Assembly (NCBI GenBank): GCA_025057645.1
Contig: JANXBJ010000014.1
Coordinates: 1-55,282 of the forward strand
Reading direction: 5' to 3'
Source: Anaerolineales bacterium
GTDB taxonomy: Bacteria > Chloroflexota > Anaerolineae > Anaerolineales > UBA4823
Length of the DNA stretch: 55,282 bases
Under the pieces are notes generated by a model. That model made no database searches and was not told where the DNA came from. It saw only the letters and a list, made by a program, of their open reading frames with translations. The translations under genes were made by a program, and so were the position numbers. Numbering within the stretch: the first letter of the stretch is position 1; each line of letters starts with the position of its first letter. Positions 1 to 55,282 of the stretch are shown here, in pieces.

Positions 1-75
1 CTTCCCATGATCTATATGCCCCATCGTCCCTACATTCATGTGCGGCTTCGTCCGTTCAAATTTCTGCTTCGCCAT
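1..75 (-). CDS. tuf: Elongation factor Tu, N-terminal fragment (cut by window edge)
   Basis: The first 25 residues of EF-Tu are visible, beginning [20 protein letters not shown] and running into the G1 P-loop region (HIDHGK), where the window ends. EF-Tu is the GTPase that delivers aminoacyl-tRNA to the ribosome. The gene lies 57 nt downstream of a tRNA-Thr(GGT) and is the last visible member of a tRNA-tuf transcription unit read on the minus strand. The N-terminus is highly conserved, so identity is secure despite the short fragment. Whether a second tuf copy exists elsewhere cannot be told. Confidence 0.95.
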
Positions 76-132
76 GCGTTTTCTTCTCCTTACAAGTTTT
101 GGTGCTTAATAATCTTCATGGCTCTCGCAAAG

Positions 133-206
133 AGCCCTCAATGGGATTTGAACCCATGACCCCGTTCTTACCAAGAACGTGCTCTACCGAACTGAGCTAT
201 GAGGGC
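133..206 (-). tRNA. tRNA-Thr (anticodon GGT)
   Basis: The reverse strand folds as a canonical cloverleaf: acceptor GCCCTCA/TGAGGGC, D-arm with AGCTCAG, anticodon stem CGTTC/GAACG with loop TTGGTAA (anticodon GGT), and a T-arm containing GGTTCAAATCC. The discriminator is U and CCA is not encoded. It is the tRNA nearest to tuf, as thrT is in the E. coli tufB operon. Confidence 0.96.
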
Positions 207-286
207 TTGACGTTTTCTGCACCGCACGTAAAGCGGTGTGTATGCGCCTTGGTTGCGACCAAACACGCCTTCTGCGAAGAGCCAGG

Positions 287-369
287 TGGGCGGTGAAGGA
301 TTCGAACCTCCGAAGGCTTCCGCCAACTGATTTACAGTCAGTCCCCTTTGGCCACTTGGGTAACCGCCC
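287..369 (-). tRNA. tRNA-Tyr (anticodon GTA)
   Basis: Acceptor stem GGGCGGT/ACCGCCC, anticodon loop CTGTAAA (anticodon GTA), an extended variable arm typical of bacterial class II tRNA-Tyr, and T-arm GGTTCGAATCC. The discriminator is A and CCA is not encoded. It sits between the two threonine tRNAs. Confidence 0.96.
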
Positions 370-385
370 GCTCAATTCTTCGGGA

Positions 386-458
386 AGCCGACGATGGGAA
401 TCGAACCCATGACCTGCCGCTTACAAGGCGGCTGCTCTGCCGATTGAGCTACGTCGGC
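386..458 (-). tRNA. tRNA-Thr (anticodon TGT)
   Basis: Acceptor stem GCCGACG/CGTCGGC, D-arm AGCTCAATCGGCAGAGC, anticodon loop TTGTAAG (anticodon TGT), and T-arm GGTTCGATTCC. The discriminator is U and no CCA is encoded. It is the first gene after the tandem promoters of the tRNA-tuf unit, the position of thrU in E. coli. Confidence 0.96.
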
Positions 459-480
459 ATACCCTATCGTTGATATTGCA

Positions 481-509
481 ATTATATCAAACTCCTGTCC
501 GGTGGACAA
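481..509 (-). promoter_or_regulatory. sigma70-type promoter P1 of the tRNA-tuf unit
   Basis: On the minus strand TTGTCC (504-509) and a perfect TATAAT (481-486) are separated by exactly 17 nt. The expected transcription start lies about 15 nt before the first tRNA. The near-consensus elements fit strong expression of tRNAs and EF-Tu. Confidence 0.8.
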
Positions 510-541
510 GACCATTAGAACTATGGTGCTAGCGAATTCAG

Positions 542-570
542 AGTTTATCAAGAATCGCTCGAGTCGTCAA
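542..570 (-). promoter_or_regulatory. sigma70-type promoter P2 upstream of P1
   Basis: TTGACG (565-570) and TAAACT (542-547) on the minus strand, also with a 17-nt spacer, lie about 60 nt upstream of P1. Tandem promoters are common in front of stable-RNA and tuf operons. The -10 is weaker than that of P1. Confidence 0.55.
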
Positions 571-759
571 GCGTTTTTTACACTCTTTGTTTGAAATCAA
601 TCAACCCTAGCTCCACTCAACAACCGAGAGAGAAGCTGGCGGCATGCTTTCGTGGCTCGATCCGATATACTCTGGAACATTGCACAAGGCACTCACGCAA
701 AAACCCTATTCCCCTGCATATTTTCCTGAGCAGAGCAAACGCCGCCTCGAAGTCCCCAC

Positions 760-1611
760 TCATAGAATTCGGCTTATATTGACCTCCTCAAACCGCTGTG
801 GTACCAAAACCTCTCCGCTTGGGATAAGCTCCCGAAGCTTGCGTGCAAAATCCACGATATCCAATCTCCGCAAGCGAAGAGCTCCTCTTTCAGGCGGCCG
901 AAAGAAAGGCTTGATCGGCGTTGAAAGAGGGAGGAAGAAATCATCCCAGTGGATCGGAATCACCAACCGGGGCTTTACCAAATCAGCCAGTTCCGCAAAG
1001 ACAGGAAGGGGGATTTCGCTGTCGATGACCAAAACTTGAGCCGGAGCCGCACCCCTTGCTTCAATGCTGTGCCAAATCAAGAACGAGGGATCTGTCTCGA
1101 TCAAAAAGCTGAAGCACTGATCCATGCAGTACTGCCAAACCCGCCTTGGAGGTGAAGCTGTCTCAGGCAGCTCTTTGGAGGAGAAAAAGGGAAGCCAGAG
1201 ATGCTTGCCCTCGATCACTTCGATGCGGAATGGGCCGATCTCCAATCGATCCCTACTCTGGACTAAAAAGCACTTCTCTCTCGGAACACCCGCTGCACGT
1301 AAGAGGGTAACGGCATTTTTAGAACCGTAGGCACTCGCTCCGGTCTGGCGCACAACCTCAGGCACATCCATCAGATGATCATAGTGGGCATGAGTAATCA
1401 AAACCGCATCGGCGCACGGCAATCTCTGGCGCAACAACTCGGCGTTAGGGACTAAGGGTCGAAACAGAACTTCTGTCAATGAAGGGCGAGTGACGAAAGG
1501 ATCAATCAGCAGTACCTTCCCCCTCCAGCGCAACCGAACACCTCCCACCCCCAACCACTGAAAGAAGAGAGCTTCCTCCGAGGCCTGAGCGCAATTTTCC
1601 CGATCGTTCAT
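760..1611 (-). CDS. Metallo-beta-lactamase-fold hydrolase (UlaG/RomA-like)
   Basis: A 283-residue protein with the metal-binding signature THAHYDH at residues 73-79 after an N-terminal segment (GVGGVRLRWRGKVLLIDPF) typical of the UlaG/NAPE-PLD-like branch of the metallo-beta-lactamase superfamily. A late histidine is present in 'IPIHWDD' near residue 240. The usual bridging aspartate of the fold is not obvious: the corresponding region reads IWHSIEARG. Members hydrolyse lactones, phosphodiesters or lipid amides; the substrate here cannot be inferred. It is a single gene, convergent with nothing and divergent from the endonuclease V homologue. Predicted cytoplasmic, with no signal peptide. Confidence 0.8.
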   Translation of the reverse strand: MNDRENCAQASEEALFFQWLGVGGVRLRWRGKVLLIDPFVTRPSLTEVLFRPLVPNAELLRQRLPCADAVLITHAHYDHLMDVPEVVRQTGASAYGSKNAVTLLRAAGVPREKCFLVQSRDRLEIGPFRIEVIEGKHLWLPFFSSKELPETASPPRRVWQYCMDQCFSFLIETDPSFLIWHSIEARGAAPAQVLVIDSEIPLPVFAELADLVKPRLVIPIHWDDFFLPLSTPIKPFFRPPERGALRLRRLDIVDFARKLRELIPSGEVLVPQRFEEVNISRIL

Positions 1612-1799
1612 TTCCTTTTACATTACACCAAGCTCTCTCTAATCTCTAACCCGTTTACGGAATCACCCCATCCCTATCGCACAACAACATCGCGCTACTT
1701 GCAAGGCGAGAGCCACCCTCGAGTCCAAAAGAGTCCAAAGAGTGTACGACTACCTCAACCCCCATCCCTATCCGAACGGTAGTGTAAAATAAGAAAACC

Positions 1800-2495
1800 A
1801 TGACCAAACCGTTGATCACCGAAAACCGCAACGAATTATATCCCCTCCACCGATGGGACGTCTCCCTCGAGGAAGCGGAACGCATTCAAGACGAGTTACG
1901 TCATTATGTGCGCATCTCATCTTTTCCGGCTATACTGCAAGCTTCCCTAACCGCTGTCGCTGCGGGCGAGTATGAGGGGAATGTTTTCGCCGCCGCCGTA
2001 ACCGTGGACTCCGGAAAACGTATCCTTGAGAGCAGCATTGAACAGGAAAAGGTTGTCTTCCCTTACCGCAGTGGCTACCTCGCTTTCCACCAAGCGCCAG
2101 CCATATTAAAGGCTCTGACACAACTAAGCCGGCTCGGAGACGTAATGATAGTAAGCGGACATGGGTTGGCGCATCCACGCCGTTTCGGTTTAGCCAGTCA
2201 CCTAGGTGTGCTGCTGGACTTCCCTACCATCGGCTGCGCCCGAGGGCTCCTGCCCGGCAACCAACTCCATCCCAGTGAAAATCCCTTGATTGACTGGGTG
2301 TGTGACACCGAAGGCGTAGTCGGAATTGCCGTATACAAGCAGCGGTACAAGAAACCCTATGTCCTCTCGATCGGTCATCGCGTCGACACGGGGACCTTGC
2401 TCGCCTTCGCTCGTCTCTGGATGAACGACCATTCGACTCCTGAACCTTTGCGTCTGGCACGCCGTTTAGTGCGAGAACAATTTCGGAAAGGATAG
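1800..2495 (+). CDS. Endonuclease V homologue lacking the catalytic acidic residues
   Basis: The 231-residue protein has the length and order of endonuclease V (deoxyinosine 3' endonuclease), including FPY at 87-89, GHGLAHPRRFGLASHLG at 120-136, PTIG at 142-145 and GHRV near 192. Compared from memory with the Thermotoga maritima enzyme, the three Mg2+-binding acids are replaced. D43 (GVDLSF) aligns with A54, E89 (FREGP) with Q98 in FHQAP, and D110 (FDGQGLAHPR) with S119 in VSGHGLAHPR. The lysine of 'GVAK' is arginine (CAR). The fold and the hypoxanthine-pocket region look preserved, so a binding but non-cleaving role is plausible; an unusual active site is the alternative. The stop codon overlaps the next gene's GTG. 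Confidence 0.85.
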   Translation: MTKPLITENRNELYPLHRWDVSLEEAERIQDELRHYVRISSFPAILQASLTAVAAGEYEGNVFAAAVTVDSGKRILESSIEQEKVVFPYRSGYLAFHQAPAILKALTQLSRLGDVMIVSGHGLAHPRRFGLASHLGVLLDFPTIGCARGLLPGNQLHPSENPLIDWVCDTEGVVGIAVYKQRYKKPYVLSIGHRVDTGTLLAFARLWMNDHSTPEPLRLARRLVREQFRKG

Positions 2496-2893
2496 TGAAA
2501 ATCATGCCTCGTTTTCTCATTCGTCTTTTGGTCAATGCCATTGCTCTCTATGTAGCCATTCGTATCGTACCCGGCATCCAACCCCAAACCACGGGGTGGG
2601 CGGCCATCTTGGCGCTAGCGTTGATCTTCGGCGTGATCAATGCCTTTTTCGGGCCCTTGCTCAGGTTCCTCACCTGTCCTCTTATCCTGCTCACGCTGGG
2701 CCTGTTCACTTTGCTCATCAACACCTTCCTGTTTTGGCTTTCCGGGCGGATCGGGGAGATCTTCGGGGTGGGCTTCACCGTTGATAGCTTTTGGTCAGCT
2801 TTTCTCGGTTCCCTTGTTGTCTCCGTTGTGTCGGTGGCCCTGAGCACGTTCTTGCGAGACACCTGGGATGCCCGCCCATCCAGAAGAGACTAA
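2495..2893 (+). CDS. Small phage-holin-family (4-TMS) membrane protein
   Basis: A 132-residue protein with four hydrophobic segments (about residues 5-22, 32-50, 57-80 and 95-118) and the family-typical start LVNAIALYVA.RIVPGI, followed by GVINAFFGPLLR. It belongs to the 'mycobacterial 4 TMS phage holin / PF04020' family, whose members are ordinary chromosomal membrane proteins of unknown role, not lysis proteins. Two starts are possible: GTG at 2495, overlapping the TAG of the upstream gene, or ATG at 2504, which is better spaced from GGAAAGGA at 2484-2491. It appears translationally coupled to the endonuclease V homologue. Confidence 0.82.
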   Translation: MKIMPRFLIRLLVNAIALYVAIRIVPGIQPQTTGWAAILALALIFGVINAFFGPLLRFLTCPLILLTLGLFTLLINTFLFWLSGRIGEIFGVGFTVDSFWSAFLGSLVVSVVSVALSTFLRDTWDARPSRRD

Positions 2894-2944
2894 CCTTCAG
2901 CCTATCGGGCGCAATTAAGGATTGATGAATTTCCGGCTTTTTCG

Positions 2945-2973
2945 TTGACTTCTCTAACAATCCCCGCTATACT
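2945..2973 (+). promoter_or_regulatory. sigma70-type promoter for the SWIM protein gene
   Basis: TTGACT (2945-2950), a 17-nt spacer, then TATACT (2968-2973). Transcription would start near 2980 and give a leader of about 110 nt containing the hairpin at 3034-3059. Confidence 0.7.
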
Positions 2974-3033
2974 GAAAAGTGAATGAAGAAGTTGACAGAA
3001 TTTCTCTACATCACTCACGGACATAGCGAAGAG

Positions 3034-3059
3034 AAAGCACGCGGGGCAGCGCGTGCTTT
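3034..3059 (+). terminator. 10-bp hairpin in the leader of the SWIM gene (attenuator-like)
   Basis: Perfect inverted repeat AAAGCACGCG (3034-3043) / CGCGTGCTTT (3050-3059) with a 6-nt loop, followed by one more T, then GTGATTTTC. It sits between a good promoter and the start codon at 3092, so it is not the terminator of the upstream gene alone. It may attenuate the SWIM gene or serve as a weak terminator. Confidence 0.5.
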
Positions 3060-3091
3060 TGTGATTTTCACCAGAGGAAAGGAGCCAGACT

Positions 3092-3337
3092 ATGGACTAT
3101 GGGATGATCGGTAAGATCGAGAAGGCAAAGCGGTATGCGGAGCAACGCGAACGCATTCGCTTCGAATCCCTGACGGTCACATTTGAAGGTGAGAACAATC
3201 TCCATTCAGTGCGGCTGGAAAAAGGTGCTTGGCACTGCGATTGTGATTTCTTCCAGTCCCGCGGCCGCTGCAGCCACACCATGGCGCTGGAGATGATCCT
3301 TGAAGGAATGTTACCCCAATCGGCATTCGAAAGCTAG
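3092..3337 (+). CDS. Small SWIM zinc-finger protein
   Basis: An 81-residue protein whose centre carries the SWIM signature CxCx8CxH (C49, C51, C60, H62; WHCDCDFFQSRGRCSH). SWIM domains bind zinc and mediate DNA or protein contacts. Here the domain is essentially the whole protein, with a short basic N-terminus (KIEKAKRYAEQRERIRF). It starts at ATG 3092 behind AAAGGAG at 3078-3084. It has its own promoter and a strong terminator, so it is a monocistronic small gene. Its specific role is unknown. Confidence 0.8.
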   Translation: MDYGMIGKIEKAKRYAEQRERIRFESLTVTFEGENNLHSVRLEKGAWHCDCDFFQSRGRCSHTMALEMILEGMLPQSAFES

Positions 3338-3351
3338 CACCGAGAGCCTTA

Positions 3352-3382
3352 CCGCCTCCCCAAACAGGGAGGCGGCTTTTTT
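3352..3382 (+). terminator. Rho-independent terminator after the SWIM gene
   Basis: Stem CCGCCTCCC (3352-3360) / GGGAGGCGG (3367-3375), 6-nt loop, followed by C and six Ts (3377-3382). A textbook intrinsic terminator 15 nt after the stop codon. Confidence 0.92.
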
Positions 3383-3583
3383 CACTGAGGATAGCCGACC
3401 ATGCAATCAGCTCTTTCGTAGGCTCACATTACCGGAGACCAAGTGCACCGCTCCGGATTGTGCTCTAAACCATAACCCGCTTCCCTAATCGCCCTGTCTG
3501 CACGTCGGGCAAACTTCCCAGTGAAAAGTGATCCGCATCCCCTCTCCGCCTCCACTTCCCGGAAGTGCCCTGAGGCCTTGGAG

Positions 3584-3616
3584 AAAACTACCGAAGCGGA
3601 AGGTCCGCTTCGGTAG
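3584..3616 (-). terminator. Rho-independent terminator of the secreted repeat protein gene
   Basis: A perfect 12-bp stem (CTACCGAAGCGG at 3588-3599 with its complement at 3605-3616), 5-nt loop, then TTTTC on the minus strand (3584-3587 read in reverse). It lies 33 nt beyond the stop codon of the minus-strand gene at 3649. Confidence 0.85.
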
Positions 3617-3648
3617 CAACGAAACTCTGGAGCTTATCTCCAAACAAC

Positions 3649-6168
3649 TCAGCGGTTTACCAAGGGCAAGAAAATTTGGGATTCGATCTTCCAGGGTCGG
3701 TCGATCGTATACTTCCATTGGCGGTTTGTGCCGTCATAGTAGAGGATATGGGGAATATTGGTAAGCGGATCGACCACCAAGCTGCTCCACATCCCAACAT
3801 CGCCAGCCCAATCCACAATTTGGGTCGACCACCCACTGCCATCGAAGAAAGCATACCTCAGATCACGGTTGGCTTCGTCGTAGTAGCTGACGTGGAAACG
3901 ATTTTCTGCATCCACACCTAGCGAACAGTACTGCCCTACCGACCCGCGGTCATCCACAGTGGTTACGGCGAAATTGAAAGGTGGAATGGAATTAGCTGCT
4001 CTGGCGAACTTAAGCACTTTGCCCGTGGCTTCGTAGTAGGCCAGCACAGGTCTGCCGCCGGCATCTAACGCCAGAGCGTTATGCACACCGCTCTTCGGCG
4101 CAGTATCGACCTCGGTGATCGACCAAACATGGGAAGCGGCAGGTGGGGTGTGGGCCAGTTTTAGGGTCTGGCTGCTGGCATCGTAGAAGCTCACATAGAT
4201 ATCCTTTGTGGTCGGGTGAATAGCAATAGAGGAGAAGCTGCCTGCAGCGTTCCCAACCGCTTGGATGACTTCTGTTTGCCACTGGCCCAGACTGTTTTTG
4301 AACGCCAATTTGACCCGCCCGTTCGTGGCATCATAGTAGCTAAGGTAAGGTCTATTTTCACTATTCAGCGCAAGAGCGGGATTGTGGCCTACATCTCCCA
4401 AAGAGTCCAGCACTTCAAATCTCCAGTCAAGCCCCTCTTTTAGACCATAAACTAAATCGCGATTGACTGGGTCGTAATAGGCCAAATGGGAGCGACCGTT
4501 CCGATCGACTACAAAAGCCACCCGCTGGTCGGTAGAGAGACGAGAAGCAATCACGGTATCCGCCCTCCAACCCGTCGATCGGCTGGCCACCTCGAGAGCT
4601 CCCAACAACCCGTTATAGTACAAAACCCGCGGGTTGCGAGCGCCATCAAGACTAATGGCCGCCGATCCAAGGGTATCGCTCAAATCAATCGGGCGAAATT
4701 TCCAAGTGGTCGTGATCTGGTAGGCCTCGTAGAGCATCCCTTCGCTAAAGTCAAAATAAGTGATGTGAGGCTTTTGATTGAAATCGAACACCAAGGAGGT
4801 GTAGCGTCCGGCGCGACTGTTTGTGCCGGTCACAATGCCCGTACTCCACTTATCACCGCTTCCAAGGGCAAAGCGCAAGTCGTCCCAGGATTCGTCGAAG
4901 TAGCTAATTCCGAAATCCTTACCGTCCTTATCCGCCATAGAGGCAAACAAACCAACATCACCGGCTCTATCCACCACCTGCTTTTTCCAATCGTAGTTCT
5001 TTTTCTCCTCGTTGTAGGTACCCTCTACAACACTCAAAGCTCCCCTGCTCTTATCATAGAAGGCAATATATACTTTATCCTGAGGTTTGGCCGGCCGGGT
5101 GACGAGGGAATTCCATCCACCCACATTCGGCTCATAGTTAGAAGGATCGAGCGGATAGCTAAAGGTCCAGTGACCTTCTCGAAGGGAGAAGGCGTAGCGT
5201 ACTTTGTCGTGGGTGTCATCGAGGAAAGCAATATGAGGGCGATCGCGACTGTCAATGGCAATGGACGTAAACAGTCCTTCATCGAGCGAGGCAACCCCAG
5301 GGCCTGCTTCTCTGACTAGGAAGATTTTCCATGCGGACGCTGTGCGATCATAGTAGGCATACTTCAATTTGTGGTAAGTACGGTCGGAGCGAGGATAAAA
5401 CTTTGCGTAACTGATATGCGGTTGACCGCGAGAGTCGATGGCTATGGAGGTATATTTCCCAGAACCTGCACTGGGCTCCGCAAGAAGGTTGCTCTCGCTC
5501 TGTGCACCCAAGGCCTCCTGGCGCAGAGGGAAGCCCTGGGTCTCTTCCGGCGATACCAGCGTGGGCTGGATTTCCACTTCTTCTACTCCATCGGACAAAG
5601 CGAGCATCCCCTCATCCGAGACCGGCAGAAGGGTGTTGTCGCAATCCAAAGTTTGAATCGACCAAACCACGTCCTTGAAAGCATATTTCAAACACCCATT
5701 GGCCTTATCATAGTAGGCAATATGGGGACGGTTGAAGGGGTCTACCGCAATGGAAGCCCATTCGCCCACGTTCGCCGCCGAGTCAACCACCTCACTAGTC
5801 CAGGCACTCCAACCCGATCCCGACCAAGTGGAGGTTGCATAATATAGATTTTTTCCTCCATAAGCTAAGTGCAATTGCTGGATTGTGCGATTTTTATTCG
5901 TGTAATAGGCTAAACTCCGCCCGGTCATGTTGATGAACGAACGCCCACTCGCCATGGGAGTATTGATGGTCTCTGTCGGCCAGATGTGAGTCACTCCACC
6001 GCTGAACGGGGCAGAACTCACCGCACTGGCCCCAACCTGCGATAAGCGGCTGAGAGCCAACCAACCCGCCAAAGCCAAGCCAACAGCAAGCGTTAGAGAC
6101 AACCATGGGCGTAAAACAAAGAAAAGGTTCTTTTTGTGGTTCAGATTCTGATCCGCTGTTTTCTGCAT
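3649..6168 (-). CDS. Secreted protein of about 14 propeller-like repeats
   Basis: An 839-residue protein with an N-terminal hydrophobic segment (about residues 15-40) acting as signal or anchor. The rest is about 14 repeats of 45-60 residues with the core pattern GDVGxxxSIAxDxxxRPHIxYYD....LKYAxxxxxxWxxxxVD. Examples are 'SIAVDPFNRPHIAYYD', 'SLGVDAENRFHVSYYD' and 'SLVVDPLTNIPHILYYD'. The alternation of short strands and the repeat number suggest beta-propeller blades, possibly two seven-bladed propellers; this is inference. No catalytic motif is recognised, so a surface binding or structural role is likely. It ends with QIFLPLVNR, a short hydrophobic tail similar to that of the secreted glycosidase at 47120. 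AAGGAG stands 8 nt before ATG. Confidence 0.72.
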   Translation of the reverse strand: MQKTADQNLNHKKNLFFVLRPWLSLTLAVGLALAGWLALSRLSQVGASAVSSAPFSGGVTHIWPTETINTPMASGRSFINMTGRSLAYYTNKNRTIQQLHLAYGGKNLYYATSTWSGSGWSAWTSEVVDSAANVGEWASIAVDPFNRPHIAYYDKANGCLKYAFKDVVWSIQTLDCDNTLLPVSDEGMLALSDGVEEVEIQPTLVSPEETQGFPLRQEALGAQSESNLLAEPSAGSGKYTSIAIDSRGQPHISYAKFYPRSDRTYHKLKYAYYDRTASAWKIFLVREAGPGVASLDEGLFTSIAIDSRDRPHIAFLDDTHDKVRYAFSLREGHWTFSYPLDPSNYEPNVGGWNSLVTRPAKPQDKVYIAFYDKSRGALSVVEGTYNEEKKNYDWKKQVVDRAGDVGLFASMADKDGKDFGISYFDESWDDLRFALGSGDKWSTGIVTGTNSRAGRYTSLVFDFNQKPHITYFDFSEGMLYEAYQITTTWKFRPIDLSDTLGSAAISLDGARNPRVLYYNGLLGALEVASRSTGWRADTVIASRLSTDQRVAFVVDRNGRSHLAYYDPVNRDLVYGLKEGLDWRFEVLDSLGDVGHNPALALNSENRPYLSYYDATNGRVKLAFKNSLGQWQTEVIQAVGNAAGSFSSIAIHPTTKDIYVSFYDASSQTLKLAHTPPAASHVWSITEVDTAPKSGVHNALALDAGGRPVLAYYEATGKVLKFARAANSIPPFNFAVTTVDDRGSVGQYCSLGVDAENRFHVSYYDEANRDLRYAFFDGSGWSTQIVDWAGDVGMWSSLVVDPLTNIPHILYYDGTNRQWKYTIDRPWKIESQIFLPLVNR

Positions 6169-6373
6169 TTGCCGATCTCCTTACCGTCTGTTTTTCAGTC
6201 CTTTGAGCCGCAAAGTTATCTTCTCTGCCACCCAGGTTGGGGTGAGGAATCAAAATTGCGGAATATTCGCGCAGAGTCGTCCACGCTACATTCCGCAAAC
6301 CCAAGCCGAGCTAGTCGATTGCAAACGGCATAACTGCCACCAAGTATACCCGATTTCGATTAAAATCCAAATT

Positions 6374-7537
6374 ATGAGCGGATTAAAAGACTTGCCCAAG
6401 GTCTGGCAGTCAATCAAGGAAATCGACCTGCGTCCGATTCGCGAGGAGGCCCTCCAAGCAGTACACCTAGCCATTGCTGGACGCCCAGATGCCCCTAAAC
6501 AGGAACTCGCTTGGCAAATGCGCCGCGACCCTTACCGCCCCAGCGAGCAGACTTTTACTCCCATCTCGATTCTCGATTACACCGGAGACGACTCAGCGCT
6601 TGAACCGGCCTTGAATTCGGATTTACTTACCCTAATTCTTCCAGCAGCAACCGAGGAAACAACCCTAGAGCAAAAACTGGTGCAAAAGTGGATGAACAGC
6701 GGTCGTCGATTGCTGGTTCTCGTTCCTCAAGACCAACGGTTAGGGCTGGATGCAATTCAATCTTTTCGGTTGAGTATAGGGAATTTGCGCCCCCTGTTCG
6801 GCGACCTAAGTGACCCCGACTTTTTGCTTTCCCGGTTTGTGCCTGCAGTTCTGGAAGCGCTTCCCCAGAAGCAAGTTGCTCTAGCGCGCCAGTTTCCTTT
6901 ATTCCGCGATGCGGTTGCCCGGCAACTCATAGCCGAAGGATGTTTCACCAACGCTGCTTATGCGTTCAGCACCGGGCTTGCCGAAATTGTCCCAGGGTTG
7001 AACATTCCTTTGAACGTCGCCGACATGGTGGTGTTGACCAAGAACCAAGCCTTTCTGGCCTATCGGCTTGGGCTGGCCCTAGGTTTCTCCACACGCTGGC
7101 AGGATTATTTGGCCGAATTTGGGGGCATTTTGGGCAGTGGCTTCCTCTGGCGCCAGCTTGCCCGCCAGCTAGTGGGACTGATCCCTGCTTGGGGAATTGT
7201 GCCCAAGGTAGCTGTAGCTTATGCGGGCACCTATGTGGTCGGCCGCGTAATTTTGCAATGGTATCTGACCGGAAAAAAGCTGAGCCCCCAACAGATGCGA
7301 CAACTCTACGGGGAAGCGTTTCAAGCAGGCAAGGCCTGGGCAAGCAAGATGCTCCAGAAAATCCCTCGGCCTCGCCTTCCGCAGCAAAAGCGAAAGCCCA
7401 GAGAGCTTCCGCTGCCCCCTGAATCCAACCCCCAAGGCAAGGTCTGCTCGGTTTGTGGGAGATCTAACGACTGGGATGCCCGCTACTGCCAATCTTGCGG
7501 CACGCTTCTGGAGAGGATTCCTCACGAGGAGAGTTAA
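6374..7537 (+). CDS. DUF697/YcjF-like protein with C-terminal zinc ribbon
   Basis: Starting from ATG 6374 (MSGLKDLPKV) the protein has 387 residues. I prefer this start because the upstream in-frame extension looks non-coding and overlaps the divergent promoter region. Residues of about 180-320 resemble the DUF697 domain found next to GTPases: a helical, amphipathic and membrane-associated region including 'AEIVPGLNIPLNVADMVVLT' and 'GLIPAWGIVPKVAVAYAGT'. The C-terminus is a double-CxxC zinc ribbon (VCSVCG...YCQSCG). The biochemical role is unknown. No good Shine-Dalgarno is visible. The stop overlaps the stop of the convergent deoxynucleoside kinase gene. Confidence 0.6.
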   Translation: MSGLKDLPKVWQSIKEIDLRPIREEALQAVHLAIAGRPDAPKQELAWQMRRDPYRPSEQTFTPISILDYTGDDSALEPALNSDLLTLILPAATEETTLEQKLVQKWMNSGRRLLVLVPQDQRLGLDAIQSFRLSIGNLRPLFGDLSDPDFLLSRFVPAVLEALPQKQVALARQFPLFRDAVARQLIAEGCFTNAAYAFSTGLAEIVPGLNIPLNVADMVVLTKNQAFLAYRLGLALGFSTRWQDYLAEFGGILGSGFLWRQLARQLVGLIPAWGIVPKVAVAYAGTYVVGRVILQWYLTGKKLSPQQMRQLYGEAFQAGKAWASKMLQKIPRPRLPQQKRKPRELPLPPESNPQGKVCSVCGRSNDWDARYCQSCGTLLERIPHEES

Positions 7538-8184
7538 TCCTGATCAAACTCCCCCAAACTCACCGTCTCTTTACCGCTGAGCATCTCGTGGATTTTGCCC
7601 AGGATCATCTCCAGATGCTGGGGTTCGGTCACGTAATTGATATCGCTGGTTGAGATCGTCAGCACCGGGCAAAGACTAAACGAAGCGATCCATTCTTCAT
7701 ACAGAGCATCCAACTGGCATAAATAATCCAAACTTATCCTACGCTCGTACTCCCGCCCGCGCTGAAGAATACGCTCGTGGAGCACCCTAACCGGAGCCCG
7801 CAAGTAAATCAAGAGGTCCGGGGGCGGGAGCGACTCGCATAAGACCTGGTAGAGCTCACTATAGGTGTCATAATCACGTTGCTGGATAAAGCCCTGTAGA
7901 TAGAGATTGCGGGCGAAAACCTCAGCGTCCTCATAGACGGTGCGGTCTTGAAGCACTGAGCTTGGATAAAGCGAAAGCTGCCGATGAGCCCGCAAGCGTT
8001 GGATCAGAAAGAAAATTTGCGAGTGAAACGCCCAGCGACGCATGTCTTGATAAAAATCGGCCAAATAGGGGTTCTCGGCCACAGGCTCATAGAAAGCTTT
8101 CCAACCCAAACGTTGACTCAGCAGACGCACGAGGGTGGATTTGCCAACCCCAATATTTCCGGAAACTGCGATAAAGCGTTTCAT
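7534..8184 (-). CDS. Deoxynucleoside kinase (deoxyadenosine/deoxycytidine/deoxyguanosine kinase family)
   Basis: A 216-residue P-loop kinase: Walker A GNIGVGKS at 9-16, substrate-site EPVAENPY at 33-40, the family signature DRTVYED from D80, and a lid region rich in arginine (HERILQRGREYERR). It phosphorylates deoxynucleosides to dNMPs in the salvage pathway. Base specificity cannot be read from sequence alone. It is the last gene of a minus-strand run dnaN - PEP/pyruvate-binding protein - kinase, with an 10-nt gap to the upstream gene, so expression may be linked to dnaN. The length is normal for the family. Confidence 0.9.
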   Translation of the reverse strand: MKRFIAVSGNIGVGKSTLVRLLSQRLGWKAFYEPVAENPYLADFYQDMRRWAFHSQIFFLIQRLRAHRQLSLYPSSVLQDRTVYEDAEVFARNLYLQGFIQQRDYDTYSELYQVLCESLPPPDLLIYLRAPVRVLHERILQRGREYERRISLDYLCQLDALYEEWIASFSLCPVLTISTSDINYVTEPQHLEMILGKIHEMLSGKETVSLGEFDQD

Positions 8185-8194
8185 TTATCCTCCC

Positions 8195-10522
8195 CTAGCT
8201 ATCCTTGACGAGAAAAGCGATCGAGTGTCCCTCGGGGGTATCCATCACCAGATCGATATGGTGATTAGGACGAAAATCCTCTACGGCTAGGAGGCGCAAG
8301 CAAGAGGGTATCTCCACTTGGGAGTTGAGGAAGCGGTGGATGCAACTCGGGGTATGGTAGAAGAAAGCTTTGTTGAAGATTGCGCCGCGGTCTTTGAGAT
8401 GAATGGCTAGGGGGTAAATGTTCGATTCGAGTAGGTCCTGAAAGAAGTGAGTTCCATAAGAGGGTTCGGGTTCAGCCCCCAAGCCCTCGCCCGTGAGTTC
8501 CACAAGGGCGCGCGTGTGGTAGATATCTCCATATCCAACTGTCACTCCCAAATCCGGCGTGGAGGTGCCCCAGCGTCCTGGGCCGACACAGATAAAGTTC
8601 TCCCCTGCAAGGGCTTGATTCAGCCTCGAGATCGCCCATCGTAACTTAGCATGGTCCGAAGAGGAAGGCAGGGCGAAATACTCCCTTGGCGAGACGAAAA
8701 GTACATAGCGAATATTGGCAACGTAGCCTCGAGGCGCCATTCGCGGGGTCAAAAAAATGATCTCGGATTCAGGGAGGTTTTCGGGCAATCTTGGGATTTC
8801 TTCTCTAACCGCACAGTGCGGGCGACATTGCAAAATCACGATTTCCACCTCAGCTTGGCCCGATTCTTGTCTGCGGATCTGAAGGGCAAATTCAAGGTCC
8901 ACGGAGGTCTGATACTGCTCCTCCAAGACTCTGAGAACTTCTCTCATGCGCTGCGCCAAGCGCGAACGGCGAAAAAGCTCATCGAAGGTAATGACCAAGT
9001 TGTGGATAGGCAAGTCCCTTAAAATGCTGCGTAGGGAGGCCAAGTAGCCTCCCTCGTCCAACTGGGCGATATATCGAAGCGGGGGATAGTCATAGCGCAG
9101 CACTTCAGTGATCGGAAGAGTCCTAAAACGATTCTGAGCTAGGTCAATCACATCCACATACTTCTGGGAGTAAGTGACGGTATCTCGCAGATTGGACTCG
9201 GGATGCAAAGTCGGGTGACTCAGCGCCACCAAGCGGGGGTAGTCGTTTCCCGTCCGTTCAACGGCGCGGGTGCCCAGGCCCCACACCAAGCGCATAAAAC
9301 CTTCCTCGCGGCGGATTTGAGGTGACCAGCGGTAGATATTTTGGCTATAAGCCACACCCGCACCATGAGGGAGGTAATAATCGCCGAATCGCTCCCCCTC
9401 CACTACTTGCAAAAGAATGGCCATTCGCTCGTCGTAATCTTGCAAGCCTTTAGTACGTCGATATAACAATGCATCCGGATTGAAAATTGAGGCATAGACG
9501 CGAAGGATAGCCTTGCACAGAGCCTCTAAGTTCTCATCCAAACTGCCTTGATTAGGGCAAAAGTGGCTCTCATACTTCCCCGCAAAGGAGGTGCCGAAAT
9601 TATCTTCCAACAGGCTCGAAGAGCGGACAATCAGTGGGCGTTTGCCTAGTTTCCTTAGCAGCGCCGCTAGGCGTTCAACGATGTCCGGAGGGAGCTGTCC
9701 CTTGAGAAATTCCGCTTGCAATTGGGGAAATTCGGCGTAAATCTCCTCATCGGTTTTATACTTTTGATCCATCCAGCGGGTCAAATGGTTCAGCGAAAAG
9801 AAATCATACATCACGTTTGCGCCGATGTAGTATGAAGTCGGCATCCGGATGCTCTGCCGAACCTCCTCGCTTGCAAGCTCACGCAGAATGCGAGCCGCCA
9901 ACAGCATTCCTGCCGCCTTGCCTCCGATTTTTCCCCCGCCGATTTTGTGCTTGCGGATTTCGTCCAAATCCCCGATAGTGAACCACTTGCGAGCAATCTT
10001 AACGTATCCCAGTTGATCACTAATTAGAGTGCGGACCAGTACGGCCTTGATCTCCGATAGGCGCGCCCGATAAGGTTCCTGCTCCTCGGGAGGCAATCTT
10101 TCGATGGCATACCCTTGCTCGAACAGCAGGGGCTGCGGGGTTAACTCGGGGTTATAGGTGAGCAAGGAAACGCCCTCCATGCGACCCCGCTCAGCAAGGG
10201 TCTGGCGCACAATCTGTTCAAACAGCTCGTAAGGTAGGTTATAAGCAAAATAGAAGTCCGTCAGGTGATCGCGAACATGGCTCAGACGCTGCTCCCAGGT
10301 TTCATAGGGTTCCTCGACCAAGGGATCGTGTAAGCCTTCGAGTTGCTGACTCTTGATCGCTTTATAGCGTACTTCATTCTCGAACACCTGGGCCGAAATC
10401 ACCCCACGCTGAAACAGCTCCGCCCGCATCCGCTCGCGAATCAGAGCACTGAGAATCGGATACTGGGCAAGAGTCAGATAGATGCGAAGCGTCAGGTCAG
10501 AATGGGCCGACGGGAAAGTCAT
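8195..10522 (-). CDS. PEP/pyruvate-binding (PPDK N-terminal, ATP-grasp) domain protein
   Basis: About 775 residues from ATG 10522; a TTG at 10540 would add six. The central part is the nucleotide-binding domain of PEP synthase / pyruvate phosphate dikinase: GGKIGGKAAGM, then RPLIVRSSSLLEDNFGTSFAGKYES, then a region with GVAYSQN...LVWGLGTRAVERTGNDYPR. The swivelling phosphohistidine domain and the PEP-binding TIM barrel of true PEP synthase are not seen. It is therefore not expected to be a complete PEP synthase; the reaction is unknown. It lies 45 nt (27 nt using the TTG start) after dnaN and 10 nt before the deoxynucleoside kinase gene, apparently in one operon. Confidence 0.75.
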   Translation of the reverse strand: MTFPSAHSDLTLRIYLTLAQYPILSALIRERMRAELFQRGVISAQVFENEVRYKAIKSQQLEGLHDPLVEEPYETWEQRLSHVRDHLTDFYFAYNLPYELFEQIVRQTLAERGRMEGVSLLTYNPELTPQPLLFEQGYAIERLPPEEQEPYRARLSEIKAVLVRTLISDQLGYVKIARKWFTIGDLDEIRKHKIGGGKIGGKAAGMLLAARILRELASEEVRQSIRMPTSYYIGANVMYDFFSLNHLTRWMDQKYKTDEEIYAEFPQLQAEFLKGQLPPDIVERLAALLRKLGKRPLIVRSSSLLEDNFGTSFAGKYESHFCPNQGSLDENLEALCKAILRVYASIFNPDALLYRRTKGLQDYDERMAILLQVVEGERFGDYYLPHGAGVAYSQNIYRWSPQIRREEGFMRLVWGLGTRAVERTGNDYPRLVALSHPTLHPESNLRDTVTYSQKYVDVIDLAQNRFRTLPITEVLRYDYPPLRYIAQLDEGGYLASLRSILRDLPIHNLVITFDELFRRSRLAQRMREVLRVLEEQYQTSVDLEFALQIRRQESGQAEVEIVILQCRPHCAVREEIPRLPENLPESEIIFLTPRMAPRGYVANIRYVLFVSPREYFALPSSSDHAKLRWAISRLNQALAGENFICVGPGRWGTSTPDLGVTVGYGDIYHTRALVELTGEGLGAEPEPSYGTHFFQDLLESNIYPLAIHLKDRGAIFNKAFFYHTPSCIHRFLNSQVEIPSCLRLLAVEDFRPNHHIDLVMDTPEGHSIAFLVKDS

Positions 10523-10567
10523 CGTCCGACAGCAACACAACGTTAGCCAGCCTAGGTCCTCACCTCG

Positions 10568-11713
10568 TCATCCCCCTAAATGCATCGGCATGACCACATG
10601 TACGAAAGCAGCGGCCACCTTCTCCTCTCCTACTGGGCGAACCACCCCCGGGGCCGTCTCCGAAGTGGTCTCGAGGGCAACACTGGGAGTCTTAATCACC
10701 TCTAGCACTTCACGTAAGAAGCCAACATTGAAGGCAATCAGCTGCGGCTGCCCTTCAACCGCAGCATCAATGCGATTCTCATTCGAACCGGTCTCTTCGG
10801 ACTGACCTGAAACCTCTACCCTACCGGGCTGAAGGTCACCACCGGGAACGATCTTCAGCCGGGCGATGTTCGAGCCCTCACGAGCAAAGATCTCCACCCG
10901 CCTGCAAGCCTTCAAAAACTCCTGAGTAGGTAGAACAGCGCGCGTGTTATAGCGGGTGGGGATAAGCTGCTCTAACTCCGGATAGCTGCCCTCAATTAGC
11001 TGAGAGATCAACTCGATGTCCTTCAAATGAAAGACGACTTGGCCTCGCCCAGGCGGTAGGAGCATCGTCATCTCCTGCTGACCATCCGAAGCGATGCGTG
11101 CCAGTTCGACCAATGCTCGCGCCGGAATGATCGCAGAAATAGGACTAGAAACCGCTTGCGGCAGTTCACCTTTGCGCAGAGAAAGGCGGAAGCCATCCGC
11201 AGCCGCGAGAGTGATGAAGCGATCGTGCACTTTTACCTGAATCCCGGTCAAAACCGGACGAGCTTCATCCTTTGAGGCCGCAAAGGCCACTTGCTGGACC
11301 ATCTCCTTGAACTCAGCAACGTTCAGCTTAACGCCATCCTCCCAGTCCAAAGCCGGGAAAGGGGGAAACTCTTGGGCATCGATGCACTTCAGGTTTGCCT
11401 CTGAGGAGCTACAGCGCACGTTGAGCGTCTGAGTGCGCACGTTTAGGTAGAGGTCAACGGTCTGAGGGGGCAAAGTAGCAACTAACTCACTAAACGTCCG
11501 TGCCGGTACCGTTGTAGAGCCCTCCTCTTCGATTTTGGCGCCGATCCAGCAGGTAATCCCCAGCTCGAGGTTTGTTGCCGAGAGTCGTAATCGCCCTTCA
11601 TCGGTAGCTACAAGCACATTCCCAAGCACAGGCAAGGTGGTGCGCGGCGAGACCGCGCGCGAGACAATGCTCAGCCCATGAGCTAAGTTCTCTTGCAAGA
11701 CCGACACTTTCAT
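10568..11713 (-). CDS. dnaN: DNA polymerase III beta sliding clamp
   Basis: A 381-residue protein of full clamp length. The N-terminus (MKVSVLQENLAHGLSIVSRAV...LPVLGNVLV) and the C-terminus (HVVMPMHLGG, from the conserved 'yvIMPmrl' end) are diagnostic, and the three clamp domains are collinear with known DnaN. It forms the dimeric ring that tethers polymerase III and other partners to DNA. AAGGAG is well spaced before ATG 11713. A promoter is visible at 11742-11769. dnaA and recF are not adjacent; instead a metabolic gene and a deoxynucleoside kinase follow. Confidence 0.95.
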   Translation of the reverse strand: MKVSVLQENLAHGLSIVSRAVSPRTTLPVLGNVLVATDEGRLRLSATNLELGITCWIGAKIEEEGSTTVPARTFSELVATLPPQTVDLYLNVRTQTLNVRCSSSEANLKCIDAQEFPPFPALDWEDGVKLNVAEFKEMVQQVAFAASKDEARPVLTGIQVKVHDRFITLAAADGFRLSLRKGELPQAVSSPISAIIPARALVELARIASDGQQEMTMLLPPGRGQVVFHLKDIELISQLIEGSYPELEQLIPTRYNTRAVLPTQEFLKACRRVEIFAREGSNIARLKIVPGGDLQPGRVEVSGQSEETGSNENRIDAAVEGQPQLIAFNVGFLREVLEVIKTPSVALETTSETAPGVVRPVGEEKVAAAFVHVVMPMHLGG

Positions 11714-11741
11714 GGACAGACTCCTTGTGTAGGATACGCAG

Positions 11742-11769
11742 AGTATACCAAAAAGTGTTAATTTGTTAA
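11742..11769 (-). promoter_or_regulatory. sigma70-type promoter of dnaN
   Basis: On the minus strand TTAACA (11764-11769) and TATACT (11742-11747) are spaced by 16 nt, 28 nt upstream of the dnaN start codon. It is arranged back to back with the gntR promoter. Confidence 0.65.
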
Positions 11770-11787
11770 AGACTTCAGAAAAGGGGC

Positions 11788-11816
11788 TTGACTCTCTGTC
11801 GCTTATGTGTTAAAAT
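11788..11816 (+). promoter_or_regulatory. sigma70-type promoter of the GntR regulator
   Basis: TTGACT (11788-11793), 17-nt spacer, TAAAAT (11811-11816). Just downstream is an imperfect inverted repeat TTGTC...GACAA (11819-11850) within an A+T-rich stretch, placed where an autorepressor could bind. The operator assignment is a guess. Confidence 0.7.
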
Positions 11817-11871
11817 CTTTGTCAATCATTAAACATTATACATTAGACAACTCTCCTCCTTCACGCCTCTT

Positions 11872-12669
11872 ATGAACGATCAACCGGTCGAGCTTAAGCT
11901 CTTCACCCAAAGTCTGCCTCCCCATCAAGACAATTTAGTTGCCTTGACCGCCAACCGCATCCGAGAAATGATTGAGAGCCGGGCCATTGCGCCCGGCTCG
12001 CGCTTGCCTAACGAAATCGAATTGGCCGAGGCAATGGGCGTGAGTCGAGGCACAGTGCGCGCTGCCCTTAGTTTACTCCAACAACAGGGATTGCTTTGGC
12101 GGCGCCAAGGCATTGGGACCTTCGTCAGTGAGATGCCGATGTTAGAAAACCGGCTTGACCTAAACTTCAGCTACACCGCCCTGATCGAGTCCCTTGGCCA
12201 TCGCCCAGGCTGCCGTCTGATTGACTGCCGTGCCTTGCCTGCAGAGCGCGAACACGCCTCTCGTTTAGGAGTAGAAACCGGCACTCTATTAGTACATATC
12301 CGTCGTGTGCGCACGGCAGATAATCAACCGGTGGTGGCTTCGCTGGATGTCTTTCGCGCTAGTCTGCTCAACCAGGGCAGTGCTGCCATTGACTTGGAAA
12401 CCCTCAAACACTTGCTTTGCACCAAAATTTCCCTCTACCGCATCTTCGAAGAAGACCTTCACCAGCCGATTGATTACGGCATTACTCGCCTGCGCCCAAT
12501 GGTCGCAGATGCCCGATTTATTCGCCAATTCGAGCTGGAGATACCCAAAGGGTCGGCAGTGCTCTACATGGAGCAACTGGACTACAGCCGCAATCGTGAG
12601 CCACTGCTGCTCTCTTACGAGTACCACCTTGCCGAATACAGCACCTTTACCATCTTTCGTCGCCGCTGA
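11872..12669 (+). CDS. GntR family (HutC/UTRA subfamily) transcriptional regulator
   Basis: 265 residues. Residues of about 20-85 form the GntR winged helix-turn-helix (PGSRLPNEIELAEAMGVSRG, then TVRAALSLLQQQGLL..RQGIGTFVS). The remainder is a UTRA effector-binding domain, ending LYMEQLDYSRNREPLLLSYEYH. UTRA regulators usually bind a sugar, polyol or their phosphates and repress adjacent uptake genes. It precedes the ABC transporter and polyol enzyme operon on the same strand, so it probably regulates that operon. It has its own promoter and is separated from the solute-binding gene by about 140 nt. Confidence 0.9.
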   Translation: MNDQPVELKLFTQSLPPHQDNLVALTANRIREMIESRAIAPGSRLPNEIELAEAMGVSRGTVRAALSLLQQQGLLWRRQGIGTFVSEMPMLENRLDLNFSYTALIESLGHRPGCRLIDCRALPAEREHASRLGVETGTLLVHIRRVRTADNQPVVASLDVFRASLLNQGSAAIDLETLKHLLCTKISLYRIFEEDLHQPIDYGITRLRPMVADARFIRQFELEIPKGSAVLYMEQLDYSRNREPLLLSYEYHLAEYSTFTIFRRR

Positions 12670-12809
12670 GTTATGGCTCCTGCACAAGCCCATCCCCTCA
12701 GAAGCGAATCTCTACCCTATCTAATGAGGTGCGTCAAACCCAAACAAACCCCACCGATCTTTTTTTCAAAAATGTTCGATCCAAACGAAAAGCAGAAGGA
12801 GGCAGAAAG

Positions 12810-14360
12810 ATGTACCGTCAGGCAACCCTTTTGGTCTCAATCCTCGTTGTCGCTTCTCTCTTTCTAGGCGCATGTGCGCCTGCCACCACGCCGACGCCCG
12901 AAGTCTCCACCCCTGAAACTGTCGAGCAAGCCCCCAGTGGTGAGTGGTCCTTGGCCAAAGCAGCCGAGCCTTGGCGAGGTCAAACGCTTCGCTTGATCGG
13001 CGAAGCCCTCCCTCCCCTAGAGGCACTCGAACAACTCAAGGGTCAGTTCGAGGAGATCACCGGAACGAAAGTGATCATCGAGGGCCTAGGCCATGAAGAG
13101 GCTGTCGAAAAAGTAACTCTCGACTTCGCCGGGCAGACCGGTGTCTACGACGTAGTGCTCCAACCTCACCGTGCCCTGGGTAAGTTGGTCAGCAACGGTT
13201 GGTTGCGTCCAATCGATGAATTCTACAACAACCCTGCCCTGCGAGACCCTAACTTCAGTTACGAGGGCTCTCTGCTGAACACGGTTTGGTTCCGTGAAAC
13301 CAACACCTACCAAGGCAAAGTCTACGGATTACCCTTCCACTTTATCAGCATGTACCTATGGTACCGCTACGATTGGTTCGAACATCCTGACGAACAAAAG
13401 GCATTTAAAGAGAAATACGGGTATGATTTGCCTTCACCGCCCATTACCTGGGAAGAATACATGGACGTTGCCGAATTCTTTACTCGCAAGGCCGGCGAGA
13501 CCTTGGCCGGGGAGGTTTTGACCTACGACGTCTATGGCCACACGTGGGGCGGCGCTCGTCACGTCACAGCATGGTACGACTTCCTCAATGTAATTTACTC
13601 CTTCGGCGGCCGCGACATCGCCCTCCCGGACAACCGAGGTGACTCTTACGGGCCTGTGATAGTCAACTCACCCGAAAATCTTGAAGCTCTAAAATTCATC
13701 ATCGAGTCTCTGAAATATGCTCCGCCGGGAGTGCTGAGCTCTACCTGGGACGAGAAACAAGCTGCCCAACAGTCAGGCTTGGTCGCTATGGCAATCCAAT
13801 GGGATGATGCTGCTTTTGCGGTTGAAGACCCGGAGCAATCCAAAGCTGCCGGGAAGATCGCCTATAGCGGCGTGCCGATCAAGAAAGACAAAATGACCCA
13901 GATCGAAGGTTGGGATTACCTGATCCCTAAGAGTTCTAAAAAGCCCGAACTGGCCTGGCTCTTTGTCCAGTGGGCGATGGGCAAAGACGTCCAAATCGCC
14001 CAGATGAAACTCGGCGGCCAGTCGGCGCTTGTCACCACCTACGAAGATCCCGAGGTGCGGGCTATCCCCTATGTGCCCACTTCGGTTTATCTGAAAACCG
14101 GTGGTCAGACCGTGCTCAGCACGCGCAAGGTAGGGGATCCCAGCGGCGTGGGTGTTCCCGAGCGATATCTCAATGCGACCAACCCTAAAACAGGAGACAC
14201 TTCGGTCAGCCTTATCGCTAAACCAACCTTCCCTGAGGAAGAGCGCGTTACCGAAGCGATCATCCTATGGGTGAACCGGGCGCTCACCGGTGAGGTGACC
14301 CCCGAAGTAGCCCTGCAGGAGCTGGAGAAAGAACTCAAGGCGATTCTCCCAGCCCAATAA
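12810..14360 (+). CDS. ABC transporter solute-binding lipoprotein (GlpV-like, family 1)
   Basis: From ATG 12810, behind AAGGAGG at 12796-12802, the protein has 516 residues. Its lipoprotein signal peptide (YRQATLLVSILVVASLFLGAC) has a lipobox around LGAC and is followed by a Thr/Pro linker. The mature part is a family 1 carbohydrate-binding protein (EEITGTKVIIEGLGHEEAVEKVTLDF; GLPFHFISMYLWYR). Over 500 residues is long for a sugar-binding protein and close to GlpV of the rhizobial glycerol importer. The accompanying small membrane protein and two ATPases support a glycerol or polyol substrate, but the ligand is inferred. A longer reading from 12729 would hide the signal peptide and is rejected. 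Confidence 0.88.
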   Translation: MYRQATLLVSILVVASLFLGACAPATTPTPEVSTPETVEQAPSGEWSLAKAAEPWRGQTLRLIGEALPPLEALEQLKGQFEEITGTKVIIEGLGHEEAVEKVTLDFAGQTGVYDVVLQPHRALGKLVSNGWLRPIDEFYNNPALRDPNFSYEGSLLNTVWFRETNTYQGKVYGLPFHFISMYLWYRYDWFEHPDEQKAFKEKYGYDLPSPPITWEEYMDVAEFFTRKAGETLAGEVLTYDVYGHTWGGARHVTAWYDFLNVIYSFGGRDIALPDNRGDSYGPVIVNSPENLEALKFIIESLKYAPPGVLSSTWDEKQAAQQSGLVAMAIQWDDAAFAVEDPEQSKAAGKIAYSGVPIKKDKMTQIEGWDYLIPKSSKKPELAWLFVQWAMGKDVQIAQMKLGGQSALVTTYEDPEVRAIPYVPTSVYLKTGGQTVLSTRKVGDPSGVGVPERYLNATNPKTGDTSVSLIAKPTFPEEERVTEAIILWVNRALTGEVTPEVALQELEKELKAILPAQ

Positions 14361-14373
14361 CCAATCCTGAGCG

Positions 14374-14406
14374 GGAGGGACGAGTTGCTCGGCGCCTCGT
14401 TCCTCC
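14374..14406 (+). terminator. Intercistronic hairpin after the solute-binding gene
   Basis: Stem GGAGGGACGAG (14374-14384) with CTCGTTCCTCC (14396-14406): 11 bp including one G-U. There is no T-run. Such hairpins after a binding-protein gene often stabilise the upstream mRNA and lower downstream expression, giving an excess of binding protein. Confidence 0.55.
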
Positions 14407-14463
14407 CCCGGAACATTGTCCATGGAGCATCGGATTCCCGCAATGCAATGAAAGGAGCCTAAG

Positions 14464-14676
14464 ATGAACCTCGGCGACAAGCTCACCTGGGCATACCGCC
14501 TGCTCTTTATCTTGATGTTAATTTGGCTGCGCTTTATTGAGCAATACATCACAATCTGGGGAGTGTGGGTGGTTTGGGCACTCATTGTTTTCTTTTGGCT
14601 GTTCAATCCCTTCAAAAAGCGCAGAACTCCTCCCTCCTCTTCAAACGAGCAACCCCAAATCATTGACATCAAGTAG
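14464..14676 (+). CDS. Small two-TM membrane protein (GlpU/DUF2160-like position)
   Basis: 70 residues: two hydrophobic segments (about 10-25 and 29-47), a basic patch KKRR near residue 53, and a polar tail. It is preceded by AAAGGAG. It sits between the solute-binding gene and the first ATPase gene, 9 nt before the latter. In rhizobial glycerol transporters (GlpSTPQUV) a small membrane protein of unknown role, GlpU (DUF2160), occupies the same operon. I infer functional equivalence from position and topology, not from recognisable sequence identity. Confidence 0.65.
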   Translation: MNLGDKLTWAYRLLFILMLIWLRFIEQYITIWGVWVVWALIVFFWLFNPFKKRRTPPSSSNEQPQIIDIK

Positions 14677-14685
14677 GAGGTTTGC

Positions 14686-15783
14686 ATGACCGTTTTGACC
14701 TTGAAGAATGTATGGAAGATTTACGAAGGGAACGTAATCGGGGTTGAAGACCTAAGCCTCCGCGTCGAAAATGGCGAGCTGTTTGCCCTTCTCGGACCTT
14801 CAGGGTGCGGAAAGTCCTCTACGTTGCGGATGATCGCCGGCCTAGAAAAGATTTCTAAGGGGGAGATCTGGTTTGACGATGTCTTGGTCAACGACTTAGA
14901 GCCGCGCGAGAGGAATGTAGCCATGGTTTTTGAGAACTATGCCCTCTACCCTTATCTAAGCGTGTATGAAAACATTGCCTTTCCCCTTCGGCTGCGCGGC
15001 ATGAGCCAGGCAGAAATCGATCGGAAAGTGCGGTGGGCGGCGGAGTTTTTAGGCATAACCGATCTTCTTCCTATGCGGGTGCGCGGGTTAAGCGGTGGAC
15101 AGATGCAGGCGGTGGGCATTGGCCGTGCCATTGTGCGTCAACCGGCGGTGCTCTTAATGGACGAGCCCATTTCTCATCTTGAGGCACGCCAGCGAGCGCG
15201 GATGCGGGAAGAATTGGTCGAACTCCACGCTCAGCTTGGCACCACCACTATTTACGTCACTCACGATCAGGTTGAAGCCATGGCCATGGCAGATCGAATT
15301 GCGGTGATGAACCTGGGCAAATTGCAACAGGTGGGCACCCCAAAAGAGGTCTACGACCGACCTCATACCAAGTTTGTGGGCGGCTTCATCGGCGAACCTC
15401 CTATGAATTTTGCCGGTTGTGAACTGATAAACGAAAACGGTGATTTTTACGTTATCTCCCCCTCCTTCAAAATCAAACTCTCTCCCCAGGCCGCAGAGAA
15501 ATTGCGTTTTTATCAAGGGGACCGCCAAGTGCAACTAGGAATTCGACCCGAAAATATCTCGGTTAGCATGACTCCGGCCGAAGGATACTTTCCGGCTAAA
15601 GTCTACGTCACCGAGCCCCAAGGAGACCGCACCTTGCTCTCTGTGCTGTTAGACAATAACGAGCTCTTCCTTATCGAAGTCGCCCCCGATTTCTTCGCTC
15701 CCCCCGATGAAACGGTCTACCTGAAGTTCAACGAACCGATTCATCTGTTCGACCAAGTGGAAGAGGTCAATTTACTTTATTAA
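14686..15783 (+). CDS. ABC transporter ATP-binding protein 1 (MalK/UgpC type, GlpS/T-like)
   Basis: 365 residues. Walker A GPSGCGKSS is at 37-45, signature LSGGQMQAVGIGRA, Walker B VLLMDEP, switch histidine in YVTHDQVEA, and a C-terminal TOBE domain (LGIRPENISV). It departs from MalK/UgpC in two places: the Q-loop glutamine is E83 (VFENYALYP instead of VFQNYALYP), and the D-loop reads SHLEAR rather than SNLDAK. It energises import by the two permeases downstream. It pairs with a second, different ATPase gene, as in GlpS/GlpT. The start is at ATG 14686 behind AGGAGG. Confidence 0.92.
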   Translation: MTVLTLKNVWKIYEGNVIGVEDLSLRVENGELFALLGPSGCGKSSTLRMIAGLEKISKGEIWFDDVLVNDLEPRERNVAMVFENYALYPYLSVYENIAFPLRLRGMSQAEIDRKVRWAAEFLGITDLLPMRVRGLSGGQMQAVGIGRAIVRQPAVLLMDEPISHLEARQRARMREELVELHAQLGTTTIYVTHDQVEAMAMADRIAVMNLGKLQQVGTPKEVYDRPHTKFVGGFIGEPPMNFAGCELINENGDFYVISPSFKIKLSPQAAEKLRFYQGDRQVQLGIRPENISVSMTPAEGYFPAKVYVTEPQGDRTLLSVLLDNNELFLIEVAPDFFAPPDETVYLKFNEPIHLFDQVEEVNLLY

Positions 15784-15810
15784 AGCCGATCCAGAGCGAG
15801 GTTAAGAGTT

Positions 15811-16914
15811 ATGGCAAAGATTACTCTGATGAATGTCTCCAAACAATACAAGGGGGGTGCTATCCAAGCCCTCAAGGACATCAATCTAGAGATCGAAGAC
15901 GGAAAATTCTTCTGCCTTCTAGGGCCCGCGGGCGCCGGGAAGACAACTACGATCAAACTGATCGCCGGGGTGGAACCCGTAGATCAGGGCAAGATTTTCA
16001 TGGACGATCAAGAGGTCACCCACCTACTGCCCAACCAGCGCGATGTGGCAGTAGCCTTCGAAACCTATGCGCTTTACCCCCAAAGGACAGTGCGTGAGAA
16101 CTTGGCCTTCCCCCTACGTGCCCCAATCCGCAGGAAAGAATGGAGCGAAGAGCAAATCCAAGCCCGTGTGGAGGAGATCGCCAAGCTTTTGGGCATCGAA
16201 GACCTCCTAGACCGATTGCCGCGCCAATTGTCCGGTGGGCAACGTCAACGGGTAGCTCTTGGACGTGCCTTAGTGCGTAAGCCGAAGGCTTACCTGCTTG
16301 ACGAACCTATCGCCCACCTCGACGCAAAACTGCGCCACCGAATGCGTGGAGAGCTGCGCCGCATCCAGCTTGAACTGGGAATCACCACTGTCTATACTAC
16401 TCCGGACCAACTAGAAGCGCTCTCGCTAGCCGATCAGATGGCAGTCATTAACGAAGGAAAGATCGAACAAGTTGGCTCACCCGCAGAGATTTACCAGCGT
16501 CCAGCTAATGTCTTTGTGGCTCGTTTCGTCGGAGACCCCCCAATGAACATTTTTCACGCTGAGCTTGAAGATGCAACCCTTTGTCTTTTCGGCGGAAAGA
16601 AACTAGGAATATCCGAGCCACTCTTTTCAAAACTCGCCTCCGCAGCGGTTGAGAAAAGCCTCATCATCGGAATCCGTCCACGGGACATTCGGGTTCTATC
16701 GCCTTCTAGCGCTGAGGCTCTGTGGCGCGGCCAGGTGAAATACGTCCAAGTATTGGGTGAAACTTCGATTCTGACCGTGTCGACCGATTCCTATGAAGTG
16801 CGCATCAAAGTGAACTCTCAAGAAGCGCCGAAACGGGGTGAAGCGGTCGGGCTTGGCTTTGATGTTCGTGACTGTCACTTCTTCGATCCTCGCAGTGAGA
16901 GACGGATCGACTAG
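15811..16914 (+). CDS. ABC transporter ATP-binding protein 2 (MalK/UgpC type) with altered switch region
   Basis: 367 residues. Walker A GPAGAGKTT at 38-46, signature LSGGQRQRVALGRA, Walker B AYLLDEP with a normal D-loop AHLDAK, and a TOBE domain (GIRPRDIRVL). The Q-loop glutamine is replaced by E84 (AFETYALYP). The switch histidine that polarises the attacking water in MalK (VTHDQ) is proline: YTTPDQ, P198. It is probably the second half of a heterodimeric ATPase in which one ATP site is degenerate. The first ATPase of the pair keeps its histidine. Confidence 0.92.
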   Translation: MAKITLMNVSKQYKGGAIQALKDINLEIEDGKFFCLLGPAGAGKTTTIKLIAGVEPVDQGKIFMDDQEVTHLLPNQRDVAVAFETYALYPQRTVRENLAFPLRAPIRRKEWSEEQIQARVEEIAKLLGIEDLLDRLPRQLSGGQRQRVALGRALVRKPKAYLLDEPIAHLDAKLRHRMRGELRRIQLELGITTVYTTPDQLEALSLADQMAVINEGKIEQVGSPAEIYQRPANVFVARFVGDPPMNIFHAELEDATLCLFGGKKLGISEPLFSKLASAAVEKSLIIGIRPRDIRVLSPSSAEALWRGQVKYVQVLGETSILTVSTDSYEVRIKVNSQEAPKRGEAVGLGFDVRDCHFFDPRSERRID

Positions 16915-16947
16915 GTTGGCAAGAACACTTTGAGAGGAGTTGGAAGG

Positions 16948-17820
16948 ATGAATAGTCGAAGATACATTATCTGGTGGATATTGCCTGCTGCAATCTTGTT
17001 CCTCGTGATTATCCTAATCCCCTTTCTGACGGCACTAACCTTCAGCTTTCGTTCGTTTAGTTTTACTTCTTCCCTTTCCACTGGGCAATATATCGGCGTG
17101 GATAACTACCGCAAGCTGGTGTTTGACAACGACTTCTATAACAGTTTCAAGGTCACCTTTTTATACATGGTACCTGCGATCCTATTACAAGGCATTCTCG
17201 GTTTAGGGATGGCCTTGGTCATTGCAGGTGCTGTGAGGCGAGCACGGATCTTAATCCCGATCATGCTTCTGCCAACCTTGCTGACCCCGGTAGTAATCGG
17301 GCTGATCGGCGTCCTAACTCTAAACCCCGATTTCGGCGTGATTGGTCAACTGCTGAAGAAATGGGGATGGGTTCAAGGATCGGTCCTAGGAAATGCTTCA
17401 ACCGCCTTGCCGGCAATTATCGCTGTGGATACCTACCAGTGGACTCCGTTTATTGCGGTTATCCTGACCGCTGGACTACTAGCCCTCCCCAAAGAGCCTT
17501 ATGAGGCCGCCCAAGTGGACGGTGCGAATCCGATCCAAACCTTTTTCCGCGTTACTATGCCGCTGCTTTGGCCTTACTTTGTGGTGGCTCTATTGATTCG
17601 CGTGATCGACGCCTTTCGTATCTTCGACATCATTTGGGTCATGACCCGCGGTGGTCCGGGCACGGCAACCGAAACTGTTGCGGTCTACGCTTACCGCCAC
17701 ACCTTCCGCTTCTGGGACTTCGGCTATGGTTCAGCCCTCATTATGGTGATCTTCGTCTTTATTTCGATCCTGGTTGAGTATCTCTACAAGGCCTTGCAAC
17801 GCTGGCAAGCAGCTCAATGA
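16948..17820 (+). CDS. ABC sugar/polyol permease 1 (MalF/UgpA type)
   Basis: From ATG 16948 (preceded by GAGAGGAG) the protein has 290 residues and about six TM segments: residues of about 8-30, 70-95, 100-125, 145-170, 195-220 and 258-280. The cytoplasmic EAA loop reads EPYEAAQVDGANPIQTFFRV, the coupling helix that docks into the ATPases, followed by RVTMPLLWPYF. 'FDIIWVMTRGGPGTATE' is typical of MalF-type proteins. A TTG at 16930 would add six residues and is less likely. Confidence 0.92.
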   Translation: MNSRRYIIWWILPAAILFLVIILIPFLTALTFSFRSFSFTSSLSTGQYIGVDNYRKLVFDNDFYNSFKVTFLYMVPAILLQGILGLGMALVIAGAVRRARILIPIMLLPTLLTPVVIGLIGVLTLNPDFGVIGQLLKKWGWVQGSVLGNASTALPAIIAVDTYQWTPFIAVILTAGLLALPKEPYEAAQVDGANPIQTFFRVTMPLLWPYFVVALLIRVIDAFRIFDIIWVMTRGGPGTATETVAVYAYRHTFRFWDFGYGSALIMVIFVFISILVEYLYKALQRWQAAQ

Positions 17821-17845
17821 GGCTCGTCAGTAAGGAGGATTGAGA

Positions 17846-18727
17846 ATGTCTCTCAGTGCGCAAACCTTTCGTCCTGTCGTTTCGGCTCAGAAAACCGCCT
17901 TCCTAAGCTCGCGGCGGTTATTCACTTGGCTCTCGTATCTACTGACCGCTTTGCTTGTGGTGTTGTTTCTGTTCCCGTGGCTATGGGTGTTTAGCTTGGG
18001 CTTCAAGACCCGCGCAGAGATTATGAGCCCCAATATCGTTTGGATTTGGACGCCAACGCTGGAGAACTACATCGAAGTGCTGATCAACAAAGGGTATTGG
18101 CGGTTGATCGTCAATTCTCTGGTCATTGCTGTCGCAGCGGTCGCTCTATGCATCGTAATCGGCGTACCAACAGCATATGCCTTCTCGCGCTTTCCGATCC
18201 CCGGCAAAGAAAGCTGGTTTTATATGATCCTGACTTTCCGGATGGCTCCTGCAGTGGTATTAGCCCTGCCGCTTTATGTCTTGTTTGCCCGGGCTAAATT
18301 ACTGGGCACATTTGTGGCACCCATCTTAGCTCACTGCACCTTCACTTTGCCCTTTGTCATTTGGCTAATGCGCAGCTTCTTCGACGACATTCCTAAAGAG
18401 ATTGACGCAGCAGCGATGACCGATGGTTACTCCCGATGGGAAACCTTCCTCTATGCTATTCTCCCATTGGTCAAGTCAGGCATCGTTGCCGTTGCGCTCT
18501 TTTCGATCATTTTCTCTTGGAATGAGTTCTTGTATGGGCTGATCCTGACCAGCGATGCCACGCGGCCGGTGGCTTCGCAAATCCCCTCATTAATCCGGCC
18601 CCATGGAACCCTCTGGGGCGAAGTTTGTGCGCTGGCAACCACTGCCTCGCTGCCGGTTGCTTTCCTGATCTTCGCTTTGCAACGCCAATTAGTGCGCGGT
18701 CTATCTTTTGGCGCAATCAAGGGCTAG
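17846..18727 (+). CDS. ABC sugar/polyol permease 2 (MalG/UgpE type)
   Basis: 293 residues from ATG 17846, with AAGGAGG at 17832-17838. Six TM segments are apparent. The EAA loop reads DIPKEIDAAAMTDGYSRWET, followed by the conserved ILPLVKSGI. The C-terminus QRQLVRGLSFGAIKG matches the MalG family end 'QRYFVRGLTAGAVKG'. It forms the translocation channel with permease 1. It lies 25 nt after permease 1 and 27 nt before the TIM-barrel gene. Confidence 0.92.
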   Translation: MSLSAQTFRPVVSAQKTAFLSSRRLFTWLSYLLTALLVVLFLFPWLWVFSLGFKTRAEIMSPNIVWIWTPTLENYIEVLINKGYWRLIVNSLVIAVAAVALCIVIGVPTAYAFSRFPIPGKESWFYMILTFRMAPAVVLALPLYVLFARAKLLGTFVAPILAHCTFTLPFVIWLMRSFFDDIPKEIDAAAMTDGYSRWETFLYAILPLVKSGIVAVALFSIIFSWNEFLYGLILTSDATRPVASQIPSLIRPHGTLWGEVCALATTASLPVAFLIFALQRQLVRGLSFGAIKG

Positions 18728-18754
18728 GCTCAACATCCAGAAGGAGTGAGCATC

Positions 18755-19456
18755 ATGAAACCTGAATTAATCGTTATGCTGACCCACAATGACGTCACTG
18801 TGAGCAACGCTCTCGAACTCTTTGAGCAAAGCAAACATCTCCCCGTCCAACATTGGGGCTTCAAAGATGTTGGCTTGCCTCCCCAGCAAATGAAAGAGCT
18901 CGTCCGCCGCATGAAAGATGCCGGCAAAGTCACCTATCTCGAAGTCGTCAGCTTATCCGAAGAGGAAGGCCTGCGCGGGGCGCAAATCGCTCTCGAAGCT
19001 GGTTTCGATGTCCTTATGGGGACGGTATACTTCGACTCCATTCACGAGTACCTGAAGGGGAAACCGATCAAGTACTACCCTTTCCCTGGACACGTTCATT
19101 CCCATCCTTCTATCCTTGACGGAACGATCGAAGAGATCGTGAGTCATGCACAGCAACTCGAAGCTAAGGGGGTCGATGGGATGGATCTGCTTGCTTACCG
19201 GTATGTTGGCGATGCTCGACAACTCCTGAAAGCGGTAGTTGCAGCAACCCATGTGCCTATCGTTTCCGCCGGGAGCGTCGCAAGCTTCCAACGCATCGCA
19301 GAAATTTGGGAAGCTAGGGCTTGGGGCTTCACGATCGGGAGTGCTTTTTTTGAACGCAAATTCGTTCCCGATGGGGATTTTATCCAGAATATCCAAGCGG
19401 TATGTAACTGGCTAGCAAACACTGAGGAAAGCGATCTGTCCAAATATCTGAGCTGA
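18755..19456 (+). CDS. Putative phosphate-binding TIM-barrel enzyme of unknown reaction
   Basis: 234 residues from ATG 18755, behind AAGGAG. I do not recognise the family with certainty. The alternation of beta strands and helices and the last two strands (VPIVSAGSVASFQRI and WGFTIGSAFFE) look like the phosphate-binding loops 7 and 8 of ribulose-phosphate-binding-type barrels. Conserved-looking polar clusters are LTHNDVTV (about residues 8-15), HWGFKDVG (35-42) and GHVHSHPSILDG, rich in histidine. It sits between the transporter and the kinase genes, so an isomerase, epimerase or aldolase acting on the phosphorylated substrate is a reasonable inference. A regulatory role cannot be excluded. 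Confidence 0.55.
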   Translation: MKPELIVMLTHNDVTVSNALELFEQSKHLPVQHWGFKDVGLPPQQMKELVRRMKDAGKVTYLEVVSLSEEEGLRGAQIALEAGFDVLMGTVYFDSIHEYLKGKPIKYYPFPGHVHSHPSILDGTIEEIVSHAQQLEAKGVDGMDLLAYRYVGDARQLLKAVVAATHVPIVSAGSVASFQRIAEIWEARAWGFTIGSAFFERKFVPDGDFIQNIQAVCNWLANTEESDLSKYLS

Positions 19457-19497
19457 AGGTCTCAATCACAACCACTTCAGGACGACAGGGTTTTCAT

Positions 19498-21024
19498 ATG
19501 GGGTTTGTCGTTGGATGCGATGTAGGATCTCAGTCTGTCAAGGCAATTCTGCTCTCGGAGAGCGGCGAAATTGTAGCCCAAGCCGGTTCGGACTATCCCA
19601 TTGAATACCCCCAGCCGACTTGGGCTCAACAGGACGCTCGCCATTGGGAAAAAGCCACCAAGGAAGCCATTGCAAGGGTTATAGCCGAGAGCGGGGTGTC
19701 GAAGGACGAGGTCTTGGCTATCGGTATTGACGCTCAAGTTGATGGATACGTTGCAGTCGATGCTCAAGGCAGGCCTCTCCATCCGGCAATCATCTGGATG
19801 GACCGGCGTGCGGTGACACAGACGGAAAAGGTGAGACAAGCTTACTCCGAAAAAGAAATCTTCGAGCTAAGCGGACTCAATCTCGATCCCTATCACGTTG
19901 CGCCCAAGATCCGCTGGCTGGCCGATGAGCACCCATTAGCTTTCGAGCAAACGCGTTATTTTCTAATGCCGGGTAGTTACATTGCGTACTACCTAAGCGG
20001 CGAAGTAGGGGTCGATTACTCGAATGCCTCCTCGATGCTGTTAATGGATATCCGCCAGCGGGTTTGGTCTCCAAGACTCTGTGAAATCTTCGGAATCTCG
20101 CCCGACCGATTACCCCCCATCTACCCGGCCAATCAAGTGATCGGCAGCTTAAGGCGCGAGGTTGCCGAAGAAGTGGGACTGTCGCCCAAAACTCGGGTCG
20201 TGCTTGGCTGTGGGGATGAACACGCTGCCTGCCTCGGGGCCGGAGTGATCCGACCGAAGATGGTGTGCGACATTACCGGCACCGCCGAGCCGGTCTGTGC
20301 GGTCGCAGAAGCTCCTCTATTTGACGCAAGCGGTCTCGTTGAAACTCATTGTCATGCCCACCCGGATTACTGGCTTTTGGAAAATCCCGGCTTTGTCTCC
20401 GGAGGCAACTACCGCTGGTTTCGGGATCACTTTGGTCAAGCGGAGATTGAATTAGCCCGTCAGCAAGGGAGCGAAGCCTACGCCCTTCTCGACCGCTTGG
20501 CAGAAGAAGTGCCGCCGGGCAGTGAGGGCCTGATCTTGCTCCCTTGCCTGATGGGGTCGGTAACTCCGACTTGGAACGCCGCAACGCGGGGGGTTTTCCT
20601 GGGGTTCTCTTTGGCCCACACCCGCGCCCACTTTGCGCGTGCCGTTTTAGAAGGCTCCGCCTATGGGCTACGCGACATCGTAGACCGGATGAAGGAGATC
20701 GGTCTGGCTGTGGAAGAAATACGCGCCGTGGGCGGTGGAGCGCGCAGCCCTCTTTGGCGACAGATCAAGGCAGATGTCACCGGGGTGCCCGTCTCTCTAC
20801 CTCAAACAGTGGAAACCACTGCACTAGGGGCAGCGATTCTAGCTCTACACGGGGCCGGGCTAACCGGCACGATAGAAGAAGCCTGCGATTTATGCGTCAA
20901 GGTGGTTGAGACCCGCTATCCCCAGGCCGAGAATGCCACCGTATATGAGCAACGCTATCGCACCTACCGTGCGGCTTACTTTGCCCTGCTACCCGTTTTC
21001 GAAGAGGCGGCAAGGAACGCATGA
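19498..21024 (+). CDS. FGGY-family carbohydrate/polyol kinase
   Basis: 508 residues, typical FGGY length. The first ATPase-fold phosphate loop is GCDVGSQSVKA (6-16), the catalytic aspartate is D240 in GCGDEHAACLGAG, and the adenosine region is AVGGGARSPLWRQIKADVTG. It resembles xylulokinases. However, the substrate loop reads AQVDG (79-83) where xylulokinase has GQMHG, so the substrate is probably not D-xylulose. With a glycerol-type importer and an AraM-like dehydrogenase alongside, a polyol substrate is likely. The stop overlaps the next start (ATGA), so the phosphatase is translationally coupled. Confidence 0.9.
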   Translation: MGFVVGCDVGSQSVKAILLSESGEIVAQAGSDYPIEYPQPTWAQQDARHWEKATKEAIARVIAESGVSKDEVLAIGIDAQVDGYVAVDAQGRPLHPAIIWMDRRAVTQTEKVRQAYSEKEIFELSGLNLDPYHVAPKIRWLADEHPLAFEQTRYFLMPGSYIAYYLSGEVGVDYSNASSMLLMDIRQRVWSPRLCEIFGISPDRLPPIYPANQVIGSLRREVAEEVGLSPKTRVVLGCGDEHAACLGAGVIRPKMVCDITGTAEPVCAVAEAPLFDASGLVETHCHAHPDYWLLENPGFVSGGNYRWFRDHFGQAEIELARQQGSEAYALLDRLAEEVPPGSEGLILLPCLMGSVTPTWNAATRGVFLGFSLAHTRAHFARAVLEGSAYGLRDIVDRMKEIGLAVEEIRAVGGGARSPLWRQIKADVTGVPVSLPQTVETTALGAAILALHGAGLTGTIEEACDLCVKVVETRYPQAENATVYEQRYRTYRAAYFALLPVFEEAARNA

Positions 21025-21830
21025 GCCGGAAATCTCTTGCCTCGATTCGCTGCTTCCTCCTCGACATGGACGGCACTTTTTACTTGGGGAACCGCCTTCT
21101 CGACGGGGCATTGCACTTCATGGAGGTGATTCAAAAGCAAGGCAGGGATTTTATCTTTCTCACTAACAATTCCTCCAATCGTGGCTTCGCCTATGCGCAA
21201 AAAATCTCCGCCATGGGCTTCCCACTCCCGCCCGAGAAAGTCTTTACCTCGGGCGAAGCAACGGCGCGCTTTCTTTCGCGCAAACACCCCGGTAAGCGCA
21301 TCTACTTGGTAGGCACTCCTGCACTCGAAGAAGAATTCCGCGAGTTTGGGCATAACCTAGTCCAGGAGGACGCCGAGCTCGTTGTTGTTGGCTTCGACAC
21401 CACGCTCACCTACCAGAAACTCCATCGTCTTTGCGATTACGTGCGGGCAGGTCTACCTTACATTGCTACTCATCCGGATTATAACTGCCCCACGGAGAAC
21501 GGCTATCTGCCCGACATCGGGGCTATCATCGCCTTCGTCAAAGCCTCTACGGGACGGGAACCGGACCTGATCATCGGGAAGCCATATCGCCAGATTATTG
21601 ACGAGCTGGCGATCAAACTCCAAATCCCCCTAGAAGACCTAGCCATGATCGGTGACCGCTTGTACACCGATATCGCTCTGGGACAAACGGCCAATATCAC
21701 CACCATCCTCGTACTCAGCGGTGAAACTAAGCTCGAAGACTTAGATTCTTCGCCTTATAAACCGGATTTCGTCTTTGAAAATCTCGGCAAAGTCGCCGAA
21801 AGTCTAGTGCAACTCAAGGCTCCAGACTAA
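21021..21830 (+). CDS. HAD-IIA family phosphatase (AraL/NagD-like)
   Basis: 269 residues. HAD motif I is LLDMDGTFYLG with catalytic D15 and D17, motif II is FLTNNSS, and motif IV is MIGDRLYTDI. The C2-type cap between motifs II and III is the NagD/AraL arrangement (HAD-IIA). Such enzymes dephosphorylate sugar or polyol phosphates. B. subtilis AraL, proposed to clear accidental phospho-metabolites, is encoded directly beside araM, and the same pairing occurs here. It overlaps the kinase gene by 4 nt and ends 28 nt before the AraM-like gene. Confidence 0.88.
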   Translation: MSRKSLASIRCFLLDMDGTFYLGNRLLDGALHFMEVIQKQGRDFIFLTNNSSNRGFAYAQKISAMGFPLPPEKVFTSGEATARFLSRKHPGKRIYLVGTPALEEEFREFGHNLVQEDAELVVVGFDTTLTYQKLHRLCDYVRAGLPYIATHPDYNCPTENGYLPDIGAIIAFVKASTGREPDLIIGKPYRQIIDELAIKLQIPLEDLAMIGDRLYTDIALGQTANITTILVLSGETKLEDLDSSPYKPDFVFENLGKVAESLVQLKAPD

Positions 21831-21858
21831 AATCCATCGGTCTCACAGAGAGGTTGGA

Positions 21859-23322
21859 ATGCCATTAGCCTATGACCCTGCGGAGAATGAGCACTTTTGG
21901 GAGAAAGTCCGTAAATTACCCGGTTTCCCCCACGGCGAGGAAATCTGCTTGCGGCACATGCTGATCGACTCAAATGCTCTGTTTCGCATTCAAGAAGTGT
22001 TGTATTCGATTGGTATCCAAGCGAATCAGCCTCTGGTCGTGGTCATGGACACCACCCCCATGCGGCGTGGCGCAGATGATCTAAAGCCCCTAGTTCTCTC
22101 TGTGCTCAGCCAGGCTGGCTGGGAAGTGGAAACTTGTATCCTTCAGCCCGACTCAAGTGGCCAAGTTCATACCGATCTGCCTCACATTTTGCAGGTAAAA
22201 GAGCATCTGAGCGCCCAAAAAGGGGTGGTCTCTGTCGGCTCAGGAGTGGTCACCGACATCACCAAACACGCATGCTATCTGTTCGATCAAGAACACGGAA
22301 CGCATCTTCCCTACCTGGTCTACCAAACAGCAAACAGCGTAAGCGCGTATACCTCAAATATGGCTCCCACCTTGATCGAGGGTGTCAAACGTACCTTGCC
22401 GTCGCGTTACCCGGACGCCCTAATTTGCGATCTAGAGACTCTGCGGGACGCCCCGCAAGAAATGACCATTGCTGGTGTAGGCGACTTGCTGGCAGTCTTT
22501 GTCAGCATGGCCGATTGGTACCTCGCTCACCAGCTTGGCATGGATGAAAGCTGGACTCCCTTACCTGAGCTCCTCATGGGGCCTTTGGACGAATTGCTCA
22601 TTCAGAACGCAGAAGGAATCCGTAACAGGTCGCTGGATGCTATGGCTTTGTTGGCTAAGTTGATCACCTTGGGCGGAATTGCCATGTCGCTCTCGCACGC
22701 CACTGCCCCTCTGTCCGGTTTTGAACATATTATTTCACATACTTTAGATTTACAAAACGAAGTACGCCAAAAGCCATTGGCCCTACACGGTATGCAAATT
22801 GCCCTCGCCGCTGTTTTAGGGGCTGCAGCTTATCGTATTTTCCTCGAACGCTTCGATCCTGGCCAAGTGGACTGCTCCCGGTGCTACCCAGAACCCGAGT
22901 CAATGCACCGATTTATCCTTCAAACTTTCCATCCCTTGGATCCAACCGACCGCGCTGGAGAAGAATGCTGGTCAGATTACTGCACAAAACTGGAGCGGTG
23001 GTTTGCCGCTCGAGAGAAATTAGACGGCTTCCTCAGCCGATGGGCAGAAATCCGTCCCGAGGTGGCCAAACGCACCCGCTCTCCCGAGTACATTCGCAGC
23101 ATCTTTGCCGCAGTGGACGGCCCAACTCGCTTTGCAGAACTGGAGCCACCGCTAGAAGAGGTGGAAGTGCGCTTTGCCTTTCTCAATGCACCGCTGATCC
23201 GCAAACGTTTCACCATTGGGGATTTGTTCATCTGGTTCAATTGGGATCGAGAAGCACTGTGGCGCGAGGTGTGGGAGATCACCCAAACTCCACTGGTCAA
23301 CCGAAATAAGGCAGGAACTTGA
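21859..23322 (+). CDS. sn-Glycerol-1-phosphate dehydrogenase-type enzyme (AraM-like)
   Basis: 487 residues. NAD(P)-binding SVGSGVVTDITKH is characteristic of glycerol-1-phosphate dehydrogenases within the iron-type alcohol dehydrogenase superfamily. Probable metal ligands are in GDLLAVFVSMADW (Asp), SGFEHIISHTLD (His) and ALHGMQIAL (His). AraM/EgsA interconvert dihydroxyacetone phosphate and sn-glycerol-1-phosphate using Ni2+ or Zn2+. In an operon with polyol uptake and a kinase, the direction is more likely oxidation of a polyol phosphate. The C-terminus is about 90 residues longer than B. subtilis AraM but ends with the family's IRKRFTIGDL. The stop overlaps the next promoter. Confidence 0.88.
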   Translation: MPLAYDPAENEHFWEKVRKLPGFPHGEEICLRHMLIDSNALFRIQEVLYSIGIQANQPLVVVMDTTPMRRGADDLKPLVLSVLSQAGWEVETCILQPDSSGQVHTDLPHILQVKEHLSAQKGVVSVGSGVVTDITKHACYLFDQEHGTHLPYLVYQTANSVSAYTSNMAPTLIEGVKRTLPSRYPDALICDLETLRDAPQEMTIAGVGDLLAVFVSMADWYLAHQLGMDESWTPLPELLMGPLDELLIQNAEGIRNRSLDAMALLAKLITLGGIAMSLSHATAPLSGFEHIISHTLDLQNEVRQKPLALHGMQIALAAVLGAAAYRIFLERFDPGQVDCSRCYPEPESMHRFILQTFHPLDPTDRAGEECWSDYCTKLERWFAAREKLDGFLSRWAEIRPEVAKRTRSPEYIRSIFAAVDGPTRFAELEPPLEEVEVRFAFLNAPLIRKRFTIGDLFIWFNWDREALWREVWEITQTPLVNRNKAGT

Positions 23323-23347
23323 GGTTCTAGGGGCTTCCCCGTATAAT
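23319..23347 (+). promoter_or_regulatory. sigma70-type promoter of the Trm112-like gene
   Basis: TTGAGG (23319-23324), 17-nt spacer, consensus TATAAT (23342-23347). The -35 overlaps the stop of the preceding gene. The transcript would start near 23354, about 30 nt before ATG 23386, so this two-gene unit is expressed independently of the polyol operon. Confidence 0.8.
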
Positions 23348-23385
23348 GGGAGCGTCTAAATCGATCGCAACAATGGAGGTTGATC

Positions 23386-23604
23386 ATGGTCGCTCAAGAC
23401 TTGCTCGAAATCCTGCGCTGCCCGGTCTGTGTGCACACTGTCGATCACCCGCTTGAATACTACCGCGAAAGCTGGCTGATCTGCCAAGACTGCGGGCGAA
23501 AGTATCCGATCAAGGAAGATATTCCCATCATGCTGATCGACGAAGGGGATAAGTGGATCAACGTGCCAAAAGAACAGCTCCCCGTTCCACCCCCTGCAGA
23601 GTAG
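23386..23604 (+). CDS. Trm112-like zinc-binding protein
   Basis: 72 residues with the Trm112 / UPF0434 pattern: LLEILRCPVC near the start, then LICQDCGRKYPIKEDIPIML. The two CxxC pairs bind zinc. Bacterial members are small proteins of uncertain role; eukaryotic and archaeal Trm112 activates methyltransferases. Start at ATG 23386 with TGGAGGT at 23374-23380. Two nucleotides separate its stop... TAG at 23602-23604 and the next start at 23606 are adjacent, so both genes are co-transcribed. Confidence 0.88.
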   Translation: MVAQDLLEILRCPVCVHTVDHPLEYYRESWLICQDCGRKYPIKEDIPIMLIDEGDKWINVPKEQLPVPPPAE

Positions 23605-23605
23605 C

Positions 23606-24181
23606 ATGTCAGAGTTAGAAGCGCTCCTTCAGCAGCTTATCGGCGGAGAAGATGAAAACGCAGAAAAAGCTGCGCTAGCTCTGGCAAAATTCGGCGAGCA
23701 AGCGCTCGCTCCTCTATTAGAACTAGCAAACTCTGCCGATAGCGATCAACGCTGGTGGGCATTGCGCGCTCTGGCTCAGATTCCCTCGCCGCAATCTAAA
23801 GCGGCGTTGATCGAAGCGCTTAGAGACCCTGAGATTAACGTTCGCCAATGCGCTGCGCTGGGCTTACGTCACCAACCCACCTTCGACGCTGTGCCGACTC
23901 TCTTGGAAGCGCTGGCAAGCTCAGACAAACTTCTCTCCCGCTTAGCCGCCGATGCCTTGATTGCGATTGGGCATCAAGCCGTGCCAGATTTGATCCTAGC
24001 GGTCAAAAATAGCAACCCGACAGTGCGTTTAGAAGCGGTGCGCGCCCTCGCCCTGATCGGCGACCCGCGTGCCATCCCTGTCCTTTATTCCGTCCTAAGC
24101 GAAGACTCAACCTTTATGGAGTACTGGGCAACCGAAGGATTAGACCGCATGGGAGTCGGCATCACCTACATCCAACCCTAG
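23606..24181 (+). CDS. HEAT-repeat (PBS-lyase type) protein
   Basis: 191 residues built of about five HEAT-like helical repeats, for example RWWALRALAQIPSPQSKAAL, ALRDPEINVRQCAALGL and VRLEAVRALALIGDPRAIPV. The family forms alpha-solenoids used for protein-protein contacts; no catalytic function is implied. It follows the Trm112-like gene with a single nucleotide between stop and start, so it is probably co-translated. Function unknown. Confidence 0.8.
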   Translation: MSELEALLQQLIGGEDENAEKAALALAKFGEQALAPLLELANSADSDQRWWALRALAQIPSPQSKAALIEALRDPEINVRQCAALGLRHQPTFDAVPTLLEALASSDKLLSRLAADALIAIGHQAVPDLILAVKNSNPTVRLEAVRALALIGDPRAIPVLYSVLSEDSTFMEYWATEGLDRMGVGITYIQP

Positions 24182-24232
24182 ACCGGAAGCCACCCACTTC
24201 GTCTCCATCGATTACGTGATCGGCCGAGTGAC

Positions 24233-24652
24233 TTATAAGACTAAGACTTTCACCCCACATTGATTTGCTGCCTGACGCAGGGCTTCATCCAAAGTTGCCA
24301 AGGGCAAATTTAGACGCAAGGCTAACTCTAAATAGACAGCATCATAAGCGGAAAGCTGATGAATACGCGCCAAGCTGAGCACATTATCCCAAGCAACCGT
24401 TTGAGGTATCTCTTCCAGTTGGATGGGCAAGCCATGGAGCAGTCCAAGGAAGTACTGACTTTCAGCTTGCGTCAATCGCCCTCTGCATTCGGCTTCGAGT
24501 AATGCATTTCCCACCTCCAAAACCCAAAGCGCAGGTGCAACTGCTGCACTCTCTTCTAGAAGATCCAACACATCCAGCGCACAAGCATTGGCTTCGTCTT
24601 CGAAGCACCATGCAAGGGTGACAGAAGCATCTAACACGAAGCGGGCAGTCAT
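24233..24652 (-). CDS. PIN-domain toxin (VapC family)
   Basis: 139 residues with the PIN-domain acidic residues in order: FVLDASVTLAW (D8), WVLEVGNAL (E46), LSAYDAVYLELA (Asp) and LATLDEAL (Asp). PIN toxins are Mg2+-dependent RNases that cleave tRNA or rRNA when unneutralised. The start ATG overlaps the stop of the upstream antitoxin gene (ATGA at 24649-24652), typical of toxin-antitoxin pairs. Convergent with the HEAT-repeat gene, 51 nt apart. Confidence 0.88.
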   Translation of the reverse strand: MTARFVLDASVTLAWCFEDEANACALDVLDLLEESAAVAPALWVLEVGNALLEAECRGRLTQAESQYFLGLLHGLPIQLEEIPQTVAWDNVLSLARIHQLSAYDAVYLELALRLNLPLATLDEALRQAANQCGVKVLVL

Positions 24653-24885
24653 AGCCGACCTTCATCTACCAAGTCTTTGATCGCAAAGCCCAATGACCGC
24701 CCACGGCGGAAATTTCTAATTTCGGTTATGATTTCAGCGGGAGAACGGCTAGATGAAGGCTCCACAGGCGATAGCACAGCGACAGGAACACCATGATATG
24801 TAATGGTAATGCGCTCTCCCCGCCGCACGCGCCGGATTAACTCTGCAAACCGGGTTTTAGCTTCGTAGGAACTAATGTAAGATAT
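24649..24885 (-). CDS. Phd/YefM-type antitoxin (VapB partner) with apparent ATA start
   Basis: A 78-residue reading frame. Its sequence ISYISSYEAKTRFAELIRRV followed by GERITITYHGVPVAVLSP is a clear Phd/YefM antitoxin N-terminal domain. The C-terminal part (RSLGFAIKDLVDEGRL) is the toxin-wrapping tail. No ATG, GTG or TTG lies in frame upstream of the conserved ISYISSYEAK: the frame is closed by TAG 12 nt before. A well-placed GGAG stands 6 nt before an ATA codon at 24883-24885, which is my proposed start. Alternatives are a sequencing error or use of an internal GTG that would delete half of the DNA-binding domain. Confidence 0.75.
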   Translation of the reverse strand: MSYISSYEAKTRFAELIRRVRRGERITITYHGVPVAVLSPVEPSSSRSPAEIITEIRNFRRGRSLGFAIKDLVDEGRL

Positions 24886-24901
24886 TCTCTTCTCCTATAC
24901 C

Positions 24902-24923
24902 AGTCTTAGACTAGTCTAGTACT
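24902..24923. promoter_or_regulatory. Palindromic operator candidate of the toxin-antitoxin operon
   Basis: The 12-bp perfect palindrome TAGACTAGTCTA (24907-24918) lies within a cluster of AGTCT/AGACT half-sites (24902-24923), about 20 nt upstream of the antitoxin frame. A TTGACG at 24941-24946 (minus strand) could be the -35; the -10 would overlap the palindrome. This fits autorepression by the toxin-antitoxin complex. Confidence 0.5.
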
Positions 24924-24952
24924 AACAAAAAGCCAAAATTCGTCAAACTTCT

Positions 24953-25450
24953 CTAACCCTTCCAAACCCATAACCACCACAAACCCATCATTCCCAAGCC
25001 AATTGCAAAACGCGCCAAAAAACTCAACCCCCAGCCAAGGGCAAGCCCCCGTAAAGCCGCCCAGGCTTTCTGCCAATCCCTTTGGCGGTAATATTCAAAA
25101 ATCAGCACTGCCAGAGGCGCAGCAAGGATACCTCCTAGAGGGGGAAATAAAATTGTGCCTACCAAACCAGCAATCAAAGCAATCCCAATCCCCGCCCAGG
25201 AGGCTCCTCCTTGCTTTGCGCCTGCTCCCATGAGGATATTGTCGATGACTGCGCCGATGAGCATCAAAATCGTCAATAAGGCAAACACCACCCAACCCAG
25301 CGTGGTGAAACCGTGCACAATCCCGTATCCCAAGCCCGCTAACCACATCACCACCAAGCCCGGAAAAACGGGCACAATCAAGCCGATCAGTCCAATGATC
25401 ATCACAATTTGGGTAACCCAGAAGATCGATGTCTCTAACCAACTTCCCAT
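24953..25450 (-). CDS. DUF456-family membrane protein
   Basis: 165 residues, almost entirely hydrophobic, with about four to five TM segments. The glycine-rich motif PVFPGLVVMWLAGLGYG and 'GAKQGGASWAGIGIALIAG' followed by 'LFPPLGGILAAPLAV' are typical of the DUF456 family. Function unknown. It lies 17 nt downstream of serS on the same strand and may be the last gene of the greA-lysS-serS run. Confidence 0.8.
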   Translation of the reverse strand: MGSWLETSIFWVTQIVMIIGLIGLIVPVFPGLVVMWLAGLGYGIVHGFTTLGWVVFALLTILMLIGAVIDNILMGAGAKQGGASWAGIGIALIAGLVGTILFPPLGGILAAPLAVLIFEYYRQRDWQKAWAALRGLALGWGLSFLARFAIGLGMMGLWWLWVWKG

Positions 25451-25467
25451 GCTATTACCCTAAAAGA

Positions 25468-26745
25468 TTAATACTCTCCCCGAATGACCTCCACACCTCC
25501 CATCCACGGTCGTAAAACCTCGGGAATTAGGATGCTGCCATCCGCCTGCTGGTAGTTTTCCAGAACAGCAATTAGTGTGCGCGGCAAACCTAAGCCCGAC
25601 CCGTTCAGCGTATGAACGAAGCGAGCCTTTCCACCATCAGCGGGTCGATACTTAATGTTTGCCCGGCGCGCTTGGAAATCGGTGACGTTGGAGATCGAAG
25701 AGACCTCGAGCCACTCCCCACACCCTGCTGCCCACACTTCGATGTCATAGGTGATGGCCGAGGCAAAGCCCAAATCTCCCGTGCAAAGTTGCTTCACGCG
25801 GTAAGGCAAGCCTAGGAGGGCACAAGTCTCTTCGGCATCCCGACACATTTTCTCGAATTCTCGGTCAGAATCTTCGGGCTTACAGAAAACATACATCTCG
25901 ACTTTGTCGAACTGGTGTCCGCGCTTGATGCCGCGCACATCACGTCCGGCGCTCATCTTTTCGCGCCGGAAACAAGGAGTGTAGGCCGTATAGCGGCGCG
26001 GCAAAGAGTCCTCTTCGAGAATTTCATCCATGTGCAAACCGGTCAGTGGGACTTCGGCGGTCGGCACCATCCACAAGTCTTCTTCGTGATCGCGATAGAG
26101 GTTGTCCTGAAACTTGGGCAGCTGTCCAGCCGCGAAGAGCGCTTGTCCTTTGACCATAAACGGAGGGTATTTCTCTAAATACCCTTGGCGGACATGTAAG
26201 TCTAGCATGAAAGCAATTAAAGCCCGCTGTAAGCGAGCCCCTAAACCACTCAAAACATAAAAACGAGAGCCACTGATCTTCACCCCTCGGTCGAAATTGA
26301 GAATACCCAATTTCACCCCTAATTCCCAGTGGGGCAAAGGCTCGAAGTCAAATTTTGGCAGCTCACCGACGCTCTTCAGCACCACATTTTCATGCTCATC
26401 CTCGCCTATGGGCGTGCGCGGATCGGGCAAATTAGGAATAACTGCTAAGACAGCATGGAGATGATTTTCCACATTGCGCAAGCGCTCATCTAATTCGGCA
26501 ATACGGTCGCCAACTTGACGCATTGCCTCGATCTTGGCTTGCCTTTCATTTGGCTCTTTGATCCTCCCGATCTCCTTAGAAACCACATTCCTCTCTGCTT
26601 TGAGAGCTTCTACCTGCTGGATCAGGGCTCGTCGCTGAGCATCCCATTCAAGCGCCTCATCGACTGGGGTTGGGTCCAGTTGGCGGTTACGCATCGCTGT
26701 ACGCACTACCTGCGGCTGTTCGCGCAAGAAGTTTAGATCGATCAT
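25468..26745 (-). CDS. serS: Seryl-tRNA synthetase
   Basis: 425 residues, full length. The N-terminal coiled-coil arm (residues of about 25-105) is followed by the class II core: motif 2 ([21 protein letters not shown], then [14 protein letters not shown]) and motif 3 ([18 protein letters not shown]). It charges tRNA-Ser with serine. The C-terminal MGGVEVIR is typical. It is downstream of lysS with a 172-nt leader that can form strong secondary structure. GAGGAGAGGA precedes ATG 26745. Confidence 0.96.
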
Positions 26746-26751
26746 CGAAAT

Positions 26752-26877
26752 CCTCTCCTCTCGGTCACGAAGTAATCCGAAAACCCCTCCTCTTTGCCGG
26801 ATAAGGGGGCAGCCACGGCGTTACTTCGCTTTTTTCATCCCGCATGGTGCCCGTGGAATGGTTGAGAGGCATTCCAC
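26752..26877 (-). promoter_or_regulatory. Structured 5' leader of serS (candidate regulatory RNA)
   Basis: On the minus strand the lysS-serS gap holds two strong elements. First is a hairpin GTGGAATG/CATTCCAC (26853-26860 with 26870-26877) whose 9-nt loop contains CCTCTC. Second is a long-range 8-bp stem CGAAGTAA/TTACTTCG (26768-26775 with 26821-26828) closing an arm that contains CCCC/GGGG pairing and the tetranucleotide TGGC. The loop CCTCTC is complementary to the GAGAGG of the serS ribosome-binding region (26752-26763). TGGC would pair with GCCA, the 3' end of uncharged tRNA-Ser. A translational T-box-like switch is possible, but the T-box consensus is not convincing. Confidence 0.4.
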
Positions 26878-26917
26878 TCACCCCCAGAGTTGTCAAACAT
26901 GCTCACCGATGCGCCAC

Positions 26918-28441
26918 TCATTCGCCTTCCCGTTCCCGAAGGTGGGGGAACAAAATGACTTCGCGAATGTTCGGCGAGTCAGTAAGGAGCATCGTCAGGC
27001 GATCGACACCCATGCCAAATCCACCGTTAGGTGGCATCCCATAGCGCATGGCGCGCAGGTAATCCTCGTCCATGGGATGACGTTGCTCATCCTCGACATC
27101 ATAATCCCGCCCCATCTCCAAAAAGCGTTGTTCTTGGTCCAAAGGATCATTCAGTTCTGTAAAAGCATTACACAATTCCATCCCAGCCATAAAGCCCTCA
27201 AAGCGTTCCACCGTTTGGGGGTCGCCGGGCTTGCTTTTTGCCAACGGCGAGATCTCACGCGGATAATCATAAACAAACGTGGGTTGGATAAGAGTTGGCT
27301 CCAAGTAATCGCTGATCAGTTTATCGATCAACTTTCCCCGCGGTGCATTGGGATCATAGGGCAAGCCCTTCTCTCGCATAGCCTTTTGGAGGTCAGCGGT
27401 TGTGGGACAAGCTTGAATGTCAATTCCCGTCACCTCGAGCAAGCCCTGACGCAGCTCCAGACGCCGCCAGGGTGGGGTAACATCGATGATATTCCCCTGA
27501 TAGGTAAATTGCCTTTTTCCCAACACCCGATCGGCGACATAAGCGATCATTTGTTCGGCCATTTCCATAACCTGCAGGTAGTCAGCATAAGCGCAATAGA
27601 ACTCCAGTTGGGTGAACTCCGGGTTGTGCGTGCGGTCCACCCCTTCGTTGCGAAAGTCGCGCCCGATCTCATAAACCCGCTCTAAGTTTCCCACCAACAA
27701 GCGCTTTAGGTACAGTTCGAAGGAAATACGCAAATACAACGTTTGTTTCAGTTGATTATGATAGGTGGTAAACGGTCTGGCCGCTGCTCCACCATAGATC
27801 GGCTGCAGGATAGGGGTCTCCACTTCGAGAAAGCCCAAGCCATCTAAATATTCTCGCAGAGCGCGCACAATGGCCGCTCGAGTGCGAAAGATCTGACGCA
27901 CTTCAGGATTGACCGCTAAATCCGCATAACGCTGCCGATAACGGACCTCGGGATCGGCTAGCATCGTATGACGGACAACTTTGCCCCCAATGACCTCATC
28001 TTTCGCAGCCGGCAAGGGGGTGATCGACTTGGCGAGCAAACGATATTCCTGCACTCTTAAGGTCACCTCACCGGCCCTTGTGCGGAACATTTCCCCCTGC
28101 GCTTGAACAAAATCTCCGATATCCAAATCGCGATTAAAGACCTCGAGCGCTTCCTCACCGATTTCGTTGGCTTGTAGAAACAGTTGAAGGCGCCCATCGC
28201 CATCCTCAATATGGGCAAAAGTGATCTTGCCCATCGTCCGCATCGAGCGAATACGACCAGCTACAATCGCTCGAACCGGTTGCACTCCTTCTCTTCCTTC
28301 CACTTCTTCAAAAGCCGCAATCGCCTGACGACTGGTGTGAGTACGCTGAGCGCGCGTTGGATAGGGATCAATCCCTCGTCTCTTTAGGGCTTCCAACTTC
28401 TCCAAACGGATCTGCTCCAAGTTGGTGTATTCGGTAGGCAT
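26918..28441 (-). CDS. lysS: Lysyl-tRNA synthetase, class II
   Basis: 507 residues. N-terminal OB-fold anticodon-binding domain ([24 protein letters not shown], residues of about 60-150). Class II core: motif 1 region near [13 protein letters not shown], motif 2 [23 protein letters not shown], motif 3 [19 protein letters not shown]. It charges tRNA-Lys. The start ATG 28441 has GAGGTG 7 nt upstream. The greA intrinsic terminator lies only 22 nt before the start codon, so lysS is probably transcribed by readthrough. Confidence 0.96.
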
Positions 28442-28463
28442 GATTGCACCTCAAGTCTGAGAT

Positions 28464-28499
28464 AAAAAAAGCCCCGCGCCAAAGCAACAGACGCGGGGC
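28464..28499 (-). terminator. Rho-independent terminator between greA and lysS
   Basis: Stem GCCCCGCG (28471-28478) / CGCGGGGC (28492-28499) with a 13-nt loop, followed on the minus strand by seven Ts (28464-28470). Very strong by appearance, but lysS starts immediately downstream. Confidence 0.9.
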
Positions 28500-28517
28500 G
28501 TTCCTTATGCCCCAGTT

Positions 28518-28982
28518 CTATTCGACCTTCAAGATTTTAACGGTGAAGGGGCCATCCGGCGCCTCAACGCACACTTCATCACCCACGCGGCGATCGATTA
28601 GCGCCCGCCCGAGTGGTGACTCGTTGGAGATTCGCCCCTCGCGTGGGTTGGCTTCCGCTGGCCCTACAATGATATAGGTTTCCGGTTCATTGTTCCCCTC
28701 TTGAATGGTCACCTTGGCGCCCACTTGGACGATCTCGCCGTGACTCAGATTCGGATCGATCACCCGAGCGTTGGCCAGAATCGTCTCCAGTTCATGGATA
28801 CGACCTTCAACGAAAGCCTGTTCGTTTTTTGCTGCCTCGTATTCGGCATCTTCGATCAACTCTCCGCCCTCCATTGCCTCATGAAGGCGCTCGGCAATCT
28901 CACGGCGCTTGACCGTCCGTAGATACTCCAACTCTTCTTGGAGTTTATCGTAACCCTCGCGAGTCAAATATGTCACAGGCAT
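28518..28982 (-). CDS. greA: Transcription elongation factor GreA
   Basis: 154 residues, normal length. The N-terminal coiled coil begins YLTREGYDKLQEELEYLRTVKR and has acidic tip residues near DAEYEAAKNEQ. The C-terminal FKBP-like domain contains IVGPAEANPREGRISNESPLGRAL. GreA rescues backtracked RNA polymerase by stimulating transcript cleavage. It has its own promoter (29071-29099) and terminator. Confidence 0.96.
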   Translation of the reverse strand: MPVTYLTREGYDKLQEELEYLRTVKRREIAERLHEAMEGGELIEDAEYEAAKNEQAFVEGRIHELETILANARVIDPNLSHGEIVQVGAKVTIQEGNNEPETYIIVGPAEANPREGRISNESPLGRALIDRRVGDEVCVEAPDGPFTVKILKVE

Positions 28983-29070
28983 GAGCGTATCCTATCCCTT
29001 GCAGAGTATTTTATGGAACACGAAGAGCGGCGTTGGAAAGATGTAAAAACTTCCTTATCGCCGCTAACAT

Positions 29071-29099
29071 ATTTTAACATAACCTTTCCAGATTGACAA
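29071..29099 (-). promoter_or_regulatory. sigma70-type promoter of greA
   Basis: TTGTCA (29094-29099) and TAAAAT (29071-29076) on the minus strand, 17-nt spacer, about 90 nt upstream of the greA start codon. The elements are clearly separate from the upstream antiporter gene, whose stop is at 29127. Confidence 0.75.
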
Positions 29100-29126
29100 G
29101 ATGGTTTACAGCAAAAAGCTCAACTC

Positions 29127-30053
29127 TCAACGCGAGAAGTCCAGAATCCAGCGCAAGAGATTGATCGCTATCAGCAGTGCTCCCTCCCAGCGGGAGATCT
29201 GCCAACCCGTCCGCATCAGGAAAACCACAATCAAGACCACCATGCCCACGAGGACGACAACACTGCTCACCGCACTAGCATCCACCACCATCGGCTGAAT
29301 TGCAGCCGCTAAGCCTAAGACTCCCAGCAAATTGAAGAGGTCGCTGCCAATTAGGTTACCCGCCGAAACTCCATGCCGTCCACGTAACACGGCAATCAAC
29401 GAGGTCGCAAATTCCGGGGAAGAAGTGCCTGCGGCGACAATCGTCACCCCGATCACCCACTCCGACACCCCAAGCAGACGCGCCAAGTGAACCGCGCTTT
29501 CAACCAGAAAATGCCCACTACCCACGACTAAAGCGATTCCGGCAATCAGTCGAGGAACATCCCACCACCGGAATTCTCCAGTGGGGACTTCGTCCTCGAT
29601 GGGTTCCTTTTTCCAAATTAGGTAGCCCAAATACAAGAGCAAAATCACCATCAAAATTCCGCCTTCAAGACGGGTCATCTGATGGTCCCACAAGAACAAG
29701 AGCAGCAAGAGAGACGTGCCGATTAACATTCCTCCATCCCTCACCACCATCGTTCGGGTTGTGCGAATAGCGCGCACAACCGCCACGCTGCCGAGAATAA
29801 AACCCAAATTGAAGATATTCGAGCCGACCACGTTCCCAACCGAAATGTCCCCTTGTCCTTCCAAAGCCGCCCCTACCGTCACCGCAAACTCTGGAGCAGA
29901 GGTTCCGATGGCAACCACCGTTAATCCAATGATTAACTCCGACAAACCCACTCGTCTGGCTATACGCACAGCGGACTCGACAATCCACACAGCGCCCCAC
30001 CACAAACCAATCACACTGGCAAGAATGATCAAAACATCGGTTATGGCGTTCAT
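29127..30053 (-). CDS. Na+/Ca2+ exchanger, CaxA/YrbG family
   Basis: 308 residues, about ten TM segments in two inverted halves. Each half has the alpha-repeat motif with the ion-binding glutamate: VVAIGTSAPEFAVTVGAA in the first, IVAAGTSSPEFATSLIAV in the second. Both are followed by GNVVGSNIFNL / GNLIGSDLFNL. The family exchanges Ca2+ for Na+ across the cytoplasmic membrane. The start overlaps the mrpG stop by 4 nt, so it is translationally coupled to the Mrp Na+/H+ antiporter genes, which would supply the Na+ gradient it uses. Confidence 0.92.
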   Translation of the reverse strand: MNAITDVLIILASVIGLWWGAVWIVESAVRIARRVGLSELIIGLTVVAIGTSAPEFAVTVGAALEGQGDISVGNVVGSNIFNLGFILGSVAVVRAIRTTRTMVVRDGGMLIGTSLLLLLFLWDHQMTRLEGGILMVILLLYLGYLIWKKEPIEDEVPTGEFRWWDVPRLIAGIALVVGSGHFLVESAVHLARLLGVSEWVIGVTIVAAGTSSPEFATSLIAVLRGRHGVSAGNLIGSDLFNLLGVLGLAAAIQPMVVDASAVSSVVVLVGMVVLIVVFLMRTGWQISRWEGALLIAINLLRWILDFSR

Positions 30054-30445
30054 ACAGCAACGTCTCCTTCGGGAAGATTTTCCTCTACTTTTTCGTCGCT
30101 GATCAGCCGATGCGTGCGACGATCATAATGTCCGCGCAAGGCATCGCTTAACGTGCCTTCCCATAACGGCACGCCAGCGAAATAGGCTGCTCTGCCTAAC
30201 ATATGCGCCGCAACCGGCGCAGTTAGCAAGACAAAGACGATAATCGCAATCACGCGCATCGTCATGCCGATCTCACCAAAGTGAAATGCCGCGCCTAACA
30301 TAATTAGGCCCACCCCTAAAGTCGCCGATTTTGTGCTGCTGTGCATGCGGGTAAATAAATCCGGCATGCGCGCCACCCCCAAAGCGGCGATAAACATAAA
30401 CAATGCGCCCAAGAAGATCAGCAAGGCACTTATGTTTTGCGCCAC
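30050..30445 (-). CDS. mrpG: Mrp Na+/H+ antiporter subunit G
   Basis: 131 residues with three TM helices and the MrpG pattern: LGALFMFIAALGVARMPDLFTRMHSSTKSATLGVGLIMLGA near the N-terminus and LTAPVAAHMLGRAAYFAG in the last helix. It is a small subunit of the multi-subunit cation/proton antiporter. It overlaps mrpF by 16 nt and the exchanger gene by 4 nt. The C-terminal tail of about 35 polar residues is longer than in many MrpG proteins. Confidence 0.93.
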   Translation of the reverse strand: MAQNISALLIFLGALFMFIAALGVARMPDLFTRMHSSTKSATLGVGLIMLGAAFHFGEIGMTMRVIAIIVFVLLTAPVAAHMLGRAAYFAGVPLWEGTLSDALRGHYDRRTHRLISDEKVEENLPEGDVAV

Positions 30446-30699
30446 GGCATTCCTCCCTTCTCGATGAAATAGGCAAACGCCACAGTGCCAAGAAAGGCGA
30501 TCAAGGCAAGAACCGTGGCGACATCGATATAAATGATTTCTCCGCTGATCACTGCGTAAACTGCAATAAACCCGACTGTCACCGAAGAAAGCAGGTCCAA
30601 ACCCACCACTCGATCAGGCAGGCTTGGTCCGCGGGCGACACGGTAGAGACATAGCAGAACTGCAGCGATAAGCAGAGCAACGGTCAGCCACAGAATCAT
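30430..30699 (-). CDS. mrpF: Mrp Na+/H+ antiporter subunit F
   Basis: 89 residues, three TM helices. The motif RVARGPSLPDRVVGLDLLSS with the conserved aspartate (DRVVGLD) is diagnostic for MrpF, the subunit also linked to bile-salt and Na+ efflux. It overlaps mrpE by 4 nt and mrpG by 16 nt. Identity is clear from sequence and position. Confidence 0.94.
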   Translation of the reverse strand: MILWLTVALLIAAVLLCLYRVARGPSLPDRVVGLDLLSSVTVGFIAVYAVISGEIIYIDVATVLALIAFLGTVAFAYFIEKGGMPWRKT

Positions 30700-31193
30700 A
30701 GCTCTCTCCTCAAGGGTGGTTGACGCCAGATCGCCAGTAAACGTGCTTCGAGGTTGTTTTGAATGTCCTTGCGCACGGTTTCTTCATCCTCCGCAAACAT
30801 CGCATGGACGTAAAGGATTTTCTTATCGGCAGAAACATCCAAGCTAAGTGTGCCCGGCGTAAGGGAGATCAAGATTGCCAAAGCCGAGATCTCGAAGTCC
30901 GTGCGTGCTTGAAGGGGTAAAGCAATCACCCTTGGATGCATGTTATGACGGGGAGTTAGGACCTCGTACGCCACGCGCAAGTTGGCGAGGATCAACTCCC
31001 AGACAAAGAAAAACACAAAACGCACCAATCTTTCCACCACACCGAAATAATTACTAGGGCCAAGAGCACGGCGCGAGAGAAACAATGCTAGATACCCAAC
31101 CAAATAGCCAAAGAGGAGGTTGACCGGGCTGAAGTTTCCGCTTAAGAAGAGCCATAGCAAGGCCAGCAGAATGTTGGTTAGGAACAAGCTCAT
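30696..31193 (-). CDS. mrpE: Mrp Na+/H+ antiporter subunit E
   Basis: 165 residues. Two to three N-terminal TM segments ([29 protein letters not shown]), then a cytoplasmic domain with the MrpE signature [25 protein letters not shown]. It completes the membrane arm of the antiporter. Overlaps of 4 nt with both mrpD and mrpF indicate tight translational coupling. Confidence 0.93.
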
Positions 31194-32701
31194 CTACCCC
31201 CTCCCAAGACAGCCTGGATATAAAGTTGGGGGGTCATCAACTGTCGCCCAGCCTGAGCGGCAATCTCAAAGGCGGGCCCAATTCCAAAACTGATCAGCAG
31301 GGTTAACCCAACCAGGAACAAAATAGGGGCGAGCCAAGTCCAATCCCTCTGCAGCGTGATCTCGCCTCCATCCACATCCTCGAGAACAGGAGGCCTTTTC
31401 CAGAACACCTCATTCCAGATTTTGATCATCGAAAACAGCGTCAAGAGGCTAACCCCCAACGAGATTGCAACAATAACAAACTGACCTTGCCCTAAGCCGG
31501 CCTGAACCAAACTCAACTTGGCAAAGAATCCCGAAGAAGGAGGCAGACCGGCTAGGGATAAAGCAGCGGTCAGGAAAAGGGCTGCTAACCAAGCCTGTGC
31601 TTTATAAAGCCCGCCTAATTTTTTCAGGTCGAAGGTGCCGCGCAAACGTCCGATCACACCGCTGATCAGGAAGAGGGTGGACTTCGCTAAGGATACATGG
31701 AACACGAAATAAACAGCCGCTGCTAGCCCTAAAGGAGTAAAGATCCCTAAGCCCATCAGGGGGTAACCGATCTGGCTGATGATGTGAAAGGATAACAAAC
31801 GGCGCATTTCATTTTGAGCCACCGCTCCCAACACGCCGGTGATCATCGTCAAACCCGCAATGACCAACAGCAAGGTGTGGGTGTAATCGAATTCTTGGAT
31901 GAAGATCAGCGTAAAGACGCGGATCAACGAATATACCCCCACTTTAGTCAATAGACCTGAAAAAAGGGCCGTAACGGCTACAGGGGGCGTATGATAAGAG
32001 GCCGGCAACCAGAAAAACAGCGGGAAGATTGCCGCCTTGATGCCAAAGGCGCCAAGAAAGAGCATCGAGAGCGCAGTGACGATAGCGTTCGAGGAAGCAG
32101 TGGCGGAACTGGCGAATTTGCGCGCCAAATCTGCCATATTGAGCGTTCCCGCCAAGCCATAGAGCAAGCCCAGGGCGGCCAGAAAGATAGCCGAAGAGAG
32201 CAAATTCAGCGTCACATATTTGATTGCTCCCTCCATTTGTCCACGCTCCCCCCCTAAGGCGAGCAAGACAAAAGATGCCATGAGCATGACTTCGAACCAC
32301 ACATATAAATTGAACAAATCCCCGGTGAGAAACGCCCCACAAACACCCATCAAGAGAAAATGCATCAAGGGATGGTAACCAAAAGCTTGTCTCTGGGCGT
32401 CAACCGAATCTAGAGAATAAACCGCAACGGCGAGCCCTAAAACTCCTGCCAGGACGATCATCACTGCGCTAAACAAATCCGCCACAAGGGTAATGCCAAA
32501 AGGCGCTGGCCAATTTCCAATTTGGACCGCTTGGATACCCTCGTCCCATATAAATCTTAATGTCCATAGCGAAACCACCAGCAAGGCCATGGCGCCAATC
32601 ACGCTAACCCAGCGCTGAATTTGCGGTTTGCGAAAGAAAAGCAAACATAAAACCGCCGTGAGCAAAGGGATCACGATAGGCAAAACGAGAGAGCGGTTCA
32701 T
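31190..32701 (-). CDS. mrpD: Mrp Na+/H+ antiporter subunit D
   Basis: 503 residues, about 14 TM helices, homologous to the NuoL/M/N proton-pumping subunits of complex I. The glutamate-bearing helix reads [19 protein letters not shown]. Further motifs are [41 protein letters not shown] and [16 protein letters not shown]. Together with MrpA it carries the proton and ion pathways. Co-transcribed with all other Mrp genes. Confidence 0.95.
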
Positions 32702-32711
32702 ACGCTTTATC

Positions 32712-33059
32712 TCATGCGTCAGTTGATTTCATCTGGTCTAAATCATCGGTATCGGCACTGCGATATGCCCGATAAGCTAACGCCAACGCAAAGGCAGTCA
32801 CCCCAAAACTGATCACGATCGCGGTCAAAATCAAAGCCTGCGGCAAAGGGTCGGCATGAGGAGGTTGAAGTTGATCGGCAGTTAGCGCAATCACCGGTGC
32901 TTTGGAGCGGGTCAAGCCGGCCGCAGTAAAGATCAAAAGATTGCTAGCATGGCTCAATAACCCCAAACCAATCAACAACTTGACCAAACTGCGCCGCAAC
33001 AGCATATAGATTGCCATGGCATACAAACTGCCAATGACAAAGGGCAAAACAACTTCCAT
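32712..33059 (-). CDS. mrpC: Mrp Na+/H+ antiporter subunit C
   Basis: 115 residues, three TM helices, a NuoK homologue. The pattern [33 protein letters not shown] and the segment [26 protein letters not shown], which includes the NuoK-like 'DPLPQALVLTAIVI', are diagnostic. It lies 3 nt after mrpB and 10 nt before mrpD. Confidence 0.95.
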
Positions 33060-33062
33060 AAC

Positions 33063-33479
33063 CTAACCGACCTCCTCTAGGGCAAAGATGATGGTCAGCG
33101 TTACCCCCCACACCGTCAGATAGACACCAATATCAAAGAGCAGAGGCGTTCCCAGTTCTAATTTCCCGAAAGTTCCCAAAGAAAGCTTATACCAAATCCC
33201 AGTTAAGAAGGGTTGATTAAGCCATAGAGTAACCAAACCACTCGACAAAGCCAGCAGCAGTCCCACCCCGATCAAGAAAAGCGGATCGATCCGCAGTACT
33301 TGTCGCGCTGTCGTCGAGCCAAACGCAATTGACACCAGCGCAAACCCGGTTGCCGCCATCAAGCCCCCAACAAATCCCCCGCCGGGTTCATTATGCCCGC
33401 GTAAGAGCAAAAACACCGAAAACATCAACAACAACGGCAGCAAGAGGCGCACCATGGTGCGCAGGATCAGCGAAGTCAC
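33063..33479 (-). CDS. mrpB: Mrp Na+/H+ antiporter subunit B
   Basis: 138 residues, four TM helices. The MrpB motif [24 protein letters not shown] is present near residue 25, with '[26 protein letters not shown]' at the end. It overlaps mrpA by 4 nt. In several phyla MrpB is fused to MrpA; here it is separate. Confidence 0.95.
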
Positions 33480-35818
33480 TCCTTCCCTCCTTTTGTGCCC
33501 GCTTGGGCAGGTCTTCCGCCCTTCGCCGGGTGCTGGTCCATGCGTAATTTCAACAAGGCGAAGACCCCTATCCCGGCGATCCCCAGAACAGTGATCTCCC
33601 CGAGAGTATCTAGGCCGCGGAAGTCCACCAAGATCACATTGACGATATTACGGCCATGAGCCAAGGGCAAGGAATTCTCCACGAAGAATTGCGAAATAGA
33701 AGGGTGAATCTGGATGCCACCGGCCACAAAAACGAACGTAGTCATCAAACCGCCGGTAATCAAAGCGATAACCACATCTCGCATCCGCTCTCGCTTTGGA
33801 GTTAGCTGGGCAAAGTTTGGTAAATGATAGAAGGCCAACACAAATAAGACAACTGTCAGCGATTCGATCAGAAATTGGGTCATGGCCAAATCAGGCGCGC
33901 CGAAGAGTAGGTAAATCGAGGCCACACCATAGCCGGCAACCCCTAACGCCGCCACTGCACCGAGACGCGAGCGTGAGAGAACCGCTACCCCACCGGCAAG
34001 GACGATAATGATTGCAATACCTAACTCATAAAAACGCAAATCTAACGACAGATGAGGCAAAGATCCGCCTCCCCAGCGGAACAACCCTCCGGCAGTGATG
34101 CCTACCACAGCCACGATAATCGTAATCAGGTAATACCGCAGGTATCCATGCTGAAGCACACGTGTCTGCAGCGAAGCCAAAGCGAACAATCCATCCAACG
34201 TGCGCTGGTAGAGGGTATCCAATCCCCAAGGCAAGGCCAATCTTGCGGCGATGCGCTGAACATCGTTGCGGATAGCAAACAATCCTATCCCCAGACCCAA
34301 AGTCAGCAGACTTAGCAAAAAAATCTCGTTGACTCCATGCCACGCCGCTAGTTTGACTTCGAGTCTCTCGCCTGCTGCAGCGGACAAGGCAGGCGCAACC
34401 AGAACAGAGCCGAGGACTTGAGGAAAGACCCCGAGAATCAAGCTGAGTGCGCCAAGAACGAGCGGTCCAACAACCATGCTCCACGGAGCTTCGTGCGGCC
34501 TTTTCGGTAGCCCGGATTCTGCAGGTGCAGGCAACCAAAACGGAGCCACCCCGACCCGAAAGGCAATCAACACATTTAACAAAGCTCCCAGAAAAACCAA
34601 GGTAATCCACAACGCCCCCACTTTATACGCCGCCTCGTAGAGATATTCCTTGGCCACAAATCCCAGAAACAGGGGCACGCCCGCCATCGATAGCGCTGCC
34701 AAAGTGCTTCCTGTAGCGGTGTAGGGCATTGCGCGCCTTAACCCTCCCAGATGCCTTACATCGCGGGTTCCGCTTTCGTGATCCACCGATCCGGTGACTA
34801 AAAACAGCGTCCCCTTATACAAACCATGCGCCAATAAAAACAAGACCATTGCCTTCAGAGCGGTCTCGCTGCCGATACCGATTGCCATGACCAAGCTGCC
34901 TAAGGCGCTGATAGTCGAATAGGCCAATAGCCGCTTCATGTCAGTTTGGCTCAACGCTAAAGCACCACCCAAGACCATTGTTGCCGCTCCAACCCCGCCC
35001 ACAGCCCACAGCCAGATCGGAGTCCCGCCTAAGACAGGGTACAAACGCGCAAGCAGGTAAACGCCCGCCTTGACCATTGTCGCAGCATGGAGGTAGGTGC
35101 TGACCGGAGTCGGCGCTTGCATGGCATTCGGCAGCCAAAAATGAAAGGGAAATTGAGCGGATTTGGTGAATGCTCCGATAAGAATCAAGAAGAGAACCGC
35201 AAGATAGAGCGGGTTAGCACGGACATTCTCCCCCCTTAGAACCAAGGACGAAAGCTCCCAACTGCCGCCGATCTGCGCCAACAATACAAAACCGGCTAGC
35301 ATAACCAACCCACCGCTCGCAGTCACCAATAGCGCCTGGATCGCTGCTGTGCGGGCCTCATTACGATCGTGTTCGAAACCAATGAGCATGAATGAGCTCA
35401 GACTGGTCAGTTCCCAAAAGACAAACAGCAGGATGACGTTATCGGCCAACACCACCCCTAGCATCGAGGCCATGAAAAAGAACAGCCAGAAGTAAAAGCG
35501 CTCGACAGGGGCTTTTGTGCCGAAATACCCTCCGGCATAAACTGCAACCAAAGCACCAACGCCGCCGACCAGAAGTGCAAACGCCAAACTCAGACCATCA
35601 GCGCGAAAGGAAAAGGTAAGCCCCAGTTCTTTAGACCAAGCAAGAGCCAGTGATTGAACCTCTCCCTCCGCCAAGCCCGGCAGTAATGAAAAAAAGTAAA
35701 GGGTGAGAGCAAAGGGCAGAATTGCCAACCACCAGCCGCTTCTCTCTTTTGCCCAGCGGCAGATAGCAGGAGCAAGAAAAGCTAACCCAAAACCAGAAAG
35801 AACGGCAAAAATTATCAC
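33476..35818 (-). CDS. mrpA: Mrp Na+/H+ antiporter subunit A
   Basis: 780 residues, about 20 TM helices, a NuoL homologue with a C-terminal extension. The conserved glutamate helix is [19 protein letters not shown]. The broken-helix region is [37 protein letters not shown]. The MrpA-specific C-terminal domains (DUF4040-like: [35 protein letters not shown]; then [19 protein letters not shown]) are complete. It is the first gene of the Mrp-exchanger operon. A TATAAT (35866-35871, minus strand) lies about 48 nt upstream, without a convincing -35. Confidence 0.96.
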
Positions 35819-35865
35819 AACCTTTTCTCCCGCAGCACTGACGTCACCAGATAAAGGATTGGGCT

Positions 35866-35871
35866 ATTATA
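35866..35871 (-). promoter_or_regulatory. Probable -10 element of the Mrp operon
   Basis: A perfect TATAAT on the minus strand, 48 nt before the mrpA start. No good -35 lies 16-18 nt upstream. The palindrome TGACGTCA (35839-35846) lies in the presumed leader and might be a regulator site. Confidence 0.4.
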
Positions 35872-35941
35872 CCCGATAGCCAATCGAATGCCGCCACGAT
35901 CAGCAATCCCTTAGCATAGAAACGACTGAATGGGTTCTGCT

Positions 35942-36013
35942 CCTCGCCCCTCGGGAAAGGGGCGAGGTGTGAGGGCTTTCTCCCCCTCTCCCGATGGACG
36001 AGGGGTCGGGGAG
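35942..36013. repeat. Pair of G+C-rich hairpins (REP-like)
   Basis: Hairpin 1 has a 9-bp stem CCTCGCCCC/GGGGCGAGG (35942-35950 with 35959-35967). Hairpin 2 has an outer stem CTCCCC/GGGGAG (35980-35985 with 36008-36013) and further inner pairing. They lie between the convergence-free ends of mrpA's upstream region and the 36059 gene. They look like dispersed intergenic repeat units, but copies elsewhere cannot be checked here. Confidence 0.5.
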
Positions 36014-36058
36014 TGACGGCGAATACAACCGCTGCTCCTCGACCTCGCAAAATCTGCG

Positions 36059-36505
36059 CTATAACCCTCTCAGCAAAGGTCGGTCCCAAGGGATCATGGC
36101 CAAAATCAAGATCAGTGCCAGCGTGTACCAAATCACCGAACGCCGAAACTTCCCCTGATCGTCGGTCGCCTTCCGGCTCAAAACGCTTCCCAAGTGGGCA
36201 AAAACCACCGCAATGAGCATTGCAAAACCATGTTCCACCACAAAGAACCGTTGCGCAGCGTTTTGCATGGCAGCGGCGAAATTGGCAAATGCACTGGTAG
36301 TTAAGGGGCTAATAAAATATAAGAACGCCCCCACCACCAGTTGTAGGTCTATAGCGACATTAAAGATCATCCCCCAAATCCGCTCTCTCTTGCTCCACGA
36401 CCGTTTGCCCAGCCAGCCCAGCCAAGCTAAAACCACAATAACGACACCAGCGAACAGCACAACCCAACGCAACCAGTTGTGGGCGAATAGGAAAATGGGG
36501 TACAT
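36059..36505 (-). CDS. Four-TM membrane protein with conserved histidines
   Basis: 148 residues, four predicted TM helices (about 10-28, 45-65, 85-110 and 125-142). Histidines lie in or near helices: FAHNWLRWV (about residue 9), VEHGFAML (about 92) and FAHLGSVL (about 103). This resembles small cytochrome-b-like or DUF2306-like proteins, so heme binding is a possibility only. AGGAGG precedes ATG 36505. It is transcribed toward the Mrp operon but 240 nt away, with hairpins between. Confidence 0.55.
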   Translation of the reverse strand: MYPIFLFAHNWLRWVVLFAGVVIVVLAWLGWLGKRSWSKRERIWGMIFNVAIDLQLVVGAFLYFISPLTTSAFANFAAAMQNAAQRFFVVEHGFAMLIAVVFAHLGSVLSRKATDDQGKFRRSVIWYTLALILILAMIPWDRPLLRGL

Positions 36506-36737
36506 TTCTTGCCTCCTAATCTAGCGAATTAACAGGGAAGAATGTATCAAAGAGCGAGAAGACTGTCAACCTTTCTCGGATGAAAACCCGATAAGCAGGC
36601 TCTTGATCCAAGCACTATTATCTAAATAGGCATAGTAGCAGTCTTTGCGAAGAATTCCTCCTTATGAACAAATTTAGCAATGCATTGCTCCGCCTTCGTC
36701 TAGGAGAGACCTTGTAGATAAGCCGTCTCCGTGAGTC

Positions 36738-36746
36738 TGTTATAAT
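36738..36746 (+). promoter_or_regulatory. Extended -10 promoter element
   Basis: TGTTATAAT: a consensus TATAAT (36741-36746) with the TGn extension, which can work without a good -35. It would drive the small frame at 36769 and/or the metallopeptidase candidate at 37042. Confidence 0.5.
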
Positions 36747-36768
36747 CTCCTGCACAGTAGACTTCGGA

Positions 36769-36987
36769 ATGAACAAGCATGACATTCTGCCGCTCCAACA
36801 AATCAAAGACTACCCTCGGCTCACTACCGCCTTAGCAGCTCATTGCACATTCCCTGAAAGCTGGCGGGTTTCAATTCGGGTAAGAAATTGCGTCAATCAA
36901 GCTACAGAACGGTTGTTGAGCCAATTCTCCATGCGAGAGGTTGAGCCGCTTTTTTTGCGATTCGGATCAGGTTGCGACCCCGGTTGA
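36769..36987 (+). CDS. Possible small protein, unrecognised
   Basis: 72 residues starting at ATG 36769, about 16 nt after the start expected from the extended -10 element. There is no good Shine-Dalgarno (only CGGA). The composition is protein-like in places (MNKHDILPLQQIKDYPRLTT...PESWRVSIRVRN) but without a known motif or TM segment. It ends 54 nt before the next gene. It may be real, or simply the leader of the downstream gene. Confidence 0.3.
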   Translation: MNKHDILPLQQIKDYPRLTTALAAHCTFPESWRVSIRVRNCVNQATERLLSQFSMREVEPLFLRFGSGCDPG

Positions 36988-37041
36988 TTAAGGGATAGGT
37001 ATTAGCAAATCAACTCTCCAAGAGATCCTCACTTAAGAGCT

Positions 37042-38331
37042 ATGTTTTCCACCGCAACCCGAAATGCCGTCCTCCAAATTCCTTGGGGAAAGATCGCTTC
37101 CCTTTGGTTGTATTTGAGCGCATGCGCCCTTCTGCTCAGCGGCTCGACAATTTACGCCGCAGATCCGATTGAACGCATCCGCGCATTCACCCGCCCGATT
37201 GAATTTGACTATATGAGTTGGATCAGCGACGCCGCTTACCTAAAAATTGGTCAATCTGCCCTGCGAACTGCCCAATTCCTTTCTCCTGAGGAGCGGAAGC
37301 GGCTCGTTTTGGACTACCTTGCTCTGATCCGCAGCATCGAAGAAGCGGATCGCGAGTTAAATCGCATCTATGCAGATCCTCAGGTTACGGATCCCTACGA
37401 AGCTTCGCAGGATGTTCGAAAACAGCTAAGCACATTGCGTAAAAAGGAAGCCCAGATCGCTCCAATTGCCGAGTCCATCCTTGAAGATCAGCTCTCGACC
37501 ATCATCGCTCGAATGGGCTTAGCCCTCGGCGGGCAACCCATTCCACCCGTTTCTTACCATGTTTCGCCGTTACCGTCCTCGCTGATTGTCTCACCCCGCG
37601 AGGTCATCCGCCAAGAGGCAAACATCTCGCTCAAGGTAGGGCTGACCACTGATCAAAAAGAAGCCCTCGAAGCCCAAGTGGACAGGGCGCTAAATGTTTC
37701 CTCTTTGGTCGTTGCAGTAGGCGGGATCGGTGTTTACCCTACCATGGTCATGCAAACCACCGACCTCAATTGGCTGAGCGAAGTGATCGCCCACGAATGG
37801 ATTCACAATTTCCTAAGCTTTCGCCCGCTCGGCGTGAACTACGGCACGAGCGGCGAATTGCGCACCATGAATGAAACTGCGGCATCGATCGGCGGCAAGG
37901 AATTGGGGCGCGCCCTGATCGAGACCTACTACCCTGAATTTCTCCCTCCACCGCCACCCGAAACACCTCCCCAACCGCCACCGCCTGATCCATCGCAGCC
38001 ACCGCCATTTGATTTCCGCAAAGAAATGTACATCACTCGCTTGCGAGTCGATGAGTTGCTCGCTCAGGGGCGGGTCGAAGAGGCCGAAGCCTATATGGAA
38101 CAAAGACGCATCTTTTTCTGGGAAAACGGCTACCCAATCCGCAAACTCAACCAAGCTTACTTCGCCTTTCACGGCGCATATGCCGATGAACCGGTCGGCG
38201 CCGCAGGCGAGGACCCTATCGGCGCTGCCGTGCGGAAGTTGCGCGCTCAATCTCCCTCACTGGCTGCGTTTCTCAATCGGATTTCGTGGATGTGGTCACC
38301 ACAGCAATTGCTGGAGGCGGTTGGTGGCTAA
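37042..38331 (+). CDS. Secreted or anchored HExxH metallopeptidase candidate
   Basis: 429 residues. A hydrophobic segment (about 18-40, SLWLYLSACALLLSGSTIYA) with AxA ending suggests a signal peptide. At about residues 250-255 is VIAHEWIHNFL, a zinc-binding HExxH. About 35 residues on is MNETAASIGGKELG, where the glutamate could be the third ligand (gluzincin-like). A proline-rich linker (PPPPPETPPQPPPPDPSQPP, about residues 295-320) separates a C-terminal helical region. I do not recognise a named peptidase family. The next gene starts inside its last codons, so both are translationally coupled. Confidence 0.65.
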   Translation: MFSTATRNAVLQIPWGKIASLWLYLSACALLLSGSTIYAADPIERIRAFTRPIEFDYMSWISDAAYLKIGQSALRTAQFLSPEERKRLVLDYLALIRSIEEADRELNRIYADPQVTDPYEASQDVRKQLSTLRKKEAQIAPIAESILEDQLSTIIARMGLALGGQPIPPVSYHVSPLPSSLIVSPREVIRQEANISLKVGLTTDQKEALEAQVDRALNVSSLVVAVGGIGVYPTMVMQTTDLNWLSEVIAHEWIHNFLSFRPLGVNYGTSGELRTMNETAASIGGKELGRALIETYYPEFLPPPPPETPPQPPPPDPSQPPPFDFRKEMYITRLRVDELLAQGRVEEAEAYMEQRRIFFWENGYPIRKLNQAYFAFHGAYADEPVGAAGEDPIGAAVRKLRAQSPSLAAFLNRISWMWSPQQLLEAVGG

Positions 38332-39622
38332 ATATCATTGGTTATTCCTTCTCCTTTTGGCCGGGCAACTCTCGACGGCTTGTCAGAGCAAGGCTTTAGT
38401 ATCTGTTCCCATTTCCTCGCCCATCCCAACCACCCCGCCGACAATACCAACTCTGAGCAAAGCATACCAATCCCCACTCTCGAGAGCGGACTTGATCCGC
38501 CTGATCGCCAACGGTTGCACGGCAAAAAGCCCTCGTCCAACACCAGGCCCCACAGAAGCATCCCTGTTCCCTGCAGTAAGTGACGGCGATTATCAACGCG
38601 GCTCTCCGGCCGCTAAAGTGACTTTTGTTATTTACTGTGACTTTCAAGCTCAGCCTTGCGCTCAATTGGCCGAGCTAATGGGACAACTCCTGCGCGAGTT
38701 CCCCACAGAGGTGCGTTGGGTCTATCGCTATTTTCCTCTGATTGAGGTGCACGACAAGGCTATTCTCAGCCTCAAAGCAGCCGAAGCCGCAGCTCGGCAA
38801 GGCAAATTCTGGCAAATGCACGATTGGCTCTATGACAACCACTCCGTATGGAGCGAACTGAGCCCAGAGCAATTTGAGAACTGGCTACGGAAACAAGCTA
38901 ACACCTTACAACTTGATCCAATCGCCTTCCAAAAAGATTTCGACGATCCCATCCTTGCCGAGAAAGGGAAAACAGCCTGGAAGCACAACCGAAGCATCGG
39001 CTTGCCCGGGGTGCCCTTGGTTCTTCTGAACGGACAAATCTGGCCAAGCAGCTTGCCGCTCAATTACTACGCCTTGCGCAATTCCATTGTGTTAAGCTTG
39101 CTCGAAGAGCGCCAATTTGAAAGTTGTCCCCCACTCGTCATTGATTTATCGAAAAAATACTCAGCCCGCCTTGAAACAGAAAAAGGGGATGTGCTCGTTC
39201 AACTTTTTGCCGAGCAAACGCCCATCACTGTGAATAATTTTGTCTTCCTCGCCCGCCAGGGATGGTACGATCGCATCACCTTTCATCGCGTTCTAGAGAA
39301 TTACATTGTCCAAAGCGGTGATCCCAGCGGGACAGGTTACGGCGGTCCCGGTTATGCCTTTATCAGTGAAATTTCGCCCGATTTGTCCTTCGATCAAGCA
39401 GGATTGATCGCTATGGCAAACGCTGGACGAGATACCAACGGTAGCCAATTCTTCCTCACCCTGGCGCCTGCGCCCCACTTGAACGGCGCTTACCCCATCT
39501 TCGGTCGAGTTACAGAAGGAATGGAGGTCCTATACCGAATCACGCCACGCGATCCGAGTCAATTTCCACCCCCACCGCCGGGGGATAGGCTATTCTCTGT
39601 TACTATTCTCGAGGAAAACTGA
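38324..39622 (+). CDS. DsbA-like thioredoxin domain fused to cyclophilin-type peptidyl-prolyl isomerase
   Basis: 432 residues from GTG 38324, with GGAGG at 38313-38317 (6-nt spacing); the start overlaps the upstream gene by 8 nt. The N-terminal hydrophobic segment WLFLLLLAGQLSTAC suggests a lipoprotein or signal peptide. Residues of about 95-250 are a DsbA-family domain (GDYQRGSPAAKVTFVIYCDFQAQPC; IGLPGVPLVLLNG, holding the cis-proline). The redox motif is lost: AQPC replaces CPxC. Residues of about 270-432 are a cyclophilin (TPITVNNFVFLARQGWYD, then ITFHRV, GSQFFLTLAPAPHLNG, FGRVTEGMEVL). It is probably an extracytoplasmic folding factor using the thioredoxin fold for binding. Confidence 0.85.
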   Translation: MAKYHWLFLLLLAGQLSTACQSKALVSVPISSPIPTTPPTIPTLSKAYQSPLSRADLIRLIANGCTAKSPRPTPGPTEASLFPAVSDGDYQRGSPAAKVTFVIYCDFQAQPCAQLAELMGQLLREFPTEVRWVYRYFPLIEVHDKAILSLKAAEAAARQGKFWQMHDWLYDNHSVWSELSPEQFENWLRKQANTLQLDPIAFQKDFDDPILAEKGKTAWKHNRSIGLPGVPLVLLNGQIWPSSLPLNYYALRNSIVLSLLEERQFESCPPLVIDLSKKYSARLETEKGDVLVQLFAEQTPITVNNFVFLARQGWYDRITFHRVLENYIVQSGDPSGTGYGGPGYAFISEISPDLSFDQAGLIAMANAGRDTNGSQFFLTLAPAPHLNGAYPIFGRVTEGMEVLYRITPRDPSQFPPPPPGDRLFSVTILEEN

Positions 39623-39671
39623 GGAGGAAAGAATCGAAGTCACCTCGAACGCCAAGGGCCCAAACGAAGGA

Positions 39672-40910
39672 TTGCCTCGACAAGGCTCTCTCTTGAGCAA
39701 GAAGATCTCTGTTTGGCAAGCGCTGGGCACTTCTCTAGCTGCTTTTTTCGTGATCAACCTTGCCCTAGGGTTTCTGCTCTACAGCTTTCTGGAACTGGTT
39801 CCCCCGAGTCCAAACGTAGAAAACGCAGTTTCTCTACTCCTGTTGGCGAGCGGATTCTTTACGGCAGGCTTGTTATTGATCCCGCCAACCGTGCTCTCAT
39901 TTTGCCGCTCCTTTGGGTGGAAGGTTCCGGTGTGGATTACATCGCTGCGCTTGCCACCTTTTGCCTTGCTCGTGGCAGCTTATCCGCTAGTCTTGCTTGG
40001 CGGGGCTTTGCTCTCCTCCCAAACGCTTTCTGCCTATCTGGCCCTGCCCGTTTTCCACATTGCAGCAATCGGGATTCCAGTCGCTGCAGTTCTACAGATC
40101 AGCCTTAGGGGAGTGAGGGACGTCTCGCCACAGCGCAAATGGGGAGCGCTAAGCGTTGGGCTAATCCTAACCCCTCTTCTTATTTTGATTCTAGAGCTTT
40201 TTGCCTTCATTTTCCCCGGGGCCTTGCTCGGAATTTGGGCCTCAATCGAGCCAGAGCGACTTAGGCAGCTCAGCCGATTGAGCGAGACCCTAGGTCAACC
40301 CTCCACTGACCCTCAAGTAGTGCTAGAGGCTTTGCAACCATACCTTGTCGAACCCGCTGTGGTCTTAATCCTTCTCTTCTTTGCCGCTTTGGTCGTCCCC
40401 TTGATTGAGGAAGCAATCAAGCCCCTAGCAGTTTGGATGCTCTATGGACATACACGCAGTACGCTGGATGGATTTGTTGCGGGCGCTCTATGCGGAGCGG
40501 GCTATGCATTGTTGGAAAGCTTCATGCTTGGCAGCAACCCTTCCCAGTGGCTGCTCGCAGTACTAGGGCGCAGTGGTACCGGAGCACTCCATATCTTTAC
40601 CTCAGCTTTAGTCGGCGCCGCTCTTGCTTCTGTGTGGCAGAATCGGCGCTATATCCAGCTTATTCTCGCCTATCTAACAGCGGTTTTCTTCCACGGGGTC
40701 TGGAACAGCTTTGCAGTTCTCTCTGCGCTGCGCAGCATCTCACCAACGACAGAGGGCTTTTGGGCTTTACCCCTCAGTCAGAATTTGGCCCTCGTCGCTC
40801 CGTTAGCTATTTTAGCTCTGGCTGGTCTGGGGATGATCGGACTTTGGCTCTTCAATCAGCAACTCCGACAGGGACACCAATCCACCTCACAGGAGCTGAT
40901 TCAGCAGTAA
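39672..40910 (+). CDS. PrsW-family intramembrane metalloprotease-like protein
   Basis: 412 residues from TTG 39672, with about 9-10 TM segments. PrsW motifs are visible: VPLIEEAIKPLAVWM (EExxK), GYALLESF, ALHIFTSALVG and FFHGVWNSF, giving the glutamate and histidine set of the CAAX/PrsW superfamily. PrsW-type proteins cleave membrane substrates such as anti-sigma factors. The start is uncertain. A strong GGAGG (39623-39627) right after the upstream stop is positioned for an in-frame ATC at 39633, while TTG 39672 has AAGG too close. A TTG at 39693 is also possible. It follows the DsbA-cyclophilin gene in the same operon. Confidence 0.8.
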   Translation: MPRQGSLLSKKISVWQALGTSLAAFFVINLALGFLLYSFLELVPPSPNVENAVSLLLLASGFFTAGLLLIPPTVLSFCRSFGWKVPVWITSLRLPPFALLVAAYPLVLLGGALLSSQTLSAYLALPVFHIAAIGIPVAAVLQISLRGVRDVSPQRKWGALSVGLILTPLLILILELFAFIFPGALLGIWASIEPERLRQLSRLSETLGQPSTDPQVVLEALQPYLVEPAVVLILLFFAALVVPLIEEAIKPLAVWMLYGHTRSTLDGFVAGALCGAGYALLESFMLGSNPSQWLLAVLGRSGTGALHIFTSALVGAALASVWQNRRYIQLILAYLTAVFFHGVWNSFAVLSALRSISPTTEGFWALPLSQNLALVAPLAILALAGLGMIGLWLFNQQLRQGHQSTSQELIQQ

Positions 40911-40944
40911 AATTAGTGTATCTTCTTGTGGGATTAGGTTACCG

Positions 40945-41598
40945 ATGGACACTTTGCTAACGTTTGTCAATTTTCTTCTTCACCTAGATCAATCTCTGAG
41001 TTCGATAGTCCAAACCTACGGAAGTTGGACATATCTGCTGCTCTTTTTGATTATCTTCATGGAAACCGGCTTGGTCGCCACCCCATTTCTACCCGGCGAC
41101 TCGCTGCTTTTTGCAGCGGGCACCTTCGCCGCCTTGGGGGCGATGAGGGTGGAAGTTTTATATCTGCTGCTCGCTGCAGCCGCTATATTGGGTGATACAG
41201 TCAATTATTGGATCGGTCGTTTTATTGGGCTACGGGCGTTCAGCGGGCAAGTGCGCTTCCTGAAACGGGAATATTTGCAACGCACGCACGAATTCTACGA
41301 AAGACATGGCGGCAAAACAATTCTATTGGCGCGGTTCGTTCCTATTATCCGCACCTTTGCCCCATTTGTGGCTGGAGTAGGCGAGATGACCTACTGGAAA
41401 TTCATCTCCTATAACGTTTTTGGCGGACTGTTGTGGGTGGGTTTGTTCATTTTCGGGGGTTACTTCTTCGGCAACTTGGGCTTCGTGCGTGAGAACTTTA
41501 CCTTAGTTGTGGTTGCGATCATTTTCATTTCCATCCTACCGGGGGTTGTGGAATTTCTCAGGAAGCAACTTCAGGGCAAAATGCAGACGAGGGCTTAA
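40945..41598 (+). CDS. DedA-family membrane protein
   Basis: 217 residues with five to six TM/re-entrant segments. DedA motifs are ETGLVATPFLPGDSLLFAAGTFAALG, the ILGDTVNYWIGRFIG segment, and RFVPIIRTFAPFVAGVGEMTYWKFISYNVFGGLLW. DedA proteins are involved in lipid (undecaprenyl phosphate or phospholipid) transport across the membrane. It lies 34 nt after the PrsW-like gene on the same strand. Confidence 0.92.
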   Translation: MDTLLTFVNFLLHLDQSLSSIVQTYGSWTYLLLFLIIFMETGLVATPFLPGDSLLFAAGTFAALGAMRVEVLYLLLAAAAILGDTVNYWIGRFIGLRAFSGQVRFLKREYLQRTHEFYERHGGKTILLARFVPIIRTFAPFVAGVGEMTYWKFISYNVFGGLLWVGLFIFGGYFFGNLGFVRENFTLVVVAIIFISILPGVVEFLRKQLQGKMQTRA

Positions 41599-41618
41599 TT
41601 TTTCGTCTCGTCTTTTGC

Positions 41619-41735
41619 GTCCGTTACAAGGCCAGTAAGGGGCCGGCAAGTCGCCCGAAGAGCAGGCGACTGCGCCAAACGGACTCCCACGCTCGTCAAG
41701 AGGCCGGCGAAGCGCAAGATCAAGAGCGCTGCGCC
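41619..41735. ncRNA. Multi-hairpin intergenic element (candidate structured RNA or repeat)
   Basis: The 300-nt gap between the DedA and MNT genes has no open frame but strong pairing. GTCCGTT (41619-41625) pairs with AACGGAC (41678-41684) and closes a region containing a perfect 7-bp hairpin AGTCGCC/GGCGACT (41649-41655 with 41665-41671). A second hairpin lies at 41706-41735 (GGCG.GCGC/GCGC.GCGCC). No known RNA family is recognised, and the strand is undetermined. The rest of the gap to 41897 holds nothing I can assign. Confidence 0.35.
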
Positions 41736-41897
41736 TTTGGGGATCGGTTGAGCTGGTGGATATTAGAGCGCTTGCGAAACTCCCTGAAGAGAGCGGAGGA
41801 GATATACTTGGCGGTTCGGCCTCGACAAGAAAGCGTCACTTTTTGAAAACAAAAAGTTATCGCTAGAGCAGACTATGCTTCGTGCCCGGATCGCTAC

Positions 41898-42245
41898 CTA
41901 CTCCCATCTTACTTCAGCCCACCAGCGTTTTTCCCCCTTACGCATAGTTAGTTTCTCCCATTCCGCTCGGGTATAAACAAGCACGTCAACGGGCACAGGC
42001 AAACCCGTCAGGTCAAACTGGGCAGCCCGCCATTCAAAGGGGAGGTCAGAGTGCGCTAGGATCAAGACCACGTCTAAGTCGCTGCCCACCCCCCAATCGC
42101 CGCACGCATAGGAGCCAAAATAACCAACCTGCAACAGGTCGGTGTTTTCTGCTTTTGTCTTTGCTGCCCACTCTTTAAGGGCTTGGAGCACTTGCTCTTT
42201 ATTCGGCCAGATGAGAACTGACGAAGTCAAGGATCTCACGGGCAT
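41898..42245 (-). CDS. MNT-type nucleotidyltransferase (HEPN/MNT module)
   Basis: 115 residues from ATG 42245, preceded by GGAGG. The minimal nucleotidyltransferase motif is VGYFGSYACGDWGVGSDLDVVLIL (GSxAxGx5SDLDxxL), and a third acid lies in VPVDVLVYT. Such MntA proteins modify or neutralise a HEPN RNase partner, for example by AMPylation. The start lies inside the last 47 nt of the HEPN gene, so it is coupled to it. A longer in-frame reading upstream is antisense-like extension into the HEPN gene and is rejected. Confidence 0.82.
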   Translation of the reverse strand: MPVRSLTSSVLIWPNKEQVLQALKEWAAKTKAENTDLLQVGYFGSYACGDWGVGSDLDVVLILAHSDLPFEWRAAQFDLTGLPVPVDVLVYTRAEWEKLTMRKGEKRWWAEVRWE

Positions 42246-42590
42246 AGCGAATTGCCTCCGAACTGTGCCGCCGATTATAGTGCTCGAAGGGTGCCCCTTC
42301 TGGAAAACCGCTGGGATAACGAGGCGGGATGTAAAACCCATCCAACACCTGGGCTTTCTCAATCAAGTCCTCAGGCACCTTCACGGAAGGCGGAGTTCCC
42401 TCAACAATCGAGCGACTACATGTCCCCAAGCTTCCTGCCCGAGCTTGAGGTGCAGCGCTTTAGCGGCCTTTTCCGCAGCCTGTTGAGCGATAAAACAAGC
42501 CCATTCGTAAAACCCATCTTCCTCCGAACGAATTGCCTGGTCTAAATCCCACACGGCTTGCTTAAACCAGTCAAAAGAACGATCGACCAT
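42199..42590 (-). pseudogene. HEPN-domain protein gene with a frameshift
   Basis: Two overlapping frames together make one HEPN protein. From ATG 42590 comes MVDRSFDWFKQAVWDLDQAI and then EWACFIAQQAAEKAAKALHLKLGQEAWGH..ARLLREL. The second frame continues PPSVKVPEDLIEKAQVLDGFYIPPRYP and ...SSEAIRYAREILDFV to the stop at 42199. The frames join by one missing base around 42385-42400 (GGGAACTCCGCC on the minus strand). The first frame would otherwise end after 68 residues. The HEPN RNase-type catalytic RxxxxH is not obvious. Alternatives are a sequencing error or -1 programmed frameshifting. Confidence 0.75.
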
Positions 42591-42609
42591 TCTCCGGGAC
42601 AATCTCCGG

Positions 42610-43437
42610 TTAGGTACCCCAATCGCGCAGGTATAAAAAATCATATCCCACTGTGCGATTGGTTAGCTTGGCGATCGGCGGCAAGACGCGCTTGAAGTGA
42701 TTGCGCCGCATTCGTTCGACCACCTTTTGCACAAAATCGGGGGCAAAGCCAGCTTCGACACAATCCTGCGGGCTATAGCGCTGGTCAACCAACAAGTAGA
42801 GCAATTTGTCCACTTCAGCGTAAGTAAAGCCAAGCTCCCCCTCGTCCGTCTGTCCCTGCCAGAGGTCCGCTGTGGGAGCTTTGGTCAAGATCGGCTCGGG
42901 CACTCCGACCGCCTGCGCCAGTTGGCGCACTTGGGTTTTGTATAAATCCCCGATCGGGTTCAGAGCACATGCCGAATCGCCGTAGAGTGTAGTGTAGCCG
43001 AGCAGGATTTCGGTCTTATTGCCGGTGCCGACAACCAAGCCCTTAAAAGCCTCGGATTGATCGTAGAGCACAATCATCCGCGCCCGCGCCATGATGTTCC
43101 CTCGGCGCACTTCGCTCATTTGCGGATCACGAGCGATCAGTGGGTCGACCATTTCGGTGATCGGGATGGTCACCGACTGCACTCCCAAGGCGTCGATTAC
43201 AAGCTGAGCATGTTCGAGGGAGTCGGGGGAAGAGGTGCGATAGGGCATACGTACAGCCAAAACATTCTGCGGTCCAAGGGCTTCCACAGCCAGAAAGCAA
43301 GACAAGGCCGAGTCCACGCCACCTGAAACCCCCACAACTGCGCGCTGCAGCCCGACACGTTGGATTTCTGAGCGAATAAACCCCGCCAAAATCTTGCGCG
43401 CTAAATCCGTATTTATGGTCAAGTCGATCTTAGCCAT
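42610..43437 (-). CDS. nadE: NAD+ synthetase (ammonia/amidase-coupled, synthetase domain)
   Basis: 275 residues. The PP-loop is VVGVSGGVDSALSCFLA (SGGxDS), with later GTGNKTEILLGYTTLYGDSACALNPIGDLYKTQVRQLA and KAPTADLWQGQTDEGELG. It amidates nicotinic acid adenine dinucleotide to NAD+ using ATP. There is no glutaminase domain on this polypeptide; a nitrilase-family gene lies 7 nt upstream and probably supplies ammonia. The C-terminus KRVLPPIAKLTNRTVGYDFLYLRDWG matches the family. Confidence 0.95.
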   Translation of the reverse strand: MAKIDLTINTDLARKILAGFIRSEIQRVGLQRAVVGVSGGVDSALSCFLAVEALGPQNVLAVRMPYRTSSPDSLEHAQLVIDALGVQSVTIPITEMVDPLIARDPQMSEVRRGNIMARARMIVLYDQSEAFKGLVVGTGNKTEILLGYTTLYGDSACALNPIGDLYKTQVRQLAQAVGVPEPILTKAPTADLWQGQTDEGELGFTYAEVDKLLYLLVDQRYSPQDCVEAGFAPDFVQKVVERMRRNHFKRVLPPIAKLTNRTVGYDFLYLRDWGT

Positions 43438-43444
43438 ATATCAC

Positions 43445-44311
43445 CTAACGGTTTGCCTGAGACGCTCGTCGCAAGATGCGATCCAACTCTCGTTGGACCA
43501 AAGCTGTGCGTTCATCCCGCAAGAGAGGCAGACGTGCTCGAGTACGATGCAATTGATTCAAATCAAGCTCGGCAAGGGTCAGGCCCTCTTCAAAATACGC
43601 AGCCTGCGCAAGCAAAACGCCATCCGGATCAAACACTGCCGACCCTCCCCAAAAATTCAATCCGTCTTCAAACCCAACACGGTTGGCGTGCGCAACAAAA
43701 GCAGTAAAAAGGTTGGCATAAGCTTGTACTAATTGTTCTACCCAGCGCGCAGATTCGAGCTTTGGAGCGGCACTCAACCCCCTACCCGGCGAGGCAGACA
43801 TAAAGAGGAAAATATCTGCTCCATCCAACCAAAGTAGATAGGGCGGTGAAGCGTGCCAAAAGTCCTCGCAGATCAGCATCCCAATGCGCCCGAAGCGAGT
43901 GTCAAAGGCCGAGATCGAATCGCCCCAGGCAAAGAAACGTCCCTCATCAAATAGACCATAAGTGGGCAAATAGAGCTTATGGTGGATATGAAGCACTTGA
44001 CCTTGGGAAAGATAAGCTGCTGCGATAAAGAAGCGGCGGCGACTATCCTCTTCAACAAACCCTACAACTAAGTCAATGGCTCGACTGGCTTCCAACAACC
44101 GCCCGAAGACTGGGTCTTCCGGTCGAGGCGAAAGCGCCACACTGGAAGCTAAATCCTGAAGGACATAACCGGTCAGCGAAAGCTCTGGGAAGAGAATCAA
44201 ATCAGCGCCCTGCCGTTTTGCGTCTTCGATCAAGCAGAGGTGCTTTTCAAGATTGCGAGAAACATCACCTAAATAAGTGTTGATCTGCGCTAGAGCTACC
44301 TTAATCTTCAT
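43445..44311 (-). CDS. Nitrilase-family amidohydrolase (probable glutaminase partner of NadE)
   Basis: 288 residues from ATG 44311 (MKIKVALAQINTYLGD); ATG 44323 would add four. The Glu-Lys-Cys triad of the carbon-nitrogen hydrolase superfamily is visible: LFPELSLTGY (Glu), HHKLYLPTYGLFDEGR (Lys) and MLICEDFWHASP (Cys). This pattern is like the N-terminal glutaminase domain of glutamine-dependent NAD+ synthetase. Adjacent nadE (7-nt gap) makes a split, two-gene version of that enzyme the best explanation. A longer reading from 44458 has an unlikely N-terminus. Confidence 0.88.
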   Translation of the reverse strand: MKIKVALAQINTYLGDVSRNLEKHLCLIEDAKRQGADLILFPELSLTGYVLQDLASSVALSPRPEDPVFGRLLEASRAIDLVVGFVEEDSRRRFFIAAAYLSQGQVLHIHHKLYLPTYGLFDEGRFFAWGDSISAFDTRFGRIGMLICEDFWHASPPYLLWLDGADIFLFMSASPGRGLSAAPKLESARWVEQLVQAYANLFTAFVAHANRVGFEDGLNFWGGSAVFDPDGVLLAQAAYFEEGLTLAELDLNQLHRTRARLPLLRDERTALVQRELDRILRRASQANR

Positions 44312-44558
44312 GCTTTTAATCATACCATATCCAGCAGTTTTCTTGAGTGGCGCACCCGATCGCCAGCTAGGGCCAAAGCGATGCCAACACGAACTCACTA
44401 GCACCCCCCTAACAAAACTGTTAGCAGAACTTCTGATAAAGAAAACAAATGCTAACATCGCCTTAATCGATTGTTTAAGTGCGATGGATAAAATTTACCG
44501 CAAGAACGCACCTGGTTGGGAAGTTTCTGCGATGGGTTTCTACGTTCTGTGAATTGAG

Positions 44559-46190
44559 ATGCCAATTGCCATCAAGCCCTCTTCGCTGCTCAACTCTCTG
44601 CTTTTCAAAATTCTGGTTTTCTTGCTAGCCTTCACGCTCCTTTCTGCACTTTTGCTTGGAGTCTACCTTCGGGGGAGTATGACTCAGACCGTGAACTCTC
44701 TGATCAGTGAGGAAATCAAAACCGATATCGATAACTTGCAGATGCTCTTCTCCAACCGCCTTAGCGAAGTCAAGAGAGCCGCAGATTTGATTGCCTCGGA
44801 TCCGGAGATCCTTGCCAACATAGAAGGAGGCGAGGAGCGAATCCTCAGGCTGGACAGTCGGGCGATCGACTTACGCAACCGCTTTGACGTTGACGTTCTG
44901 CAAATCTATGACCGCAACCAAATTGCCCGCACCAATATCCTGCATGCAAATTTATATCGCGTTTCTACCCTTATCCAACTGATCCCATCGAATTACGCCG
45001 ACCTCTACTTCGTAGAGGGAAGGTGGGTTTACTTAGTGCGGCGTGAGGCCCCGACAGGAGGAACCATCATTGTTGGGATTGACCTGATAACCGAGCTGGA
45101 TCGCATCACACGACGATTGAAGTTACGGGATAAGGTCTATCTCCAAGCTTCGCCTGGAGATGAAGTGACTCCTCCCACTGGCAATTACTTCCGCACCGAA
45201 TTTCAACTCCCTGTCGGCACGCACCTCCTCAATGTCACTCTTTTAAGAGATACTGAGACCTACTTTCAAGTCTATCAGCAAGCTCAGAACGCAGCGCTTT
45301 CCATCACTGTATTTCTCTCCCTGTTGCTAATCGTCCTTTCCGTGTTTATTATTGTTGCGATTGTCCAACCACTTCGCAGACTCTCCCAAGCGGCCAGAGA
45401 ACTCGCCAATGCAGATTTTTCCCAACCCTACCAGCCGCGCAGCATCTTGAATTCCAACTTGAATCCTCTACGTATAGGCCACGGAGATGAAATTGGCCAA
45501 TTGGTCGACTCCTTTACCCGAATGGAAAAAGAATTACACCATGTTTACTCCGGCCTTGTCCGGGATTTAGAAAGGGCCAACCGCGAGGTTGTCGAAGCCT
45601 ATGAAGCTACCCTCCAAAGCTGGGCAAACGCCCTCGACTTGCGAGATCACAGCACGGAAAGGCATACCGGTCGAGTGGCAGAACTATCCGAAGAGTTTGC
45701 CCGCTTCTTGAACCTTCCCGAAGAAGACATCATTGCCTTAAAGCGCGGCGCATTACTGCACGACGTTGGGAAAATGGCCATTTCCGACCACATCTTGAAC
45801 AAAAAGAGTCCTCTGACGGACGAAGAATGGATGCTGGTCAAGCAACACCCCCTTTACGGCTACGTGATGTTGCGCCCCATCGACTATCTCAAGGACGCCT
45901 TAGATGTGATCTACTGTCACCATGAGAAATGGGACGGTTCTGGCTACCCTCAGGGCCTAAAAGGCACAGAAATTCCGCTCAAGGCGCGAATTTTCAGCGT
46001 GATCGACTCCTTTGACGCGTTGATTACCGAAAGACCCTATCGCCCGGCTTGGAAATTTGACGAAGCGCTCGAACATATTCGCTCAAGGGCCGGCTTGGAC
46101 TTCGACCCAGTCATCGTGGAAAAATTCCTTCAATGGATAGAGACAAAGAAAGGGGAACTCTTAGCTGAATACGCATCCCGCACTTCCTGA
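44559..46190 (+). CDS. Membrane sensor with HAMP and HD-GYP c-di-GMP phosphodiesterase domains
   Basis: 543 residues. TM1 at about 15-38 and TM2 at about 245-270 flank an extracytoplasmic sensor domain. HAMP is at about 270-345 (VQPLRRLSQAARELANADFS; HGDEIGQLVDSFTRMEKEL). HD-GYP is at about 355-530 with HTGRVAELSEEFAR, LLHDVGKMAISDHIL, HHEKWDGSGYPQGLKG and DSFDALITERPYRPA, so all catalytic signatures are intact. It should hydrolyse cyclic di-GMP in response to an external or membrane signal. It stands alone, 63 nt before a PstS-like lipoprotein on the same strand, possibly co-transcribed. Confidence 0.92.
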   Translation: MPIAIKPSSLLNSLLFKILVFLLAFTLLSALLLGVYLRGSMTQTVNSLISEEIKTDIDNLQMLFSNRLSEVKRAADLIASDPEILANIEGGEERILRLDSRAIDLRNRFDVDVLQIYDRNQIARTNILHANLYRVSTLIQLIPSNYADLYFVEGRWVYLVRREAPTGGTIIVGIDLITELDRITRRLKLRDKVYLQASPGDEVTPPTGNYFRTEFQLPVGTHLLNVTLLRDTETYFQVYQQAQNAALSITVFLSLLLIVLSVFIIVAIVQPLRRLSQAARELANADFSQPYQPRSILNSNLNPLRIGHGDEIGQLVDSFTRMEKELHHVYSGLVRDLERANREVVEAYEATLQSWANALDLRDHSTERHTGRVAELSEEFARFLNLPEEDIIALKRGALLHDVGKMAISDHILNKKSPLTDEEWMLVKQHPLYGYVMLRPIDYLKDALDVIYCHHEKWDGSGYPQGLKGTEIPLKARIFSVIDSFDALITERPYRPAWKFDEALEHIRSRAGLDFDPVIVEKFLQWIETKKGELLAEYASRTS

Positions 46191-46253
46191 CGTAGCGCCG
46201 TCGATGGAGTTAGGGCGTTTATAAGACGAGCTTTCAAGCAAGAAGGAGGACCT

Positions 46254-47087
46254 ATGTCCAAGCAAAAGGTTGTGCTTTGCTTAATTGGGATCAGTTTTCT
46301 GCTCGCTGCCTGTCAACCACCAGCTCCTCCTCCGCCTCCCTCCCCCACTCCTCTTGTCGGAAAAATTACGGTTGCAGGCTCAACAACGATGCAGCCTCTG
46401 GTCGGCAAACTCAGCGAAATTTTCATCCAGCAACACCCTTTGGTCCAGATGGAAGTAGCAGCCGGTGGATCGGTGGTGGGTATTCGCGCCGTTCACGAAG
46501 GCACTGCAGATATCGGCATGGCCTCTCGAGCCCTTAAGGACGAGGAAGCCCAGGGGATCAACGTATATCCAATTGCTCTGGATGCCTTAGCCATTGTCGT
46601 TAACTCCGAGAACCCGGTCACCGGCCTGACCCTTGAACAGTTACAGGATATTTACTTCGGCAAAATCACCAACTGGAAAGAGCTGGGCGGGAATGATCTG
46701 GAGATTGTGCCCGTTCAGCGTGAGATAAGTTCAGGCACTCGAGGGGCATTTGATGAAATCGCCCTTGAAAAACAAGAGGCTACAGCTCCGGCCTTGGTCA
46801 CTGTGATCACCGCCGGGGATGTCGCAGCCACGGTAGCGAAAAACCCCGGAGCGATCGGGTATGTTGGCTTCGGCAACCTGGAGCCTCACCTCAAAGTGTT
46901 GGAGATTGACGGCATTTTGCCTTCCCCAGAGACCATCAAGGCCGGACAATACCGTCTCTACCGTCCCTTGTCTTTGCTTACCGGCCCGAACTCTCAGCCG
47001 CTTGCACAGCATTTTATCGATTTCGTCCTCAGTGAAACAGGGACGAAATACATCGAAGAGTTCGGCTGGATTGCGGTGAAAAAATAG
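46254..47087 (+). CDS. PstS-like phosphate-binding lipoprotein (orphan)
   Basis: 277 residues. Lipoprotein signal VVLCLIGISFLLAAC with lipobox LLAAC, a proline-rich linker, then the PstS fold: ITVAGSTTMQPLVGKLSEIF, DIGMASRALKDEE, IVVNSENPVTGLTLEQLQDIYFGKITNWKELGG and REISSGTRGAFDEIAL. It should bind phosphate or a similar oxyanion outside the cell. No pstC, pstA, pstB or phoU follows; its only neighbour on the strand is the HD-GYP sensor. AAGGAGG precedes ATG 46254. It could also be a ligand-sensing protein rather than a transporter component. Confidence 0.88.
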   Translation: MSKQKVVLCLIGISFLLAACQPPAPPPPPSPTPLVGKITVAGSTTMQPLVGKLSEIFIQQHPLVQMEVAAGGSVVGIRAVHEGTADIGMASRALKDEEAQGINVYPIALDALAIVVNSENPVTGLTLEQLQDIYFGKITNWKELGGNDLEIVPVQREISSGTRGAFDEIALEKQEATAPALVTVITAGDVAATVAKNPGAIGYVGFGNLEPHLKVLEIDGILPSPETIKAGQYRLYRPLSLLTGPNSQPLAQHFIDFVLSETGTKYIEEFGWIAVKK

Positions 47088-47119
47088 CCACACGGAATCA
47101 AAGAACTAGCACGAAACTC

Positions 47120-49342
47120 CTAAGGCTTGGCGCAAATCGGAAGGTATAGAAAAAAGTTCGGGCGATAGGTCGAACCTGAAATAAAAAGCGAGAAAGACTG
47201 CTCTGCATAAGCCCCTTCTGTGTCCTCAGCGCGTACCGTTACGGGGAAGATGCCCCCTCGTAACGGTATGCCGTCTATAAAGCCGGTCTTTTGATCCACC
47301 CTAAGCCAAGGAGGTCCTTGGGTCAAGCGATAGGTGATTTCGTCGCCGTTGGCGTCCCAAGCGTTGACATTATACACAAAAGGAGCACCAACCACTCCAT
47401 AGACCGTGCGAGGGAGGGTGAGGATTTGGGGCGGCACGTTCTGTCCTGCAGAGACAACGGTGATTTCCCAAGTTTGAGTGGCTTTCCTTCCTTGGGGGTC
47501 GCTAGCTTGAGCCGTCACAGAGTATTTACCCGGCACAGTTGGCTTCCATTCGATCCACCCCCCGAGAGCATCGATACTCATGCCAGCCGGTCGTTGAAGC
47601 AAGCTATATGTCAGTGGGATGAGCGCATTCGGCATTCCGGTCGGCTCCGAATCATAGGCTTGCGCCAAATAGGTGTAGCGACGACCAACTACTGCCATGG
47701 TTATTGGAGCAGAAACGAACCTCGGGGAGTCATTTTGGCCATCCCCGAAAGTGATCTCAGAAAAATCCGTGAAGCCGCGCACGTATTGGGGCTCATAGTG
47801 GATGCGAAATTTTACTTTCCCATCTTGCGTTCTCAAGGGGTAGAGGTTGCCCAAGGGATCGAAGAGCAACACTTGTTCTGCATTCACTTTCAGAGTTGCT
47901 TCCGCTTCACGGCTCGACTCATTGCTCCAGATCACCAGGATCATTTCCAGCCCGTTTCGATACCAGTGTCCTTCTATATATGGAGGCGCTTGAGCAAGCC
48001 GTCCGAGATACATGGCCGTTTGCAACTGATCGGCCAAAGCGCGCACCGCCAAGGCTCTTTCGGTTAGCGTGCGTTTCAGCCCATCCTCTCCGTCCAGAAG
48101 GTTCTGGTCGTAGTTATAGCTGTAAAAGAACACTTTTTCGGCGCCAACTGCCCGATTGCCTACAATCGTTTTAGCCGGTGAAAGGAAGGGCACGACATCG
48201 CCGCCGCGAAAATAACTGGTCTGGTTTCGACTCCAGTGCAACCCACCCACCAGCGGCGAAAGCGCTTCGGTATTCCAAATCGGCTTAGAAATTCCATATT
48301 CGCCCATCACCTGACGATAGGTATGGATGCTGCCACAACAGCCATCCGGCCCAAGTTCCTCTCCATCCCCCTCTTCTAGATAGTGCACCGAGAGCACATC
48401 GAATAAGTTAAACGAGGGGTCGGCCTGTTCCTCTGCGAGCATTCGCCGCAAGGCCGGGGAATCCCCCTGATAAAGATCGGCGGCCAGAATCTTCGCCTGC
48501 GGATCGACGCTGCGCACAATTTGCGCTATATTGCGCAAAAATGTAACATATGTATCGAAATTACAGGAGCGCCACCAGCCACATCCATCAATTTCGTTCC
48601 CAACGATCCAATAGCGCACCTTTCCTCGATAGGTCTGTGCCACCCTGCGCAAGTTTTGGTAGAAATTGCTATTAAGATCATACCATCCGGGAGGCTCACC
48701 ACCGATGAGCTTGAAGATCGGAGTGATGTCGTTAGCCAGAGCACGATCGACAAAGTCCTGCACCTCAGGTTGCAACGCATAGAGCACACTTGTGGCGTCA
48801 TCTACGGGAACATCAAAATGCACCCACTTGATCCCCAGCAGAGCGAGTTGGACGGCAAAATCACGATAGGGATCGATAGCAAGGATAAAGCCAACGGGCG
48901 AGGAATTGTGCTCTCCCAGACGCACCACCGGGTCGACCAAGCCGATCCTGAGGTCGGTCACCTCACCGAGATTAGTTGTGACGTCCAAGCGATACAGTCC
49001 GTAGCGAGTGAGGGCATCTGTAGGCAAAACGAGCCAGCTCCCGCTAGGTTGTGCCGGCACAACTTTCCCTTCTCCCTCATATACTGCGCCGTTTACCGTC
49101 CAATCTGCCTCACCGTAAGCGTCGGTCAAGCGATACCGCACCCAGGCAGGATTAGAAGAGATATAGAGTCGGATTGGCTCTCCCAAGATAAATAAGCCCC
49201 CGTTGGGCAGCGGATCGGTCACGAACCCTGTAATCTCCTGAACTTGAGCCAAAGCCCCTAAACTCTGCGCAGAGCCTGCCTCCAGAGCAGCCCAAAGCAA
49301 CAAAGCAATGAAAAGGGCAGAGAACCTCTTCATCCAAACCAC
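47120..49342 (-). CDS. Secreted clan GH-A-like glycosidase with two Ig-like (He_PIG) domains
   Basis: 740 residues. Signal peptide (about 1-25, ending GSA), an N-terminal beta domain to about 140, then a TIM-barrel glycosidase-like region. VRYWIVGNEIDG (E250) fits the acid/base and KPIWNTEALSP (E359) the nucleophile of clan GH-A (GH39/GH5-like). Two Ig-like putative domains follow at about 555-725 (PITMAVVGRRYTYLAQAYDS and LPRTVYGVVGAPFVYNVNAWD). The chain ends NFFLYLPICAKP, a short hydrophobic tail like that of the protein at 3649. The substrate is probably an extracellular polysaccharide, not identifiable. The exact family is uncertain. Confidence 0.75.
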   Translation of the reverse strand: MVWMKRFSALFIALLLWAALEAGSAQSLGALAQVQEITGFVTDPLPNGGLFILGEPIRLYISSNPAWVRYRLTDAYGEADWTVNGAVYEGEGKVVPAQPSGSWLVLPTDALTRYGLYRLDVTTNLGEVTDLRIGLVDPVVRLGEHNSSPVGFILAIDPYRDFAVQLALLGIKWVHFDVPVDDATSVLYALQPEVQDFVDRALANDITPIFKLIGGEPPGWYDLNSNFYQNLRRVAQTYRGKVRYWIVGNEIDGCGWWRSCNFDTYVTFLRNIAQIVRSVDPQAKILAADLYQGDSPALRRMLAEEQADPSFNLFDVLSVHYLEEGDGEELGPDGCCGSIHTYRQVMGEYGISKPIWNTEALSPLVGGLHWSRNQTSYFRGGDVVPFLSPAKTIVGNRAVGAEKVFFYSYNYDQNLLDGEDGLKRTLTERALAVRALADQLQTAMYLGRLAQAPPYIEGHWYRNGLEMILVIWSNESSREAEATLKVNAEQVLLFDPLGNLYPLRTQDGKVKFRIHYEPQYVRGFTDFSEITFGDGQNDSPRFVSAPITMAVVGRRYTYLAQAYDSEPTGMPNALIPLTYSLLQRPAGMSIDALGGWIEWKPTVPGKYSVTAQASDPQGRKATQTWEITVVSAGQNVPPQILTLPRTVYGVVGAPFVYNVNAWDANGDEITYRLTQGPPWLRVDQKTGFIDGIPLRGGIFPVTVRAEDTEGAYAEQSFSLFISGSTYRPNFFLYLPICAKP

Positions 49343-49397
49343 CGAAGCTCTTTTTCGACATTATATCGATCAGAAAGGAAGCTCTAGATTATCATCC

Positions 49398-49478
49398 GAT
49401 TACATCTTCCTTAAGGACAGCTAAAGCGAGCTCCTATTCAATCCTTACCCTACAGAGGGTAACGAGAAAGATGTAATC
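49398..49478 (-). promoter_or_regulatory. Three-way-junction-like structured leader upstream of the glycosidase gene
   Basis: Perfect 11-bp inverted repeat GATTACATCTT (49398-49408) / AAGATGTAATC (49468-49478) encloses two hairpins. One is TTACCCT/AGGGTAA (49445-49451 with 49456-49462, 4-nt loop). The other is AGG..AGCT/AGCT.CCT around 49414-49432. It lies 56 nt upstream of the 47120-49342 gene on its strand. The shape recalls riboswitch aptamers, but no known class consensus was recognised. The remaining gap to 49788 holds no gene I can support. Confidence 0.45.
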
Positions 49479-49788
49479 CCGGCAGCAGCCTACCCCCCAC
49501 GCCAAGACATTCCTCGCGTTTTCCATTGCCATAAAAGCGGAGGCATAGCTTCTATAAAATACCCAAAACCTAGCTCAAACCCTGACCTAAAGCCCGCTCC
49601 TCGTCAGAGCACCCTTCGAGTGGTCGACAAACCCAAGTTTATTCTCGCAGGCATAACGCAACCGTTGACCAAACTCATCGTATACTTTATTGGAGAGGGG
49701 ATTAAGGCGCAGAGGACATGTCCCGCAGGGAGTTGTTCTCGGTATGCGGGAAGCCTCTTCGCAAGGTATAATAGGTGAGAGACCTGTT

Positions 49789-50403
49789 ATGGACTTTACT
49801 ATTGATCCCAATCTTGCCTACCTAGCCCTAGCGCTTGCTACGATTCTGGTAGTGTTAGCCTTGCTCAGCCCAGGTTCTGGGGTTATTGAGGTGGCTGCGA
49901 TCTTCGCAACATTTTTTGCTGCCTATAGCATCTATCGTCTGCCCCTGAACAGTTGGGCACTGGCCATCCTCGTCCTCGGCGGTGTGCTTTTCGTTGCCGC
50001 CTTTCTTCGGCGGGATCGGCGCTATCTCCTCGGCGCATCGATTGTGTGCGTTGTGCTAGGCTCGGCCTTTCTCTTCCGCACTGAGCGTTGGTGGCAACCG
50101 GCTGTGAACCCTCTGCTAGTTGTTTTGGTTTCCACGGTCTCAGGCAGCTTTTTTTGGGTAGTGGGCCGGAAATTGCTTGAAGCCACTACGTCTACTCCCA
50201 GGCATAACCTGGACCGATTGATTGGGGCGATTGGGGAGGCCAAAAGCAACATCCATCAGCACGGCAGCGTCCAGGTCGATGGGGAGTTATGGAGCGCAAC
50301 AAGTAGGACACTCATCCCTGCTGGCAGCCGAGTGCGAGTGGTGAGGCGGGAGGGGTTCACGCTTGAAGTGGTCAAAGAAGAGCAAAATGACACCCAGGGG
50401 TGA
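49789..50403 (+). CDS. NfeD-family membrane protein (short form)
   Basis: 204 residues from ATG 49789. Four to five TM helices cover about 10-130 (LALATILVVLALLSPGSGVIEVAA; the LSPGSGxxE motif is typical of NfeD), followed by a C-terminal OB-fold domain (LIGAIGEAKSNIHQHGSVQVDGELWSA.S...IPAGSRVRVV). NfeD proteins are operon partners of stomatin/SPFH proteins, as here. The ClpP-like protease domain of long NfeD is absent. A TATAAT at 49767-49772 would leave a very short leader. An upstream extension in frame looks non-coding. Confidence 0.88.
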   Translation: MDFTIDPNLAYLALALATILVVLALLSPGSGVIEVAAIFATFFAAYSIYRLPLNSWALAILVLGGVLFVAAFLRRDRRYLLGASIVCVVLGSAFLFRTERWWQPAVNPLLVVLVSTVSGSFFWVVGRKLLEATTSTPRHNLDRLIGAIGEAKSNIHQHGSVQVDGELWSATSRTLIPAGSRVRVVRREGFTLEVVKEEQNDTQG

Positions 50404-50500
50404 GAATCCTTTCTTCCCCTCTTTTTCGCCAACACAAACGGTGAGCTGCTCACCGATAAAAAATCTTTCTTGAAGCTTCGTTCGAAAGCAGGAGGTTAAG

Positions 50501-51430
50501 ATGTTTTTCACTTCACCCTACATCCAAGGCGTTACAGAAGTTTTCGGCACGCTCACTTGCCTGATTGGCATTGTTGTTGTTCTGGCTGTCCTGTTTCTGG
50601 CGAGCGCCATCCGCGTCGTTCCAGAATACCAACGTCTGGTCGTCTTCCGCCTAGGGCGGTGCATTGGCTCGAAGGGACCCGGTATTGTTATTCTGATTCC
50701 GGTTGTCGATCGCGCCGTGCGGGTTGACTTGCGTGAGCAAGTGCGAGAGATCCCGCACCAAACCGCAATCACCAAAGACAACGCACCGATTTCAATTGAT
50801 TTCCTTTGGTACTTCAAAGTCTTAGACCCCACCGAGAGCGTCTTGCAGGTGGGGAACTTCGAAGCTGCCGCACAAGGGATGGCAACCACCACGCTGCGCG
50901 CCGTGATCGGTGGCATTGTCCTAGACGATGTGCTCTCGGAGCGCGAGCACATAAATAACATGCTGCGCACCCGTCTAGACGAAGTGACCGAGCGCTGGGG
51001 CGTCAAGGTGACCAACGTCGAAATTCGCGAGATCATTCCGCCGCGCGAAGTCCAAGAAGCGATGAACCGTCAGATGTCCGCCGAGCGCATCCGCCGCGCC
51101 GTGGTGACCGAATCGACCGGCACGCGCGAAGCTGCGATCAACGTAGCCGACGGTGAGAAGCAGGCTGCTATCCTGCGCGCCGAAGGCGAGAAACAAGCTG
51201 CTATCTTGCGTGCCGAAGGCGAGCGACAAGCGCAAATTCTCCGCGCTGAAGGTTTCTCCATGGCATTAGAGAAGATTTTTGAGGTCGCTAAAGCCGTCGA
51301 TCAAAAGACGATGACCTTGCAATACTTCGAGACCCTAAAAACCATCGGCGCCAGCCCATCGACAAAATTTATCTTCCCCTTAGAATTCACCAGCATGTTG
51401 GAAAACTTCACCAAAGGAAAAAATGAATAA
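50501..51430 (+). CDS. Slipin / stomatin-like SPFH-domain membrane protein
   Basis: 309 residues. One N-terminal TM (about 20-40), SPFH domain (about 45-200; VVPEYQRLVVFRLGRCIGSKGPGIVILIPVVDRAVRVDLRE) and the typical MNRQMSAERIRRAVV helix. A coiled coil follows with three near-identical 10-residue units (EKQAAILRAEG, EKQAAILRAEG, ERQAQILRAEG, about residues 219-250). It organises membrane microdomains and oligomerises; its partner is NfeD, 97 nt upstream. GGAGG precedes ATG 50501. A small hairpin (50439-50455) lies in the gap between the two genes. Confidence 0.94.
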   Translation: MFFTSPYIQGVTEVFGTLTCLIGIVVVLAVLFLASAIRVVPEYQRLVVFRLGRCIGSKGPGIVILIPVVDRAVRVDLREQVREIPHQTAITKDNAPISIDFLWYFKVLDPTESVLQVGNFEAAAQGMATTTLRAVIGGIVLDDVLSEREHINNMLRTRLDEVTERWGVKVTNVEIREIIPPREVQEAMNRQMSAERIRRAVVTESTGTREAAINVADGEKQAAILRAEGEKQAAILRAEGERQAQILRAEGFSMALEKIFEVAKAVDQKTMTLQYFETLKTIGASPSTKFIFPLEFTSMLENFTKGKNE

Positions 51431-51491
51431 CTCCGTTACGACGAGGTCGCAGACAGCGCGCTACTAAGGCGCAGAGCGGCAAAGGCACTAG

Positions 51492-51521
51492 GCTGTCCGA
51501 TAGAAACGTTTGTCGGACAGC
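51492..51521 (+). terminator. Terminator-like hairpin after the slipin gene
   Basis: GCTGTCCGA (51492-51500) pairs with TCGGACAGC (51513-51521), 12-nt loop, followed by only TTT. The stem is good but the T-tract poor, so it is a weak or factor-assisted terminator. Confidence 0.5.
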
Positions 51522-51561
51522 TTTGCCTCCTTCACTCAGCGAAACTGCAGTGCTATAAGAG

Positions 51562-52047
51562 ATGGCTCAAGAAAGCACAACACTTCTGTTTACGATCCAA
51601 GAGGCCGACTGGCGCGACCTGAGATCTCTGCGTTACCTCGAACAGGTGTGTTTCCCAAAAGATGGTTGGCCGCTAGTAGATCTTATCGGAGTACTGACCT
51701 ACCCAAACATCGTGCGCCTCAAAGCGGTTGCAAGAGACAAAATGATCGGCTTCATCGCCGGCGATCGACGTGAGGAGGGCTACCTAGGGTGGATTGCCAC
51801 TCTTGGTGTACTCCCAAATCACCGTCGTCAAGGTGTTGCGACGGCTCTTCTCCTCGAATGCGAACGACGACTCGCTACCGCCGTCATCCGCCTCAATGTG
51901 CGCCGCTCTAATGTCCCTGCAATTTCCCTTTATAAACGAGTGGGGTACGTTCAGGTCGCCGTGTGGCCGGGATACTACTCCGATGGAGAAGAGGCGCTTA
52001 TCTTCGAGAAGCGGATGGCAATAGAGAAGGGAGAACTATGGGAGTGA
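51562..52047 (+). CDS. GNAT-family N-acetyltransferase (RimI-like)
   Basis: 161 residues. The acetyl-CoA-binding motif A is GVLPNHRRQGVATALLLECERRL (R/QxxGxG/A), preceded by GYLGWIATL. Motif B is LNVRRSNVPAISLYKRVGYV, as in RimI-type enzymes. It transfers an acetyl group to an amine, perhaps a protein N-terminus; the substrate is not determinable. The stop overlaps the RNase D start by 10 nt, so the two genes are translationally coupled. Confidence 0.88.
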   Translation: MAQESTTLLFTIQEADWRDLRSLRYLEQVCFPKDGWPLVDLIGVLTYPNIVRLKAVARDKMIGFIAGDRREEGYLGWIATLGVLPNHRRQGVATALLLECERRLATAVIRLNVRRSNVPAISLYKRVGYVQVAVWPGYYSDGEEALIFEKRMAIEKGELWE

Positions 52048-53174
52048 ATTCAGCTCAAGGTGCGCCCTCTCTCATCCAAGACGCCGGGGAGCTCGATAAG
52101 TGGATCAAGCGCCTATCCACACACCGGATTATTGGAGTCGATACCGAGTCCAACAGCCTATACGCCTATCAAGAACGGGTATGCCTTATCCAGTTTTCCA
52201 CCGCCGAGGAAGAGGTGCTCATCGATCCTATCACAATAAAAGACCTTAGCGGGCTAGGGGAAATTTTCAGCAACCCTCGAATTCTAAAGGTCTTTCACGC
52301 CGCAGAGTACGACCTATTCGGCTTGAGACGGGATTTCGGCTTCGAGTTCCACAACCTTTTCGACACCATGATCGCCGCTCGCATCCTAGGCCGGCCACAA
52401 GTTGGATTGGGGGCGTTGCTGAAAGCCGAGTTCGGGATCGATCTGGATAAACGCTTTCAGCGGGCAAATTGGGGAAAGCGCCCCCTGTCTCCCGAGCTTC
52501 TCCACTATGCTCAGCAGGACATCCATTATTTGATTCCCCTCTATCGACGGCAAGAACGAGAGCTTAGGGAAAAAGGGCTTGAACCCCTAGCGCAGGAAGA
52601 CTTCCAACGCCTGGTCACCAGCCCTAAGAGGCCCAAAGAGCAAAAGAATGCCAAGGACTGGTGGTGTATTGACGGCGCCCATGATCTCCCTTTGCAAAAA
52701 CTCCCGGTCCTGCAAGAGCTTCACCGAATGCGGGACGCAGTCGCACAACGTCTAGACTGCCCTCCATTTATGGTGTTATCTGACCGCAAGCTCATCGAAC
52801 TCGCCCGCACCTCCCCAACCCAACCGTGCCAACTTGGACAACTTGGTATCCTATCTCAGAAAGAGTTGAAAAAGTATGGCACAATCCTCCTCGCAGCCAT
52901 ACGCCGCGGCTTACAACGCCCCCCACTGCATCTACCCCACAATTGCCGCCCGAATGAGGAATTCTTAGCTCGGCTAGAGGCTCTACGTCAGTGGCGTAAA
53001 ACCATCGCTCAAAAAATGGGCGTTCCCTCAGACGTGATCTTGCCGCGCGAAGTGATGTCACGCCTTGCTGATGTAGCACCGAAAACGAAAGCAGAGCTGC
53101 GACAAGCGATGTGGGACGTCCCCTACCGCTTCGAGCAATTCGGGGAGCAAATTCTCAGTCTACTAAACTCCTAA
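52038..53174 (+). CDS. rnd: Ribonuclease D
   Basis: 378 residues from ATG 52038 (GAAGGGAG upstream). DEDDy exonuclease motifs: IIGVDTESNSLYAYQERVCLIQFS (DxE), VFHAAEYDLFGLRRDFG (Asp) and HYAQQDIHYLIPLY (YxxxD). One HRDC domain (LQELHRMRDAVAQRLDCPPFMVLSD), and possibly a second at about 290-375 (ARLEALRQWRKTIAQKMGVPSDVILPR). It trims the 3' ends of tRNA precursors and other small RNAs. A reading starting at 51963 would overlap the upstream gene and is rejected. Confidence 0.93.
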   Translation: MGVNSAQGAPSLIQDAGELDKWIKRLSTHRIIGVDTESNSLYAYQERVCLIQFSTAEEEVLIDPITIKDLSGLGEIFSNPRILKVFHAAEYDLFGLRRDFGFEFHNLFDTMIAARILGRPQVGLGALLKAEFGIDLDKRFQRANWGKRPLSPELLHYAQQDIHYLIPLYRRQERELREKGLEPLAQEDFQRLVTSPKRPKEQKNAKDWWCIDGAHDLPLQKLPVLQELHRMRDAVAQRLDCPPFMVLSDRKLIELARTSPTQPCQLGQLGILSQKELKKYGTILLAAIRRGLQRPPLHLPHNCRPNEEFLARLEALRQWRKTIAQKMGVPSDVILPREVMSRLADVAPKTKAELRQAMWDVPYRFEQFGEQILSLLNS

Positions 53175-53790
53175 GAAATCGAATGCGAATTCCTCTTCAC
53201 AGCACTGTGCAAGCCGCAATCGGCTCTTGATATTTGTTTTTGTGGCAAGCCAATCGGCTATCAGTCACTATAGAATCCAAGTTGTTCTAAGGGCAGCGAA
53301 GCTGCGTCCTACGGCCAAAATCGACAATTGTCTTTCCCAACTCACAAAATTGCTCCGACAATCTGCCTTTTACTGGCACAACGGCGCTTCCCCCAGCCTG
53401 ATCAAAGGCAGTTACAGTAGATCGACCTGCGGTATGTTTGCAACCGATTCCTCGGTAAAGATCCCACGATAGCACTTGGCTTATAGTCAGGAGAATCACA
53501 CCGAATGTGCTAACTGTAAGCGGGGCAGGAGAGCGGTTCATCTGTTGAAACAAGCTCCCTTAGGTCAGATATCAAGTCAGTTCCCCCTATTTCCTACCCT
53601 ACACCGAATCATTTTGATCAGTAAGCCTATACACTTTCGGGCTGTGCTCGACAGAGGAAAACCTAAATCGAGGACCTGTAAGTATTGGTTCTCGATCTGG
53701 TAAAGGCAGGCAAGCCGGGGAAACTGCATAGGAGGATCTCAATGCGCTCGGAGAGTCTGTTCCACACCAGAACAGCAGGAAATTAGTTGT
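53175..53790. other. Gene-poor intergenic region of about 0.6 kb
   Basis: I see no convincing gene. Short frames exist but lack ribosome-binding sites and protein-like composition. A small hairpin GCAGC-GAA-GCTGC occurs at about 53294-53306. Sequence texture differs from the surrounding dense coding DNA, so it may be degraded sequence or an undetected RNA. Confidence 0.4.
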
Positions 53791-53819
53791 TGACAAACGC
53801 GCCAAAATATGTTACGATT
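53791..53819 (+). promoter_or_regulatory. sigma70-type promoter of the LacI-family regulator gene
   Basis: Consensus TTGACA (53791-53796), 17-nt spacer, TACGAT (53814-53819). It lies directly before a palindromic operator, placing the operator over the expected transcription start. Confidence 0.8.
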
Positions 53820-53825
53820 TTCTTG

Positions 53826-53849
53826 AAAACGGTTGCGCAATCGGTTTCC
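53826..53849. promoter_or_regulatory. LacI-family operator
   Basis: A 24-bp palindrome (GAAAACGGTTGC / GCAATCGGTTTC) with perfect centre TTGCGCAA and only two mismatched positions per half. It contains two AANCGNTT cores as in LacI/PurR/CcpA-type operators. Its position 7 nt after the -10 predicts repression, probably autoregulation. Confidence 0.8.
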
Positions 53850-53896
53850 CGTCTGAATGACTTTATCCCTTTGAGTCTAGAAAGGAAGAAAACACC

Positions 53897-54913
53897 TTGA
53901 ATCGAGTCACGATCAGGGACGTTGCCAACCGAGCGGGGGTATCCAAAACCACTGTATCGCATGTGTTGAATCAAACGCGAGTTGTTGACGAAGCAACGCG
54001 CGAAAAAGTCCTGAGAGCAGTCGAAGAATTAGGGTATCGACCAAGCCAAGTCGCCCGCAGCCTGATCTCCAAGCGCACGAAAACGGCGGGCCTTCTGATC
54101 TCTGATGTGAGCAACCCTTTTTACCCTGACGTCATCCTCGGCGTTGAGGAGGTCGCCTTTGCTGAAGACTATTCCATATTCCTCTGCAACACAAACTACG
54201 ATCTTGAACGGGGGCTGAAACTGGTCCAATCGCTGGTGGACAGGTCGGTGGACGGCATCTTGTTTATGTCCAGTAGCATGAGCTTACAGATGGTGCGAGA
54301 AGCCACAGAAAACCAGGTACACGCCGTGGTTCTGGACTGGGAGGACAGCAACCTCCACGATATCGCTTCAACCATCACCATAAACTTTGAGAGCGGAATC
54401 CAACAGGCAATTCGCCATCTCGTGGAAGCTGGTCATCGGCATATTGCCCATATCAGCGGCCCACTAAACCTCTGGACGGCTCAGGTGCGCAAGAACGCCT
54501 TCCTCAAGGCCTTAGAGCTGAACGGAGTGGAACCCCAACAAGCGCCGATTATCGAAGGAGACTTGCGCATCGAAGGTGGACGCAAAGCTTTTGAACAACT
54601 CAATCGAATGACTCCTAGACCAACTGCGGTAGTTGCGGCTAACGATCTGATGGCATTGGGGGTTCTCTGGGCAGCCCGCAACGCCGGGCTAGACTTACCT
54701 CAGGACCTATCGGTTGTTGGGTTAGATGACATCGATCTAGCCAGCAAAGTTTCTCCCTCGTTGTCCACGATTGCTCTGCCTAGGCGCGAGATCGGCAAGA
54801 TAGCCATGCAGATGTTACTCGATATGATTCGAGAAGGAAAAGAAGCTAAAAGATCACGAGTGACGGTTGATACCACCTTCGTGCTGCGTCAATCCACCCA
54901 GCGAGTTGGGTGA
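53897..54913 (+). CDS. LacI-family transcriptional regulator
   Basis: 338 residues from TTG 53897 (AAGGAAG upstream, about 8-nt spacing). The N-terminal HTH reads VTIRDVANRAGVSKTTVSHVLNQTRVVDEATREKV, with hinge ARSLISKRTKTAGLL. A periplasmic-binding-protein-like effector domain follows (ISDVSNPFYPDVILGVEEVA; AANDLMALGVLWAARNAGLDLPQDLSVVGLDDIDLA). It should bind the operator 48 nt upstream. It precedes a sugar-binding lipoprotein gene and probably controls that ABC transporter operon. Confidence 0.95.
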   Translation: MNRVTIRDVANRAGVSKTTVSHVLNQTRVVDEATREKVLRAVEELGYRPSQVARSLISKRTKTAGLLISDVSNPFYPDVILGVEEVAFAEDYSIFLCNTNYDLERGLKLVQSLVDRSVDGILFMSSSMSLQMVREATENQVHAVVLDWEDSNLHDIASTITINFESGIQQAIRHLVEAGHRHIAHISGPLNLWTAQVRKNAFLKALELNGVEPQQAPIIEGDLRIEGGRKAFEQLNRMTPRPTAVVAANDLMALGVLWAARNAGLDLPQDLSVVGLDDIDLASKVSPSLSTIALPRREIGKIAMQMLLDMIREGKEAKRSRVTVDTTFVLRQSTQRVG

Positions 54914-54938
54914 GTTCGCATTTAGGAGGAGAAAGGAG

Positions 54939-54989
54939 GTGAAGCTGCTCGAGGAGCCAAATATCCCACCCGATCTCTGGCACCACTAA
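54939..54989 (+). CDS. Possible 16-residue leader peptide
   Basis: A GTG-initiated frame (MKLLEEPNIPPDLWHH) in the gap between the regulator and the solute-binding gene, behind the purine-rich AGGAGGAGAAAGGAG. The Shine-Dalgarno spacing is either too short or rather long. It could be chance. Confidence 0.2.
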   Translation: MKLLEEPNIPPDLWHH

Positions 54990-55014
54990 TTATTATGTAA
55001 ATGGAGGAGAACCC

Positions 55015-55282
55015 ATGAAAAAGCTAAGTGTCCTGACGCTGGTGATTATGCTGGTTGCTGCATGGCTAGCTGCCTGTCAGCCTGCGGCCCCGGCCACTCC
55101 TGAGAAGATCATCGAAACGGTGATCGTGGAAAAGCCGGGAGAGACGATCATTCAGGTCGTGACCCCAACTCCAGCCCCCAAGCCCAAACGGTTGGAGATC
55201 TTCCACTGGTGGACAGCACCCGGTGAGCGTGAGGCAGCCGACGCCATGTTCGCTGCCTTCAAAGCCAAGCACCCAGACGTAG
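55015..55282 (+). CDS. Sugar ABC transporter solute-binding lipoprotein, N-terminal part (cut by window edge)
   Basis: The first 89 residues: lipoprotein signal MKKLSVLTLVIMLVAAWLAA ending in lipobox LAAC, a Pro/Thr linker (TPTPAPKPK), then RLEIFHWWTAPGEREAADAMFAAFKAKHPDV, the start of a family 1 sugar-binding protein (COG1653 type). It begins at ATG 55015 behind GGAGGAG. The LacI-type regulator upstream on the same strand suggests a sugar-inducible importer whose permease genes lie beyond the window. Confidence 0.9.
   Translation, partial: MKKLSVLTLVIMLVAAWLAACQPAAPATPEKIIETVIVEKPGETIIQVVTPTPAPKPKRLEIFHWWTAPGEREAADAMFAAFKAKHPDV

Follow-up and report, generated by a model that had tools for sequence, protein, structure and literature searches.

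In bacteria, endonuclease V (EndoV, encoded by nfi) serves in DNA repair, normally by cutting beside damaged (deaminated) adenine. Within the stretch of Anaerolineales DNA analysed here, 55,282 nucleotides in length and referred to below as the window, an open reading frame of 231 amino acids that begins with ATG and contains no internal stops encodes a homologue of this enzyme (Table 1), named here pseudo-EndoV. The product matches the Endonuclease_5 profile (PF04493) at an E value of 1e-39 and 136.7 bits, the family cut-off being 23.4, and no further Pfam family was found at E values up to 0.001. The NCBIfam equivalog models for endonuclease V and deoxyribonuclease V gave 136.5 and 134.9 bits, below their cut-offs of 300 and 230; given that these model particular groups, distance alone could account for such scores. 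A sequence search of the PDB matched the EndoV of T. maritima at E values of 4e-32 to 1e-31. The AlphaFold2 model, built from a 44-row alignment (pLDDT 92.1, pTM 0.89), has the RNase H-like fold of EndoV. T. maritima EndoV tops its Foldseek matches in the PDB (TM-score to query 0.83-0.86), and EndoVs fill the first 35 rows, with 3hd0, 6ozg and 2w35 at the head (0.84-0.85). VIA-align gave Z of about 30 across 218-219 residues (for 2w35, TM-score to query 0.85, Z 30.1, 218 residues).

The gene is followed on the same strand by genes for a four-transmembrane (4-TM) protein of the Phage_holin_4_2 family and for a SWIM zinc-finger protein. The holin-family gene adjoins pseudo-EndoV on one strand in all six genomes that carry it, and in five of them (G001, G002, G004, G005 and G017) the order is ABC permeases, pseudo-EndoV, holin-family gene and SWIM gene. 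The ABC genes are not adjacent in the window, where a metallo-beta-lactamase-fold gene adjoins instead. This neighbourhood is shared by relatives whose EndoV retains the metal-binding triad D43, E89 and D110 (D/E/D) together with K139 in T. maritima numbering, and which is called intact or active here as judged by residues alone. An intact EndoV precedes both the holin-family and the SWIM gene in G026, G028, G056, G114, G159 and G193, and the SWIM gene in G018, G020, G032, G147, G153 and G165; G020 also has ABC permeases upstream. Many EndoVs of the group show neither neighbour in the short stretches examined, and the holin-family and SWIM genes are paired without EndoV in those from G011, G012, G016, G027 and G029. 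Since intact-site EndoVs share this neighbourhood, the pseudo-EndoV gene lost its catalytic site in place, and the pairing with the 4-TM protein is older than the loss.

A promoter-like site between the holin-family and SWIM genes would separate the SWIM gene from the EndoV-holin pair; the promoter scan found one site where 1.1 were expected by chance, and the evidence for it is its conservation. A GC-rich hairpin, AAGCACGCG...CGCGTGCTTTT, lies in the same gap together with that site (2945-3060), and it is likewise conserved across the five aligned genomes of the genus. It is perhaps a short leader or attenuator, and Rfam gave no match in this intergenic region. Elsewhere in the window there are three tRNA genes on the reverse strand (133-458) and, as judged by eye, a lipoprotein-like reading frame (12729-14360) followed by two ABC-transporter ATPase-like frames (14686-16500), which are separate from the ABC set that borders pseudo-EndoV in other genomes.

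Table 1. Features at the pseudo-EndoV locus (window positions; residues in brackets follow T. maritima EndoV)
Feature	Position	Strand	Remarks
Pseudo-endonuclease V gene, 231 aa	1800..2495	+	PF04493 match, predicted fold, PDB matches
A54 codon (D43)	1959..1961	+	Genus (n=5): A in four, V in one; K in G017; D in 139/139 D/E/D homologues (by selection)
Wedge and pocket segment FPYRSGYLA	2058..2084	+	Tyr89 and Gly92 kept; PYIP replaced by PYRS
Q98 codon (E89)	2091..2093	+	Genus (n=5): Q in four, L in one; A in G017
S119 codon (D110)	2154..2156	+	Genus (n=5): S in four, K in one; E in G017
Recognition loop and helix GHGLAHPRRFGLASHLGVLLD	2157..2219	+	Nearly invariant within the genus
R148 codon (K139, stabilising)	2241..2243	+	R or Q in 6/6 clade members; K in 139/139 D/E/D homologues
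R221 codon (H214)	2460..2462	+	R in 5/5 genus members, N in G017; H or D in 137/139 D/E/D homologues
4-TM Phage_holin_4_2 (PF04020) gene	2504..2893	+	PF04020 E 8.2e-28; start at ATG 2504 or at GTG 2495, the latter overlapping the stop codon of pseudo-EndoV
Promoter-like site (TTGACT/TATACT) before SWIM gene	2945..2973	+	Conserved across the five aligned genus genomes
SWIM zinc-finger gene	3092..3337	+	PF04434 E 3.6e-4; conserved neighbour

Loss of the metal site in one clade

Residues of the window protein were placed by alignment to T. maritima EndoV (TM1865), which serves as the numbering reference. A preliminary description of this DNA had proposed that the three metal-binding acids D43, E89 and D110 are replaced by A54, Q98 and S119, and the alignments bear this out. 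As read from these alignments, the loss of the catalytic site is confirmed as real and is broader than first noted, since H214, the active-site stabilising K139 and R88 are replaced by R221, R148 and H97, so that none of the six residues is retained. We take position 214 to be catalytic, and R88, which is invariant across all 139 D/E/D homologues, to matter for catalysis. The fourth metal ligand of human EndoV is reported to be Asp240 (PMC3489907).

The comparison rests on 150 distinct homologues, which remained after overlapping and duplicate rows were removed from a starting set of 173 ORF hits. D/E/D is found in 139 of them, six belong to the clade described here, three come from Neomarinimicrobiota, one has N/E/D and one (L181) is interrupted by N's; the proportion of 139 in 150 describes this sample and not the rate of D/E/D among all EndoVs. 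By source, D/E/D occurs in 37 of 44 rows from the order, 28 of 29 from the class and 74 of 77 from a wider genome-contig set. The wider set comprises the best 80 of 573 loci (77 distinct rows), retrieved by peptide patterns from this clade, and among the 171 genomes of the class sample with a match only those given a locus were aligned (29 new rows). Two dropped loci that were used for gene order, L125 and L128, were checked separately and are both D/E/D, while L022 (G045), a weak PF04493 match without a match to T. maritima EndoV at E 1e-3, was excluded. An EndoV from the same class, L209 (G542), carries N where D43 would be and shows the motif FDAHG.

The clade is carried by five of the six genomes of the genus (that of the window, G001, G002, G004 and G005) and by G017, which belongs to another genus of the same family. 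D43, E89, D110 and H214 are absent in all six members, but the replacements vary, the residues at 43, 89 and 110 being A/Q/S in the window protein, G001 and G002, V/L/S in G004, A/Q/K in G005 and K/A/E in G017. A lost site that differs among relatives while the remainder of the protein holds is the pattern expected once catalysis no longer selects the site. The preliminary description had also raised the question of other acids at the metal site, and none was found to fill it. Migrated acids were sought as conserved acidic columns and rejected, given that no new acid specific to the clade occurs anywhere in the alignment: each of the nine columns with an acid in at least five of the six members has one in 35-86% of the D/E/D homologues as well. 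Summed over positions 43, 88, 89, 110, 139 and 214, the charge comes to -1 or -2 in all 139 D/E/D homologues as opposed to +1 or +2 in all six clade members. An assembly or sequencing artefact was rejected, since the clade occurs in six separate assemblies with differing residues at the lost site and with no stop within the match.

Conservation across the 139 D/E/D homologues is 97% or higher in 34 columns. Of these, 17 are kept and seven (41, 43, 88, 89, 104, 110 and 139) are lost in all six members, and ten differ between members, among them P82, G154, R171 and E208, the last two outside the metal site. The metal and stabilising columns 43, 89, 110 and 139 are thus lost in every member, compared with three of the other 30 conserved columns; the associated Fisher p of 7.5e-4 is descriptive only, since the original finding already comprised three of these four positions and the 139 homologues were chosen for having D/E/D.

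The residues suggest that the window protein is very likely unable to cleave, although the EndoV-like Endo_dU cuts with less than the full DEDD set. A nuclease that still cuts through a rearranged site, with R221 as a basic residue at the fourth position like that of Endo_dU (DUF99), is accordingly a reading to which we assign a small probability. Endo_dU is reported to have an incomplete DEDD with H, R or K at the fourth position and to cut dU-DNA, its activity being unharmed by D10A alone but not by D10A-H166A (PMC11585767); the residue at the R221 position is basic in five of the six clade members, and the predicted model matches Endo_dU (2qh9) with Z 12.9 over 149 residues. The lack of any conserved acid specific to the clade argues the other way, as does the fact that four positions vary among members (A/V/K, Q/L/A, S/K/E and R/N), unlike a selected active site, and PF04493 as the sole Pfam match leaves none to DUF99. 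Given that the defining metal site is absent, the window protein should not be classed as an EndoV enzyme.

A phylogenetic tree of 103 rows, from which seven catalytic-site columns were omitted, places the six members in one group (100/100) inside the EndoVs of the same family, so that a clade does share the loss, a point that the preliminary description had proposed to check. The group adjoins G026 (98/87), with a bootstrap not fully settled, and its stem branches are long, that of G017 reaching 1.63; this very long branch might be drawn to the stem of the genus. When G017 or the five genus sequences were omitted in turn (trees of 46 and 42 rows), the remaining members still fell near G026, G034, G032, G018 and G020, at low support values of 83/74 for the genus five joined to G026 and 32/7 for the group that includes G017. 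Two Neomarinimicrobiota rows also fall in that region of the tree without G017, which may be long-branch attraction. The loss may have taken place once or stepwise along two branches. Horizontal gain from a distant group is unsupported, as the clade lies among enzymes of the same family and has their gene order.

A second, active nfi, for which the preliminary description had asked, was not found in the genome of the window; that genome is 95.75% complete, which makes the absence likely and not certain. The five other clade genomes likewise yielded one EndoV match each and no second copy. Neither EndoV nor the holin-family gene was found in the genus-mate G003, so the locus may simply be missing from that assembly. 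In G034 a C-terminal EndoV fragment, L023 (G034:C199:2864-2956), lies on the contig of a full EndoV and is likely the remnant of a second copy.

Retained pocket and purifying selection

The preliminary description had held that the fold and four sequence segments survive, and indeed FPY (residues 87-89), GHGLAHPR (120-127), ASHLG (132-136) and GHRV (192-195) are all present in a protein predicted to fold as EndoV. The hypoxanthine pocket of human EndoV is reported to comprise Y91, G94, L96, G127, N128, H132, G137 and L158 (PMC3489907). We transferred these positions to T. maritima EndoV as residues 80, 83, 85, 111, 112, 116, 121 and 142. All eight positions in all six clade members carry residue types that are also found in D/E/D homologues, and Y80 and R118 are retained throughout. 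The wedge is partly altered: the window protein keeps P88 and Y89 (P79 and Y80 of T. maritima) and has R and S in place of I81 and P82, and across the clade PYIP has become PY(R/H/Q)(S/T/P), P82 surviving in G017. Conservation is highest in block 121-140 (HGLAHPRRFGLASHLGVLLD), in which 19 of 20 residues are identical in all five genus members, the exception being residue 124.

The conserved block bears on the suggestion that the protein has a structural role only, for instance as partner of the 4-TM Phage_holin_4_2 protein, with nucleic-acid binding lost. The adjacency of the two genes on one strand in all six genomes speaks for such a role, but the most conserved stretch is the nucleic-acid recognition loop, and the same pairing with intact-site EndoVs in six genomes means that the association does not depend on the loss. 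The latter observation also weakens the earlier proposal of a new function linked to the 4-TM protein, and we regard a purely structural role as unlikely, slightly more so than a rearranged nuclease. Somewhat less probable again is a sensor whose former base pocket would hold a different small ligand, for example a purine nucleotide in free form. A kept pocket beside an altered wedge and active site, with long stem branches, would suit such a sensor, yet Y80 and R118 are kept in all six members, beyond the apparent needs of a free base, and the ligand itself is conjecture.

Pairwise codon models gave omega values for pseudo-EndoV of 0.09-0.22 (mean 0.17) in all ten pairs within the genus, and omega = 1 was rejected for each of them (2dlnL 64-119; dS 0.96-3.10). 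Together with a coding match uninterrupted by stops in six genomes, these values uphold the view in the preliminary description that the gene is not simply decaying. Three sets of intact-site EndoVs had mean omegas of 0.08, 0.08 and 0.11, and the neighbouring genes gave 0.02 (holin family), 0.04 (SWIM), 0.08 (ABC permease) and 0.12 (metallo-beta-lactamase fold); single omegas are rough, since a number of dS values approach or reach saturation, with one active pair at the bound (dS 33). Constraint on pseudo-EndoV is strong, and weaker than on the intact EndoVs and neighbours compared. The higher mean omega and the long stem branches would also be compatible with a changed ligand. A functionless relic in slow decay would account for a mean omega above that of intact-site EndoVs and for the variability of the lost site, but is very improbable with omega far under 1 in ten of ten pairs and the match free of stops in every clade genome.

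A putative reader of deaminated adenine

Given that the fold, the wedge tyrosine and the pocket have been kept while the catalytic site was lost, the protein most likely still scans nucleic acid and holds deaminated adenine. On balance we favour the reading, suggested by the sequence comparisons, of a metal-free pseudonuclease that arose from EndoV in place and probably binds hypoxanthine or inosine without cutting; it is probably a pseudoenzyme that works like an EndoV halted before cleavage. More tentatively, and with a probability that we place below even, it may act as a natural, metal-independent bacterial reader of hypoxanthine or inosine, whose metal site has been rebuilt as a basic phosphate clamp and which signals or shields instead of cutting.

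The ancestor would have been a working EndoV with an intact metal site in the same neighbourhood, with ABC transporter genes upstream and the 4-TM and SWIM genes. This lineage would have dismantled its whole catalytic site, the Arg beside Glu89 and the stabilising Lys as well as the metal ligands, while purifying selection would have preserved the fold together with the wedge tyrosine and the pocket for hypoxanthine. The present protein would scan nucleic acid, accommodate deaminated adenine in its pocket, whether as hypoxanthine in DNA or as inosine in RNA, and hold the base with neither Mg2+ nor a cut, the basic residues in the former metal site neutralising the phosphate in place of a metal. 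As a reader it might mark or shield the site, or pass it on to a different enzyme, for instance the AAG glycosylase (PF02245). AAG is another hypoxanthine repair enzyme, and its gene is present in the genome of the window and in four of the five other genus genomes (G002-G005); none was found in G001, a genome of 67% completeness. With AAG present in the genus, these bacteria may no longer have needed EndoV to cut.

Two of the three substitutions in the window protein, D43A and E89Q, are also mutations made in the laboratory in T. maritima EndoV. PDB entry 2w36 has Ala at residue 43 by alignment, 6ozg is titled E89Q and 6ozf D110N, and all three are titled as EndoV with DNA. Inactive D43A is reported to have been used to record DNA scanning (PMC6300609). 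E. coli EndoV with calcium in place of magnesium is described as binding inosine uncut and serving as an 'anti-inosine antibody' (PMC11273454), and the E. coli enzyme reportedly bound ssDNA after EDTA, its binding of inosine-containing ssRNA being reported as metal-independent (PMC4650699). In the EndoVIA work, however, calcium is called essential for binding by E. coli EndoV and EDTA reduced the signal (PMC11273454), so that a metal-free site might bind poorly. The laboratory mutants D43A, E89Q and D110N moreover lost one residue each, as against all ligands here, which would count against the binding analogy. The changed wedge, and the 17 of 34 conserved columns that are not fully kept, likewise would count against a hypoxanthine reader.

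A lineage in which the ligands are gone and the pocket is kept suggests that reading deaminated adenine is separable from cutting, and we contend that this clade makes a non-cutting role of EndoV-like proteins testable. If inosine is indeed bound with neither metal nor cleavage, the protein could be a ready-made reagent for inosine detection, for which calcium-loaded EndoV is now reported in use (PMC11273454).

Comparison with known systems

Among the matches listed in the open-licence literature, as represented by titles and the beginnings of abstracts, none describes a naturally occurring EndoV pseudoenzyme. One of the closest known systems is endonuclease V itself (nfi; PF04493; T. maritima TM1865, PDB 2w35 and 3hd0), with which the window protein has in common the predicted fold, the pocket, the wedge tyrosine, the neighbourhood of its relatives and its descent; it differs in the lack of D43, E89, D110, H214, K139 and R88 and in a wedge that reads PYRS in place of PYIP. 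Laboratory-inactivated EndoV is another close parallel, A54 corresponding to D43A and Q98 to E89Q of the T. maritima enzyme, and D43A and calcium EndoV having been used to hold DNA or inosine uncut. Those changes (D43A, E89Q and D110N) are man-made and single, whereas in the window clade all ligands were lost by evolution.

A further departure from D/E/D is seen in the three Neomarinimicrobiota (Fidelibacterota) EndoVs (L068:6001-6624, L096:2111-2764 and L107:6001-6666), which form a separate clade (100/100) with one EndoV found in each of three genomes. They carry S, S and N at D43, keep E89, and have H at D110, S at G111 and D at K139, which may mean that the metal site has been rebuilt or that it was lost a second time, independently.

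Endo_dU (DUF99, PF01949; PDB 2qh9) resembles the window protein in its EndoV-like fold, incomplete DEDD and basic fourth position, but it is a separate family that still cuts, and the window protein has no PF01949 match. Ssd1 and other yeast RNase II-like proteins are reported as nucleases that lost catalysis and remained RNA-binding (PMC8097288, PMC8934651). Their catalytic loss is similar to that proposed here, while they differ in family (RNase II), in fold and in their fungal biology.
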